Shown here piece after piece: positions 1 to 43,654 of a DNA stretch of 43,654 nucleotides. The translations under genes and the position numbers were made by a program. The stretch's first letter is position 1. The number at the start of each line of letters is the position of its first letter. The notes under the pieces were generated by a model, which was not told the origin of the DNA, ran no database searches, and saw nothing but the letters and a program-made list of their open reading frames with translations. Source of the stretch: Anaerolineaceae bacterium (GTDB taxonomy: Bacteria > Chloroflexota > Anaerolineae > Anaerolineales > Anaerolineaceae); NCBI GenBank assembly GCA_019429225.1, contig JAHYJK010000010.1:1-43654 (forward strand), written 5' to 3'.

Positions 1-1
1 G

Positions 2-235
2 GTAGCCATTGGTAAAAATACGATTCAATCAATGCGATCCGGCATTGTTTTCGGATTTGTAGGTATGGTTAAAGAAGTAGTTTCCAGAATGAAAAAAGAA
101 ATGTCTGGTGACCCCAAGGTTGTTGCAACCGGCGGAATGGCTGCTCTCATCGCACCTGAATGCGATGAGATTGACATCATTCAAACTAACCTGGCTCTGT
201 TAGGTTTGAAAGAGATGTTTGAACTCAGTCAATAA
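2..235 (+). CDS. coaX: Type III pantothenate kinase, C-terminal part (partial)
   Basis: Only the last 77 codons are in the window; the gene begins before base 1 and the frame is open from base 2. Type III pantothenate kinase phosphorylates pantothenate in the first step of coenzyme A synthesis in the cytoplasm. The tail shows the family pattern: an IGKNT stretch, then QSMRSGIVFG, then a V-A-T-G-G-M-A block that fits the ASKHA-fold nucleotide-binding region, and a final helix ending LGLKEMFELSQ. It faces degV convergently, with 17 bases between the two stops. The gap holds an AT-only inverted repeat (235-256). The identification rests on the short C-terminal pattern alone. Confidence 0.85.
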   Translation, partial: VAIGKNTIQSMRSGIVFGFVGMVKEVVSRMKKEMSGDPKVVATGGMAALIAPECDEIDIIQTNLALLGLKEMFELSQ

Positions 236-252
236 TAATTATCAAAATTTAA

Positions 253-1110
253 TTATGAATCTTGCGTTAGTATCACAAATCCGATGACACCTGAACCAGT
301 ATGAACTGATAGACCGGCGGTGAACTCTGCGAAAATTGGATTGGAAGGACAAGGAATTACATTACATAGTTCCTGAAAAAGGTTTTTTGCCCCCGTTAAA
401 TTATTCACATGAATAAATCCAATCTGGTCAATCTTTTTATTCCCAACAGATTCAATAGCTAAATCAATCAAGCGTTTTTGTGCTTTTTTCATTGTCCGAA
501 TCTTTTCCAATAAATCTAATTTTCCATCCTGAACGGAAAGAATTGGTTTGATATCCAGGGTGTCTGCCAAACCCGCTGCTAATTTCCCAACCCTTCCACC
601 CAAAGCAAGATATTTCAATGTAGGTAAGGCTGCACAGACATGCAGGTTGTTTTTAACACGCTCAATATCTTCTAAAATTTCATCTTTGGAGACGTCATTT
701 TGTGCTGCTTCTGCAGCTCTCAGAACGATCATTCCTTGTGCTAATGAGAGTTGCAAAGAATCAACAACGGTAATGTCTCTCTCAGGAAATAGTTCCTTTG
801 CTGTTAACGCAGCTTGATACGTTGCACTCACTTTACTCGAAACACAGATACAAATGATCGTATCATAACCATGATCAAACGCATTTTGATAAGCTTTCTC
901 AAAAGCCGCTGGAGGTGGCGCCGATGTGGTTGGCAATTTATTTGTTTGATCGATAATTTCAAACAGAATGGCGTCATTAATATCAAGACCGGTTGTGTAA
1001 GTCGATTCTCCAAAATGAATGGTAATTGGCACCTGCGTGATATTGAATTGTGCGGCGATATCAACGGGCAAACTTGAATCAGTATCGGTAATAATGGATA
1101 TTTTTGTCAT
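253..1110 (-). CDS. DegV family fatty-acid-binding protein
   Basis: This is a 285-residue DegV-family protein. Family members bind a long-chain fatty acid, and in Firmicutes (FakB) they present it to a fatty-acid kinase. Visible family features are the N-terminal ITDTDSSLP (residues 7-15), the TSAPPP ligand-loop block (62-67, commonly TSQPSP), SSKVSATYQAA (91-101) and a GGRVGK segment in the second lobe. The length is typical. A GGAGATGC ribosome site precedes the ATG. No FakA kinase gene is in the window, so the lipid partner pathway is unknown. A perfect inverted repeat lies about 36 bases upstream. Confidence 0.9.
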   Translation of the reverse strand: MTKISIITDTDSSLPVDIAAQFNITQVPITIHFGESTYTTGLDINDAILFEIIDQTNKLPTTSAPPPAAFEKAYQNAFDHGYDTIICICVSSKVSATYQAALTAKELFPERDITVVDSLQLSLAQGMIVLRAAEAAQNDVSKDEILEDIERVKNNLHVCAALPTLKYLALGGRVGKLAAGLADTLDIKPILSVQDGKLDLLEKIRTMKKAQKRLIDLAIESVGNKKIDQIGFIHVNNLTGAKNLFQELCNVIPCPSNPIFAEFTAGLSVHTGSGVIGFVILTQDS

Positions 1111-1145
1111 GCATCTCCAATTTTTTTCAGTTTTCTACTATTAAC

Positions 1146-1165
1146 ACCAATAACCTGATATTGGT
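1146..1165. repeat. Perfect inverted repeat upstream of degV
   Basis: ACCAATA and TATTGGT flank a 6-base spacer, 36 bases before the degV ATG. No T-run follows on either strand, so it looks more like an operator or an mRNA hairpin than a terminator. No regulator can be assigned. Confidence 0.4.
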
Positions 1166-1284
1166 TCGCAAAGATTTGAAATAGATTTTCAGAACAAAGT
1201 TGTGTCTTATTTTTTTAATTCTTTCTATTAAGTTAATTGACTTCAAACTCCTCATTTATCGATTATATGAAAAACAAAACAAAA

Positions 1285-2961
1285 TTAATTACTTTGATTG
1301 ATCTTAGCCCAACTATCTTTCAAGCTGACAGTTCGATTAAAGACCAGGGAATCTTGGGTTGAATCAAGATCAGTGCAGAAGTATCCCTGTCTTTCAAACT
1401 GGAAGCGATCTCCTGCAAGTGAGTTTTTCAGTGATGGCTCAACTTTACAGCCAAGAAGAATTGACAATGAATTGGGATTGAGATTATCCAGGAAGGTTTT
1501 TCCTTCTTCAGTATTGTCTGGATCAGGCGTATTAAATAAGCGATCATAAAGACGAATTTCAACATCCAATGCATGTTGGGCAGATACCCAATGAATGGTA
1601 CCTTTTACCTTTCTTCCATCTGGCGAATATCCACCTCTGGTTTCAGGATCATGTGTACAATGTACTTCAAGAATTTCACCATTATCGTCTTTCACGATGT
1701 GCGTGCATCTGACATAATAACCATATCTCAAGCGAACTTCGTTGCCTGGTGAGAGACGAAAATATTTTTTCGGTGGGTTTTCCATAAAGTCGTCTTTCTC
1801 GATAAAAAGAACTTTTGAAAAAGGTACCAATCGTTTTCCTGCGGATTCATCCTCTGGATTGTTGATGGCTTCTAGTTGTTCAATCTGATCTTCAGGATAA
1901 TTATCTATGACCAATTTTAAAGGATTCAGAACGGCCATTACGCGATTGGCGGATACATTCAGATTATCACGCACGCAGTGTTCCAACAGGGAAATATCCA
2001 CAACACTTTCATTTTTTGCCACACCAACTTTGTCGATGAAGTCGCGAATTGCCTCAGAGGTGAAACCTCTTCGTCTCATTCCACCAAGAGTGGGCATACG
2101 GGGGTCATCCCAACCTTTCACCAATTTGTTATCCACCATCATTTTGAGGAAACGTTTGCTCAGGATGGTATAGGAAATATTGAGTCTGGAGAATTCTATT
2201 TGGCGGGGATGGAAAATGCCTAATTTTTCTACAAACCAATCATATAAAGGCCGATGTGCCTCATATGCCAGATCACACAATGAATGGGTGATACCCTCAA
2301 GAGAATCGGATTGACCATGTGCGAAATCATACATGGGATAAATGCACCACTTATCACCGGTGCGGTGATGAGATGCATGCAGAATTCGATACATGACCGG
2401 GTCACGCATGTTGATATTTCCAGACGACATGTCAATTTTTGCTCTTAGCACCCGAGCACCATCCGGAAACTCTCCATTTCGCATCCGCCGGAGGAGATCC
2501 AGGTTTTCATCTACGGAACGATCCCGATAAGGACTGTTTTTACCAGGTTCGGTTAGTGTTCCGCGAAATTGGCGAATTTCTTCTGGAGATAAATCGTCTA
2601 CATATGCATCACCCTGAAGAATTAATTGCTCTGCCCATTGGTACAATTGTTCAAAATAATCAGAAGCATAAAACTCTCTGTCTTGCCAATCAAAACCTAA
2701 CCAATGGATATCTTCTTTAATAGCGTCTACATACTCTGTGTCTTCTTTAACTGGATTTGTGTCATCATAGCGTAAATTTGTTTTACCCCCAAAAGCTTGC
2801 GCCATACCAAAATCAATGCAAATTGCTTTGGCATGGCCGATATGCAGGTAGCCATTAGGCTCAGGTGGAAATCTTGTGTGAACTGTCGTGAAGCGACCGG
2901 ATTTCAGATCTTCCTCAATGGCTTCTTTTATGAAATTTGTACTCTCATATATTTCGGGCAT
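1285..2961 (-). CDS. glnS: Glutaminyl-tRNA synthetase
   Basis: This 558-residue class I aminoacyl-tRNA synthetase charges tRNA-Gln with glutamine. The signature [14 protein letters not shown] carries the HIGH motif at residues 40-43, and the KMSKS-loop variant ILSKR is at 266-270. The C-terminal third (about 340-555) matches the two beta-barrel anticodon-binding domains of GlnRS. Length matches the E. coli enzyme, with no extra YqeY tail. The start has GGAGATACTT before ATG. A GlnRS suggests that direct Gln-tRNA charging is available, although GatCAB could still exist elsewhere. The gene stands alone, with no obvious co-transcribed neighbour. Confidence 0.97.
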
Positions 2962-3063
2962 AAGTATCTCCAGAAAAAAGTAATGTAATAAATTCTAATC
3001 GCCTTTAGGTATTGGCGCAACCTGAGAATTATTGCTTTAACGGGACAAAATCAGAATCTATAA

Positions 3064-3087
3064 ATCCCCTCATTCAAAGGAGGGGAT
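3064..3087 (-). terminator. Hairpin, probable terminator of the ctaB operon
   Basis: An 8-bp stem (ATCCCCTC / GAGGGGAT) with an 8-base loop lies just beyond the stop of the 3113-3817 gene. Read leftwards, a short and imperfect T-rich stretch (TTATAG) follows. It separates the redox locus from glnS. The U-tract is weak, so termination strength is uncertain. Confidence 0.5.
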
Positions 3088-3112
3088 CAGGTAATCATTT
3101 AATCAGAATGAA

Positions 3113-3817
3113 TCAATCGGTATTTATCAATTCGATTCTTTTCCTATGCAGGAATAGAAATCTTTTCCCTGTTGGAAAAATCAAAGTGAAAATACCTGTC
3201 ACCAAAAGTAAGATTCCAATCACATTGATTTGAGTTGGCCAGGCATTTGCCCAATTCTGACCACCTTCGGCAAAAATGTGGGTAGACGCTCCCCATATAG
3301 GAGCAGTCAGAACAGCAAATCCGCACAAGAGAAGGGTGAAGGCGGCAGCAGTTCTGTTGATGTCATCTGATTTTGTTCCGTCCAGGTGCAACTCTTGCCA
3401 GATACCAGGAATTTTGAAAATAGCAAAAAGGATAAGTGTGAGAACTGTTACATACACAACACCATCAGTAGGCATGGAACTTCCTCTTAATGATCTTGAA
3501 ACCACCATATGAATTACTCCAATAATAATACCTAAAATTAGAGAAATGATTGTTTCGCGGTAAGCTTGAGGCTTCTTTTTTATCAAACTTATCAAGGCCT
3601 TTACCATATAAACACCTATGGCTGTTGTCAGGAGAACAAATAAAATATACAACCAACTATAAGGCGCAATTACTGCCATTTTTGGACCAAAGCTTTCAGC
3701 AGCCACTGCTACACAGGTTGTCCCAATACCTGCCATCAGCGTGAATACAGATGTAATTCCCATTAAAATGATACCTACAACCCGTAACGTTTTTCCCCAC
3801 CATTTTGTTTTTGACAT
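3113..3817 (-). CDS. Uncharacterised six-helix membrane protein
   Basis: This 234-residue protein has about six hydrophobic segments, near residues 11-35, 50-75, 86-108, 118-138, 155-175 and 190-215. The C-terminal end is basic. I do not recognise a family, and there are no haem, metal or catalytic motifs that I can name. A strong AGGAGG ribosome site lies 6 bases before the ATG. It is the last gene of the leftward run that starts at the heme-copper-like gene, 38 bases after ctaB, and a hairpin follows it. The context suggests an accessory membrane subunit or assembly factor of the redox complex; this is inference from position only. Confidence 0.75.
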   Translation of the reverse strand: MSKTKWWGKTLRVVGIILMGITSVFTLMAGIGTTCVAVAAESFGPKMAVIAPYSWLYILFVLLTTAIGVYMVKALISLIKKKPQAYRETIISLILGIIIGVIHMVVSRSLRGSSMPTDGVVYVTVLTLILFAIFKIPGIWQELHLDGTKSDDINRTAAAFTLLLCGFAVLTAPIWGASTHIFAEGGQNWANAWPTQINVIGILLLVTGIFTLIFPTGKRFLFLHRKRIELINTD

Positions 3818-3855
3818 TGTATTCCTCCTTTGAAATTAATTTAATCAGCCACGAT

Positions 3856-4710
3856 TCAAATCATCATAAGTACCATGGCACATAACATGTATAAAGATGC
3901 GTACTTGAATAAACCAAAATTAAGTTTTTGGGACGGTCTGATCAGGCTCATCAATGCCAGTAGTATTAAGCCCAAGGAAAGCACAATCAGTAATCTTAAA
4001 TAACCGATTGTCATTCCAATGCCAATTGCAGCCAAACCCATTGTTACGGCTGCTAAAACGCTGGAAATCGCAATCATCAATCGTGTAAATGAAAAACTAT
4101 ACCGACTTGGGAAAGTTGGAATCCCAGCAGCTTGATAGTCATCATAATATCGCATGGAGAAGGTCATTATATGAGTAGGAATCCAAAACAGAATACCGAT
4201 TGCCAGCAATAATCCAACCCATTCAATGTATCCTACTGCCAGGGTTCTTCCAGCCAGGATAGGCATCCCCCCAGCTAATCCGCCCCAGATGATGGACCAG
4301 CAAGTTCTTCTTTTTAACCAGATCGTGTAAATAAACACATCCAAGAAGATCCCAAGAAATACAATCAATCCATAGAGTGGATCAATGAGCAGTGCTAATC
4401 CCACTCCCAGAATGGACAAGATAACTCCCGGGTTTAGGACTTCTCTCGACGAAATTACCCCTGATGCCAACGGCCTGTAACAGGTTCGTTTCATTTTTGC
4501 ATCAATATCGCGGTCATACCACATATTTAAGACGGTACTACCACTAATTGACAGAAAGAGACTCACAGCTATCGCCGTCAACAAGGGAATATTGAAAACT
4601 GGACATTTAAAACTCATGAACCCCGCTAAACCGGTCGCTAATAGCAGACCGGTTTGCGGGCTCTTGATCAACTTCCAATAGAGGGAGAATTTTTCAGTTA
4701 AAATTTTCAA
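3856..4710 (-). CDS. ctaB: Protohaem IX farnesyltransferase (haem O synthase)
   Basis: This is a 284-residue UbiA-superfamily prenyltransferase that adds farnesyl to haem B to make haem O for terminal oxidases. The prenyl-diphosphate/Mg site N-x3-D-x3-D is seen at N62, D66 and D70 (NMWYDRDID), followed by KRTCYRPLASG. WLKRRT at 131-136 and the second acidic site DDYQAAGIPTFP at 190-201 also fit CtaB/CyoE. Eight or nine hydrophobic helices are present. The only workable start is TTG at 4710, which has AAGGA 7 bases upstream. No ctaA (haem A synthase) is nearby, so haem O, or haem A made by a distant CtaA, would be the product used. It sits 29 bases after the FGE-like gene. Confidence 0.93.
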   Translation of the reverse strand: MKILTEKFSLYWKLIKSPQTGLLLATGLAGFMSFKCPVFNIPLLTAIAVSLFLSISGSTVLNMWYDRDIDAKMKRTCYRPLASGVISSREVLNPGVILSILGVGLALLIDPLYGLIVFLGIFLDVFIYTIWLKRRTCWSIIWGGLAGGMPILAGRTLAVGYIEWVGLLLAIGILFWIPTHIMTFSMRYYDDYQAAGIPTFPSRYSFSFTRLMIAISSVLAAVTMGLAAIGIGMTIGYLRLLIVLSLGLILLALMSLIRPSQKLNFGLFKYASLYMLCAMVLMMI

Positions 4711-4739
4711 TGTAAATCCTTAATGATTGATCTTTATGT

Positions 4740-5636
4740 TTATTTTACGCATCGAAAACCAAAAGCTGGGCTGGTGTATGTCGGGATTGAACTATTTCGA
4801 ACCCAGATACGTAAATAATTCTCATACACATCTTTGCTTCCACCGCGAAGATAGCGGTAATGTTGTTCTTCATAAACATTAGAAGTCCATTCCCAGACAT
4901 TTCCGGCCATATCATAAATCCCGTATGGGCTTGAGGAGTCTAATGTTACATAACCATCATATGTTTTTCCATTGTAAAATCCAACTGGCGTCGTGCGAGA
5001 ACCAAAGGAACTCATGTCTTCGAATGGATCCCGGCTGGTAATCAGGTTGGCATTGTTTCGTGCAATTGTTTCACCCCATGGGTAAGGGCGTGTATCTTCG
5101 CTACCCCTGGCTGCTTTTTCCCATTCCAATTCGGAAGGCAGTCGCCAGTCATAAAATTCGCAATAGGCCATTGCACCAAACCAGGATACCATTGTCATGG
5201 GGTGGTTTGCCCACATGGTTTGGGCGGAGAATGTTTGACCATCGTAGTCAAGTCGTAAAATAGGGTCATCCAATGGAATATGTATATAATCTCCCGCTGG
5301 AATTTCTTCTTCATGACGTCCATCATGAAATTCATCACCGGGATAGTATCCAACTACTTCATTCCCTTCAATTTTGATATATCCATCCTTCAATGCTTCA
5401 TTTAAGTATTCAGCAAATTGTTGGTTGGTAACATGGGTAACCATCATTTCATAATCATAATCAATTTTTGTTTCAAAGTTGAATTGTCCAGAGAAAAATT
5501 CTCCAGAAGGGATGAATGCCCATGTATTTGGGTCAATCCCCGTATCATAGACTGGAGCAGGTGCATTTATGTCGACAGGTTTACAGGCAGTCAGGATGAA
5601 AATAAAGGATATCAGGAGTAGAGTCAATTTTTTCAT
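4740..5636 (-). CDS. Formylglycine-generating-enzyme-like (SUMF1) lipoprotein
   Basis: This 298-residue exported lipoprotein has a signal peptide with lipobox LTAC (Cys18) and then a full FGE-sulfatase/C-type-lectin-like fold. Typical blocks are NHPMTMVSW (145-152), DWRLPSELEWEKAARG (163-178), YPWGE (185-189), GIYDMAGNVWEW (239-250), RGGS (264-267) and FGFRC near the end. True FGE enzymes carry a reactive cysteine pair just after RGGS; here that stretch is KDVYENYLRIWVR, with no cysteine. It is therefore probably not a sulfatase activator. Non-catalytic family members such as NirV are known beside nitrite reductase genes. Its ATG overlaps the stop of the heme-copper-like gene (TAATG), implying translational coupling. 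An insertion around 85-130 is unusually acidic. Confidence 0.88.
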   Translation of the reverse strand: MKKLTLLLISFIFILTACKPVDINAPAPVYDTGIDPNTWAFIPSGEFFSGQFNFETKIDYDYEMMVTHVTNQQFAEYLNEALKDGYIKIEGNEVVGYYPGDEFHDGRHEEEIPAGDYIHIPLDDPILRLDYDGQTFSAQTMWANHPMTMVSWFGAMAYCEFYDWRLPSELEWEKAARGSEDTRPYPWGETIARNNANLITSRDPFEDMSSFGSRTTPVGFYNGKTYDGYVTLDSSSPYGIYDMAGNVWEWTSNVYEEQHYRYLRGGSKDVYENYLRIWVRNSSIPTYTSPAFGFRCVK

Positions 5637-7117
5637 TATTTTTCCTCCACATAGGACTCTAATTTTTCATGCACTTCTTGTGACCACCTGCCATTCTTTT
5701 TAAATAGATCTATCAATCGCCAAACCATCAGTGCTGCGAGTGCGAGTAAAACCACAACCAATCCAATATCGCCCAAAAGATTAGTGACATTGACAACAGG
5801 TTGTTGGTATGCTTCCTCGATAAATAAACGTTTCATTTCGTATACTGTTACAGCGCCAAAGGCCAGATCAGAAAAGATAATAACGGACCATCCAAACCAT
5901 TGTCTTGCTTTTCCCTTTAACCCTGCTAAATCGGCGTAATACAAAAGTAAAATTGTGGCTGTCAGAGTAGCGAGGATATGCCAGTGACCCGTAAGGATTA
6001 ATTTTTCATCCATAAATGGCCAATTACGAAATATTTCATCCAGTTTAACAGCAACGAAAATTCCCACTCCACTGACTGTAAAATTCATGAAGACCATTTG
6101 CCAGGTAACACCGAATTTCAAAGGATCTCGGACTAATGCAGCTACGCCCTGGAAAAAATTACCTTTTTTGAGCCCTTTTTCTGCAAGGCCTTCTCGAATC
6201 AATTTGTTCCAGGAGAAAATTACCAGCAACAAAGCACCCAGCATAGCTATGGTTGAGCCACCATAAATGACGGCGTGGGCTACTCCTTCAAAGGGTACTA
6301 CTAACCAGGTTCCCATGGAAAGAACAATGGAACCCACGATCATTAATGGCATCGCAATTTTATGGAGTATTCCTTTGAAATCCATATATCGACAAATGAT
6401 CAACGTACAGGCAATCGCAATTAAAGCCAGCATAATGTGCAGGTGACCAATAATGGATTTTTGTAAAGTGGATTTAATGGGTTCTCGTACTACATTTTCT
6501 GCCAGAAATGTGAAAAAACCATTACCATAAAATGAGCCTGGAACTGCACCGAAAAGTGCTGACGCCAGCGTTACTATGGAGACTGAGAAAAATGCAATTC
6601 TTTCCAGATTAAATCCGGTTTTTGTATGTGCGTATTCTTTATTCTTAACCTTATATTCCTCTCGCCAGGGCCACAATGCATAGGCTAGTGAGCTTCCAGC
6701 GAAGAAAATTAGTGTCAATCCTGCAATATAAATCCCATGCATGATCCAACTGGTTCCCCAATAGGCAAAAGGTAACCCACCAAAAATTGCAGCCAGATAT
6801 CCAAAAGTGATTGTGCTGTTGATTTGGACGCGTTGATTTTCTTTCATGGCGATTAAATCTGTGATCATGTATGTTTCAATAGCGATAACTGCCATTGCGA
6901 TAGTGTGATACAGAATAATCAAACGTCCTTCTCTTTCAGCTTCGACGAGATCAATCCCAAAAGTTTTAACAATAACTGATTTGACACCCAAATCTGCCAT
7001 AGGTCCGGATAATGATCCAAAGAATGCAGAGATTATCGCACATAGGGCGATTGCGACGAGAATCAGACCTTTGGTGGATGTAAAGAGATAATTAAATCGG
7101 GTTTTTAATGCCAGCAT
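5636..7117 (-). CDS. Divergent heme-copper-oxidase-like 12-helix membrane protein
   Basis: This 493-residue protein has about twelve membrane helices. Three homologous-looking blocks recur every 153-154 residues, each with histidine at the start of the second helix of a four-helix unit: YHTIAM (H71), GHLHIM (H225, H227) and GHWHIL (H378, H380). This matches the three-fold pseudo-symmetry of heme-copper oxidase subunit I. There helix II and helix X histidines hold the low-spin haem, the other helix X histidine holds the active haem, and helix VI carries one CuB ligand. The helix VI HPE-x-x motif and the helix VII His-His pair are absent, so a normal CuB centre is not expected. It leads an operon with an FGE-like lipoprotein and ctaB. 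AAGGAG precedes the ATG. It could be a divergent NO reductase, oxidase or haem-only quinol/cytochrome module; the family assignment is by pattern only. Confidence 0.7.
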   Translation of the reverse strand: MLALKTRFNYLFTSTKGLILVAIALCAIISAFFGSLSGPMADLGVKSVIVKTFGIDLVEAEREGRLIILYHTIAMAVIAIETYMITDLIAMKENQRVQINSTITFGYLAAIFGGLPFAYWGTSWIMHGIYIAGLTLIFFAGSSLAYALWPWREEYKVKNKEYAHTKTGFNLERIAFFSVSIVTLASALFGAVPGSFYGNGFFTFLAENVVREPIKSTLQKSIIGHLHIMLALIAIACTLIICRYMDFKGILHKIAMPLMIVGSIVLSMGTWLVVPFEGVAHAVIYGGSTIAMLGALLLVIFSWNKLIREGLAEKGLKKGNFFQGVAALVRDPLKFGVTWQMVFMNFTVSGVGIFVAVKLDEIFRNWPFMDEKLILTGHWHILATLTATILLLYYADLAGLKGKARQWFGWSVIIFSDLAFGAVTVYEMKRLFIEEAYQQPVVNVTNLLGDIGLVVVLLALAALMVWRLIDLFKKNGRWSQEVHEKLESYVEEK

Positions 7118-7147
7118 TTATGCTCCTTTAAAAAAAATTTTAAAAAA

Positions 7148-7176
7148 ATTATATTGTGTAATTTTGCACATGTTAA
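7148..7176 (-). promoter_or_regulatory. Sigma-70-type promoter of the heme-copper-like operon
   Basis: Read leftwards: -35 TTAACA (7176-7171), a 17-base spacer, and -10 TATAAT (7153-7148). The start of transcription should be near 7141, about 24 bases before the ATG. The spacing is ideal and the -10 is perfect. Confidence 0.65.
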
Positions 7177-7196
7177 CACGTTGATGATTAAAAGTC

Positions 7197-7212
7197 ATTA
7201 ACAAAAGTTAAT
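7197..7212. promoter_or_regulatory. Perfect inverted repeat, likely Crp/Fnr-type operator
   Basis: ATTAAC-AAAA-GTTAAT is a perfect palindrome with the 5-4-5 geometry of Crp/Fnr-family sites. Its centre is about 62-64 bases upstream of the predicted transcription start of the heme-copper-like operon, which is the class I activator position. The half-site (TTAAC) differs from the TTGAC form at 8207 and 8708. Confidence 0.5.
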
Positions 7213-7370
7213 ATCAGCGTGAAATCGATTGATAAATCTTTCCATTCAGACAATTTTTGAATTGACCGTATTAAACAGTAAGGCGAGAATTATGTAGCAT
7301 TTCTATGCTTTTCAGTCTCACCTCACCTGATCGATGTTAATACTTTTCTAAAACTTGATAGGCTAATTTT

Positions 7371-8147
7371 TCAATCAATCGCTTTTGTCCATTTTTGCCA
7401 TAAATTCGGGATAACGAGAATAATTACCATTACCAGACTGGAAATTGGGGCTAATGAAAACAACGAGAAACGACCCAATTCCTGAGCTGTAATGACGGCT
7501 AACGGAATACCAACAATCAGCTCTATAACTCCTGCTAGCAAACCAACTGGTATCATCCAATTCTTGGGTTTTGTTAAAATACCAAAAGTCACAACTGCCC
7601 ATCCAATCATTGCCACCCAATGCAGACTGACCACCAGATAAAATATTGGGGTTCCTACTGTGATAATTCGACTGGTGCTTGATACACCATTCATGAAGCA
7701 GAAAATGTAGGTAACACCAGTTCCCATGCCTAATAAAATTCTACTCCACGGGATTTCTCCAACTTTCCAAAGGAAAATAAAGTAGAAGAGAATATAAGGA
7801 AAAAACAACATGAAATAAACGGGTGGTAAGCTGGCTGCCATAAATGGGATGTTAATAAAAAAGCTGGCTAATAATGCTAAAATGATCCCAATGACTGACA
7901 GGGTATAAGCCCAGTTTTTCTTTACAAAAAAGCCATAGGCACTGACCAGGAAAAAGGCTGATGCAAGAAATCCCACATCACCCAAACCTGGATGGATATA
8001 TTTCAATAAGATCTCACAACCCGGCTCAGCTGATTCTGCAGACATGCCTGCTGCATACCACTGGAAGAACAGAACAAAATGACCAACGATACCAATGAGA
8101 GCGGCGATAAGCGCCATTATTCCACCTAAAACATTATTTTTCTTCAT
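7371..8147 (-). CDS. Uncharacterised polytopic membrane protein
   Basis: This protein has 258 residues counted from the ATG at 8147. A longer reading from ATG 8159 exists, but GGAGG (8157-8153) lies inside that extension, 5 bases before 8147, so the internal start is preferred. About eight hydrophobic segments span nearly the whole protein. A short loop with one cysteine (AEPGCEILLKYIHPGLGD) follows the first helix. I do not recognise the family. It has its own upstream inverted repeat (8207-8222) of the same type found beside the Crp/Fnr gene, and it lies between the CxxCH lipoprotein and the heme-copper-like operon. A membrane partner of that system is a reasonable inference, not a demonstrated one. 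Confidence 0.75.
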   Translation of the reverse strand: MKKNNVLGGIMALIAALIGIVGHFVLFFQWYAAGMSAESAEPGCEILLKYIHPGLGDVGFLASAFFLVSAYGFFVKKNWAYTLSVIGIILALLASFFINIPFMAASLPPVYFMLFFPYILFYFIFLWKVGEIPWSRILLGMGTGVTYIFCFMNGVSSTSRIITVGTPIFYLVVSLHWVAMIGWAVVTFGILTKPKNWMIPVGLLAGVIELIVGIPLAVITAQELGRFSLFSLAPISSLVMVIILVIPNLWQKWTKAID

Positions 8148-8152
8148 TTTTT

Positions 8153-8157
8153 CCTCC
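8153..8157 (-). promoter_or_regulatory. Ribosome binding site that sets the start at 8147
   Basis: GGAGG followed by five A residues precedes the ATG at 8147. The upstream ATG at 8159 overlaps this site and has no ribosome site of its own. Confidence 0.7.
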
Positions 8158-8206
8158 ATAATTTTTTAATCTCTTGTAATAAATATCACAAACGACAGTT
8201 TTCAAC

Positions 8207-8222
8207 TTTGACTTAAAGCAAA
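8207..8222. promoter_or_regulatory. Crp/Fnr-type operator upstream of the 258-residue membrane protein
   Basis: TTTGACTTAAAGCAAA is a 5-4-5 imperfect palindrome (TTGAC / AGCAA) that differs at one base from the site at 8708-8723. Read leftwards, a TATTTA -10-like hexamer (8185-8180) follows 21 bases later. This puts the site centre near -41.5, the class II activator position. Confidence 0.55.
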
Positions 8223-8233
8223 ACCTGCGCAAG

Positions 8234-8644
8234 TCATCTTGGTTTTTCATCACTCATGTGGCAAGAATTGCATCCTTTGTAATAGGCTGTGTTATTGTGA
8301 GCCGCCACGTAAATGATTGCATCAGGCTCAACAGTAAAGTTACAATCATCCAGGAAATTCGATTTACCTTCCCATGCATAAATTTCAATGTCACAACCTA
8401 CATAGACCAATCCTTCCAGATGGTTGTTGCACAGTTGACCTGAAACAACATGGTCAAAATCCATCATTTTTCTTTTGATTTCGATTTGTTGGGGATTGAG
8501 TTGCTGTTCTGTTATAGATGGAAATGGATTGGTGCGTTCTCGATAGGTAATCATTCCAGGCGCACACAAAGAACGAGCATCCATACAGGCGCTCAACAAA
8601 ACCATGAAAAAGAGTGTGAAGATGAGAAGTACTTTGTTTTTCAT
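8234..8644 (-). CDS. Small c-type haem lipoprotein with C-terminal CxxCH
   Basis: This 136-residue exported lipoprotein has a hydrophobic signal ending in lipobox LLSAC (Cys20). A single haem c motif, CNSCH (125-129), lies just eight residues from the C-terminus and is followed by Met130. Four further cysteines (27, 72, 84, 101) could form two disulfides. A single CxxCH at the extreme C-terminus is the layout of cytochrome c', c'-beta and P460 proteins rather than class I cytochromes c. Several of those bind NO; whether this protein belongs to them is inference. AAGGA precedes the ATG. It is divergent from the Crp/Fnr gene, with a palindrome between them, and probably serves the neighbouring membrane redox proteins outside the cell membrane. 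Confidence 0.8.
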   Translation of the reverse strand: MKNKVLLIFTLFFMVLLSACMDARSLCAPGMITYRERTNPFPSITEQQLNPQQIEIKRKMMDFDHVVSGQLCNNHLEGLVYVGCDIEIYAWEGKSNFLDDCNFTVEPDAIIYVAAHNNTAYYKGCNSCHMSDEKPR

Positions 8645-8707
8645 ATGAATTCCTTAACTGAAAATTTAAGATTATTCAAATTTGTAATAGATTTCACATA
8701 CAATTTC

Positions 8708-8723
8708 TTTGACTTAACGCAAA
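8708..8723. promoter_or_regulatory. Crp/Fnr-type operator between the cytochrome and regulator genes
   Basis: TTTGACTTAACGCAAA is 15 of 16 bases identical to the site at 8207-8222. Leftwards, a TACAAA hexamer begins 21 bases away (site centre near -41.5 for the cytochrome gene). Rightwards, TATAAG (8751-8756) and TATAGT (8766-8771) are possible -10 elements for the regulator itself. Confidence 0.55.
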
Positions 8724-8788
8724 TAAACGAGTTTACTCATTTCAGGAAGCTATAAGATTTTCTGCTATAGTTAATCTAGGAGAAATTA

Positions 8789-9472
8789 ATGAAAGATTTT
8801 GCATTGTTATTTGACCAGAATCCAGTATTTGCAGCTTTGTCGGAAGATAAAAAGGATTTAGTTATGAAGGAGGCAATCTCCAAACAATTCTCAAAAGGGC
8901 AGTTTGTGACTTTAGATGGAGATATCTGGCCATACATGTTTTTAATTACGAAAGGAAGGATTCATGCAATAAAGAGTTCGATGGAAGGTCGTAGTCTGGT
9001 GGTAACGACTTTTGATGCAGGTGATATTTTCTGGGGACTTGCATTCTTTTATGAAACAATGCCGATGCTAGTTTCTCTGGAGGTTGCTGAGAATACCAGT
9101 ATCATGCTATGGTCAGCGCGGAGTTTGATACCCATTCTTAAAAGCGAAGGTACAGCAGCGTGGGAATTATCACGATTAATGGTGTATAAAATGATGCGGG
9201 CAAGTGAAATTCTGGAAGAGATGACTTTTCAGCCTGTAGCTGGCCGTTTAGCAAAATTATTAATGGATACAGTCCGTGATCAAGAACATGAACCGGTTAC
9301 CAGAAGTTTGACTTTAGATGAAATGGCAGCCAGAATTGGTTCCACACGAGAAATGGTGTGTCGTTTCCTGCATCGCTTCGCAGATGATGGAATAATTGAT
9401 ATCACCCGCACAGAATTCCGTGTGATGGATACTAAGAGATTGACGAAAGTAGCCACCAATTCGAAAGGTTGA
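8789..9472 (+). CDS. Crp/Fnr family transcriptional regulator
   Basis: This 227-residue regulator has a cyclic-nucleotide-binding-type beta-roll (about 10-115), a long dimerisation helix (about 120-155) and a winged helix-turn-helix (174-205: TLDEMAARIGSTREMVCRF). The recognition helix keeps the R-E-x-x-x-R pattern of Crp (R187, E188, R192). There is no N-terminal cysteine cluster; the only cysteine is C191 in the recognition helix, so Fnr-type iron-sulfur oxygen sensing is unlikely. A Dnr-like haem/NO sensor or a ligand-independent Crp type are alternatives. AGGAGAAATTA precedes the ATG. It is divergent from the CxxCH lipoprotein and is the obvious candidate to bind the three repeats at 7197, 8207 and 8708. 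Confidence 0.9.
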   Translation: MKDFALLFDQNPVFAALSEDKKDLVMKEAISKQFSKGQFVTLDGDIWPYMFLITKGRIHAIKSSMEGRSLVVTTFDAGDIFWGLAFFYETMPMLVSLEVAENTSIMLWSARSLIPILKSEGTAAWELSRLMVYKMMRASEILEEMTFQPVAGRLAKLLMDTVRDQEHEPVTRSLTLDEMAARIGSTREMVCRFLHRFADDGIIDITRTEFRVMDTKRLTKVATNSKG

Positions 9473-9627
9473 TATTAACATCTGTCTAACAAATGAAGAA
9501 GTGAAATTGTTCTGATTCACTGAATGTGATCATCCATTGGTTTTTCGGGAGTAACTACAAGGATTCTAATGACATTTTTTATTGATAAGCTAGTATGTTT
9601 TGGCGAGTTTCATTTATAATTTTTAGC

Positions 9628-10524
9628 ATGCGAAAATTTTTTTCATCTATTACTGTTGGTTTGTTCTTATTACTTTTTTTATTATCTGGTTGTCAAAAAA
9701 ATATCAATGGGGAACAGTCAGGTAATCAAAATGTGACCGATTATTATTATTTGGAAAATAAAGGGTCTGATACGATGGTTAACCTGGCCTTATATTGGGC
9801 AGAGGAATATCAGAAGCTACATCCAGAAGTTCGAATTTCCGTTACAGGTGGAGGCAGTGGGACAGGAATTTCTTCACTCATTAATAATACGGTCGACCTG
9901 GCAAATGCATCCCGACAAATCAAATTGGAAGAGATAGAAAGCGCAAATAAAAACGGGGTGGACCCGATTGAATATGTTGTCGCAAGAGATGCAATTGCTG
10001 TGATTGTTCATCCTGGTAATCCAATTAATCGATTAACATTACAGGAAGTATCAGATATTTACACAGGAAAAATTGAAAACTGGATTCAATTAGGAGGTGA
10101 AGACAGACCAATTGTGCGCCTATCCCGAGAAACAAATTCCGGAACCCATGTCTACTTTCTTGAAGAAGTTATTCGCCTGGGAAATGCCGAAGATAAAACA
10201 ATTTTCTCCGCAAACACCTTATTGCTATCCTCATCAGAAGGTATCATTGCGGAAGTTCGGGCAAATCGAAATGCAATTGGTTATGATGGATTAGGATATA
10301 TCACTGAAGAAGTTAAAGTGCTTGCCATTGCCAGAGAAGAAGGGGCAGATTATATTTTCCCAACATTGAACACAGTCAATGAGAACCTTTATGCCATTTC
10401 CAGAGATTTATTCATCTATGCCCCAGGAACACCACCAATATTTGTTCAGGATTACCTGGACTGGATCATGACATCAGAAGGTCAAAAAATTGTTACTGAT
10501 TTGGGTTTCATTCCAGTCAAATAA
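9628..10524 (+). CDS. pstS: Phosphate ABC transporter, substrate-binding lipoprotein
   Basis: This is the phosphate-binding lipoprotein of the high-affinity Pst importer, anchored outside the membrane. An in-frame ATG at 9595 exists, but the ATG at 9628 gives a classic signal peptide (MRKFF, hydrophobic core, lipobox LLSGC with Cys22); neither start has a clear ribosome site. Phosphate-pocket segments are GSDT (46-49), GGGSGTG and SRETNSGTH. Length 298 residues is normal for the family. pstC follows after 8 bases and pstA, pstB after that, so the four form one operon. I could not identify a convincing Pho box in the gap after the Crp/Fnr gene. Confidence 0.93.
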   Translation: MRKFFSSITVGLFLLLFLLSGCQKNINGEQSGNQNVTDYYYLENKGSDTMVNLALYWAEEYQKLHPEVRISVTGGGSGTGISSLINNTVDLANASRQIKLEEIESANKNGVDPIEYVVARDAIAVIVHPGNPINRLTLQEVSDIYTGKIENWIQLGGEDRPIVRLSRETNSGTHVYFLEEVIRLGNAEDKTIFSANTLLLSSSEGIIAEVRANRNAIGYDGLGYITEEVKVLAIAREEGADYIFPTLNTVNENLYAISRDLFIYAPGTPPIFVQDYLDWIMTSEGQKIVTDLGFIPVK

Positions 10525-10532
10525 GGAAAAGT

Positions 10533-11432
10533 ATGAAGGAAAATCAAACCAGGAATTTTGAAAAAATAATCACCCGAACCATTCAATTTTCGGGGTATTC
10601 TTCTATCCTGTTTGTCTTACTCATTTTATTTTTTCTATTATCAGAAGGTACCCCTGCATTATTTGATGTGAAATTATCACAACTATTCTCGGAGCGGTGG
10701 TATCCTATCGAGGATTACTTCGGGATACTTCCATTAATATTAGGCTCTATGGTGGTTACTTTAGGAGCTTCATTAGTTGCTGTTCCTTTTGGTATTCTGA
10801 CAGCTGTTTACATCGCTGAAATTGCCCCAAAATGGCTGCAGGAAATTATGAAACCGTTGGTAGAGTTATTGGCAGGTTTGCCAAGTGTTGTTCTGGGTTT
10901 TCTGGGTATCCTGGTGGTTTCACCTTTTCTGCGTGACACATTGAATTTACCCACCGGGCTCACTGCTCTGACAGGATCCTTATTGTTAGGAGGTATTGCC
11001 ATCCCAACCATTGTTTCCATTTCGGAAGATGCACTCAATAATGTGCCGGATTCGTATCGGCATGGTTCACTGGCTTTAGGATTGACCCGTTGGCAAACAA
11101 TCTGGGGAGTGACAGTACCAGCTGCAAAATCAGGTATATTGATGGCTGTGATGCTGGGTGTGGGAAGAACGATTGGAGAAACGATGACCGTCATGATGGT
11201 CACCGGAAATGCTCCTATTATGCCAACATCTTTACAGGCGTTGTTTATGCCCATTCGTACAATGACCGCGACAATTGCTTCCGAAATGGGTGAGGTTGCC
11301 ACAGGTAGCCCACATTATCATGTGTTGTTCTTCATTGGTATGGTTTTATTTTTATTCACCTTACTGGTCAATGTAATTGCATCTAATATCAGTTCCCGGA
11401 AATTAAAACGATCTGAGAGAATCTTATCCTGA
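10533..11432 (+). CDS. pstC: Phosphate ABC transporter permease PstC
   Basis: This is a 299-residue inner-membrane permease with about six helices and one half of the Pst phosphate channel. The cytoplasmic ABC-contact (EAA) loop is visible as EDALNNVPDSYRHGSLALG followed by TRWQTIWGVTVP. The pattern GRTIGETMTVMMVTGN near the last third is typical of PstC. AAGGAAAAGT precedes the ATG, and it sits directly between pstS and pstA. No fusion or truncation is apparent. Confidence 0.93.
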   Translation: MKENQTRNFEKIITRTIQFSGYSSILFVLLILFFLLSEGTPALFDVKLSQLFSERWYPIEDYFGILPLILGSMVVTLGASLVAVPFGILTAVYIAEIAPKWLQEIMKPLVELLAGLPSVVLGFLGILVVSPFLRDTLNLPTGLTALTGSLLLGGIAIPTIVSISEDALNNVPDSYRHGSLALGLTRWQTIWGVTVPAAKSGILMAVMLGVGRTIGETMTVMMVTGNAPIMPTSLQALFMPIRTMTATIASEMGEVATGSPHYHVLFFIGMVLFLFTLLVNVIASNISSRKLKRSERILS

Positions 11433-11440
11433 GAGAATTT

Positions 11441-12316
11441 ATGCAGCAGACCGCAAAGAAATCAAATGTTGTTAAACAGCTTCGGATTGAAAAACTGGGT
11501 TTTTCGTTGTTAACAATACTATCCATTGCAACGGTCATCCCAATCATTGCCGTTGTCATCTATATCATTTATCTGGGAGCACCAGCTATCTCCTGGGAGT
11601 TTGTCTCCGCCATGCCGAGTGACGGCATGAGAGCAGGTGGGATCTGGCCGGCAATTGTAGGAACTTTCTATTTAACGATCGGAACAGCTATATTCTCTGT
11701 CCCATTAGGCATTGCAGCAGCGATTTATTTATCGGAGTATGCCCCGGTCAACAAAGTTACGCAAGCCATTCGCTTGGCGATCATTAATTTGGCTGGAATT
11801 CCTTCCGTTGTGTATGGTTTATTTGGTTTGGGATTATTTGTTATTTTTCTGAATTTCGGAACCAGTATTCTATCAGCGTCTCTTACGTTATCTATTATGA
11901 CACTGCCCGTGATTATCAGCACCACAGAAGAAGCACTGCGTGCGGTCCCACAATCTTTCAGGGTTGTGAGTGTTTCATTAGGGGCTACTAAATGGCAAAC
12001 GATCTGGCGATTGGTATTACCTCAGGCAATCCCCGGTATTTTAACCGGTGTTGTTCTCGGGTTGGAACGAGCTGCAGGCGAAACAGCTCCCATTTTATTC
12101 ACAGGGGCTGCTTTTTTCCTTCCCAGATTGCCCAATTCTCCCCTGGACGCGACGATGGCGTTGCCCTATCATTTATTTGTGATTTCCACCCAGGTGCCGG
12201 GAATGCCAATCCAGATTCAATATGGAACAGTATTGGTGCTGCTGGTGTTTGTTTTGATCATGAATATTATTGTTACAGTGATTCGCTCCCGTGCCCGGGC
12301 GAAAAGGCAGTGGTAA
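11441..12316 (+). CDS. pstA: Phosphate ABC transporter permease PstA
   Basis: This 291-residue second permease of the Pst importer has about six membrane helices. The EAA-type loop reads EEALRAVPQSFRVVSVSLGATKWQTIW, and ERAAGETAPILFTGAAFF near the end is the PstA hallmark. It starts 8 bases after pstC and is followed one base later by the preferred pstB start. The first 25 residues are polar and positively charged, consistent with a cytoplasmic N-terminus. Confidence 0.93.
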   Translation: MQQTAKKSNVVKQLRIEKLGFSLLTILSIATVIPIIAVVIYIIYLGAPAISWEFVSAMPSDGMRAGGIWPAIVGTFYLTIGTAIFSVPLGIAAAIYLSEYAPVNKVTQAIRLAIINLAGIPSVVYGLFGLGLFVIFLNFGTSILSASLTLSIMTLPVIISTTEEALRAVPQSFRVVSVSLGATKWQTIWRLVLPQAIPGILTGVVLGLERAAGETAPILFTGAAFFLPRLPNSPLDATMALPYHLFVISTQVPGMPIQIQYGTVLVLLVFVLIMNIIVTVIRSRARAKRQW

Positions 12317-12317
12317 C

Positions 12318-13073
12318 ATGGATAAAATAATCGTTGAAAATCTTTCTATTACCTATTCGGATGGGGTCGAATCCTTGTTTGATATTAATCTCAGGATCCC
12401 CATCAACCAGATTACTGCTTTAATTGGTCCTTCTGGTGGGGGCAAATCAACTCTTCTGCGTGTGTTGAATCGATTAAATGATCTGGCAGATGTATCAAAG
12501 ACAACTGGAAAAGTATTAATTGATGGGATCGACGTACTTGACCCAACTCTGGATGTAATCGCTTTACGACGAAAAGTTGGAATTGTATTTTCTCGACCAT
12601 TACCACTTCCCCTTTCTATTTACCAGAATGTCTCTTACGGGCTGGAATTAATGGGTGAGAAACGAAAAATAGTATTAGATAATGCAGTTGAACGTGCCTT
12701 GCGATTGGCCGAATTATGGGATGAATTAAAAGAACGGTTACACGATCCAGCCAATTCTATTTCCGGAGGTCAACAACAGCGTTTATGCCTGGCACGCACG
12801 TTATCATTACAACCTGAAATCATTATGCTGGATGAACCGACATCAGCGCTTGATCCTGTCTCCACTGCAAAAATTGAAACATCTCTGATTGAGCTAAAGA
12901 AAGATTTTACGGTCATCATTGCTCCACATAACACACAACAAGCTGGACGAATCGCTGACCAGGTTGCTTTTTTCCTCCAGGGAAAATTAATAGAATTTTC
13001 CAGTGCTGAGGAAATCTTCACCCGACCTAAAGATAAAAAAACCCAGGATTATATTTCTGGAAAATTTGGATAA
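12318..13073 (+). CDS. pstB: Phosphate ABC transporter ATP-binding protein PstB
   Basis: This is the ATPase that powers PstCA. The ATG at 12318 is preferred over 12291, which would overlap pstA by 26 bases and add a non-homologous leader; 251 residues is the usual length. Walker A is GPSGGGKS (37-44), the signature is SISGGQQQR (147-155), Walker B is IIMLDEP (168-174) and the H-loop histidine is H204. The Q-loop position, normally VFQ, is VFS here (Ser92, in VGIVFSRPLPLP). No phoU follows; the next gene is a dCMP deaminase after about 100 bases. That gap holds a loose 8-bp inverted repeat (13076-13113). Confidence 0.94.
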   Translation: MDKIIVENLSITYSDGVESLFDINLRIPINQITALIGPSGGGKSTLLRVLNRLNDLADVSKTTGKVLIDGIDVLDPTLDVIALRRKVGIVFSRPLPLPLSIYQNVSYGLELMGEKRKIVLDNAVERALRLAELWDELKERLHDPANSISGGQQQRLCLARTLSLQPEIIMLDEPTSALDPVSTAKIETSLIELKKDFTVIIAPHNTQQAGRIADQVAFFLQGKLIEFSSAEEIFTRPKDKKTQDYISGKFG

Positions 13074-13176
13074 TGAGCAACAATCTGTTGAAGTTTTGAT
13101 TTGATTTGTTGCTATGGATCAATAAAATTAAGTCATTATTGATGTGTAAACCTTTGATTATAAATTGGGAGGAACG

Positions 13177-13608
13177 ATGTCACGACCAACCTGGGATTCT
13201 TACTTCATGAAAATAGCGGAAGATGTTGCAGTGCGCTCAACCTGTGATCGAGCAAAGGTGGGCGCAGTTTTGGTAAAAGATAAGCATATCATCTCAACTG
13301 GCTACAACGGTTCACCAGCTGGTTTGGAACACTGTGATGATGTTGGTCATTTGATGGTCGATGGACATTGTGTACGCACTGTGCATGCTGAAGTAAACGC
13401 CATCATTCAGGCGGCTGTTTTTGGTCTGGCTACAAAAGATGCAGTTTGTTATGTAACTCATTTTCCCTGCCTGAATTGTACTAAAATGTTAATTAATGCC
13501 AGAATTTCCAAGTTGATCTATCTCAACGCTTATCGTGTTGATCCAATTGCTCTTGATTTTCTCCAAAAAGCGGGGGTAATAATGGAACAATATTCTGCTG
13601 AGGATTAA
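13177..13608 (+). CDS. Deoxycytidylate (dCMP) deaminase
   Basis: This 143-residue zinc enzyme of the cytidine/deoxycytidylate deaminase family converts dCMP to dUMP for dTTP synthesis. The zinc site is seen as HAE (His70, Glu72) and PCLNC (Cys98, Cys101). STGYNGSPAG (40-49) is the family's substrate loop, and AKVGAVLV is the usual N-terminal strand. ATG 13177 is chosen because GGGAGGA lies just upstream (13167-13173); a TTG at 13165 would place this ribosome site inside the gene. It is convergent with acnA. A standalone gene downstream of pstB; co-transcription with pst is possible but not indicated. Confidence 0.9.
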   Translation: MSRPTWDSYFMKIAEDVAVRSTCDRAKVGAVLVKDKHIISTGYNGSPAGLEHCDDVGHLMVDGHCVRTVHAEVNAIIQAAVFGLATKDAVCYVTHFPCLNCTKMLINARISKLIYLNAYRVDPIALDFLQKAGVIMEQYSAED

Positions 13609-13643
13609 TGGACTGACTAATCGATGCAATGAAATTGGTTTAA

Positions 13644-16346
13644 CTATCGAGACGCAATCAAATCCTTGAGAATTGTATTCATAATGCCACCGTCTTTGAA
13701 ATATTGAATTTCAATAAGTGTATCGATTCTTAATTTGACGTCAAAACAAGTTTCTTCACCAGTTGTGCTTAAAGCTTTTACCTGAAGAATTTTTCCTGGG
13801 GATATTACTTCTGTATTGTTGATGGTGAATTTTTCACTACCATCCAACCCCAAAGTTTGCAAATTTTCACCAGGTAAAAACTCCAATGGTAGAATTCCCA
13901 TCCCAACCAGGTTGGAGCGGTGAATTCGTTCAAAGGATTCTGCAATGACTGCTTTTACCCCTAATAGCATTGGGCCTTTCGCAGCCCAGTCTCGTGATGA
14001 ACCAGTTCCATATTCTTTCCCGGCAATCACAACCAGGTCAATTCCTGCCTGTTGATATTTTTGCGAGGCTTCATAAATACTCATCACCTCGTCGGATGGT
14101 ATATAGCGGGTCATACCACCTTCAATTCCGGTCAACAACAGGTTTTTAATGCGAATGTTTCCAAAAGTACCACGGGTCATGATACGGTCATTCCCTCGGC
14201 GGGATCCAAAAGAATTGAAATCCCGGGGTTGAACACCATGATTTACCAGAAATTCTCCAGCTGGACTTTTTAATGGAATGGCACCAGCAGGGGAGATGTG
14301 GTCGGTGGTGACTGAATCTCCTAATACAACAAGCGCATGCGCATCAATAATGCTTATTGATGCACCTTCAAGTGACAGATTTTCAAAATAGGGTGGTTCC
14401 TGGAGGTAGGTGGAGTTTTCATCCCAATCATAGATTTTTTCTGAGTTTGTTTGCAGTATATTCCAAGCGGAATTACCTGAAAATACATTTGCATAATTAT
14501 TAATGAACAATTCAGGTTTGACGGTAGAATGTAAGACATCCTGGATTTCAAGCGAGGTTGGCCAGATATCATGCAAGTAAACTGGTTTTCCCGTGTGATC
14601 GTATCCTATAGGATCTTTTGTTAAATCGATATTTACCGTTCCTGCCAATGCGTATGCGACCACAAGAGGGGGAGAAGCTAAATAATTCGCCTGTGTCTGA
14701 GGATGAATTCTGCCTTCAAAATTCCTGTTTCCCGAAAGTACAGCACTGGCAATCATTTTTTCCTTTTCGATAATATCAACAATTTCTTCGTGAAGGGGAC
14801 CACTATTACCAATACAGGTTGTACATCCATATCCAACTACATGAAAACCAAGATTTTCCAGATCTAAGATTAAACCACTTTTGGTCAGATAATCAGTGAC
14901 CACGCGAGAACCTGGGGCAAAACTGGTTTTCACATATTCCGGGACAGTAAGCCCTTTTGCAACTGCCTTTTTGGCAACCAGACCAGCAGCGATCATGACT
15001 GTTGGATTGGATGTATTTGTACAGGAAGTAATGGCTGCGATGGCAGTGAACCCATGCGACAATTGAAAGGATTTTCCGGCATATTCCAGATTAAATGACT
15101 TCTTTAATTCGCCTTCTGAATATCCAAACCCCATTTGATTTCGAGGTTTGGCCATACTGAATTGAAAATTTTCTTTGACTGATTGCAATCCCATACGGTC
15201 CTGCGGCCGTTTTGGGCCTGCGACACTGGGTTCTATTTGATCCAGGTTAACCTCAATCACCTCAGAAAATTCAGGGAAAGGTTGCTGTGATTCACGAAAC
15301 AGATTTTGAGCCCGATAATACTGCTCAACCAGAGCCAGGTGATCTTCATTTTTGCCAGTTAATCGCAGATACTTCAAGGATTGATCATCAAATGGAAAAT
15401 AAATCATGGTTGCTCCGCTTTCCGGCGTGATATTGGCAATCATTGCCCGATCAGCCAGACTCAGGTGATTCAGACCTTCTCCAAAAAACTCCACGAACTT
15501 ATCAACTACACCTTTTTTTCTTAGAATTTGAATGATGGTCAAAGTCAAGTCTGTGGGTGTCAAGCCTTCTCTTAATTGTCCTTTCAGGTGAATCCCAACA
15601 ACATCCGGGGTGAGAATTTCGATAGGTTGTCCCATCATAGCAGCGACTGCTTCAATTCCTCCTACGCCCCAGCCAACAATGCCTAACCCGTTGATCATCG
15701 TTGTATGGGAGTCAGTACCTACCAGCGTATCTGGATAAATATAAGATTCGCCATCGGTTTCTTTGGTCAAAACGGATTGAGCGAGAAACTCGAGATTAAC
15801 CTGATGGATGATACCAGTGGAAGGCGGGACGATGCGTAAATTTTCAAAGACAGCGCTACTCCAGCGTAGAAATTGATATCTTTCAAGATTACGTTCAAAT
15901 TCATTTTTGGCGTTTTGATCCACCGCATCTTTCTGTGCGGATACATCTACCATCACAGAATGGTCAATTACCAGATCGACCGGGATGATGGGATTGACTT
16001 TTAAAGGATCCCCACCCATCCGTTGAATCGCAGCCCGCATCGCAGCCAAATCATTTAATACAGGGATCCCTGTGAAATCCTGAAGGACGACCCTGCCAGG
16101 GAAAAATGGGATGGGTCGACGATGGTCCAGATGAGGTTGCCAATCGGCGAGTTTGAAGACATCAATTTCGGTTATGGATTCGCCATTAATATTTCGAAGA
16201 ACGCCCTCCAGTAAAATACGAATTGAAAAAGGCAATCTTTCCAAAAAATCTGGATTTTCTGGATGCAATTTAGAGAGTTGGAAAAACTGATAATTTATTC
16301 CATTTATTGAGAGTGTTGATTTTGTATTGAGAAGACCTTTTTTCAT
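13644..16346 (-). CDS. acnA: Aconitate hydratase A
   Basis: This 900-residue 4Fe-4S enzyme interconverts citrate and isocitrate in the TCA cycle. Cluster ligands are Cys442 (TSCTNTSNP) and Cys508/Cys511 (GCTTCIGNSG). The DTLVGTDSHTTMINGLG block (206-222) and the C-terminal swivel domain with KEYGTGSSRDWAAKG and ERIHRSNLVGMGI are all present, as in the AcnA/IRP branch. Length is normal. AGGAGTGATTA precedes the ATG. It follows icd by 16 bases in the same direction, so icd-acnA form an operon divergent from the iclR-gltA genes. Confidence 0.97.
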   Translation of the reverse strand: MKKGLLNTKSTLSINGINYQFFQLSKLHPENPDFLERLPFSIRILLEGVLRNINGESITEIDVFKLADWQPHLDHRRPIPFFPGRVVLQDFTGIPVLNDLAAMRAAIQRMGGDPLKVNPIIPVDLVIDHSVMVDVSAQKDAVDQNAKNEFERNLERYQFLRWSSAVFENLRIVPPSTGIIHQVNLEFLAQSVLTKETDGESYIYPDTLVGTDSHTTMINGLGIVGWGVGGIEAVAAMMGQPIEILTPDVVGIHLKGQLREGLTPTDLTLTIIQILRKKGVVDKFVEFFGEGLNHLSLADRAMIANITPESGATMIYFPFDDQSLKYLRLTGKNEDHLALVEQYYRAQNLFRESQQPFPEFSEVIEVNLDQIEPSVAGPKRPQDRMGLQSVKENFQFSMAKPRNQMGFGYSEGELKKSFNLEYAGKSFQLSHGFTAIAAITSCTNTSNPTVMIAAGLVAKKAVAKGLTVPEYVKTSFAPGSRVVTDYLTKSGLILDLENLGFHVVGYGCTTCIGNSGPLHEEIVDIIEKEKMIASAVLSGNRNFEGRIHPQTQANYLASPPLVVAYALAGTVNIDLTKDPIGYDHTGKPVYLHDIWPTSLEIQDVLHSTVKPELFINNYANVFSGNSAWNILQTNSEKIYDWDENSTYLQEPPYFENLSLEGASISIIDAHALVVLGDSVTTDHISPAGAIPLKSPAGEFLVNHGVQPRDFNSFGSRRGNDRIMTRGTFGNIRIKNLLLTGIEGGMTRYIPSDEVMSIYEASQKYQQAGIDLVVIAGKEYGTGSSRDWAAKGPMLLGVKAVIAESFERIHRSNLVGMGILPLEFLPGENLQTLGLDGSEKFTINNTEVISPGKILQVKALSTTGEETCFDVKLRIDTLIEIQYFKDGGIMNTILKDLIASR

Positions 16347-16362
16347 TAATCACTCCTGTCCA

Positions 16363-17640
16363 TTAGAAATTGTTGATGATTGCGGTAGCAAATTCACTGG
16401 TACTCATTAAAGTGGAACCAATTACAAACTGTGCCAGGTCCCGGGTTAATTGTCCATTATTAATCGTCTTTTCCAGGGATTTTGTAATGAGTTTGGCTGC
16501 TTCATTCCACCCTAAATATTCCAACATGAGGACGGATGAGAGGATCAAGGATGATGGATTTGCGAGGTTCTTCCCGGCAATATCGGGTGCAGTACCATGT
16601 GTTGCTTCAAAAATAGCAATCCCGGTTTGATAATTAATATTTGCTCCTGGTGAAATCCCAATCCCGCCAACCTGGGCAGCCAGTGCATCTGAAAGATAAT
16701 CACCATTCAAATTGCTGGTTGCAATCACACTGAAATCCTGAGGGTACAGCAATAAATTCTGGAAGGCAGCATCGGTAATCACATCATTCATCCAGATCCT
16801 TCCGTTACTCAACGCCCATTCCTTTTCTTTATTGGCTTCGGTAATTCCCGCATTTTTTTTGGTGTTTTCAAATTGACGGGATGTGTAAATGAAATCTTTA
16901 TATTCACTTTCAGCCAGATCATACCCCCACAATCGAAAGGCACCTTCGGTAAATTTCATGATATTGCCTTTGTGTATCAATGTGATTGTTGGTTTTCTAT
17001 TTCTGATGGCATATTCAATGGCCGCCTGAATTAACCTTAGGCTGCCTTCCTTTGAAATAGGTTTTATCCCCAGACCGACAGACCTGGGAAAACGTATTTT
17101 TTGGTAAGAATCAGGCAATTGTAGCTGCAACCAATCCAAAAACATCTTTGATTCCTGACTATCCGCTTCCAATTCAATACCTGAATATACATCTTCTGTA
17201 TTCTCCCTGAAAATGGTTACATCAACTATTTCCGGGTGTTTTACCGGAGCGTTGATGCCTTGAAAGTATCGAACCGGTCGTAAACAGACATATAAATCCA
17301 GATCCTTCCGTAGAGCCACATTCAATGAGCGGATACCACCTCCTACTGGTGTTGTTAGTGGGCCTTTGATTCCAACAATATAATCTGAAAAAGCATTCAA
17401 TGTCTCTTGAGGGAGCCATTCACCTGTTTGATGAAAAGCCTTTTCTCCAGCCAACACTTCTTTCCAGATGATTTTTCTTTCAAATTGGTAAGCTTTATCA
17501 ATGGCTGTGTTTACTACCGATTGTGTTGCAGCCGTAACATCCGGTCCGATGCCATCTCCTGAGATGAAGGGGATGGTTACCTGATTGGGTACGATTAATT
17601 TTTTGTTTACCATTCGAATGGAAGTAGTTGAGTCGACCAT
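16363..17640 (-). CDS. icd: Isocitrate dehydrogenase (NADP-type)
   Basis: This 425-residue enzyme of the E. coli Icd type oxidatively decarboxylates isocitrate to 2-oxoglutarate. The substrate site is TTPVGGGIRSLNVALR, with Ser105, Asn107 and Arg111, then Arg121 in CLRPVRYFQG. Ser105 aligns with Ser113 of the E. coli enzyme, the residue phosphorylated by AceK. HKGNIMKFTEG, and further on the Asp-rich metal site near LNGDYLSDA, are present. ATHGTAPDIAGK is the cofactor-binding block. AAGGAACAGT precedes the ATG. It is the first gene of the icd-acnA operon and shares its 125-base upstream region with the IclR regulator. No aceK is in the window. Confidence 0.96.
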   Translation of the reverse strand: MVDSTTSIRMVNKKLIVPNQVTIPFISGDGIGPDVTAATQSVVNTAIDKAYQFERKIIWKEVLAGEKAFHQTGEWLPQETLNAFSDYIVGIKGPLTTPVGGGIRSLNVALRKDLDLYVCLRPVRYFQGINAPVKHPEIVDVTIFRENTEDVYSGIELEADSQESKMFLDWLQLQLPDSYQKIRFPRSVGLGIKPISKEGSLRLIQAAIEYAIRNRKPTITLIHKGNIMKFTEGAFRLWGYDLAESEYKDFIYTSRQFENTKKNAGITEANKEKEWALSNGRIWMNDVITDAAFQNLLLYPQDFSVIATSNLNGDYLSDALAAQVGGIGISPGANINYQTGIAIFEATHGTAPDIAGKNLANPSSLILSSVLMLEYLGWNEAAKLITKSLEKTINNGQLTRDLAQFVIGSTLMSTSEFATAIINNF

Positions 17641-17689
17641 ACTGTTCCTTTTTTAAATATTAGACTTTTCAATCATCAAGAAAAAAACC

Positions 17690-17718
17690 TTGACTTTTAT
17701 CGATTTAATTCCTATAAT
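17690..17718 (+). promoter_or_regulatory. Strong sigma-70 promoter for the iclR gene
   Basis: TTGACT (17690-17695), a 17-base spacer and TATAAT (17713-17718) give a near-consensus promoter with transcription starting near 17725. The GGGAC/GTCCC palindrome then falls at about +10 to +22, where a bound repressor would block it. Confidence 0.75.
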
Positions 17719-17734
17719 CATTATATTCAATTTC

Positions 17735-17747
17735 GGGACGCTGTCCC
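17735..17747. promoter_or_regulatory. Palindromic operator in the icd-iclR divergent region
   Basis: GGGAC-GCT-GTCCC is a perfect 5-3-5 palindrome just downstream of the iclR promoter, and 95 bases upstream of the icd ATG. On the opposite strand a TATAAT (17753-17748) abuts it, although its -35 is poor. IclR-family proteins often autoregulate from such sites; binding by this IclR is inferred. Confidence 0.55.
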
Positions 17748-17765
17748 ATTATACGGCACAATAAT

Positions 17766-18557
17766 ATGGAAAATGAAAAGGTTCAAACAATTGATCGACT
17801 GGTTCAAATCATGGATTGCTTCACCATTGATCAAAATGATCTGGGTGTAAGGGAAGTTGCCAGATTGACTGGGCTCTCTCCCAGTGCTTGTGGTCGCTTA
17901 ATGATGGCATTAAAAAATCAAGGATTATTGTTGCAAAATCATGAATCCAGATCCTACTCCGTTGGTCCAAAAAGCCTTCGTTGGGCAGAAGTTTATACGA
18001 CCAATCTGGATATCAGAAATGTAGCATTACCGGTCATCAATGAACTATTGCTGGAAACGAAAGAAACCATCAGCCTTTATATTCTGGATGGGGATGAACG
18101 TTTATGTGTAGAGAGAATGGAAAGCGCACAGAATGTTCGGATTGTTGCCAGAATCGGGAGACGATTGCCATTGTATGCTGGTTCAGCGGGTAAGCTGTTG
18201 TTAGCCTTTCTCCCAGAAAAAAGGCAGGAAGAAATTCTCACTCGAACCAATTTCCAGCCATTTACGAATAAAACTATCACAGATATTAAGACACTAAAAG
18301 AGGAATTGAAGACTATTCGTAAACAGGGTTATGCTTTCAGTGATGGAGAATGGGTAGAGGATGCTGCTGGAATTGCAGCTCCTATCTTTGACATGAAGTC
18401 GGATATTCTGGGTGCATTAACCATTTCCGGTCCATCTTTTCGATTTACGTCTGAAAAAATTAAACTGCACAAAAATAGTATTATCAAGGCGGCTGAACAT
18501 ATATCCCGAGATTTAGGGTATATAGGTACGCAGATTTATCAAAACCATCCCCAGTAA
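17766..18557 (+). CDS. IclR family transcriptional regulator
   Basis: This 263-residue regulator has an N-terminal winged helix (about 6-65, including VREVARLTGLSPSACGRLMMAL) and a C-terminal IclR effector domain (about 80-255). The latter includes RRLPLYAGSAGKLLLAF and DGEWVEDAAGIAAPI, whose pattern binds small carboxylates or aromatic acids in known members. It sits between the icd-acnA operon and citrate synthase. A role as regulator of the oxidative TCA arm, sensing a TCA-related acid, is a reasonable inference. No clear ribosome site precedes the ATG at 17766. A strong promoter and palindrome precede it. Confidence 0.93.
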   Translation: MENEKVQTIDRLVQIMDCFTIDQNDLGVREVARLTGLSPSACGRLMMALKNQGLLLQNHESRSYSVGPKSLRWAEVYTTNLDIRNVALPVINELLLETKETISLYILDGDERLCVERMESAQNVRIVARIGRRLPLYAGSAGKLLLAFLPEKRQEEILTRTNFQPFTNKTITDIKTLKEELKTIRKQGYAFSDGEWVEDAAGIAAPIFDMKSDILGALTISGPSFRFTSEKIKLHKNSIIKAAEHISRDLGYIGTQIYQNHPQ

Positions 18558-18565
18558 TTAAATGA

Positions 18566-18582
18566 AGAGAGTTTATCTCTCT
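18566..18582. repeat. Short perfect hairpin between iclR and gltA
   Basis: AGAGAG and CTCTCT flank a 5-base loop nine bases after the iclR stop. There is no T-run, so it may be an mRNA processing or attenuation element, or chance. It lies 72 bases before the gltA start. Confidence 0.35.
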
Positions 18583-18653
18583 ACACAACACTAATTGGGG
18601 TGTCCATTCAAGTTATTTATAGCCAAATGATATTTTTAAAAAGGAGTGTCACC

Positions 18654-19961
18654 ATGATGTCGTTAGAGGAAAGAATTGCAGAGCAATTACCTGATTGGCG
18701 GGAACGGGTAAACCGGTTACGAAATGAATTTGGAGATTTTAAGGTTTGTGATGTAACCGTTTCTCAAATTTATGGGGGCATTCGAGGGGTTCAAATTCAG
18801 GTCAGTGATATTTCTTATGTTGATCCATATGAGGGAATTCGCATTCGTGGATATTCCATACCAGAATTGTTGAAGATTTTACCGAAGCTTCCTGGAGCTG
18901 AGTTTCCGTTAGCTGGAGGTGTCTATTATTTACTGTTGACGAATGAGCTACCAACCTTCGAAGATGCCATGATTGTAGAAGAAGAGTGGCGTCAAAGAAG
19001 TTTGATCCCAACTTATGTTTACAACACCATCCGTCGTATGCCCAAGGACACACATCCGATGACATTATTTTCAATCGGGATAATGGCATTGCAAAAGGAA
19101 TCTATCTTTGCAAAAGAATATGAAATTGGTGTGGTTAAAGATGATCATTGGCGCTATTTCTTACAGGATTCATTAAACCTGACGGCAAAATTGCCTGGAT
19201 TAGCAGCCTTTATTTATAACCTGAAATATCAGGATGGAATTTATCTACCACCTAAAGCCGATCATGATTGGAGCGCAAATTTTGGGGTGATGATCGATCG
19301 GGAAGGCGACCCAAAGTATTATGATCTTTGCAGGCTATTTTTCTTTTTGCATTGTGATCACGAAGGTGGAAATGTCTCCGCTCACGCCACCCATCTGGTA
19401 AGTTCAGCTTTATCAGATGTTTATCTTTCCTGTGCTGCGGGGATGAATGGATTGGCGGGACCGCTGCATGGCCTGGCTAATCAGGAATGCCTCAAATGGC
19501 TATTAGATGTGCGTGCATATTTCAATGGTCTCCCCACGCAGGAACAATTGGAAAGCTTTCTTCGTCTCTCATTATCAGAAGGAAAAATAATTCCTGGTTA
19601 TGGTCATGCCGTTTTGAGAACAACGGATCCGAGATTTACTGCGCAGTTAGAATTTGTCAGAAGGAAAAAATTGGACAGTGATCTACTTAAACTGGTAGAA
19701 ATGGTTTATGCAATCCTCCCTGATATCTTGATGGAAAATGGCAAAGTGAGTAACCCCTGGCCAAATGTGGATGCGATTAACGGCGCATTACAATATCACT
19801 TTGGTGTAAAAGAATTTGACTTCTATACAGTTTTGTTTGGAGTGAGTAGAATATTAGGCTTATCAGCACATATTGTTTGGGCCAGAGCATTATTGAAACC
19901 CATCGAACGACCGAAATCCCTGACAACTTCGATGCTGGAATCAATGATTTCTAGTGATTAA
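18654..19961 (+). CDS. gltA: Citrate synthase, eukaryotic (mitochondrial-like) type
   Basis: This 435-residue enzyme condenses oxaloacetate and acetyl-CoA to citrate. The ATG at 18654 is chosen because AAGGAG (18641-18646) precedes it; a GTG at 18600 would add 18 residues without support. The core DHEGGNVSAH, GMNGLAGPLHGLANQE and IIPGYGHAVLRTTDPR follow the mitochondrial enzyme closely. The catalytic triad is His272, His318 and Asp373, with the same 46- and 55-residue spacings as pig citrate synthase (274/320/375). Typical bacterial GltA is quite different in sequence. It follows iclR and precedes the HprK-like gene by 50 bases, so all three may be co-transcribed. Confidence 0.95.
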   Translation: MMSLEERIAEQLPDWRERVNRLRNEFGDFKVCDVTVSQIYGGIRGVQIQVSDISYVDPYEGIRIRGYSIPELLKILPKLPGAEFPLAGGVYYLLLTNELPTFEDAMIVEEEWRQRSLIPTYVYNTIRRMPKDTHPMTLFSIGIMALQKESIFAKEYEIGVVKDDHWRYFLQDSLNLTAKLPGLAAFIYNLKYQDGIYLPPKADHDWSANFGVMIDREGDPKYYDLCRLFFFLHCDHEGGNVSAHATHLVSSALSDVYLSCAAGMNGLAGPLHGLANQECLKWLLDVRAYFNGLPTQEQLESFLRLSLSEGKIIPGYGHAVLRTTDPRFTAQLEFVRRKKLDSDLLKLVEMVYAILPDILMENGKVSNPWPNVDAINGALQYHFGVKEFDFYTVLFGVSRILGLSAHIVWARALLKPIERPKSLTTSMLESMISSD

Positions 19962-20011
19962 TGGTTTAGACACTGGGTTTACAACTATAAATATTGGCTT
20001 GAGGAGAAAAA

Positions 20012-21778
20012 ATGGAAAATGGGTCTTATAAAATATATGGTGATAAATTAGTTCTTAGAACCCGGAACAGATTATGTGACACCGTTGATGAATTAATCAA
20101 CAGTAATTTGTTTTTGGATTTATTGAGTAAATATGTACGTTATTTATTTCGACAGCAATCACGATTACTACGGGTATTTTTTAATGAAGAGAAAGTTACA
20201 CCAGAAGAATTAAAAACGATGCAGACAACATTGTTATTATTATCAAAATTACCAGCAGATCAGGTGTGCAAAATTATTCCTGAAAGTATGACATTCTTTG
20301 AAGATCTCGATTTGCTCAGCGATTTTGTGGAACAATTCTATAATTTCTGGCGACGTTTACAACGACTGGTAGTTCTCGATTCGGTGGATGATCGCCTTGA
20401 TAAACGACCATATAGGTCCTTCACAGAGACAGTCGAAAAATTGATGCATGTTGTTCGTAGTGCTCAACGTGATATCCTCGAGAATGTTTCTGGGAATCAT
20501 CCCCGAGTGTACCGTCAGGTCAGCGCAGGTGCAAATATCGCAGCAATTACATTGCCATACACAATGCCATTTGTTTGTGGGTATGAAGATAAATTGTGTG
20601 ATATTCTGATGACTCGCCAGGTATTAATATATCCTCCATTAATTTTTAATACACCTAACAATAAAAGAAGCGGAAAATTCAAAAGAGTTGATTACAATCC
20701 AATTGATCATCTAGACATTGATCCGGAACAATGGTTATGTTATCCAGCCAAGGTTGGGGAATTAATCATTCTGGTTTATTTCACAGTGCAATGGTTTGAG
20801 TTGGGTTTTTCCTTAAGTAATTTATTTGAACTGGCTGAAGATGCGGACTTAAAGAAAAAACCGGATGCCATTTTTTATTATGGTATTCCTGTAGAAGGTG
20901 AAAAAGATCCGGGTACTTCCGAAACAATTTTTTATGATGATATTGAAAATGACATTTTTATCGGCACCGTGCCATACCGCAAAGAATATGCTTATTTTGG
21001 CTACCTCAAAAAAATGATTCTCACCTTACATAATGTTAAGATGATGAAAATGGGTAGAATGCCATTTCATGGGGCTATGTTCCATATCGTCCTAAGAAAT
21101 GCTGGTACTTCGAACGTGGTGTTGATTGGTGATACAGGCGCAGGAAAATCAGAGACTCTGGAAGCGCTGCGCGGTATCATCGAAGATCAGGTGGAGGATC
21201 TGGTGATCATCGCAGATGACATGGGTTCGATCGATATTCTTCCTGATGGCAGGATTATGGGATATGGCACTGAAATTGGCGCTTTTGTCAGGTTGGATGA
21301 TTTACAAAAAGATTATGCTTTCGGCCAAATTGACCGATCCATCATTATGAATCCAGATCAGGTAAATGCGCGGGTTGTTTTACCTGTGACAAAATTTAAG
21401 AGTGTTGTGGAAGGATATGAGGTTGATTTTGTTCTTTATGCAAACAACTACGATACGGTTGATGAAGATCATCCTGCGGTAGAACGATTTAAGTCTCCTG
21501 AGCAAGCCATCGATGTGTTCCGTTCAGGCGCGGTGATGAGTAAAGGAACAACCACCACCACCGGTTTGACTCATTCGTATTTCGCCAATATTTTTGGACC
21601 TCCTGAATATCGAGATATGCATGATGATATTGCTAAAAAATTCTTCCAGGCTTTTTACGAGAAAAATGTCTTCGTTGGCGAAATGCGAACACAGTTAGGC
21701 ATTTTGGGTAAAGAATTCTCAGGTCCAGAAGATTCTGCCAGATCTTTATTGGAGATCTTAAAGAAGAAACCGAAATAA
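20012..21778 (+). CDS. HPr kinase/PEP carboxykinase-like P-loop protein with long N-terminal region
   Basis: This 588-residue protein has an all-new-looking N-terminal part (1-340), helical at first (about 25-160), with no motif I can name. The C-terminal 240 residues resemble the HprK/PEPCK fold: MPFHGAMF (His353), Walker-type GDTGAGKSE (373-381) and ADD (Asp402, Asp403). These align with His140, the GDSGVGKSE loop and the Asp pair of HPr kinase/phosphorylase. A THSYFANIFGPPEY block (520-533) recalls the end of ATP-PEPCK. GAGGAG precedes the ATG by 5-6 bases. It follows citrate synthase by 50 bases. No HPr or PTS gene is nearby. A metabolic protein kinase, or an enzyme phosphorylating a small acid, is possible; the substrate is unknown. 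Confidence 0.75.
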   Translation: MENGSYKIYGDKLVLRTRNRLCDTVDELINSNLFLDLLSKYVRYLFRQQSRLLRVFFNEEKVTPEELKTMQTTLLLLSKLPADQVCKIIPESMTFFEDLDLLSDFVEQFYNFWRRLQRLVVLDSVDDRLDKRPYRSFTETVEKLMHVVRSAQRDILENVSGNHPRVYRQVSAGANIAAITLPYTMPFVCGYEDKLCDILMTRQVLIYPPLIFNTPNNKRSGKFKRVDYNPIDHLDIDPEQWLCYPAKVGELIILVYFTVQWFELGFSLSNLFELAEDADLKKKPDAIFYYGIPVEGEKDPGTSETIFYDDIENDIFIGTVPYRKEYAYFGYLKKMILTLHNVKMMKMGRMPFHGAMFHIVLRNAGTSNVVLIGDTGAGKSETLEALRGIIEDQVEDLVIIADDMGSIDILPDGRIMGYGTEIGAFVRLDDLQKDYAFGQIDRSIIMNPDQVNARVVLPVTKFKSVVEGYEVDFVLYANNYDTVDEDHPAVERFKSPEQAIDVFRSGAVMSKGTTTTTGLTHSYFANIFGPPEYRDMHDDIAKKFFQAFYEKNVFVGEMRTQLGILGKEFSGPEDSARSLLEILKKKPK

Positions 21779-21794
21779 TCTTTATGGTATAGAA

Positions 21795-22943
21795 CTAGGG
21801 AGAACTCATTTCTCCCAATACCACATCAACGGATAAAAATTCATTCTCGCGAGCAAATTCAATTGTAATTTGCTGGTTTGGTTCATATTCAAATAAGGCA
21901 TTGATAAAGGATTGTTGTTCATCAATCGGAACATCGCCAATTTTTGTGATGATATCTCCCAGTCGTAAACCTGAATTCTCTGCCGGGCTGTTGCGGTCAA
22001 TCCCGGTGATATAGGCTCCATAATTGACAGGTAGTTTATACCAGGACGCAATGCGTGGCGTTACGTTCTGGTAACTGGTCCCGAGGTAAGGACGGGCAAA
22101 ATAACCTTTCTCAATGATATGTTGCGCAATCATGGCGGCTGTATTGGAAGGAATGGCAAATCCAAGTGCTTCAGCGCTCGTACTGGAATTATTACTCCCA
22201 CGGATTACGAGTGTGTTTATTCCAATGACTTCACCTGTCAGATTCAGTAAAGGACCACCAGAATTTCCCGAGTTGATAGCTGCATCGGTTTGAATTAGAT
22301 CCTCAATAGCATATCCTTCACCACTATCCAGCGTTCTGCCAGTTGCACTGATGACACCCACAGTCACCGAATTTCTGAATGTGCCTAATGGAGAGCCAAT
22401 CGCGATCACCGTTTCACCAGGTTTTAGATAATCAGAATTTCCAATTTTAGCCATTCCAGGGACTTGACCTTCGATTTTTAACACAGCTAAATCTGCAAAA
22501 ACATCACGGTTGATCAAATCGGCAGGATGTTCGGTTCCATCATTAAGTATTACGGAAAGTGTCTTTGTACCTTCAACAACATGATTGTTTGTTAAGATGT
22601 AACCATCTTCAGTGACAATTACTCCGCTACCACTAACTTCCTGGTCGGAGGTTACGCCAAAAAATGTTGCGCGACCACTGATCGTGCCAACAACAGTTAC
22701 CACAGCCGGTTCTACTTCCTGAACCACAGAAGTAATGGTCGTTTCGATATTCGACATCGAAAAACTTAATGTGGATGGAGCAGATACAGTTGGAGATGGA
22801 GTTAATTGGTTTTCAAACGAACGTGTGGAATTTCTCTCAACAACTTTTAAGGTTATGAAACTTCCACCGATCGCTCCTAAAAATGAGCTACCCATCATGA
22901 TCAAAATGATGATTAGGACGTATAAGACTTTCTTGGGATCCAT
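21795..22943 (-). CDS. htrA: HtrA/DegP-type serine protease with one PDZ domain
   Basis: This membrane-anchored, envelope-facing protease has an N-terminal helix (about 6-35), a Ser/Thr/Pro-rich linker, a trypsin-like domain (about 65-270) and one PDZ domain (about 285-375). From the ATG at 22943 (382 residues) the triad is His121 (LTNNHVVEG), Asp151 (DLAVLK) and Ser228 (INSGNSGGPL). GAGGTG precedes the start; a TTG one codon earlier is also possible. HtrA enzymes degrade misfolded exported proteins. The gene is divergent from the M23 lipoprotein gene, and the hairpin at 21798-21816 overlaps its stop codon. Confidence 0.95.
   Translation of the reverse strand: MDPKKVLYVLIIILIMMGSSFLGAIGGSFITLKVVERNSTRSFENQLTPSPTVSAPSTLSFSMSNIETTITSVVQEVEPAVVTVVGTISGRATFFGVTSDQEVSGSGVIVTEDGYILTNNHVVEGTKTLSVILNDGTEHPADLINRDVFADLAVLKIEGQVPGMAKIGNSDYLKPGETVIAIGSPLGTFRNSVTVGVISATGRTLDSGEGYAIEDLIQTDAAINSGNSGGPLLNLTGEVIGINTLVIRGSNNSSTSAEALGFAIPSNTAAMIAQHIIEKGYFARPYLGTSYQNVTPRIASWYKLPVNYGAYITGIDRNSPAENSGLRLGDIITKIGDVPIDEQQSFINALFEYEPNQQITIEFARENEFLSVDVVLGEMSSP
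21798..21816. terminator. Convergent-end hairpin, possible bidirectional terminator
   Basis: GGGAGAA and TTCTCCC form a perfect 7-bp stem with a 5-base loop between the convergent HprK-like and htrA genes, overlapping the htrA stop. Neither strand has a T-run after it, so intrinsic termination is doubtful. Confidence 0.35.
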
Positions 22944-23010
22944 CAAAAATTTTCACCTCATTTTATTCGTTTCATCTATTTTAATTGCTGTTTATAAGTA
23001 CAATATTAGA

Positions 23011-23871
23011 ATGAAAATTTTTACTTCATTATTTATGATATTCATCATGGTCCTCACGGGGTGTTCAATGGTGGAAAATACCGTTGAAGAAGTTATTACT
23101 CCAGTCGTTGAAAAAACAGAAACAATCGAAATAGAAGAAAAAACAACCCCCACATTTACCCCAACAGTTGTTCCAACGATTACTCCTGAACCAACCGAAG
23201 ACCTGATTGATGTCTGTTCCCCACTTGTCGAATATGCTATTGAAAACCTGATTGAAATGATGTCCAATCCATATAATCCTCCCATTCCAGGCTCGGACGA
23301 TCCGCACCAGGGGGTGGATTTCAGTGTCATTGATCCCGACCTCCGAATTGCCTTGAAAGGTTCTGCTGTGCAGGCAATTTTGGCAGGTGAAGTTGTAATG
23401 GTAATGAATGATCGGTTCCCTTATGGCAATGCTGTATTAGTGGAAACGCCGTTTCATAAATTGCCGGCTGGTTGGAAGGAAAAGCTGGTGATCCAAACCC
23501 AACCCGGTGTGTTTGGCACCAGCCCCTCCTTAACCTGTCCGACAGGTTGGGATTTTCCTGATCAGGAAAATAATGACCTTTCTTTGTATATCCTTTACGC
23601 CCATCTTGATACGCCTGCGGTGTTTGCATTGGGTGACGAGGTAGATTGTGGTGATGAAATCGGTTTAATAGGGGATAGTGGTAATGCTCTGGCTCCACAC
23701 TTGCATATTGAGATGCGCTATGGCTATTCATCTGGCATCGAAGGTAGCATGGCGCATTATACAGTCAGCGCTAATGAATCAGAAATGCGCAATTATTGCC
23801 GTTGGCGGGTGAGTGGTTGGTTTCGATTATTGGATCCTATGGATTTGTTTTTCACAAACCCCAATCCCTAA
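23011..23871 (+). CDS. M23-family (LytM-like) metallopeptidase lipoprotein
   Basis: This lipoprotein has 286 residues from the ATG at 23011. The frame is open further upstream into htrA, but only this start yields a signal peptide with lipobox VLTGC (Cys18). A Glu/Thr/Pro linker (about 22-62) follows. Zinc ligands of M23 are visible: H99-x3-D103 (DPHQGVDF) and H230-x-H232 (APHLHIE), plus His198 in YILYAHLD. M23 enzymes cut peptidoglycan cross-bridges; the complete site suggests an active enzyme. An insertion of about 50 residues (145-190, with a Trp-Lys-rich loop) separates the two halves. Its stop overlaps the stop of the M15-like gene on the other strand by four bases. Confidence 0.88.
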   Translation: MKIFTSLFMIFIMVLTGCSMVENTVEEVITPVVEKTETIEIEEKTTPTFTPTVVPTITPEPTEDLIDVCSPLVEYAIENLIEMMSNPYNPPIPGSDDPHQGVDFSVIDPDLRIALKGSAVQAILAGEVVMVMNDRFPYGNAVLVETPFHKLPAGWKEKLVIQTQPGVFGTSPSLTCPTGWDFPDQENNDLSLYILYAHLDTPAVFALGDEVDCGDEIGLIGDSGNALAPHLHIEMRYGYSSGIEGSMAHYTVSANESEMRNYCRWRVSGWFRLLDPMDLFFTNPNP

Positions 23872-24659
23872 GGTGATAAATTTCTTAAGTCAGAATACCC
23901 CATGTTCAACATCCATTGACAAAGTATTGGTCCACCGTGTTCATCTGAAACGGGAGCTGATCCGTTTTTTTGTGGGATACCATTAAATCCACGGAAATAA
24001 CCGAATTCTCCGGTTAATTGGGCTTTTGCTGGATCAGATAAATCCCGATCTCCGATCGCAATGGCATGAATATGGATGGGAGAACCAGGGTACAACTGAT
24101 CAAAATCCCTCAACCAGGCTGCAAATCCAGCTGTCCGCAATGCCTGGATCAATGGTTCAATATCAGCATATAAGACCTGATAGGTGCCGTATTGGATAAC
24201 TGATAGATCAACAGCTCCTCCGCCATCATGGGTTCCGAAACTGGCGGAAACCAGGTTGGTATAACTTCCCTGAGTGAGGTGATATCCGTTTAGCTCAATT
24301 TCACCACCATAAATGGATTGGGCGTGTTCCAGCATTGAAAAAGTGCGCTGATTAATATACATGCCATTAATTTCGACAAGATCATAATTATCTGGTGGTT
24401 TTAGACAATCATCTGGTTCAATAAACTCAGGCGTTGGTGTGGATGAAATCGTTGGGGTAAAAGAAGGAACCAGAGTAGGTGTATTCACTGGTTGAGAGGT
24501 GTTTGTCGGGATAAACGTCGATGCAGGAGCAGATGTAACTGTTACCAATGTTGTTGGCTGGTTAGTAGATTTATCGAGTGGTGCACAGGCTGATAAAATG
24601 ATCATCACAAAGAGTGATAACCAGGTATATAAAGCAAATGAAATTTCTCGATGAGACAT
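23868..24659 (-). CDS. Lipoprotein with M15-like (D-Ala-D-Ala carboxypeptidase) domain
   Basis: This 263-residue lipoprotein has lipobox ILSAC (Cys25), a Thr/Pro-rich linker (about 30-80) and a globular domain. Within it, H144-x6-D151 (GTHDGGGAVDLS) matches the first zinc half-site of peptidase M15 (S-x-H-x2-G-x-A-x-D), and PIHIHAIAIGD (His196, His198) is a likely second half-site. M15 members trim peptidoglycan stems. Cysteines 85 and 247 may pair. The ribosome site is weak. It is convergent with the M23 lipoprotein and shares its architecture of lipid anchor plus Thr/Pro stalk. The M15 assignment is by motif only. Confidence 0.65.
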   Translation of the reverse strand: MSHREISFALYTWLSLFVMIILSACAPLDKSTNQPTTLVTVTSAPASTFIPTNTSQPVNTPTLVPSFTPTISSTPTPEFIEPDDCLKPPDNYDLVEINGMYINQRTFSMLEHAQSIYGGEIELNGYHLTQGSYTNLVSASFGTHDGGGAVDLSVIQYGTYQVLYADIEPLIQALRTAGFAAWLRDFDQLYPGSPIHIHAIAIGDRDLSDPAKAQLTGEFGYFRGFNGIPQKNGSAPVSDEHGGPILCQWMLNMGYSDLRNLSP

Positions 24660-24703
24660 AAGTTCATTTTACCTGAACATTTGGTCCCATTAACCAAAAA
24701 AAA

Positions 24704-27010
24704 TTATTCAGCTCCCAGTAATGTCCGGGCAACCTCAATATCAGCTTCCATTCCATAGACTTCTACAACATCATCGATGTGAAAAATCGTTTCGCCGTGA
24801 GGAATGATTGTTTTGTGATTTCTGGTAATACTCACAATCAAAATATTCCCTGGAAGTCTAATTTCCTTGACCATTTTTCCAGTAATTTTTGAACCAGCTT
24901 TAATCATAATCTCTTCATGATATGATTTTTGGTGGTCGGGTTCCAGAATTTCAGTTGCTTGTCCTGTTAGAATTTTCTCCACATCCTTGGCACAATCCTC
25001 CTCAGAGAAAATGGTTAAGAAATCCCCTTTTTTCAGGATGGTATGCCCATCAACAACTTTTAATTCCCGACCTCTTCGTAATGAAACGATCACACAATGC
25101 CCTGGAAGACTGATTTCACTTACTCTTTTACCCACCACATGTGAATTGGCAGGAATATTCAAATGGAGAAACTTTGCATCATCCAAATTTCCCAATTTGA
25201 GAATTTCAACGTCTTGTTGCATGTTTGCTTTTTTTGTGATGGCATGGTCATAGGCTTTTATGACATCCTGACGATAGATCATGCCCAATAACTTTTTAGG
25301 ATCTGCATCTTCCACCACTGGCAGCAGGCTGATATTATGTGTGCTCATACGAAATATAGCTTGCCACATGGGTTCACCTGGATGGGTAAATAATAAATCT
25401 CCCATCGATGCGATATTTGACAATTCTGTAGATCCAGGAATTTCTTTTATTCGGGCTTCACGGAGATCATTGGTGGTTATAACACCAACCAGGTCACCAT
25501 CTGAATTAGTCACTGGTAAACCTGTAAGCCGCGTTTTGGAAAATAGCATTTCTAAATCCTCAAGGGTTTGATTTGATTTGATGGTTAAGATATCCGTTGA
25601 CATGACTTCCCCAACGGATATTCCCTGCATCACATCCACATCCTGGGTCTGACTTAAATTAATGCCACGACGAGTTAGTTTGAGTGTATAGATTGAATCT
25701 TTGCTGAGAATTCTTGAAATGATCGTACTTAAGACAGATGCCAGCATTAATGGCAGGATCAATTGGTAATTATTTGTCATTTCAAATAAGATCAGGATGG
25801 CTGTCATCGGTGCATGTGTTGCACCACTGAAGAAGGAAGCCATCCCCACCAGGGCATAAGCACCTGCCCCTGTGGTTATATTTGGAAAAACGGTCGTTGC
25901 CCAATTTCCAAAACCTGCCCCCAGCATACTGCCCATGAAGAGAGAGGGGGCAAAAATACCACCTGAATTGCCCGAACCTAACGTGAACAGCGTTGCCAAC
26001 AATTTCAGAACAAACAGTAAAAATGCAGCTTTAAGTGTAAATTCCCCAAAAAGGGCTGGGGTCATTGATTCATAGCCAACACCGAAAATTCTGGGGAAAC
26101 CTTCTGGCGTTTTGATGGTAAAGATACCCAATACACCCAATAACAATGCGCCAATCGTTGGCTTAATCCAGGCTGGAATTTTGATATCATCAAACAGGTC
26201 TTCAACGATATATAATAACCGGCTAAATCCCACCGAAGCAAATGCTGCAATAATGGCCAGGAGTGTATATAAAAGCAATTCCCAGGGACTCTTTAGGAAA
26301 TATTGAGGGACCATGAATGTTCGAAAGTCGCCCATGAAAAAATGAGCAATTGAATCTGCAATCACGGCAGAAATCACGACAGCACCAAAATAAACAGAAC
26401 TGATGCGATTTAAGATGACTTCCATAGCGAAAATTGCACCTGCAATCGGGGCATTGAATATTGCAGCGATTCCTCCTGCCGCGCCACAGGCAACCAGGGT
26501 TTTGGTGCGTTCTTCATTCAATTTCAGGAATTGACCAATGGTTGATCCTAAAGAGGAACCGATTTGAGCGATAGGCCCTTCACTTCCAACAGATCCACCA
26601 GTACCGATGCAGATCGCAGAGGTGATGGCTTTGACAATCCCAACCTGAGGTTTGATTTTGCCACCCCGAAGTGCTACAGCCAGCATGACTTCAGGTACGC
26701 CGTGTCCTTTTGCTTCACGAGCAAAAAGATAAATAATAGGCCCTGTAATCAGGGCTCCGACCATTGGAATGATGATTAAATACCATGGATGAATGGATTG
26801 GAGTAATTGGATCCCATCTTCGAAGGCAATCTTTTGAACGCTTTCCACCAGGTAGGTAAATAAAACAGCGCCTAATCCAGAACCAATACCCACCAGAATG
26901 GCAGTACCAATCAGGATTCCAGAATCTGAAATGGGACGATTTTCCACTTCCTGTCTGAATTTTAAAATTAAGGTTTTGAATCGGTCAAGAATACCTGATT
27001 TTATCTCCAT
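24704..27010 (-). CDS. ClC chloride channel/transporter with CBS pair and two TrkA-C domains
   Basis: This 768-residue protein has a ClC membrane domain (about 30-440), a CBS pair (about 465-595) and two TrkA-C (RCK-C) domains (about 610-690 and 700-768). ClC signatures are GHGVPEV (102-108, normally GSGIP), GSEGP with the gating glutamate Glu144, and FNAPIAGAIFAMEV. The position of the inner proton glutamate (E203 of E. coli ClcA) is Val198, as in chloride channels, so proton coupling may be lost. CBS and TrkA-C domains bind nucleotides or small ligands and probably gate it. It stands alone between the M15-like and MFS genes. The ribosome site is weak. Confidence 0.92.
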   Translation of the reverse strand: MEIKSGILDRFKTLILKFRQEVENRPISDSGILIGTAILVGIGSGLGAVLFTYLVESVQKIAFEDGIQLLQSIHPWYLIIIPMVGALITGPIIYLFAREAKGHGVPEVMLAVALRGGKIKPQVGIVKAITSAICIGTGGSVGSEGPIAQIGSSLGSTIGQFLKLNEERTKTLVACGAAGGIAAIFNAPIAGAIFAMEVILNRISSVYFGAVVISAVIADSIAHFFMGDFRTFMVPQYFLKSPWELLLYTLLAIIAAFASVGFSRLLYIVEDLFDDIKIPAWIKPTIGALLLGVLGIFTIKTPEGFPRIFGVGYESMTPALFGEFTLKAAFLLFVLKLLATLFTLGSGNSGGIFAPSLFMGSMLGAGFGNWATTVFPNITTGAGAYALVGMASFFSGATHAPMTAILILFEMTNNYQLILPLMLASVLSTIISRILSKDSIYTLKLTRRGINLSQTQDVDVMQGISVGEVMSTDILTIKSNQTLEDLEMLFSKTRLTGLPVTNSDGDLVGVITTNDLREARIKEIPGSTELSNIASMGDLLFTHPGEPMWQAIFRMSTHNISLLPVVEDADPKKLLGMIYRQDVIKAYDHAITKKANMQQDVEILKLGNLDDAKFLHLNIPANSHVVGKRVSEISLPGHCVIVSLRRGRELKVVDGHTILKKGDFLTIFSEEDCAKDVEKILTGQATEILEPDHQKSYHEEIMIKAGSKITGKMVKEIRLPGNILIVSITRNHKTIIPHGETIFHIDDVVEVYGMEADIEVARTLLGAE

Positions 27011-27103
27011 GATTTAAAGACTATGGTTTTTCCTTTAAAAGTTTTACCAAGTATACACCCAACTTTCAAGTAAATTTCTGACAAGGATATTCAATATAAG
27101 TGA

Positions 27104-28525
27104 TTATTGTGACTGTTTTACTTTTATTTTTGCCAATGCCAGAATCGAGAAAAGGAACAAAACCACATAAATGGTCATCAAATTGGTATATCCGATCTGA
27201 TCAGCAATTGGGCCACCAATGTATGCGCCGACAGCGCCAGCGCCAGCGCCAGCCAGATTAGAAATCCCCAGAAATCTGCCTGCCTGATCTTTTGGCACAA
27301 TTTCCGTTCCCAAGGCCCAGTTGGAAGCATAAAAGAATCCGATGCCAGCACCTACCAGACATCCGGCAGCATACATCCAGGAAATGGAAGGTGACAAGAG
27401 TACCAGAGCCGTACCTAGCGTAGCCAGGATAGCACTGATTAAAATAATCTTTTTAGTGCCAAACCGATCTGTTAACCAACCGCTCGGTAAGGCGGAAAGA
27501 AGAATAAAAATCCCAATAAACATGGTAATTGACGCGGCTGGCCCAGCTGCTTTTTCACCCTGCAATTCTATAAACCTTTCCTGCAAAAAATAAACCAAAA
27601 ATCCAGCCAGATTGGTTGATCCGGCCAAAAATGCCAATCGATTTACCACCCACCAGGTGAAATTGTGGTGTTCCTGAATTTTTTGGCCAATACTGATGTA
27701 GATACTGCTCCAGACACCGATGCCTATTGCCACTACCATTCCTAATAAACCAATTGCCATGACCATCAGATAGCCATAAGATGTTTCCTTCTGCAGGATG
27801 AAATTCATAATTTGCCGGACGAAAAATCCTGAAGCGAGGATGATTACGGTAAATGCTGCTGTCATCAAAACCAGACGGATAATGGGATTCCAATCAATTT
27901 TTGTTTTTTCCGATTTCAGGGGTTCTTCCTTAACCGTTAATGTGATTAACATACAAACAATCAAAACTACGATTAATGTAATGAGTGCTGCCCAGATATT
28001 CCCTGCACTGACCATTTTGCCGATTACAAATGATACAAAGATGAGGGGCAGTGGGAGTTCGAACAGCGCTTTAAACCCAGAGAAACGTCCTCTCTTTTCT
28101 TCTGGCACCAGATCTGGAATAATACCCTGTAAAGCGGCATGGGCTGTGTTGGCAGTCATCATAGAGAGGGTGTATAACAGGAACAAGAACCAATAACCTG
28201 TCATTCCATCCATACCAGCAGTGAAGCCAATCAAAACATAAATGATGATTTCCCCAATGGTTCCCACAACAATGAATGGTCGCCTGCGACCATATTTTGA
28301 GGTCGACTGATCACTTAATAGGCCCATCAAAGCTTGCAGAAGCACAGCCACCATGAGCGACCATAAACGCATGTTTCCCAATAGTTCACCCTTGGCTGCT
28401 TCACCAACGAACCGTTGAATTAATAACGGTATGATTAAAGGTGTTAATACCTGTGAACGGGCAGTGAGTGCAAACCAATAAATATTGTAGGTAATGTAAT
28501 GGTACCAACGGATGACTTTGTTCAT
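27104..28525 (-). CDS. MFS transporter, likely sugar/oligosaccharide type
   Basis: This is a 473-residue twelve-helix major facilitator. The loop between helices 2 and 3 carries the family signature GLLSDQSTSKYGRRRPF (68-84), which resembles GPH/sucrose-type carriers; the second half has GWLTDRFGTKKI. AAGGAG precedes the ATG. It follows the glycosidase-like gene by 9 bases and is the last gene of the mannosidase operon. Import of the glycan product released by those enzymes is the likely job. Exact substrate and ion coupling cannot be read from the sequence. Confidence 0.88.
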   Translation of the reverse strand: MNKVIRWYHYITYNIYWFALTARSQVLTPLIIPLLIQRFVGEAAKGELLGNMRLWSLMVAVLLQALMGLLSDQSTSKYGRRRPFIVVGTIGEIIIYVLIGFTAGMDGMTGYWFLFLLYTLSMMTANTAHAALQGIIPDLVPEEKRGRFSGFKALFELPLPLIFVSFVIGKMVSAGNIWAALITLIVVLIVCMLITLTVKEEPLKSEKTKIDWNPIIRLVLMTAAFTVIILASGFFVRQIMNFILQKETSYGYLMVMAIGLLGMVVAIGIGVWSSIYISIGQKIQEHHNFTWWVVNRLAFLAGSTNLAGFLVYFLQERFIELQGEKAAGPAASITMFIGIFILLSALPSGWLTDRFGTKKIILISAILATLGTALVLLSPSISWMYAAGCLVGAGIGFFYASNWALGTEIVPKDQAGRFLGISNLAGAGAGAVGAYIGGPIADQIGYTNLMTIYVVLFLFSILALAKIKVKQSQ

Positions 28526-28534
28526 TTGAACTCC

Positions 28535-30418
28535 TTATTTATTTTCTAAAAGACAAATGGAATAAAGATCGAGTTCCAGCATTGCAGTATCTGATGTTAT
28601 TTGCATTTCTTGCGTCTGCTGATCTGGAGAAATTACTGTTAATATTGAATTATCTGGTATTTTTAATTTTATTACTTGCTTTTGAGCATGGTAATTTACG
28701 AGATGTATGTGCAAACCATCCGATTTGTTTTTCCATACATCAATTAACACAGGATGCTCGGAAATGACACGAATTACTTTCTGAAGGTCGATTTTATTGA
28801 GCAATTCATTTTGGAATTCTTGGGGGGGTAAGGTGAAGAATGGGGTGTGGGTTACCAATTTGGACATGCCCATCCAGTCCATTAATTTTCGTAGTGATTT
28901 GTTGGCGTGGTAACCCCGGATAAGGTTATCTGCAATTTCCGAAAGGATGTTTTTCAATCCCGGATGGTGGTCAAAAAAGGATTGGGAAAATGTTTTCCAT
29001 GATGAGAATTCATACGCTTTGATGATGGATAGTTCATGCGGGAGTTTTTCTGGTTGTTGAAGATTTTCAAATACGATTAAGTGACGAATTTCATCCAGGT
29101 CTTTGTCGTCAGTTATGGTTCTCCAGGGAATGCCTGCCGCCAATAGTGTCTGTTGACAGGCAAAATAAAGCGGTGCTATTTGAAACCAATTTTGCCACAA
29201 TGGATCTCCCGGGTGAAGAAATCCAACACTGGCAACCCGTTTGGTTTGGGATTGGTAAATAGATTGATGATCCTGCAGCCAATGATGAAGATTGCCAATG
29301 GCTTTCTGTTGCTCGCCATATTCAGGGGCAGTCAACAATGTCATTTTTTTGCCATCATGATATTCTGTGCCTTTGGTGGTCATGCTGCATCCTAATGCAG
29401 CTGCTTCTGCCATACCGGTCAGAATTCTGCGGCTTGGATAAACCGGGTCGAATCCAATGCCTGCATCATAGGATAGGACGCTGAGATGTTTTTGGTGTGG
29501 TAAGTAGGGCTGGGTGTTCCGTACAGTCAGGGTGTTATTAACTAATATTTTTGGTTGGCTCTCCTCCCATTTTGGCAGGGCAAAGTTTTCGATCATGGTA
29601 ACATCCTGGATTTTAGCCAACGATGGGAAATCGATGCCAAAAATGAGTTTGACCGGACGCATGACAGGATCGTAATCATTGGCACTGATGATGACATCCG
29701 ATTTTAAGGAACGAGCAAAATCTGACAATTGCTGGATCACCTGGGTCATACTTTGTGAACGCCATTCGATATAATCCAACACTTCCTTTTTTTGTAAATC
29801 CATCAGGGTAGGCATTCGTTTGCCTGTTTCCTGATAGTATTTTTCCTGACAGGCAGTGCAATAACAACCTGCTGCTCCCAGCCAGGTTCTGAATAATGCA
29901 TTTGGCTGCAATCCATACCAGAGATTGTCAAAGAATATTCCATCCGCTCCGCGGCTGATTGCATCCTGAATTCGTTCTTTCAGGTAATTAATCCAGCCAT
30001 TATTTTGAAAACATGTCATGTAGCGGCCAGTGTAATAATAGACCTTCTTTCCTTTGGGGGTGATCGCATACCAATTCTTATCTTTGAAGCTACCTGAATA
30101 AACGCAATTGGATGACTGAATGTAAGCAAAGACTTTGGCTCCTAGTTTATGGTATTCGCACGTTGCATTTTCAAAGGATTGCCAATCTTCCTGTTCGATC
30201 TCTGGTGGAAATCCCCAGCTATAGGTCAGATGGATCCAATTTTGATATAAATCATTTACCACCAAGGCGGCGCCTGTGAATTGATGCGCTTCTTGATGGA
30301 CGTTTTCATCCACATCAACCTGCATGAATTTAAGCTTATTCATACGGATTGTCCCGGGTCCTGCCCACAGGTAGATCGGGCGATAATTACCTATTCGAAA
30401 ATCTGTAGAATTGTGCAT
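28535..30418 (-). CDS. Uncharacterised glycoside-hydrolase-like protein (TIM barrel + GATase-like + beta domain)
   Basis: This 627-residue protein has no signal peptide. The first part (about 10-380) looks like a TIM barrel: WAGPGTIRM, GAKVFAYIQSSN (93-104) and RGADGIFFDNLW (156-167, with Asp164 a possible catalytic acid). A GCYCTAC cluster (184-190, C-x-C-x2-C), possibly metal-binding, follows, as seen in hypothetical glycosyl hydrolase and GH42-like families. The middle (about 385-470) resembles the GATase-like domain of GH42, and the last 90 residues a beta-sandwich. CATCAGGAGG precedes the ATG. It lies in an operon with GH38 mannosidase and an MFS carrier. The family and substrate are not known to me. 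Confidence 0.65.
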   Translation of the reverse strand: MHNSTDFRIGNYRPIYLWAGPGTIRMNKLKFMQVDVDENVHQEAHQFTGAALVVNDLYQNWIHLTYSWGFPPEIEQEDWQSFENATCEYHKLGAKVFAYIQSSNCVYSGSFKDKNWYAITPKGKKVYYYTGRYMTCFQNNGWINYLKERIQDAISRGADGIFFDNLWYGLQPNALFRTWLGAAGCYCTACQEKYYQETGKRMPTLMDLQKKEVLDYIEWRSQSMTQVIQQLSDFARSLKSDVIISANDYDPVMRPVKLIFGIDFPSLAKIQDVTMIENFALPKWEESQPKILVNNTLTVRNTQPYLPHQKHLSVLSYDAGIGFDPVYPSRRILTGMAEAAALGCSMTTKGTEYHDGKKMTLLTAPEYGEQQKAIGNLHHWLQDHQSIYQSQTKRVASVGFLHPGDPLWQNWFQIAPLYFACQQTLLAAGIPWRTITDDKDLDEIRHLIVFENLQQPEKLPHELSIIKAYEFSSWKTFSQSFFDHHPGLKNILSEIADNLIRGYHANKSLRKLMDWMGMSKLVTHTPFFTLPPQEFQNELLNKIDLQKVIRVISEHPVLIDVWKNKSDGLHIHLVNYHAQKQVIKLKIPDNSILTVISPDQQTQEMQITSDTAMLELDLYSICLLENK

Positions 30419-30473
30419 GGACCTCCTGATGATTGTTGAGAAAAATGGGTAGATTTACCACTATGAAAAATTA

Positions 30474-31607
30474 TTATGATGAATGCTCCTGGATCGCCAT
30501 GATCTTTTCTGTGGACTTTAAGCCATGACCTGTAAAAACAGAAATCCATTGATCAATTTCAGGAATAGATTGAACCAGTTTTGGAATGGCTGCGATGGTG
30601 GCAGCAGCCGTCGGTTCAATGTAAAACCCCTTGTGATGCATTGCAGTCATGGAAGATTGTATTTCTTCTTCCGTGACAGTCACAAAGGTGCCATTGGATC
30701 GACGAACAGCTGCTAAAATTTGATTACCGCGGATCGGCTCAGCAATGGCAATCCCTTCAGCCAAAGTAGGACTTGCGTTTATTCTGGATGGTTCGGAAAC
30801 ATGTTGAAAATGAGCTGCATATAAAGGTGCACAATTTTTGGCCTGCACCGCAAATATTCTTGGAATTGAGCTGATTAATCCTGCCTTGCGTAAGTCATTG
30901 AAACCAATCCAGGCACCCAGTACCAGGGTGCCATTACCAGCAGGAATAACGATGGCTTGAGGGGCTTGAAAACCGGATTGTTCCCAGATTTCATAAGCAA
31001 ATGTTTTGGTTCCCTGAAAGAAAAACGGATTCCAGGAATGGCTGGCATAATAGGTTGTCCGGGCTGCAGCGAGCACCGCGTGGGCAGTCGCTTCCCGATT
31101 GCCCGGAATCAGATGTAAGTTGGCTCCATATTGGGTGATTTGCGCTAATTTGGCTGGTGAAGTATTCGCCGGCACGTAGATATCACAGGAAATATTGGCT
31201 CTGGCACAATAGGCTGCGATGGCACAGCCCGCGTTCCCGGAAGAATCTTCCACCACATGTTTTATCCCCAATTCCTTTGCGACGGAAATTAAGACAGATG
31301 CCCCGCGATCTTTATACGAACCCGTTTGAAACAAATGATCCTGTTTAATCCCAACCATTTTGCCAGCAAACTCAACAGGAATGATCGGTGTGAATCCTTC
31401 TGAGAATGAGATGATATTTTCAGGTTGATCGATCGGCAAAGCTTCCCTGTAACGCCACAGATTAGGAGGTCTTTTTTGGATTTTATCGATCGGAAAATTA
31501 GTTTCCATATCAATATCCAACAAACCACCACAGGTACAGCGCCAGATGGGTTGGTCAGCGGGATAAGCTTTTTCACATTGGGTGCAGACTAATAGGAAAT
31601 TCTTCAT
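30474..31607 (-). CDS. thrC: Threonine synthase (PLP-dependent)
   Basis: This 377-residue fold-type II PLP enzyme makes threonine from O-phosphohomoserine. An N-terminal zinc-ribbon-like segment has Cys8, Cys11, Cys24 and Cys26. The PLP lysine is Lys99 in TGSYKDRGAS, and SSGNAGCAIAAY is the phosphate/substrate loop. A glycine-rich PAGNGT and TEEEIQ further on fit the family. It is 12 bases after the mannosidase stop and 55 before the glycosidase-like gene, an odd place for an amino-acid enzyme. No homoserine kinase or dehydrogenase is nearby. A related beta-elimination or replacement enzyme is an alternative. Confidence 0.88.
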   Translation of the reverse strand: MKNFLLVCTQCEKAYPADQPIWRCTCGGLLDIDMETNFPIDKIQKRPPNLWRYREALPIDQPENIISFSEGFTPIIPVEFAGKMVGIKQDHLFQTGSYKDRGASVLISVAKELGIKHVVEDSSGNAGCAIAAYCARANISCDIYVPANTSPAKLAQITQYGANLHLIPGNREATAHAVLAAARTTYYASHSWNPFFFQGTKTFAYEIWEQSGFQAPQAIVIPAGNGTLVLGAWIGFNDLRKAGLISSIPRIFAVQAKNCAPLYAAHFQHVSEPSRINASPTLAEGIAIAEPIRGNQILAAVRRSNGTFVTVTEEEIQSSMTAMHHKGFYIEPTAAATIAAIPKLVQSIPEIDQWISVFTGHGLKSTEKIMAIQEHSS

Positions 31608-31619
31608 TACTTTCTCCGG

Positions 31620-34600
31620 TTACCCCAAATGGATGCGCAAGGTTTTGATTTCATATGGTTTGATATTCAGGTGTATTGCATGATCCACCAGGAGACAGGA
31701 TTCCTGGTTTTCTTCCAGCAGATTCGTTTCCCAGGCGGATTGGATAGGCATGAATGACTTTAGAACAACCAAGCCACGTTTCCGCTGGCTTTCGAAAAGA
31801 CGGATGATCAGACCTTCTCCGTCTTCCGCTTGTTTGATTGTCTCAATGACAACATTCGGGCAGGAGACTGAAAACAATGGTTGCTGTAAATCACTTTTTT
31901 CGGAGGTCCTAATGGACTCATCCTGGGGTTGAGTTCCTTCAAATATAATGATCGGATCATTCAATGCGTATGCAGCGGCTTGCGTTCGTTCATCCCATGA
32001 GTTTGAATGCAGCAGTAGACTGTATTTAAATTGATGGATACCCAGATCCGCCAATGGATCGGGTATAGTTGGTCCCCGTAAGAGAGATAAGCGCATCACA
32101 TTGTTTTGAATATCATGCCCGTATTTGCAATCATTCAAAAGACTGACTCCATAGTTTCCTTCACTGAGATCAGCCCATTTATGAGCGCAGGTTTCAAACC
32201 TGGCCCAATCCCAGGAGGTGTTGCGATGAGTGTTGCGCTGAACATTACCCCATTGGATTTCATAAGTGGCAACAGGCGCGAGGATATCGACCGGGAAAGC
32301 AACCTTGAGTAATTTATAACGTTCCTGCCAGTCAATGGTAGTATCAAAATCAATTTGTTTGCTATCTTTTGTGATGGATATTCTTTGCGTGTAGATACTA
32401 TCTGCAATTTTGCGATTGATTTCAATGGTCTGTCGTAGAGGACCCTGTTCTACCCAGGTAATGGATTCGGCTGGTTCAGCGAAATCGATTTTGTCATCGT
32501 AATAAATATCGATATCCCAGGCATCGTAGGTCAGGGGACGATCTTCGAAAATCTGAAATTGATTGGCGACCGTATGGGATGGTAAAATCTCACGCCCGAC
32601 TTCTTTATCAAAGATGCTGATCATATCACCAGCCTGATTGAAGTCGAGCCGGATGAGATTATTTTCCATTGACAAATTCTGATGCACATTTTTCGTAATT
32701 TCTGGATTTTCACCTGTGTATGTTTCCATCCATTGAATTGGAGTCACACTATAAGGTGGCAGGACACCAGAATCGATCAGATTACCCATGTCCGTAATTT
32801 GAGTCGTTAATTCTCTACCTTCTCTTATGAATATTCCATTAGTCTTGTTAGCAATCTTCACCAAATCATTCCTTGGAAATGGGGTCGGGTTGATCAATAA
32901 AATATCACCTGAATAATAACTCTTGATGATATCCAAAGCATGTTGTTGAAGTTTTTTCAGAGAAGCTGTCAATGCTTGAAAAGCCTGATTAGATTCTCTA
33001 TATACTTCTCCTATGCTGGATCCTGGCAAAATATCATGAAATTGATGCAGACAAATGGTTTTCCAGGCTGCGTTGATTTCATCTTTGGGGTATTGGTAGT
33101 GCTCATCCAATGTGCTCGCCAGGCTCGCCAGGAATTCGACATCATGAATCAGGAATTCACTTTTGCGGTTATTCTTTTTCATTAGCGCCTGCGAGGTGTA
33201 GGTTCCACGATGATATTCAAGATACAACTCCCCATTCCATACTGGAAGCATTTTGGATGCCTGCGCTGGTTCAATTGTTTCAAAAAACTTCTTTACACTG
33301 GAATGTTGAACCTGTGGCAAAGCTGGAAAATGGTCCATATTCTCCAGGTTTTCCAGCATTTCAAGCGTTGGACCGCCACCACCATCCCCAAAGCCATATG
33401 CCATTAATAAATCATTGTGCAATTCTTTTTGTTGGAAATTATTCCAGGTACCCAGGGCTTCCTGCGGATTTGCCATCGAGTTGTATGTACTGGCGTAATT
33501 ACTACCTAATTCTTTGACGGTACTGAAATGGGTGAGTATTTGCGTTCCATCGATTCCCTGCCAGAGGAAAGTATCATAAGGCAGGCGGTTATATTGGTTC
33601 CAGCCAATTTTGATCGTCATGAAATACTTGAGACCAGCCTGCTTGATCAGTTGAGGTAATGCCCAGGCATATCCAAAAACATCCGGTAACCACAAAACCG
33701 GTGTGTCAGCATTTTTTCCAAATTTTTCAGTAAAGTATGACCTGCCCAATAAAAATTGCCTGGCAAGCGACTCTGCCCCGGAAATATTACAATCTGCTTC
33801 CACCCACATTCCGCCCATAGGCTCCCAACGACCTTGCGCTACCAGATTCTGAATTTTCTCAAATAAGTGTGGTTGATCTTCTTCGATAAACTGGTAAAGT
33901 TGCGGCTGACTCTGGCTGAAATGATAATTTGGGAATTGTTCCATGTAACGAATCACATTGTGGAATGTTCGTTCAGCTTTTCCCCGAGTCTGACCCAGTG
34001 TCCATAACCAGGCAACATCAATATGGGCATGCCCACTGGCATGAATGATGACATCCATAGGACTACCTGATTTTTGAATTTCAACTGTCAGGATTTCATA
34101 GGCAGGAATCACACTTTCATAGAATTTTGATCCTAATGGGTGTGATGTATCCAAACAGATGAAAGCATCGTTGATGGCATTCAATAACATACTTTTTGTC
34201 GGATTGTCCTCTGTCAGGTTCTCAATCGTGGAAAGCGTGACTCGTGCTAAGGCACAAAAATCACGGGTTACTGAATGAATTTGCACCAATTGTGGCTCAC
34301 CCATCTGTAATTTCATTTTCGGATCACCTGATGCTGTATACCCCAAACCAGTCCAGCCATGCAGAATGAGGGTATGGTCACGACCATCTTGCCACACTGG
34401 TTTGAGTAGAATTTCTTTATGATGGCGGTCACAGGCAGCGTAAGGAACTCCATCGATGTATGCCAGGGCTTCAGGGTGACTGAAATCGCCCTCGATCCCC
34501 CCTAACGGTAAATGGATGGCAATTGGTTTTTGGAAATCCCAACCCTCGGGAATTCTGAAGGTTGTGAAAAGTTGAAAATTCGTCTGCCAATTTCCCCAAT

Positions 34601-34784
34601 ATGAATTTGGATGAACAATCGTCCAGCTGGATAAATCCGGTTCAATATCCGGTTTCGAAGTCGGATCCGCTAATTCCAGGTAATAAAAAGGAGAAAGCGG
34701 AAATTTTTCTTTATAAACCAATGGAGTAATCAGGGCAAGTCGAGCTTTAAGTTTTTCCAATGTCCAGCGATGTCGGTGATACAT
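31620..34784 (-). CDS. Alpha-mannosidase, glycoside hydrolase family 38
   Basis: This is a large GH38 enzyme, 1,054 residues from the ATG at 34784. A TTG at 34835 would add 17 residues, but AGAGG (34793-34789) supports the ATG. There is no signal peptide, so it acts in the cytoplasm on imported glycans. The zinc site GHAHIDVAWLW gives His252, His254 and Asp256; GGMWVEADCN gives the nucleophile Asp331. FGDGGGGPT and the downstream beta domains complete the layout of bacterial mannosidases. It removes alpha-linked mannose. It is first in the operon, with thrC, a glycosidase-like gene and an MFS carrier behind it. No sugar regulator is nearby. Confidence 0.95.
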   Translation of the reverse strand: MYHRHRWTLEKLKARLALITPLVYKEKFPLSPFYYLELADPTSKPDIEPDLSSWTIVHPNSYWGNWQTNFQLFTTFRIPEGWDFQKPIAIHLPLGGIEGDFSHPEALAYIDGVPYAACDRHHKEILLKPVWQDGRDHTLILHGWTGLGYTASGDPKMKLQMGEPQLVQIHSVTRDFCALARVTLSTIENLTEDNPTKSMLLNAINDAFICLDTSHPLGSKFYESVIPAYEILTVEIQKSGSPMDVIIHASGHAHIDVAWLWTLGQTRGKAERTFHNVIRYMEQFPNYHFSQSQPQLYQFIEEDQPHLFEKIQNLVAQGRWEPMGGMWVEADCNISGAESLARQFLLGRSYFTEKFGKNADTPVLWLPDVFGYAWALPQLIKQAGLKYFMTIKIGWNQYNRLPYDTFLWQGIDGTQILTHFSTVKELGSNYASTYNSMANPQEALGTWNNFQQKELHNDLLMAYGFGDGGGGPTLEMLENLENMDHFPALPQVQHSSVKKFFETIEPAQASKMLPVWNGELYLEYHRGTYTSQALMKKNNRKSEFLIHDVEFLASLASTLDEHYQYPKDEINAAWKTICLHQFHDILPGSSIGEVYRESNQAFQALTASLKKLQQHALDIIKSYYSGDILLINPTPFPRNDLVKIANKTNGIFIREGRELTTQITDMGNLIDSGVLPPYSVTPIQWMETYTGENPEITKNVHQNLSMENNLIRLDFNQAGDMISIFDKEVGREILPSHTVANQFQIFEDRPLTYDAWDIDIYYDDKIDFAEPAESITWVEQGPLRQTIEINRKIADSIYTQRISITKDSKQIDFDTTIDWQERYKLLKVAFPVDILAPVATYEIQWGNVQRNTHRNTSWDWARFETCAHKWADLSEGNYGVSLLNDCKYGHDIQNNVMRLSLLRGPTIPDPLADLGIHQFKYSLLLHSNSWDERTQAAAYALNDPIIIFEGTQPQDESIRTSEKSDLQQPLFSVSCPNVVIETIKQAEDGEGLIIRLFESQRKRGLVVLKSFMPIQSAWETNLLEENQESCLLVDHAIHLNIKPYEIKTLRIHLG

Positions 34785-35076
34785 GCTACCTCTTTCAATG
34801 ATGTTGTGCTTATCGATATTTAGATAGTTTGTCAATTCTGGTGGTTCATTTGAAGATCATGATATCTGTTCTATTTATTATATAAGACCTTCTGCAAGTA
34901 CTCAGGTAGACCAGATCAGTAAAATGAACGAGTTTTGTATATGTGTTTTTTGTTGCTTACTCGAATTGTTATTTAATTGTTGGAATATTTATCAGAACCT
35001 ATTATAATAAAAAGTGTTAAAATAATTGTAAGTCAAATCTTACTATATCGAATAATTACTGTTTTAAGGAGGCAAG
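34785..35076. promoter_or_regulatory. Divergent intergenic region between mannosidase and ECF S gene
   Basis: This is a very AT-rich 292-base gap. Rightwards, a TATAAT (35003-35008) could serve the ECF S gene, but no well-spaced -35 is evident (TTGTTG lies 20 bases before it). AAGGAGG (just before 35077) is the S-gene ribosome site. I looked for THI-box, cobalamin and folate riboswitch cores and saw none. Confidence 0.4.
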
Positions 35077-35634
35077 ATGCCACAAGATCGAACGCGGAAA
35101 TTGGTTATTACTGGTGTAATGGGTGCGATAACGATTCTTTTAGGTGTGACCCATTGGGGATTTATCCCCTGGTTTGGTGGAATTTCCTTAACCATTATGC
35201 ATGTGCCGGTGATTATTGCTGCCATTCTGGAAGGACCGGTGGTCGGTCTGGGGGTTGGGCTGATTTTTGGTATTTTTAGCATGATTCAGGCAGCGGTAGC
35301 TCCATCTTCACCAGCAGATGTGTGGTTTACCAATCCAGTGCTGGCTGTTTTGCCGCGCCTTTTCATTGGACCGGTAGCCTACTATGTTTGGAAATTACTG
35401 GAACGCATCCCGGTGTTTGGTTTAATCGTCTCCGGTGTTGCAGGTAGTCTGACCAACACTATCCTGGTTTTAGGTGTTATCGGTCTGATGGGGTTATTAC
35501 CCTGGGCAGTTTTGGGTGGCATTGTGATTTCGAATGGATTGCTGGAAGCAGGTGTGTCAGCTTTTATTGTGCTGGTTGTGGTTGCAGCCTGGCGCAGAAT
35601 CAAAGTCGGCAAGCGCCAGGGATCCGATTTATAA
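35077..35634 (+). CDS. ECF transporter S component (vitamin-type, substrate unknown)
   Basis: This is a 185-residue membrane protein with about six helices. The N-terminal RKLVITGVMGAITILLG and the ISLTIMHVPVIIAAILEGP and LPRLFIGPVAYYVW segments are typical of substrate-binding S components of the pantothenate/folate-like group. S components capture the vitamin and dock on EcfT with two ATPases. A strong AAGGAGG precedes the ATG. EcfT and fused EcfA lie immediately downstream on the opposite strand, with a 6-base overlap of the 3' ends. Pantothenate or another B vitamin is a guess from sequence style only. Confidence 0.8.
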   Translation: MPQDRTRKLVITGVMGAITILLGVTHWGFIPWFGGISLTIMHVPVIIAAILEGPVVGLGVGLIFGIFSMIQAAVAPSSPADVWFTNPVLAVLPRLFIGPVAYYVWKLLERIPVFGLIVSGVAGSLTNTILVLGVIGLMGLLPWAVLGGIVISNGLLEAGVSAFIVLVVVAAWRRIKVGKRQGSDL

Positions 35635-36450
35635 AAAGAGTAACAAAGCAGAGATGATCAAGGCGGCGACCAGCAGGAAGCCGTCTTGTGCTTTGAATGT
35701 AAGTTGCCGGTAAGCTCCCCGCGTAAGATGGTTGCCATAACCCCGCGAGTCCATTGCCAATGCCATGGTTTCTGCTTTTTGCAGGCTGGTCAGGAACATT
35801 GGCACAATGACCGGAATGATCAATTGAATTCTTTGCTTAAAATTCTGATTCTTGACACCCCAGGCAGCACCACGCGCCGCCTGAGCTTTAGCAATCTGTT
35901 CGGTTGCCTGTCCTAATAGCGGTAAGAATCGTAACGTGATTTGAACGACCATAATAAAATCTTCACTGGGAATTTTTAGCCAGTTCAGTGGCTTGAGTAA
36001 AGATTGCAATCCATATATGAGATCACTGGTGGATAGTGTGAAACTTGCCAGACTGATCGTGAGAATTAGACTAACAAAGCGCAGGATAATTGTTCCTGCT
36101 GCAAATAATCCCTGCGTGGTGATGGTAAAAGACCAGATGGATAAAATGAGTGGATTATCCACAGCTGGAGAAAATCTGAATAACTGGAAAAATGCAATAA
36201 AGATTAAGAAGGGTAATGGGGTGCGAATTCCTCTGAGTGCATTTTTGAGGGGAATATGAGAAATAAGAAAGATAAATAACACAATCAACAGACCAGCCAA
36301 CACCATGTAAGTGTTGCGCGCGAAGGTAATCGCCATCATTAAGAAGAATATCACCAGAATTTTTGCTCTTGGATCGCGTTGATGGAACCAGGAATTGGTT
36401 GGTAAATATTGGCCAAAGGAAAGATTCTGGGTGAATTCAAAATTAGCCAT
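35629..36450 (-). CDS. ecfT: ECF transporter transmembrane component EcfT
   Basis: This 273-residue membrane coupling protein links S components to the EcfA ATPases. The two ATPase-contacting coupling motifs of this family (A-R-G type) are seen around AKAQAARGAAWG and MALAMDSRGYG. About five or six helices are present. ATG 36450 is preferred: AGGTG lies 6-7 bases before it; a GTG at 36459 is an alternative. It overlaps the end of the ecfA gene by 8 bases, so both are co-translated. Its 3' end overlaps the S-gene end. Confidence 0.92.
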   Translation of the reverse strand: MANFEFTQNLSFGQYLPTNSWFHQRDPRAKILVIFFLMMAITFARNTYMVLAGLLIVLFIFLISHIPLKNALRGIRTPLPFLIFIAFFQLFRFSPAVDNPLILSIWSFTITTQGLFAAGTIILRFVSLILTISLASFTLSTSDLIYGLQSLLKPLNWLKIPSEDFIMVVQITLRFLPLLGQATEQIAKAQAARGAAWGVKNQNFKQRIQLIIPVIVPMFLTSLQKAETMALAMDSRGYGNHLTRGAYRQLTFKAQDGFLLVAALIISALLLFL

Positions 36451-38182
36451 TAAGTTCACCTAATGTTTGAAAGGCTGCCACCAATTGTTGTCCAATGATA
36501 ATATTTTCTGGCACCATCCAACCTTTTTCGTGTAAAACAGAAGCCATTTGCGCTGCGATAGGCGCAATCATCTGATATTGATGAAGCAACTCGTGAGCCG
36601 AGAGGATTTTTTCTGTATCCTGATTGCTGACCACCTTGCCTTCGGAAAGCAGTGTTACATGGTCGGTTAACAATGCCAGATCCTCCAGTTGGTGGGATGA
36701 AACCACCAGTGTTTTGCCTTCATTATGGACTCTGACCATTTGACCCAGAATCTCACGCCGGGCAATAGGATCCAGACCAGCGGTTGGTTCATCCAGCAAC
36801 ATGAGTGATGGATCCAGCACCAGGGTGGATGCCAGGGCAACTTTGCGTTTTTCACCACCTGATAAGGCAAAGGTCATCCGATCTTTGAACTCTTCAAAAT
36901 CGAGTCCAACCTGTGACATTGCCAGTTTGACTCTTTCCCGTAATTCAGCGCCAGTGATGCCCAGGACTTTGAGGCCGTAAGCAATTTCATCCCCTACATA
37001 TTGTTCAAATAACTGGTAATTGGGATTCTGAAAAACCATGCCAGTGTAACGTCGTAATTGCAGCAAATCTGTTTCCTGGTTGACTTCAAAAGGACCCACC
37101 TTGAGATCTCCTGTTTGGGGTAAGTAGAGCCCATTCAGGTGTTGCAACAAGGTTGATTTGCCTGAACCTGTTGCACCTATCAAACCGTGCACACTGCCTT
37201 CCCGAACTGTAAAACTGATATCTTCCAGGGCTTGATGGGCAAGGGGTGTATTCTGCAGGTATGTAAATGAAAGGTGGTTGCCAATGACCAGGTTTTCCTG
37301 TGTGTTTCGGAAGAAATGATGGTCATCCAGGGGTGCAAAGATTTGTGGGGCAGGTCTCGGATCAATTTGTTTCTTAAATTGCTCTACCGTTAGCGGACTC
37401 TTAATGGTTGGAATCCATGGTGTGAGTTGTTGGGCAAACCACAGAACTCTGGGTTTATCCAGATTCATTGATTTTACCAATTTATCATCCGTGAACAAAT
37501 CTTCCGGGGAACCATCAAATCGCAATCGGCCTTGATGAAGTCCGATAATTCGGTCTGCCAGGCTGGCTTCTTCCATAAAATGGGTGATCATAATCACGGT
37601 GATGCCTGATTGCTTGAGTGTTTCAATGTTCCGCAATACATCTTCTCTGCCGAAGGGATCCAGCATGGCAGTGGATTCATCAAAAATAATACAGGCTGGT
37701 TGCATTGCCAGAATGCCTGCCAGCGCTACCCTCTGCATTTGGCCTGCAGATAAGTGCTGGGGAGAGCGGGTTCGCTGATCCCACATACCGACCTGTTCCA
37801 ATGAATGTCTGACCCTTTGCTGTATTTCTAGCGTTGTAAGACCTAAATTTTCAGGGCCAAAGGCTACATCTTCTTCAATTGATGTAGCAATCATCTGTTC
37901 CTGAGGGGATTGAAATACCATTCCAATTCGCTGGTGAATTTTCATGTGGTTCGCACGCTCTTTTGTGTCGAGACCCATGATTCTGATTGTTCCAGAATCA
38001 GGTACAAAGAGCGCATTCATATGGCGAGCTAACGTTGTTTTGCCGGAACCATTTGCACCGACAATGGCAATGTGTTCCCCTTGGTTAATTTGAAAACTTA
38101 TGTCTCTGAGAGCTGGGTGGGGAGGACTACCCGGAACTGGATGTGAATAAGAAACTCGATTGACTTCGATTAATAATGCCAT
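36443..38182 (-). CDS. ecfA: Fused EcfA-EcfA' energy-coupling ATPase
   Basis: This is a 579-residue tandem of two ABC ATPase domains that usually are separate proteins (EcfA1 and EcfA2). Walker A motifs are GANGSGKTT (42-50) and GATGSGKST (336-344). Signatures are LSAGQMQ (144-150) and LSGGEKRK. Walker B is IIFDES (165-170) in the first half, an unusual D-E-S in place of D-E-P, and LMLLDEP in the second. A linker of about 60 residues (240-300) joins them. It powers vitamin uptake with EcfT. The ribosome site before the ATG is weak. Fusions of this kind are known in other bacteria. Confidence 0.94.
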   Translation of the reverse strand: MALLIEVNRVSYSHPVPGSPPHPALRDISFQINQGEHIAIVGANGSGKTTLARHMNALFVPDSGTIRIMGLDTKERANHMKIHQRIGMVFQSPQEQMIATSIEEDVAFGPENLGLTTLEIQQRVRHSLEQVGMWDQRTRSPQHLSAGQMQRVALAGILAMQPACIIFDESTAMLDPFGREDVLRNIETLKQSGITVIMITHFMEEASLADRIIGLHQGRLRFDGSPEDLFTDDKLVKSMNLDKPRVLWFAQQLTPWIPTIKSPLTVEQFKKQIDPRPAPQIFAPLDDHHFFRNTQENLVIGNHLSFTYLQNTPLAHQALEDISFTVREGSVHGLIGATGSGKSTLLQHLNGLYLPQTGDLKVGPFEVNQETDLLQLRRYTGMVFQNPNYQLFEQYVGDEIAYGLKVLGITGAELRERVKLAMSQVGLDFEEFKDRMTFALSGGEKRKVALASTLVLDPSLMLLDEPTAGLDPIARREILGQMVRVHNEGKTLVVSSHQLEDLALLTDHVTLLSEGKVVSNQDTEKILSAHELLHQYQMIAPIAAQMASVLHEKGWMVPENIIIGQQLVAAFQTLGELNG

Positions 38183-38282
38183 GCCAGGTTATTCAACCAA
38201 TAGCCTTTTCTCTATTATCATAATGCAAATAAGATTGTGACTAAGTTATTTCCTCTTGTTCGGGTTATTGTATCATAGAGCA

Positions 38283-38561
38283 TCATTTCTTACGCTTATT
38301 TAGCTCATCGGCGATGGCATTTAATGGTATTCCTTTTTGAACCAGAAGAACGAGAATGTGGTACGTCAGGTCAGAGATTTCTTCCACAAGTCTTTGATCG
38401 CCCTGTCCTTTGGCTGCCAGTATGATTTCGATGGCTTCCTCACCAATTTTTTTAACGATTTCATCTTCGCCAGCCTGCAATAAACGAGCTGTGTAAGAAG
38501 TATTTGGATCAGCAGATTTTCTGGTTTCTAAAGTTTGGTAAAGATCGTTGAGTGAATTCAT
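38283..38561 (-). CDS. hisE: Phosphoribosyl-ATP pyrophosphatase
   Basis: This 92-residue all-alpha MazG-like enzyme hydrolyses phosphoribosyl-ATP to the AMP form, step 2 of histidine synthesis. The block NTSYTARLLQAGEDEIVKK and KIGEEAIEIILAAKG, then LVEEISDLTYH, are the metal-binding helices. GGAG precedes the ATG. It is the last gene of the his operon, 30 bases after hisI; it is separate from hisI rather than fused, as in enteric bacteria. No clear terminator is visible in the 100 bases after it. Confidence 0.95.
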   Translation of the reverse strand: MNSLNDLYQTLETRKSADPNTSYTARLLQAGEDEIVKKIGEEAIEIILAAKGQGDQRLVEEISDLTYHILVLLVQKGIPLNAIADELNKRKK

Positions 38562-38591
38562 TTTTACTCCAGTGATATGATTTTGATACTT

Positions 38592-38918
38592 TTACTTTTG
38601 GTAATTGATTTCTGTATAAAAACAGCTCGTATTCCCTGTATGACAGGTTGGACCTGCAGGTTTTGCCAGGAATAAAAGAGAGTCCTGATCACAATCCACA
38701 AACATTTTTTGCATAGAGAGATAATTTCCACTGGTTTCCCCTTTGGTCCATAACTTTTTCCTGCTACGGGACCAGAACGTGATCAGACCAGTTTCCAGTG
38801 TTTTTTCCAGGGCTGTAATGTTCATCCATCCTAGCATCAAGACCTGTTGGGTGTCATTATCCTGGATAATGGCCGGGATGAGCCCATTTTGGTCAAATTT
38901 CAATTTTGAAACATCCAT
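38592..38918 (-). CDS. hisI: Phosphoribosyl-AMP cyclohydrolase
   Basis: This 108-residue enzyme opens the purine ring of phosphoribosyl-AMP, step 3 of histidine synthesis. Zinc and magnesium ligands are visible: DCDQD (75-79, with Cys76), Cys92 and Cys99 in PTCHTGNTSCFY. SRSRKKLWTKGETSGN (51-66) is the family signature. AAGGATGG precedes the ATG. Its start is one base after the hisF stop, so the two are translationally coupled. Confidence 0.96.
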   Translation of the reverse strand: MDVSKLKFDQNGLIPAIIQDNDTQQVLMLGWMNITALEKTLETGLITFWSRSRKKLWTKGETSGNYLSMQKMFVDCDQDSLLFLAKPAGPTCHTGNTSCFYTEINYQK

Positions 38919-38919
38919 T

Positions 38920-39693
38920 TCATACCATCCTTATGGGGAGATTTTGATTTGCCAGGTATAGTTTTAATTCCCTGATTTTCATTTGACCATCGTGAAATAG
39001 AGAAGCTGCCAGGGCTGCGTCAGCTCCAATAGAGAGAACATCAGCAAAGTGTTGCATCGAGCCTGCTCCCCCTGAAGCGATCAAGGGAACATTGACCAAT
39101 TCTGAAACTGCCTGATTAAGTTCCAGATCATATCCTGAAAGGGTTCCATCGCGATCCATGCTGGTTAAGAGGATTTCGCCTGCGCCCAGGTCTACCGCCT
39201 GTTTAATCCAATCGAGAACATCTATTCCGGTAGGTTTTCGGCCACCATTGATGAAAACTTCCCATTTGGAGTCTTTCGATTCCTGGGTTTGGATTCTTCG
39301 GGCATCCACAGCCAACACAATACATTGACTGCCAAACATGGCTGCACCCTGCTTGATGATCTCAGGGTTAAGGACTGCTGCTGAATTAATGCTGATCTTA
39401 TCTGCCCCTGCTAATAAGATTTTTCGCATATCTTCTACAGAGCGAATGCCACCACCCACCGTTAATGGGATATGAATCTGGTTGGCAACTTCCCGAACGA
39501 CATGTACAACCGTTTCGTGACCAAAAGCTGTGGCAGATATATCCAGAAAAACCAATTCATCAGCACCTTCATCATTGTAAACTCTTGCCTGGTCGACGGG
39601 ATCGCCAGCATCGCGAATATTGACAAAATTGATCCCTTTCACCACACGACCATCTTTTATGTCCAGACATGGAATAATTCTTTTTGCTAACAT
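38920..39693 (-). CDS. hisF: Imidazole glycerol phosphate synthase, cyclase subunit HisF
   Basis: This 257-residue TIM barrel closes the imidazole ring using ammonia from HisH, giving imidazole glycerol phosphate and AICAR. The catalytic pair is Asp11 ([13 protein letters not shown]) and Asp129 (LAVDARR). Phosphate-binding loops TVGGGIRS and SGGAGS are present. Between strands an insert of about ten residues (133-142) carries the sequence [13 protein letters not shown] precedes the start, and the gene begins 4 bases after hisA. Confidence 0.97.
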
Positions 39694-39697
39694 TCAT

Positions 39698-40435
39698 TCA
39701 CTCCTGCAGATTGAAAATGGTGTGGGGATCGATACTTTGTTCATAAAGTGCCCTGCCAATGATGACTCCTGATAAACCAGCTTTTTTCACTGCCAACACA
39801 TCTTCATTGGAATAAATACCACCGGAGGCAATCACATCCAATCCACTTTTTTGAGCCAACTCGACGGTTGAATTCAGATTGACACCGCCACCGACACCAT
39901 CCCGGCTGATATCTGTGTAAATAATAGTTTTTACTCCAATCCGCCTTAAGTTTTGTGAAAGGGTTAACGCATCCAAAGGTTGATCTACCGTCCAACCATG
40001 GGTGCGAACCACTCCATCACGAGCATCGATACCGATGATGATTTTCTCATGGCCGAATTCCTGGATGGCGATTTCCACCATATCCAGCTTCTCAACCGCA
40101 ATGGTTCCCAGAATGACTCTGTGGATACCCAGATCCAGGGTTTGTTTGATCATTTCCAGAGATCGTAAACCACCACCCATTTGTATGTTGATGGGGTTAT
40201 CTTTAGTTTCCAAAAGTATCCTTTTGATTGCTTTGATATTTTTATTATCTTCATCATCAAACGCTCCATCCAGGTTTACAACGTGAAGCCATTTTGCTCC
40301 TACATCCAACCATTTTTTTGCCATTTTTTCAGGTTCAGATGAATAAATCGTTTTTTGGGAGGGGTCACCCTGCTTCAAACGGACAACATTGCCATTCATT
40401 AAATCAATCGCTGGATAAACCGTAAATTTTCTCAT
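39698..40435 (-). CDS. hisA: Phosphoribosylformimino-AICAR isomerase HisA
   Basis: This 245-residue TIM barrel carries out the Amadori rearrangement in step 4 of histidine synthesis. Catalytic Asp11 (PAIDLMNGNVVRLKQGD) and Asp137 (IGIDARDGVV) are the HisA pair. Phosphate loops MGGGLRS and ASGGIYS are intact. Its ATG overlaps the hisH stop by one base. No PriA-type dual features (fused TrpF role) can be judged from sequence alone. Confidence 0.96.
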   Translation of the reverse strand: MRKFTVYPAIDLMNGNVVRLKQGDPSQKTIYSSEPEKMAKKWLDVGAKWLHVVNLDGAFDDEDNKNIKAIKRILLETKDNPINIQMGGGLRSLEMIKQTLDLGIHRVILGTIAVEKLDMVEIAIQEFGHEKIIIGIDARDGVVRTHGWTVDQPLDALTLSQNLRRIGVKTIIYTDISRDGVGGGVNLNSTVELAQKSGLDVIASGGIYSNEDVLAVKKAGLSGVIIGRALYEQSIDPHTIFNLQE

Positions 40436-41073
40436 CAGGATTTCCTACCTGAATTGACGAAATTGCTTAATACTTGAATACCGACTTTCTGACTTTTTTC
40501 CGGGTGGAATTGAACGCCATAAACATTCTCTCTTTGAACAATGCTACAAAAATCGATTCCATAGTCGGTGGTAGCAGCAATATCATCAGGGTTCTCAGGA
40601 ACACAGTAATATGAGTGGTTGAAATAAACATAATTTCCTGGATTGATATTCTGGAGCAAAAGTACTTCCTCATGGAACCATAGTTGATTCCAGCCGGTAT
40701 GAGGAATCTTTAAATCAGGCATATTTTGGAATAATTTTACAGTGCCCGGTAAAATTCCCAGCCCGGCATGCTTTCCATTTTCTTCACTGAAATCAAAAAA
40801 AGCTTGCATTCCGACACAAATACCTAATAATGGATTTCCTTTTTTGACAAAATTATCAATCGCATCGACTAAATTTCTGTTCAGCAAACCTTGCATAAAA
40901 CCGGAGAATGCACCTACACCTGGCAAGATGATGCGATCTGCCTTAAAAACATCTTCTGGTTTGTCACTGATAACAATCTGATCGGAAATGGTTCGGAGCG
41001 TATGGAAAACTGAATGCAGATTGCCAGTTCCTGCATCGATCAACAATATGGGGATGGATTGCTTGCTCATCAT
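40435..41073 (-). CDS. hisH: Imidazole glycerol phosphate synthase, glutamine amidotransferase subunit HisH
   Basis: This 212-residue class I glutaminase feeds ammonia to HisF. The nucleophile is Cys86 in GICVGMQ, with His190 and Glu192 in FHPEKSQ. DAGTGNLHSV (13-22) and the LPGVGAF oxyanion region (50-56) are standard. The open frame extends to 41133, but the extra 20 residues fall inside hisB; ATG 41073 overlaps the hisB stop by one base (TAATG), with a second ATG directly after. The ribosome site is weak, which fits coupling to hisB. Confidence 0.95.
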   Translation of the reverse strand: MMSKQSIPILLIDAGTGNLHSVFHTLRTISDQIVISDKPEDVFKADRIILPGVGAFSGFMQGLLNRNLVDAIDNFVKKGNPLLGICVGMQAFFDFSEENGKHAGLGILPGTVKLFQNMPDLKIPHTGWNQLWFHEEVLLLQNINPGNYVYFNHSYYCVPENPDDIAATTDYGIDFCSIVQRENVYGVQFHPEKSQKVGIQVLSNFVNSGRKS

Positions 41074-42161
41074 TAAAAAATCTTTTCTTTGGTGGATGGA
41101 ATCTGATCCAAACGGCGCATATCCAGACTGCAAGCCTGATCCAGTGCTCTTGCCAGCGCTTTGAAAATCGCTTCACACATGTGGTGATTATCTTTTCCAG
41201 CCTGCACCTGAATATAAAGATTACAGCGAGCCGCAATGGCAAATGACTCCAGAAAATGTTCAAATAATGAGACAGGAATTTCAGTAATATTTTCGCCATT
41301 CCACTTGCTCTGGATCACAAAATAAGGTCGACCCGAGAAATCAATGGTTACAGTCGCCAGGCTTTCATCCATGGGCACGGATGTGGATGCCATGCGGTTA
41401 ATGCCTTTTTTGTCTCCCAAAGCCAGGCGAAAAGCATCACCCAGAATGATGCCACAGTCTTCCATGGTGTGGTGCTGATCAATCTCAAGATCGCCGTTGG
41501 CAACAAGTTCTATATCAAATAAACCGTGTTTCGCAATTTGACTGAGCATATGATCCAGAAATGGAATTCTGGTAATGATGTTGGATTTTCCACTACCGTC
41601 CAATGCCAGATTAACCCTGATTTGCGTCTCTGCAGTATCACGAGATAAAGCGGACTGCCGAATATTCATCGTCTGAAGATAAGTTTGCCATGAAGTTTCG
41701 ATCCCTAAGGTTTTGGCAATGGTGCGTATATTTTCAACTTCGAGGATATCTGTAAGTACTTGTAAAGCGACAAAAAATCCATTGAGTGGGTTGCGGGTGT
41801 TTGATTTCCATTGATTGGGTTGGTTGATCAAATTAATGATGGATATGCCTTCATGAAACCCATAGAATGTTGAAACGGACCCTGACCCCTGTACCCAGGT
41901 TAACCAATGGATGTCCGTCATTAATTTTTCATATCCAGCAGAACCGGGTAATACGAGGATATCGAATCCAGATAAAGGTAATCCAACAAAACTGGCGTTG
42001 ATCGTGATACCAGTTTCCTGCGTTTTTTGTGGCAGGAAACTGCAGATCTCAAATTGGATATTCAAATCGGAGAATAATTGTTTCGCAAGGGTGAAGGTCT
42101 GGATTAATCCAGCAATATCCATAATAGATGCTGAGGGTGAATAGATAATTCCTATTTTCAT
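41073..42161 (-). CDS. hisB: DJ-1/PfpI-like domain fused to imidazoleglycerol-phosphate dehydratase
   Basis: This is a 362-residue fusion. Residues 165-362 form a complete IGP dehydratase, the sixth step of histidine synthesis, with metal ligands DHML (His204), DQHHTMED (His230, His231), Glu234, His302, and DNHHMCEA (His326, His327). Residues 1-155 resemble a DJ-1/PfpI (GATase-1-like) domain: MKIGIIYSPSASIMDIAGL, DILVLPGSAG (67-76) and the closing helix NGFFVALQVLTDILEVENI. The usual nucleophile cysteine is missing and the middle seems shortened. No ribosome site precedes Met165, so a separate HisB start is unlikely. E. coli HisB instead has a HAD phosphatase domain. It overlaps hisC by 4 bases. 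Confidence 0.9.
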   Translation of the reverse strand: MKIGIIYSPSASIMDIAGLIQTFTLAKQLFSDLNIQFEICSFLPQKTQETGITINASFVGLPLSGFDILVLPGSAGYEKLMTDIHWLTWVQGSGSVSTFYGFHEGISIINLINQPNQWKSNTRNPLNGFFVALQVLTDILEVENIRTIAKTLGIETSWQTYLQTMNIRQSALSRDTAETQIRVNLALDGSGKSNIITRIPFLDHMLSQIAKHGLFDIELVANGDLEIDQHHTMEDCGIILGDAFRLALGDKKGINRMASTSVPMDESLATVTIDFSGRPYFVIQSKWNGENITEIPVSLFEHFLESFAIAARCNLYIQVQAGKDNHHMCEAIFKALARALDQACSLDMRRLDQIPSTKEKIF

Positions 42162-43255
42162 ATTAGTTCCTCCAAAGCCTGCATCAGACGCAGGTGATCA
42201 GCAGGTTTCCCAACGCTGATGCGGATGTAATTTTCCAACAAAGGTGTTTCGTAATAGCGCACCATGATACCTTTTTCCAAAAGGTAATTCTTGAGATAGG
42301 AAGCAGGGAAATTCTTTACACGGCAAAGAATAAAGTTTGCTTCCGTAGGGACTGGCTCTAAATAGGGTAGTGCGGAGAGCATTCCGAATAGCTTTTTCTG
42401 ATCCTGCCGGATTTTGATCACATTTTTTGCGAGGAAATCAAGAGACCTCAGTGATTCAATTGCAGCCTGATTGGCAGCAACATTTACATTATAGGGTTGT
42501 TTGGCTGCCCATAAGGCTGGCATTAACCATTCTGGAAAAGCTCCGTAACCCACTCGCAAGCCTGCAAGACCTGCCCATTTGCTGAAGGTGCGCAAAACAA
42601 CCAGATTTTCATACGAGGGTACCCACTCAATGTGACTCTTATTTCTCCAATCTGCAGGCGTATCGCCTGTGAATTCAATATACGCTTCGTCCAGGACAAC
42701 TAATACAGGTAATTCCAGAATCTGTTTCAGGTCTTCATCCGAAATCAGGCTACCGTCAGGGTTATTGGGACTGGTGAGGAATAATATCCTGGCTGAATTT
42801 TCTGCAACCGCTTCGTGAATTTTATTGGTATTTATTGAGAAATCATTGTTTCTTGTTACTTCAAAAACAATACCATTATTCAAACGGGTATCAAATGGAT
42901 ACATTCCAAAGGTGGGTGGGCAATTAATGACGACCTCACCTGGCTCGAGCATCACGCGCAACAATAAATCAATTAATTCATCTGCGCCTGCACCTGCCAG
43001 CAATAAGTCCTGATCCACTCCTGTGAACTCAGACAGTTTTGCTCTTAATGCCCGGCTTTCCGGATCTGGATAAATATTGATATTTTTAAGGTTTGTTAAA
43101 ACTTTTTTAACAGCTGGTGCGGGACCATAGGGGTTTTCATTGGCATCCAGCTTGACAATATCTTCTGGCTTCCGACCCAGTCGTTCCGAAAGCACTTCAA
43201 ATGGCTCAATGGGTATATATTTTTGAAAATTGCGAAAGCGTTCAGCGGGTTTCAT
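42158..43255 (-). CDS. hisC: Histidinol-phosphate aminotransferase
   Basis: This 365-residue fold-type I PLP enzyme transfers an amino group from glutamate to imidazole acetol phosphate. The PLP lysine is Lys226 in TFSKWAGLAGLRVGY, Asp189 binds the pyridine nitrogen (VLDEAYIEF) and SPNNPDGS (162-169) is the Asn loop. DANENPYGP (37-45) is the substrate-binding N-terminus. It overlaps hisD upstream and hisB downstream by 4 bases each (ATGA type), so the three are translationally coupled. Confidence 0.96.
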   Translation of the reverse strand: MKPAERFRNFQKYIPIEPFEVLSERLGRKPEDIVKLDANENPYGPAPAVKKVLTNLKNINIYPDPESRALRAKLSEFTGVDQDLLLAGAGADELIDLLLRVMLEPGEVVINCPPTFGMYPFDTRLNNGIVFEVTRNNDFSINTNKIHEAVAENSARILFLTSPNNPDGSLISDEDLKQILELPVLVVLDEAYIEFTGDTPADWRNKSHIEWVPSYENLVVLRTFSKWAGLAGLRVGYGAFPEWLMPALWAAKQPYNVNVAANQAAIESLRSLDFLAKNVIKIRQDQKKLFGMLSALPYLEPVPTEANFILCRVKNFPASYLKNYLLEKGIMVRYYETPLLENYIRISVGKPADHLRLMQALEELI

Positions 43256-43654
43256 AGGCGGATCTCCGCTGCTGAAGCGTGCGCATCCAACCCTTCAGCC
43301 TTAGCGATAATTGCTGCAGCTGGGGCAATTTGAGAAACCGTTTGATCATCCAAACCAATCAGGCTGATAATCTTTATAAAATCCCAGACGTTGATGGGGG
43401 AAGCAAATCTGGCTGATCCACTGGTGGGCATCACGTGACTTGGTCCGGCAACATAGTCGCCAAGCACTTCAAAGGAATTTTCCCCTATAAAGATACCACC
43501 GGCACAGGTAATTTTTTCTACCCAGCGCCAGGGTTCCTCAATAGCAAGGCAAAGATGTTCTGCCCCGTATGCATTTGCCAATGATATTGCTTCTTCTAAA
43601 TTGTTCGTAATGACAGCCCCTCCTCTGTTGAGAAAGGCTGAACGGATCATTTCC
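43252..43654 (-). CDS. hisD: Histidinol dehydrogenase, C-terminal part (partial)
   Basis: The last 134 codons of histidinol dehydrogenase are present; the gene starts beyond the right edge. The enzyme oxidises histidinol to histidine in two NAD-dependent steps. The stretch GGIFIGENSFEVLGDYVAGPSHVMPTSG contains the GPSHVMPT motif with the catalytic His region, and RFASPINVWDFIK follows, as in all HisD. The end is shared with hisC by 4 bases. hisG and hisZ, if they exist in this operon, would lie outside the window. Confidence 0.93.
   Translation of the reverse strand, partial: EMIRSAFLNRGGAVITNNLEEAISLANAYGAEHLCLAIEEPWRWVEKITCAGGIFIGENSFEVLGDYVAGPSHVMPTSGSARFASPINVWDFIKIISLIGLDDQTVSQIAPAAAIIAKAEGLDAHASAAEIRL

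Follow-up and report, generated by a model that had tools for sequence, protein, structure and literature searches.

Our analysis shows that the locus of genes g1 to g7, at positions 3113-9472 of the window (the whole analysed stretch of DNA, 43,654 nucleotides), is a widespread, unnamed bacterial operon with a conserved core, g4-g3-g2, plus accessory genes. The gene g4 (5636..7117, minus strand) encodes a 493-aa protein with 12 transmembrane helices (TM) and no CuB ligands, which on the evidence of its predicted structure represents an unnamed clade within the heme-copper oxidoreductase (HCO) superfamily. As to its function, nitric-oxide detoxification is our best guess from the sequence data. 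No earlier description of the operon was found in the open literature, to which the search was limited.

The placement of g4 comes from its fold. The AlphaFold model (pLDDT 80) presents the 12-TM heme-copper fold, and its top structural matches are all HCOs, with Z about 20-23 and the oxidase fold spanning the full length; the VIA-align Z values are 23.0 for CcoN, 20.6 for ba3 and 20.4 for cNOR, each alignment covering most of the length. This agrees with the oxidase-like 12-helix subunit of the preliminary description. By sequence, g4 has no match in Pfam, in NCBIfam or among PDB sequences, and nothing is found with the PF00115 profile at E 1. A g4 profile built from 50 sequences likewise matches no PDB sequence, and hhalign of g4 to single qNOR, CcoN and HCO546 sequences yields no significant alignment. 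On these searches we rejected placement in the known HCO families, and by sequence g4 stands outside every known oxidase or NOR family in Pfam, NCBIfam and PDB, so that the family placement named in the preliminary description as a refutation is not found. When the whole source genome is searched with PF00115, the C94 aa3 gene is the only match. By its modelled fold g4 is distantly related to the respiratory oxidases, with no sequence-family match.

Seven histidines, H71, H127, H225, H227, H281, H378 and H380, are invariant in the 83 g4 sequences, and they are kept even in the divergent members. Those corresponding to haem ligands are H71 in TM2 and the HxH (H378, H380) in TM10; the additional ones are located in TM4, TM6 and TM8, where TM6 carries an HxH in place of a single His, as a repeat counterpart of the HxH in TM10. 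Read by pores on superfamily topology, the putative arrangement is H71/H380 in pore C, H378/H227/H281 in pore B and H225/H127 in pore A. Known oxygen reductases rely on a three-His CuB site and an active-site Tyr. In g4, there is no conserved His in TM7 (250-271) for the HH pair of CuB or FeB, no Tyr is conserved in TM6 (217-244) or TM7 (250-271), and the FeB ligand set of NORs (three His plus Glu) is absent from the sequences. The label "CuB-less" given earlier therefore holds, since the helix-VII HH pair is missing, and with neither the NOR set nor the oxidase set in place no known catalytic mechanism fits g4.

The neighbouring genes were described previously as one functional unit of seven. 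All seven open reading frames are present, however they are not equal members. In 78 of 79 relative loci g3 lies directly 3' of g4, so that co-occurrence elsewhere, proposed as a check, is found for this pair; the g4-g3 loci are found in Anaerolineae and also in MAGs whose labels name several other phyla, with Thermanaerothrix daxensis GNS-1 (L038) as a cultured carrier. About half of the loci have g1 and about a third have a g5-like gene; g7 orthologues are present in 20 of 80, and g6 in 12-13 loci. The start of g3 (4740..5636, minus strand) overlaps the stop codon of g4. Its product is an FGE-like lipoprotein, the best PDB match being SUMF2 (E 5e-21), and alignment to FGE shows both active-site Cys replaced, as expected from the cysteine-less FGE domain noticed before. 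The gene g2 (3856..4710, minus strand) scores 211.5 bits against TIGR01473 (cut-off 210.3), which confirms the haem O synthase, CtaB. The last gene of the operon, g1 (3113..3817, minus strand), encodes a 234-aa membrane protein with conserved Cys and His, and g5 (7371..8159, minus strand) a 262-aa membrane protein, for which an ATG a few codons downstream may be the true start. The 136-aa lipoprotein g6 (8234..8644, minus strand) ends with CNSCH and had been taken as an exported CxxCH haem lipoprotein; this claim did not stand, because CSCH replaces the motif in 6 of the 13 members of the family. Its haem binding is thus doubtful, and we dropped the cytochrome assignment as a safe claim. The AlphaFold model of g6 has a pLDDT of 48. 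In reading the longer open reading frames of the window by eye, we noticed no COX2, NorC, CcoO or CcoP, in line with the absence of such subunits reported before.

A private haem supply for g4 is suggested by four g4 genomes with an operon CtaB (G053, G104, G125 and G138), in which no PF00115 protein and no CtaA are detected. Since no other heme-copper protein is found there, haem O from the operon CtaB most likely serves g4. The aa3 operon of the source genome has its own CtaA-CtaB fusion.

On the regulatory side, g7 (8789..9472, plus strand), divergent from g6, is a Crp/Fnr-type protein with PF00027 and PF13545 above cut-off. A palindrome occurs as TTTGACTTAACGCAAA between g7 and g6 (8708..8723) and as TTTGACTTAAAGCAAA upstream of g5 (8207..8222); these are the only two sites in 4.2 Mb, both at the g4 locus, which favours the dedicated regulator proposed earlier. 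The reading of g7 as a dedicated Crp/Fnr regulator with a dedicated palindrome thus stands for the source lineage. Its recognition helix is CRP-like and does not predict the palindrome found. Directly upstream of g4 lies a sigma-70-like promoter, TTAACA-17-TATAAT (7176-7148, minus strand), with an 11/12 match that is a consensus match only, the promoter scan overall being not above chance. Because g6 and g5 each have a Crp/Fnr palindrome and g4 a promoter of its own, the minus strand probably carries three transcription units. A TTGTG...TCACA motif was considered as a second Crp site, but judged by eye it lies over an extended -10 (TGTGnTATAnT) and looks like one, and we prefer the latter reading.

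The genomic context in part favours NO handling. NirS is present in all eight genomes of the source genus, and no recognised NOR is found in them when NOR-like proteins are sought among the PF00115 proteins. Judged by score and length, these proteins are of the aa3 type, the others being a CcoN in G141 and small fragments in G140. The occurrence of nirS without nor in these Chloroflexi, strain 44-23 among them, has been reported (Schwartz 2022), and strain 44-23 carries the g4 operon. Across genomes, g4 is associated with NirS or NrfA (OR 14; 5.1 among bd+ genomes, p 0.007) and avoids Hcp (OR 0.08), in both cases uncorrected for kinship; the associations with cytochrome bd (OR 12.6) and COX1 (OR 9.2) are as strong as that with NirS/NrfA and are uncorrected for phylogeny. 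NirS occurs without g4 in nine genomes and g4 without NirS in twelve. Tight chromosomal linkage to nirS is not found, NirS being on other contigs, and RIC, present in 1 of 147 family genomes, is rejected as a partner in general. A divergent g4 homologue apparently shares its operon with genes for a NorV-like flavodiiron protein and for a DUF438-hemerythrin-PAS sensor. Each NO-related marker adjoins g4 in only 1-4 of ~95 loci, counted without a background set, so we dropped enrichment of NO neighbours as a claim and take these counts as support only.

As the whole genus has nirS, no NOR is recognised in it and NO-related genes lie in a minority of the neighbourhoods, we tentatively read g4, at somewhat less than an even chance, as a membrane protein of an unnamed HCO-superfamily clade, with private CtaB, FGE-like partner and regulator, that removes NO at a haem-O pocket. 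Judging from superfamily topology, the low-spin haem would be held by H71 and H380, the second haem (haem O) by H378, with H227 and H281 facing it in the stead of CuB, and H225 and H127 would line a third pore that is empty in known members. At the haem-O pocket g4 might reduce or bind NO, with quinol or an extracytoplasmic donor supplying the electrons and with g3 as the putative extracytoplasmic partner, and cells that make or meet NO without a recognised NOR would be protected. The operon may then be the missing NO-handling step in such NO-making bacteria, and the respiratory or nitrosative-stress module suggested in the preliminary description is kept as a hypothesis. A bolder form, a new family with three His-lined pores and a third cofactor in the pore empty elsewhere, in which NO would be reduced in the absence of any CuB/FeB site of known type and the nirS-without-nor gap of Chloroflexota closed, seems to us improbable.

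Other explanations have to be weighed against NO handling. An oxygen-linked role, as a haem-O oxygen reductase or scavenger in anaerobes or microaerobes meeting air, is possible though rather unlikely: g4 is almost confined to genomes with bd (21 of 24), often with an aa3 oxidase (16 of 24), oxygen reductases typically have a CtaB dedicated to them, and the flavodiiron and hemerythrin proteins encoded next to divergent members could serve O2 too; however, g4 has neither the three-His site nor the Tyr, no subunit II gene lies beside it, and the NirS/NrfA association persists within the bd+ genomes. We regard as unlikely a non-catalytic haem protein, whose seven His would bind two or three bis-His haems for electron transfer across the membrane, between quinol and extracytoplasmic partners (such as g3 and g6), or for gas sensing. 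Every invariant His can indeed pair without a catalytic metal, the HxH of TM6 mirrors that of TM10, neither of the two classical sets of active-site ligands is present and extracytoplasmic lipoproteins are the conserved partners, but a dedicated haem O synthase would be unusual for a plain electron carrier, and g6, the supposed haem partner, has no conserved CxxCH. That g4 is no enzyme itself and helps in the maturation of, or haem delivery to, the bd or aa3 oxidases is improbable. This would account for the CtaB within the operon, the co-occurrence with bd and COX1 and the likeness of g6 to a Cys/His lipoprotein, yet it sits poorly with the four genomes in which no other HCO and no CtaA are detected and with the CtaA-CtaB fusion already present in the source aa3 operon; in addition, cytochrome bd is not known to use haem O.

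A heme-copper fold without binuclear centre but with its own CtaB, found across several phyla, is nature's own experiment on what the haem pockets can do by themselves, and also on the evolution of the three-fold pseudosymmetric heme-copper fold. Should g4 act on NO, surveys of denitrification that look for the known nor families count too little NO removal, and the question why Chloroflexota carry nirS without nor can be put to the test.

Among known systems, CcoN of cbb3, a C-family HCO, resembles g4 in fold over the full length (VIA Z 22-23) and shares with it the His in TM2 and the HxH in TM10. The two have about 9% identity, and g4 differs in having no CuB HH, no Tyr, an HxH in TM6, no CcoO/CcoP beside it, and a CtaB of its own, whereas haem b is the haem of C-family enzymes. 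The cNOR/qNOR and cupredoxin NORs (eNOR, sNOR, gNOR) share with g4 the fold (4xyd, Z 20.4), the single large subunit and the co-occurrence with nitrite reductases; unlike them, g4 is without the FeB His triad and Glu, is not matched by PF00115, and comes with no NorC, qNOR N-terminal domain or cupredoxin subunit. NnrS, a haem/copper protein of NO resistance, is like g4 a His-rich membrane protein with 12 TM found in N-oxide contexts, however g4 has no PF05940 match at E 1 and the fold matches of its model are HCOs. HcpR regulators are, like g7, Crp/Fnr genes divergent from their target, and their palindrome wyTTGACnnnnGTCAArw resembles the present one, the g7 motif being similar to it in some relatives: the L053 site fits TTGACnnnnGTCAA exactly. 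The other sites have the consensus TTTGCcTTAAgGCAAA, and g7 further differs in its CRP-like recognition helix and in the lack of hcp in the source genome. The HcpR orthologue of Synechocystis is divergent from norB (PMC1274295). Finally, g3 shares the FGE domain with SUMF2 and other FGE-fold proteins (the GldK/PorK lipoproteins, NirV), and differs from them as an exported lipoprotein without the catalytic Cys pair, linked to a heme-copper-like gene and not to nirK.

All seven ORFs of the redox locus (3113-9472) lie as described in the preliminary description. On the minus strand, g6 (8234-8644) comes first in 5' to 3' order, followed by g5 (7371-8159), g4 (5636-7117), g3 (4740-5636), which overlaps the stop codon of g4, and then g2 (3856-4710) and g1 (3113-3817), each within 40 bases of the preceding gene; g7 (8789-9472, plus strand) is divergent from them. 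In Pfam and NCBIfam searches g2 comes out as haem O synthase (CtaB), g3 as a protein with an FGE domain and g7 as Crp-like, with no credible match for g1, g4, g5 or g6. The genome to which the window (contig C246) belongs is 4.2 Mb long and 98% complete; its relatives are Anaerolineaceae MAGs. Downstream of g7 (9595-13073) we read genes for an ABC transporter of the phosphate type (a binding lipoprotein, an ATPase and two permeases). They stay next to the g4 locus in none but the nearest relatives (L021, L022, L093) and seem to have no connection with it.

Searching the PDB sequences with a 50-sequence profile for the 493-aa g4 gives no match at E 10. Its AlphaFold model (pLDDT 80, pTM 0.86) matches heme-copper oxidase (HCO) structures over most of its length at about 9% identity, with VIA-align Z scores of 23.0 for CcoN 8smr (rmsd 4.0, 394 aligned), 20.6 for ba3 4g70 and 20.4 for cNOR 4xyd. 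The best Foldseek matches are HCOs too, with weak E-values (best 2e-3) and probability 1.0. By this model g4 has the heme-copper fold but lacks the binuclear centre. Across 83 sequences, two of them divergent members from a profile search, seven histidines never vary: H71 (TM2), H127 (TM4), H225 and H227 (TM6), H281 (TM8), H378 and H380 (TM10). Since H71, H378 and H380 are among them, the haem ligands of the superfamily in TM2 and TM10 are kept. In one hhalign comparison of the second and third four-helix units, GH225LH227 pairs with GH378WH380 (probability 91, E 1e-6). When units one and two are aligned globally, H127 falls opposite H281, but this alignment is not significant. Given how the fold is arranged in known members, we infer that H227 and H281 would face the H378 haem, and that H225 and H127 would line a pore left empty in known members. 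Proteins of ~140 aa with four helices and weak partial PF00115 matches, found in tandem pairs (L120:3424-4246, L121:3083-3917, L122:3795-4635), look like single repeat units of this fold.

Scanning one genome per species gave 179 g4 relatives, and the counts below use the best 80. These loci come mostly from Anaerolineae, the other MAGs being labelled, as deposited and with binning errors possible, Aminicenantes, Neomarinimicrobiota, KSB1, Spirochaetes, Ignavibacteria, Desulfuromonadaceae and Dysgonamonadaceae. g3 is found in 79 of 80, directly downstream of g4 on the same strand in 78, and CtaB is next after g3 in 71, several others ending at a contig edge; pairwise distances of g4, g3 and CtaB are correlated (r 0.47-0.63, Mantel p < 0.001). 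The other genes are accessories confined to particular lineages: about half of the loci have g1, about a third have a g5-like gene, 12-13 have g6 and 20 have a g7 orthologue. What was proposed as a seven-gene unit thus comes down to a core of three genes, g4-g3-CtaB, plus accessories. An unnamed ~205-aa membrane protein (cluster c3) is present in 53 loci and was not found in the window. A ~150-aa membrane protein of no known function (cluster c9) is present in 11, with a homologue (L113:301-789) near a qNOR-like gene in G132. FmdE-like lipoproteins also recur, the domain sometimes duplicated (L154:1-1030, L080:2692-4272, L099:1185-1934).

Four genomes with the g4 operon (G053, G104, G125, G138; two under 90% complete) yielded neither a PF00115 protein nor CtaA, and their best UbiA-family match is the operon CtaB; their haem O would therefore be meant for g4, unless a further oxidase was missed. 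On contig C94 of the window's own genome there is an aa3-type oxidase accompanied by a CtaA-CtaB fusion, so the window CtaB is a second, operon-specific copy. The closest solved relative of g3 is SUMF2 (E 5e-21), and both FGE active-site cysteines are replaced; g3 is therefore probably a structural or binding partner rather than an FGE. Calling g6 a haem lipoprotein is doubtful: its C-terminal CNSCH is CxxCH in 7 of 13 family members and CSCH in six, so a cytochrome is not a safe claim. C72, C84, C101, H116, C125, C128 and H129 are invariant in these 13, and a Cys/His metal site or disulphides are no less likely than haem c; the AlphaFold model of g6 was not usable.

Neither of the palindromes, TTTGACTTAACGCAAA (8708-8723, in the gap separating g7 from g6) and TTTGACTTAAAGCAAA (8207-8222, before g5), has a further copy in the window. 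Matches to the pattern TTTGMNTTAANKCAAA number exactly two in the 4.2 Mb genome, and two each in G142 and G145, all at the g4 locus. Of the 20 loci whose Crp gene is orthologous to g7, 14 have the site in the region upstream of that gene, at 2.88 sites per kb versus 0.03 elsewhere. By eye, an extended -10 (TGTGnTATAnT) follows the palindrome centre at a distance of ~31 bases in the relatives, which is the spacing of class II Crp/Fnr activation. g4 is preceded by its own putative sigma-70-like promoter. In G140 the palindrome is also upstream of an FmdE-like lipoprotein gene away from the g4 locus. The exact palindrome of L053 matches the motif TTGACnnnnGTCAA of HcpR, a predicted regulator of NO-stress genes, divergent from norB in Synechocystis (PMC1274295); the g7 recognition helix (STREMVCR), however, is CRP-like, a type tied to TGTGA (PMC1274295).

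This regulator motif, the genome content and the neighbourhoods together favour NO handling as the predicted role of g4. NirS is found in all eight genomes of the genus, none of which has a NOR-like PF00115 protein, and Hcp is absent from the window's own genome. Schwartz et al. 2022 (PMC8756737) remarked that nor is missing in most C1-C2-NirS Chloroflexi; strain 44-23, shown by them (PMC8756737), carries the g4 operon (L023). Over 147 family genomes, uncorrected for phylogeny, g4 co-occurs with NirS or NrfA (OR 14, p 8e-8; OR 5.1, p 0.007 in bd-positive genomes only) and avoids Hcp (OR 0.08). In an apparent operon (L141:7360-11350), a divergent g4 homologue, with neither FGE nor CtaB beside it, accompanies a DUF438-hemerythrin-PAS sensor and a NorV-like flavodiiron protein; in L140 another divergent g4 homologue immediately follows a PF00115 protein that is itself divergent, and single loci have RIC, NrfHA, DUF1858 or NnrS-like genes. 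Each type of NO-related neighbour is nevertheless rare, nine NirS genomes lack g4 and twelve g4 genomes lack NirS, and the association of g4 with cytochrome bd (OR 12.6) and COX1 (OR 9.2) is as strong as that with NirS/NrfA, again with kinship uncorrected. For these reasons an O2-linked role, to which the bd and COX1 co-occurrence points, and a role as non-catalytic electron carrier both stay real rivals to NO handling.

The divergent PF00115 protein of ~545 aa (L140:9316-10944, L111:12340-14408, L118:1181-3249) may belong to one of the less common NOR classes; a ~138-aa cupredoxin-like subunit accompanies it in L111, L115 and L118. In the L140 copy, helix VII contains HH (WSHHLL), but at the expected position of helix VI there is GLDMVADGNVLIY and no His.

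In known HCO members the CuB pair HH sits in TM7, where g4 has no conserved His or Tyr in the 83 sequences; the core observation of the preliminary description, a CuB-less heme-copper-like protein with an operon, was right. With its function hypothetical, g4 is, as modelled, a heme-copper fold outside the known families, missing the binuclear-centre ligands and carrying GHLH in TM6 where many oxidases have GHPEVY.
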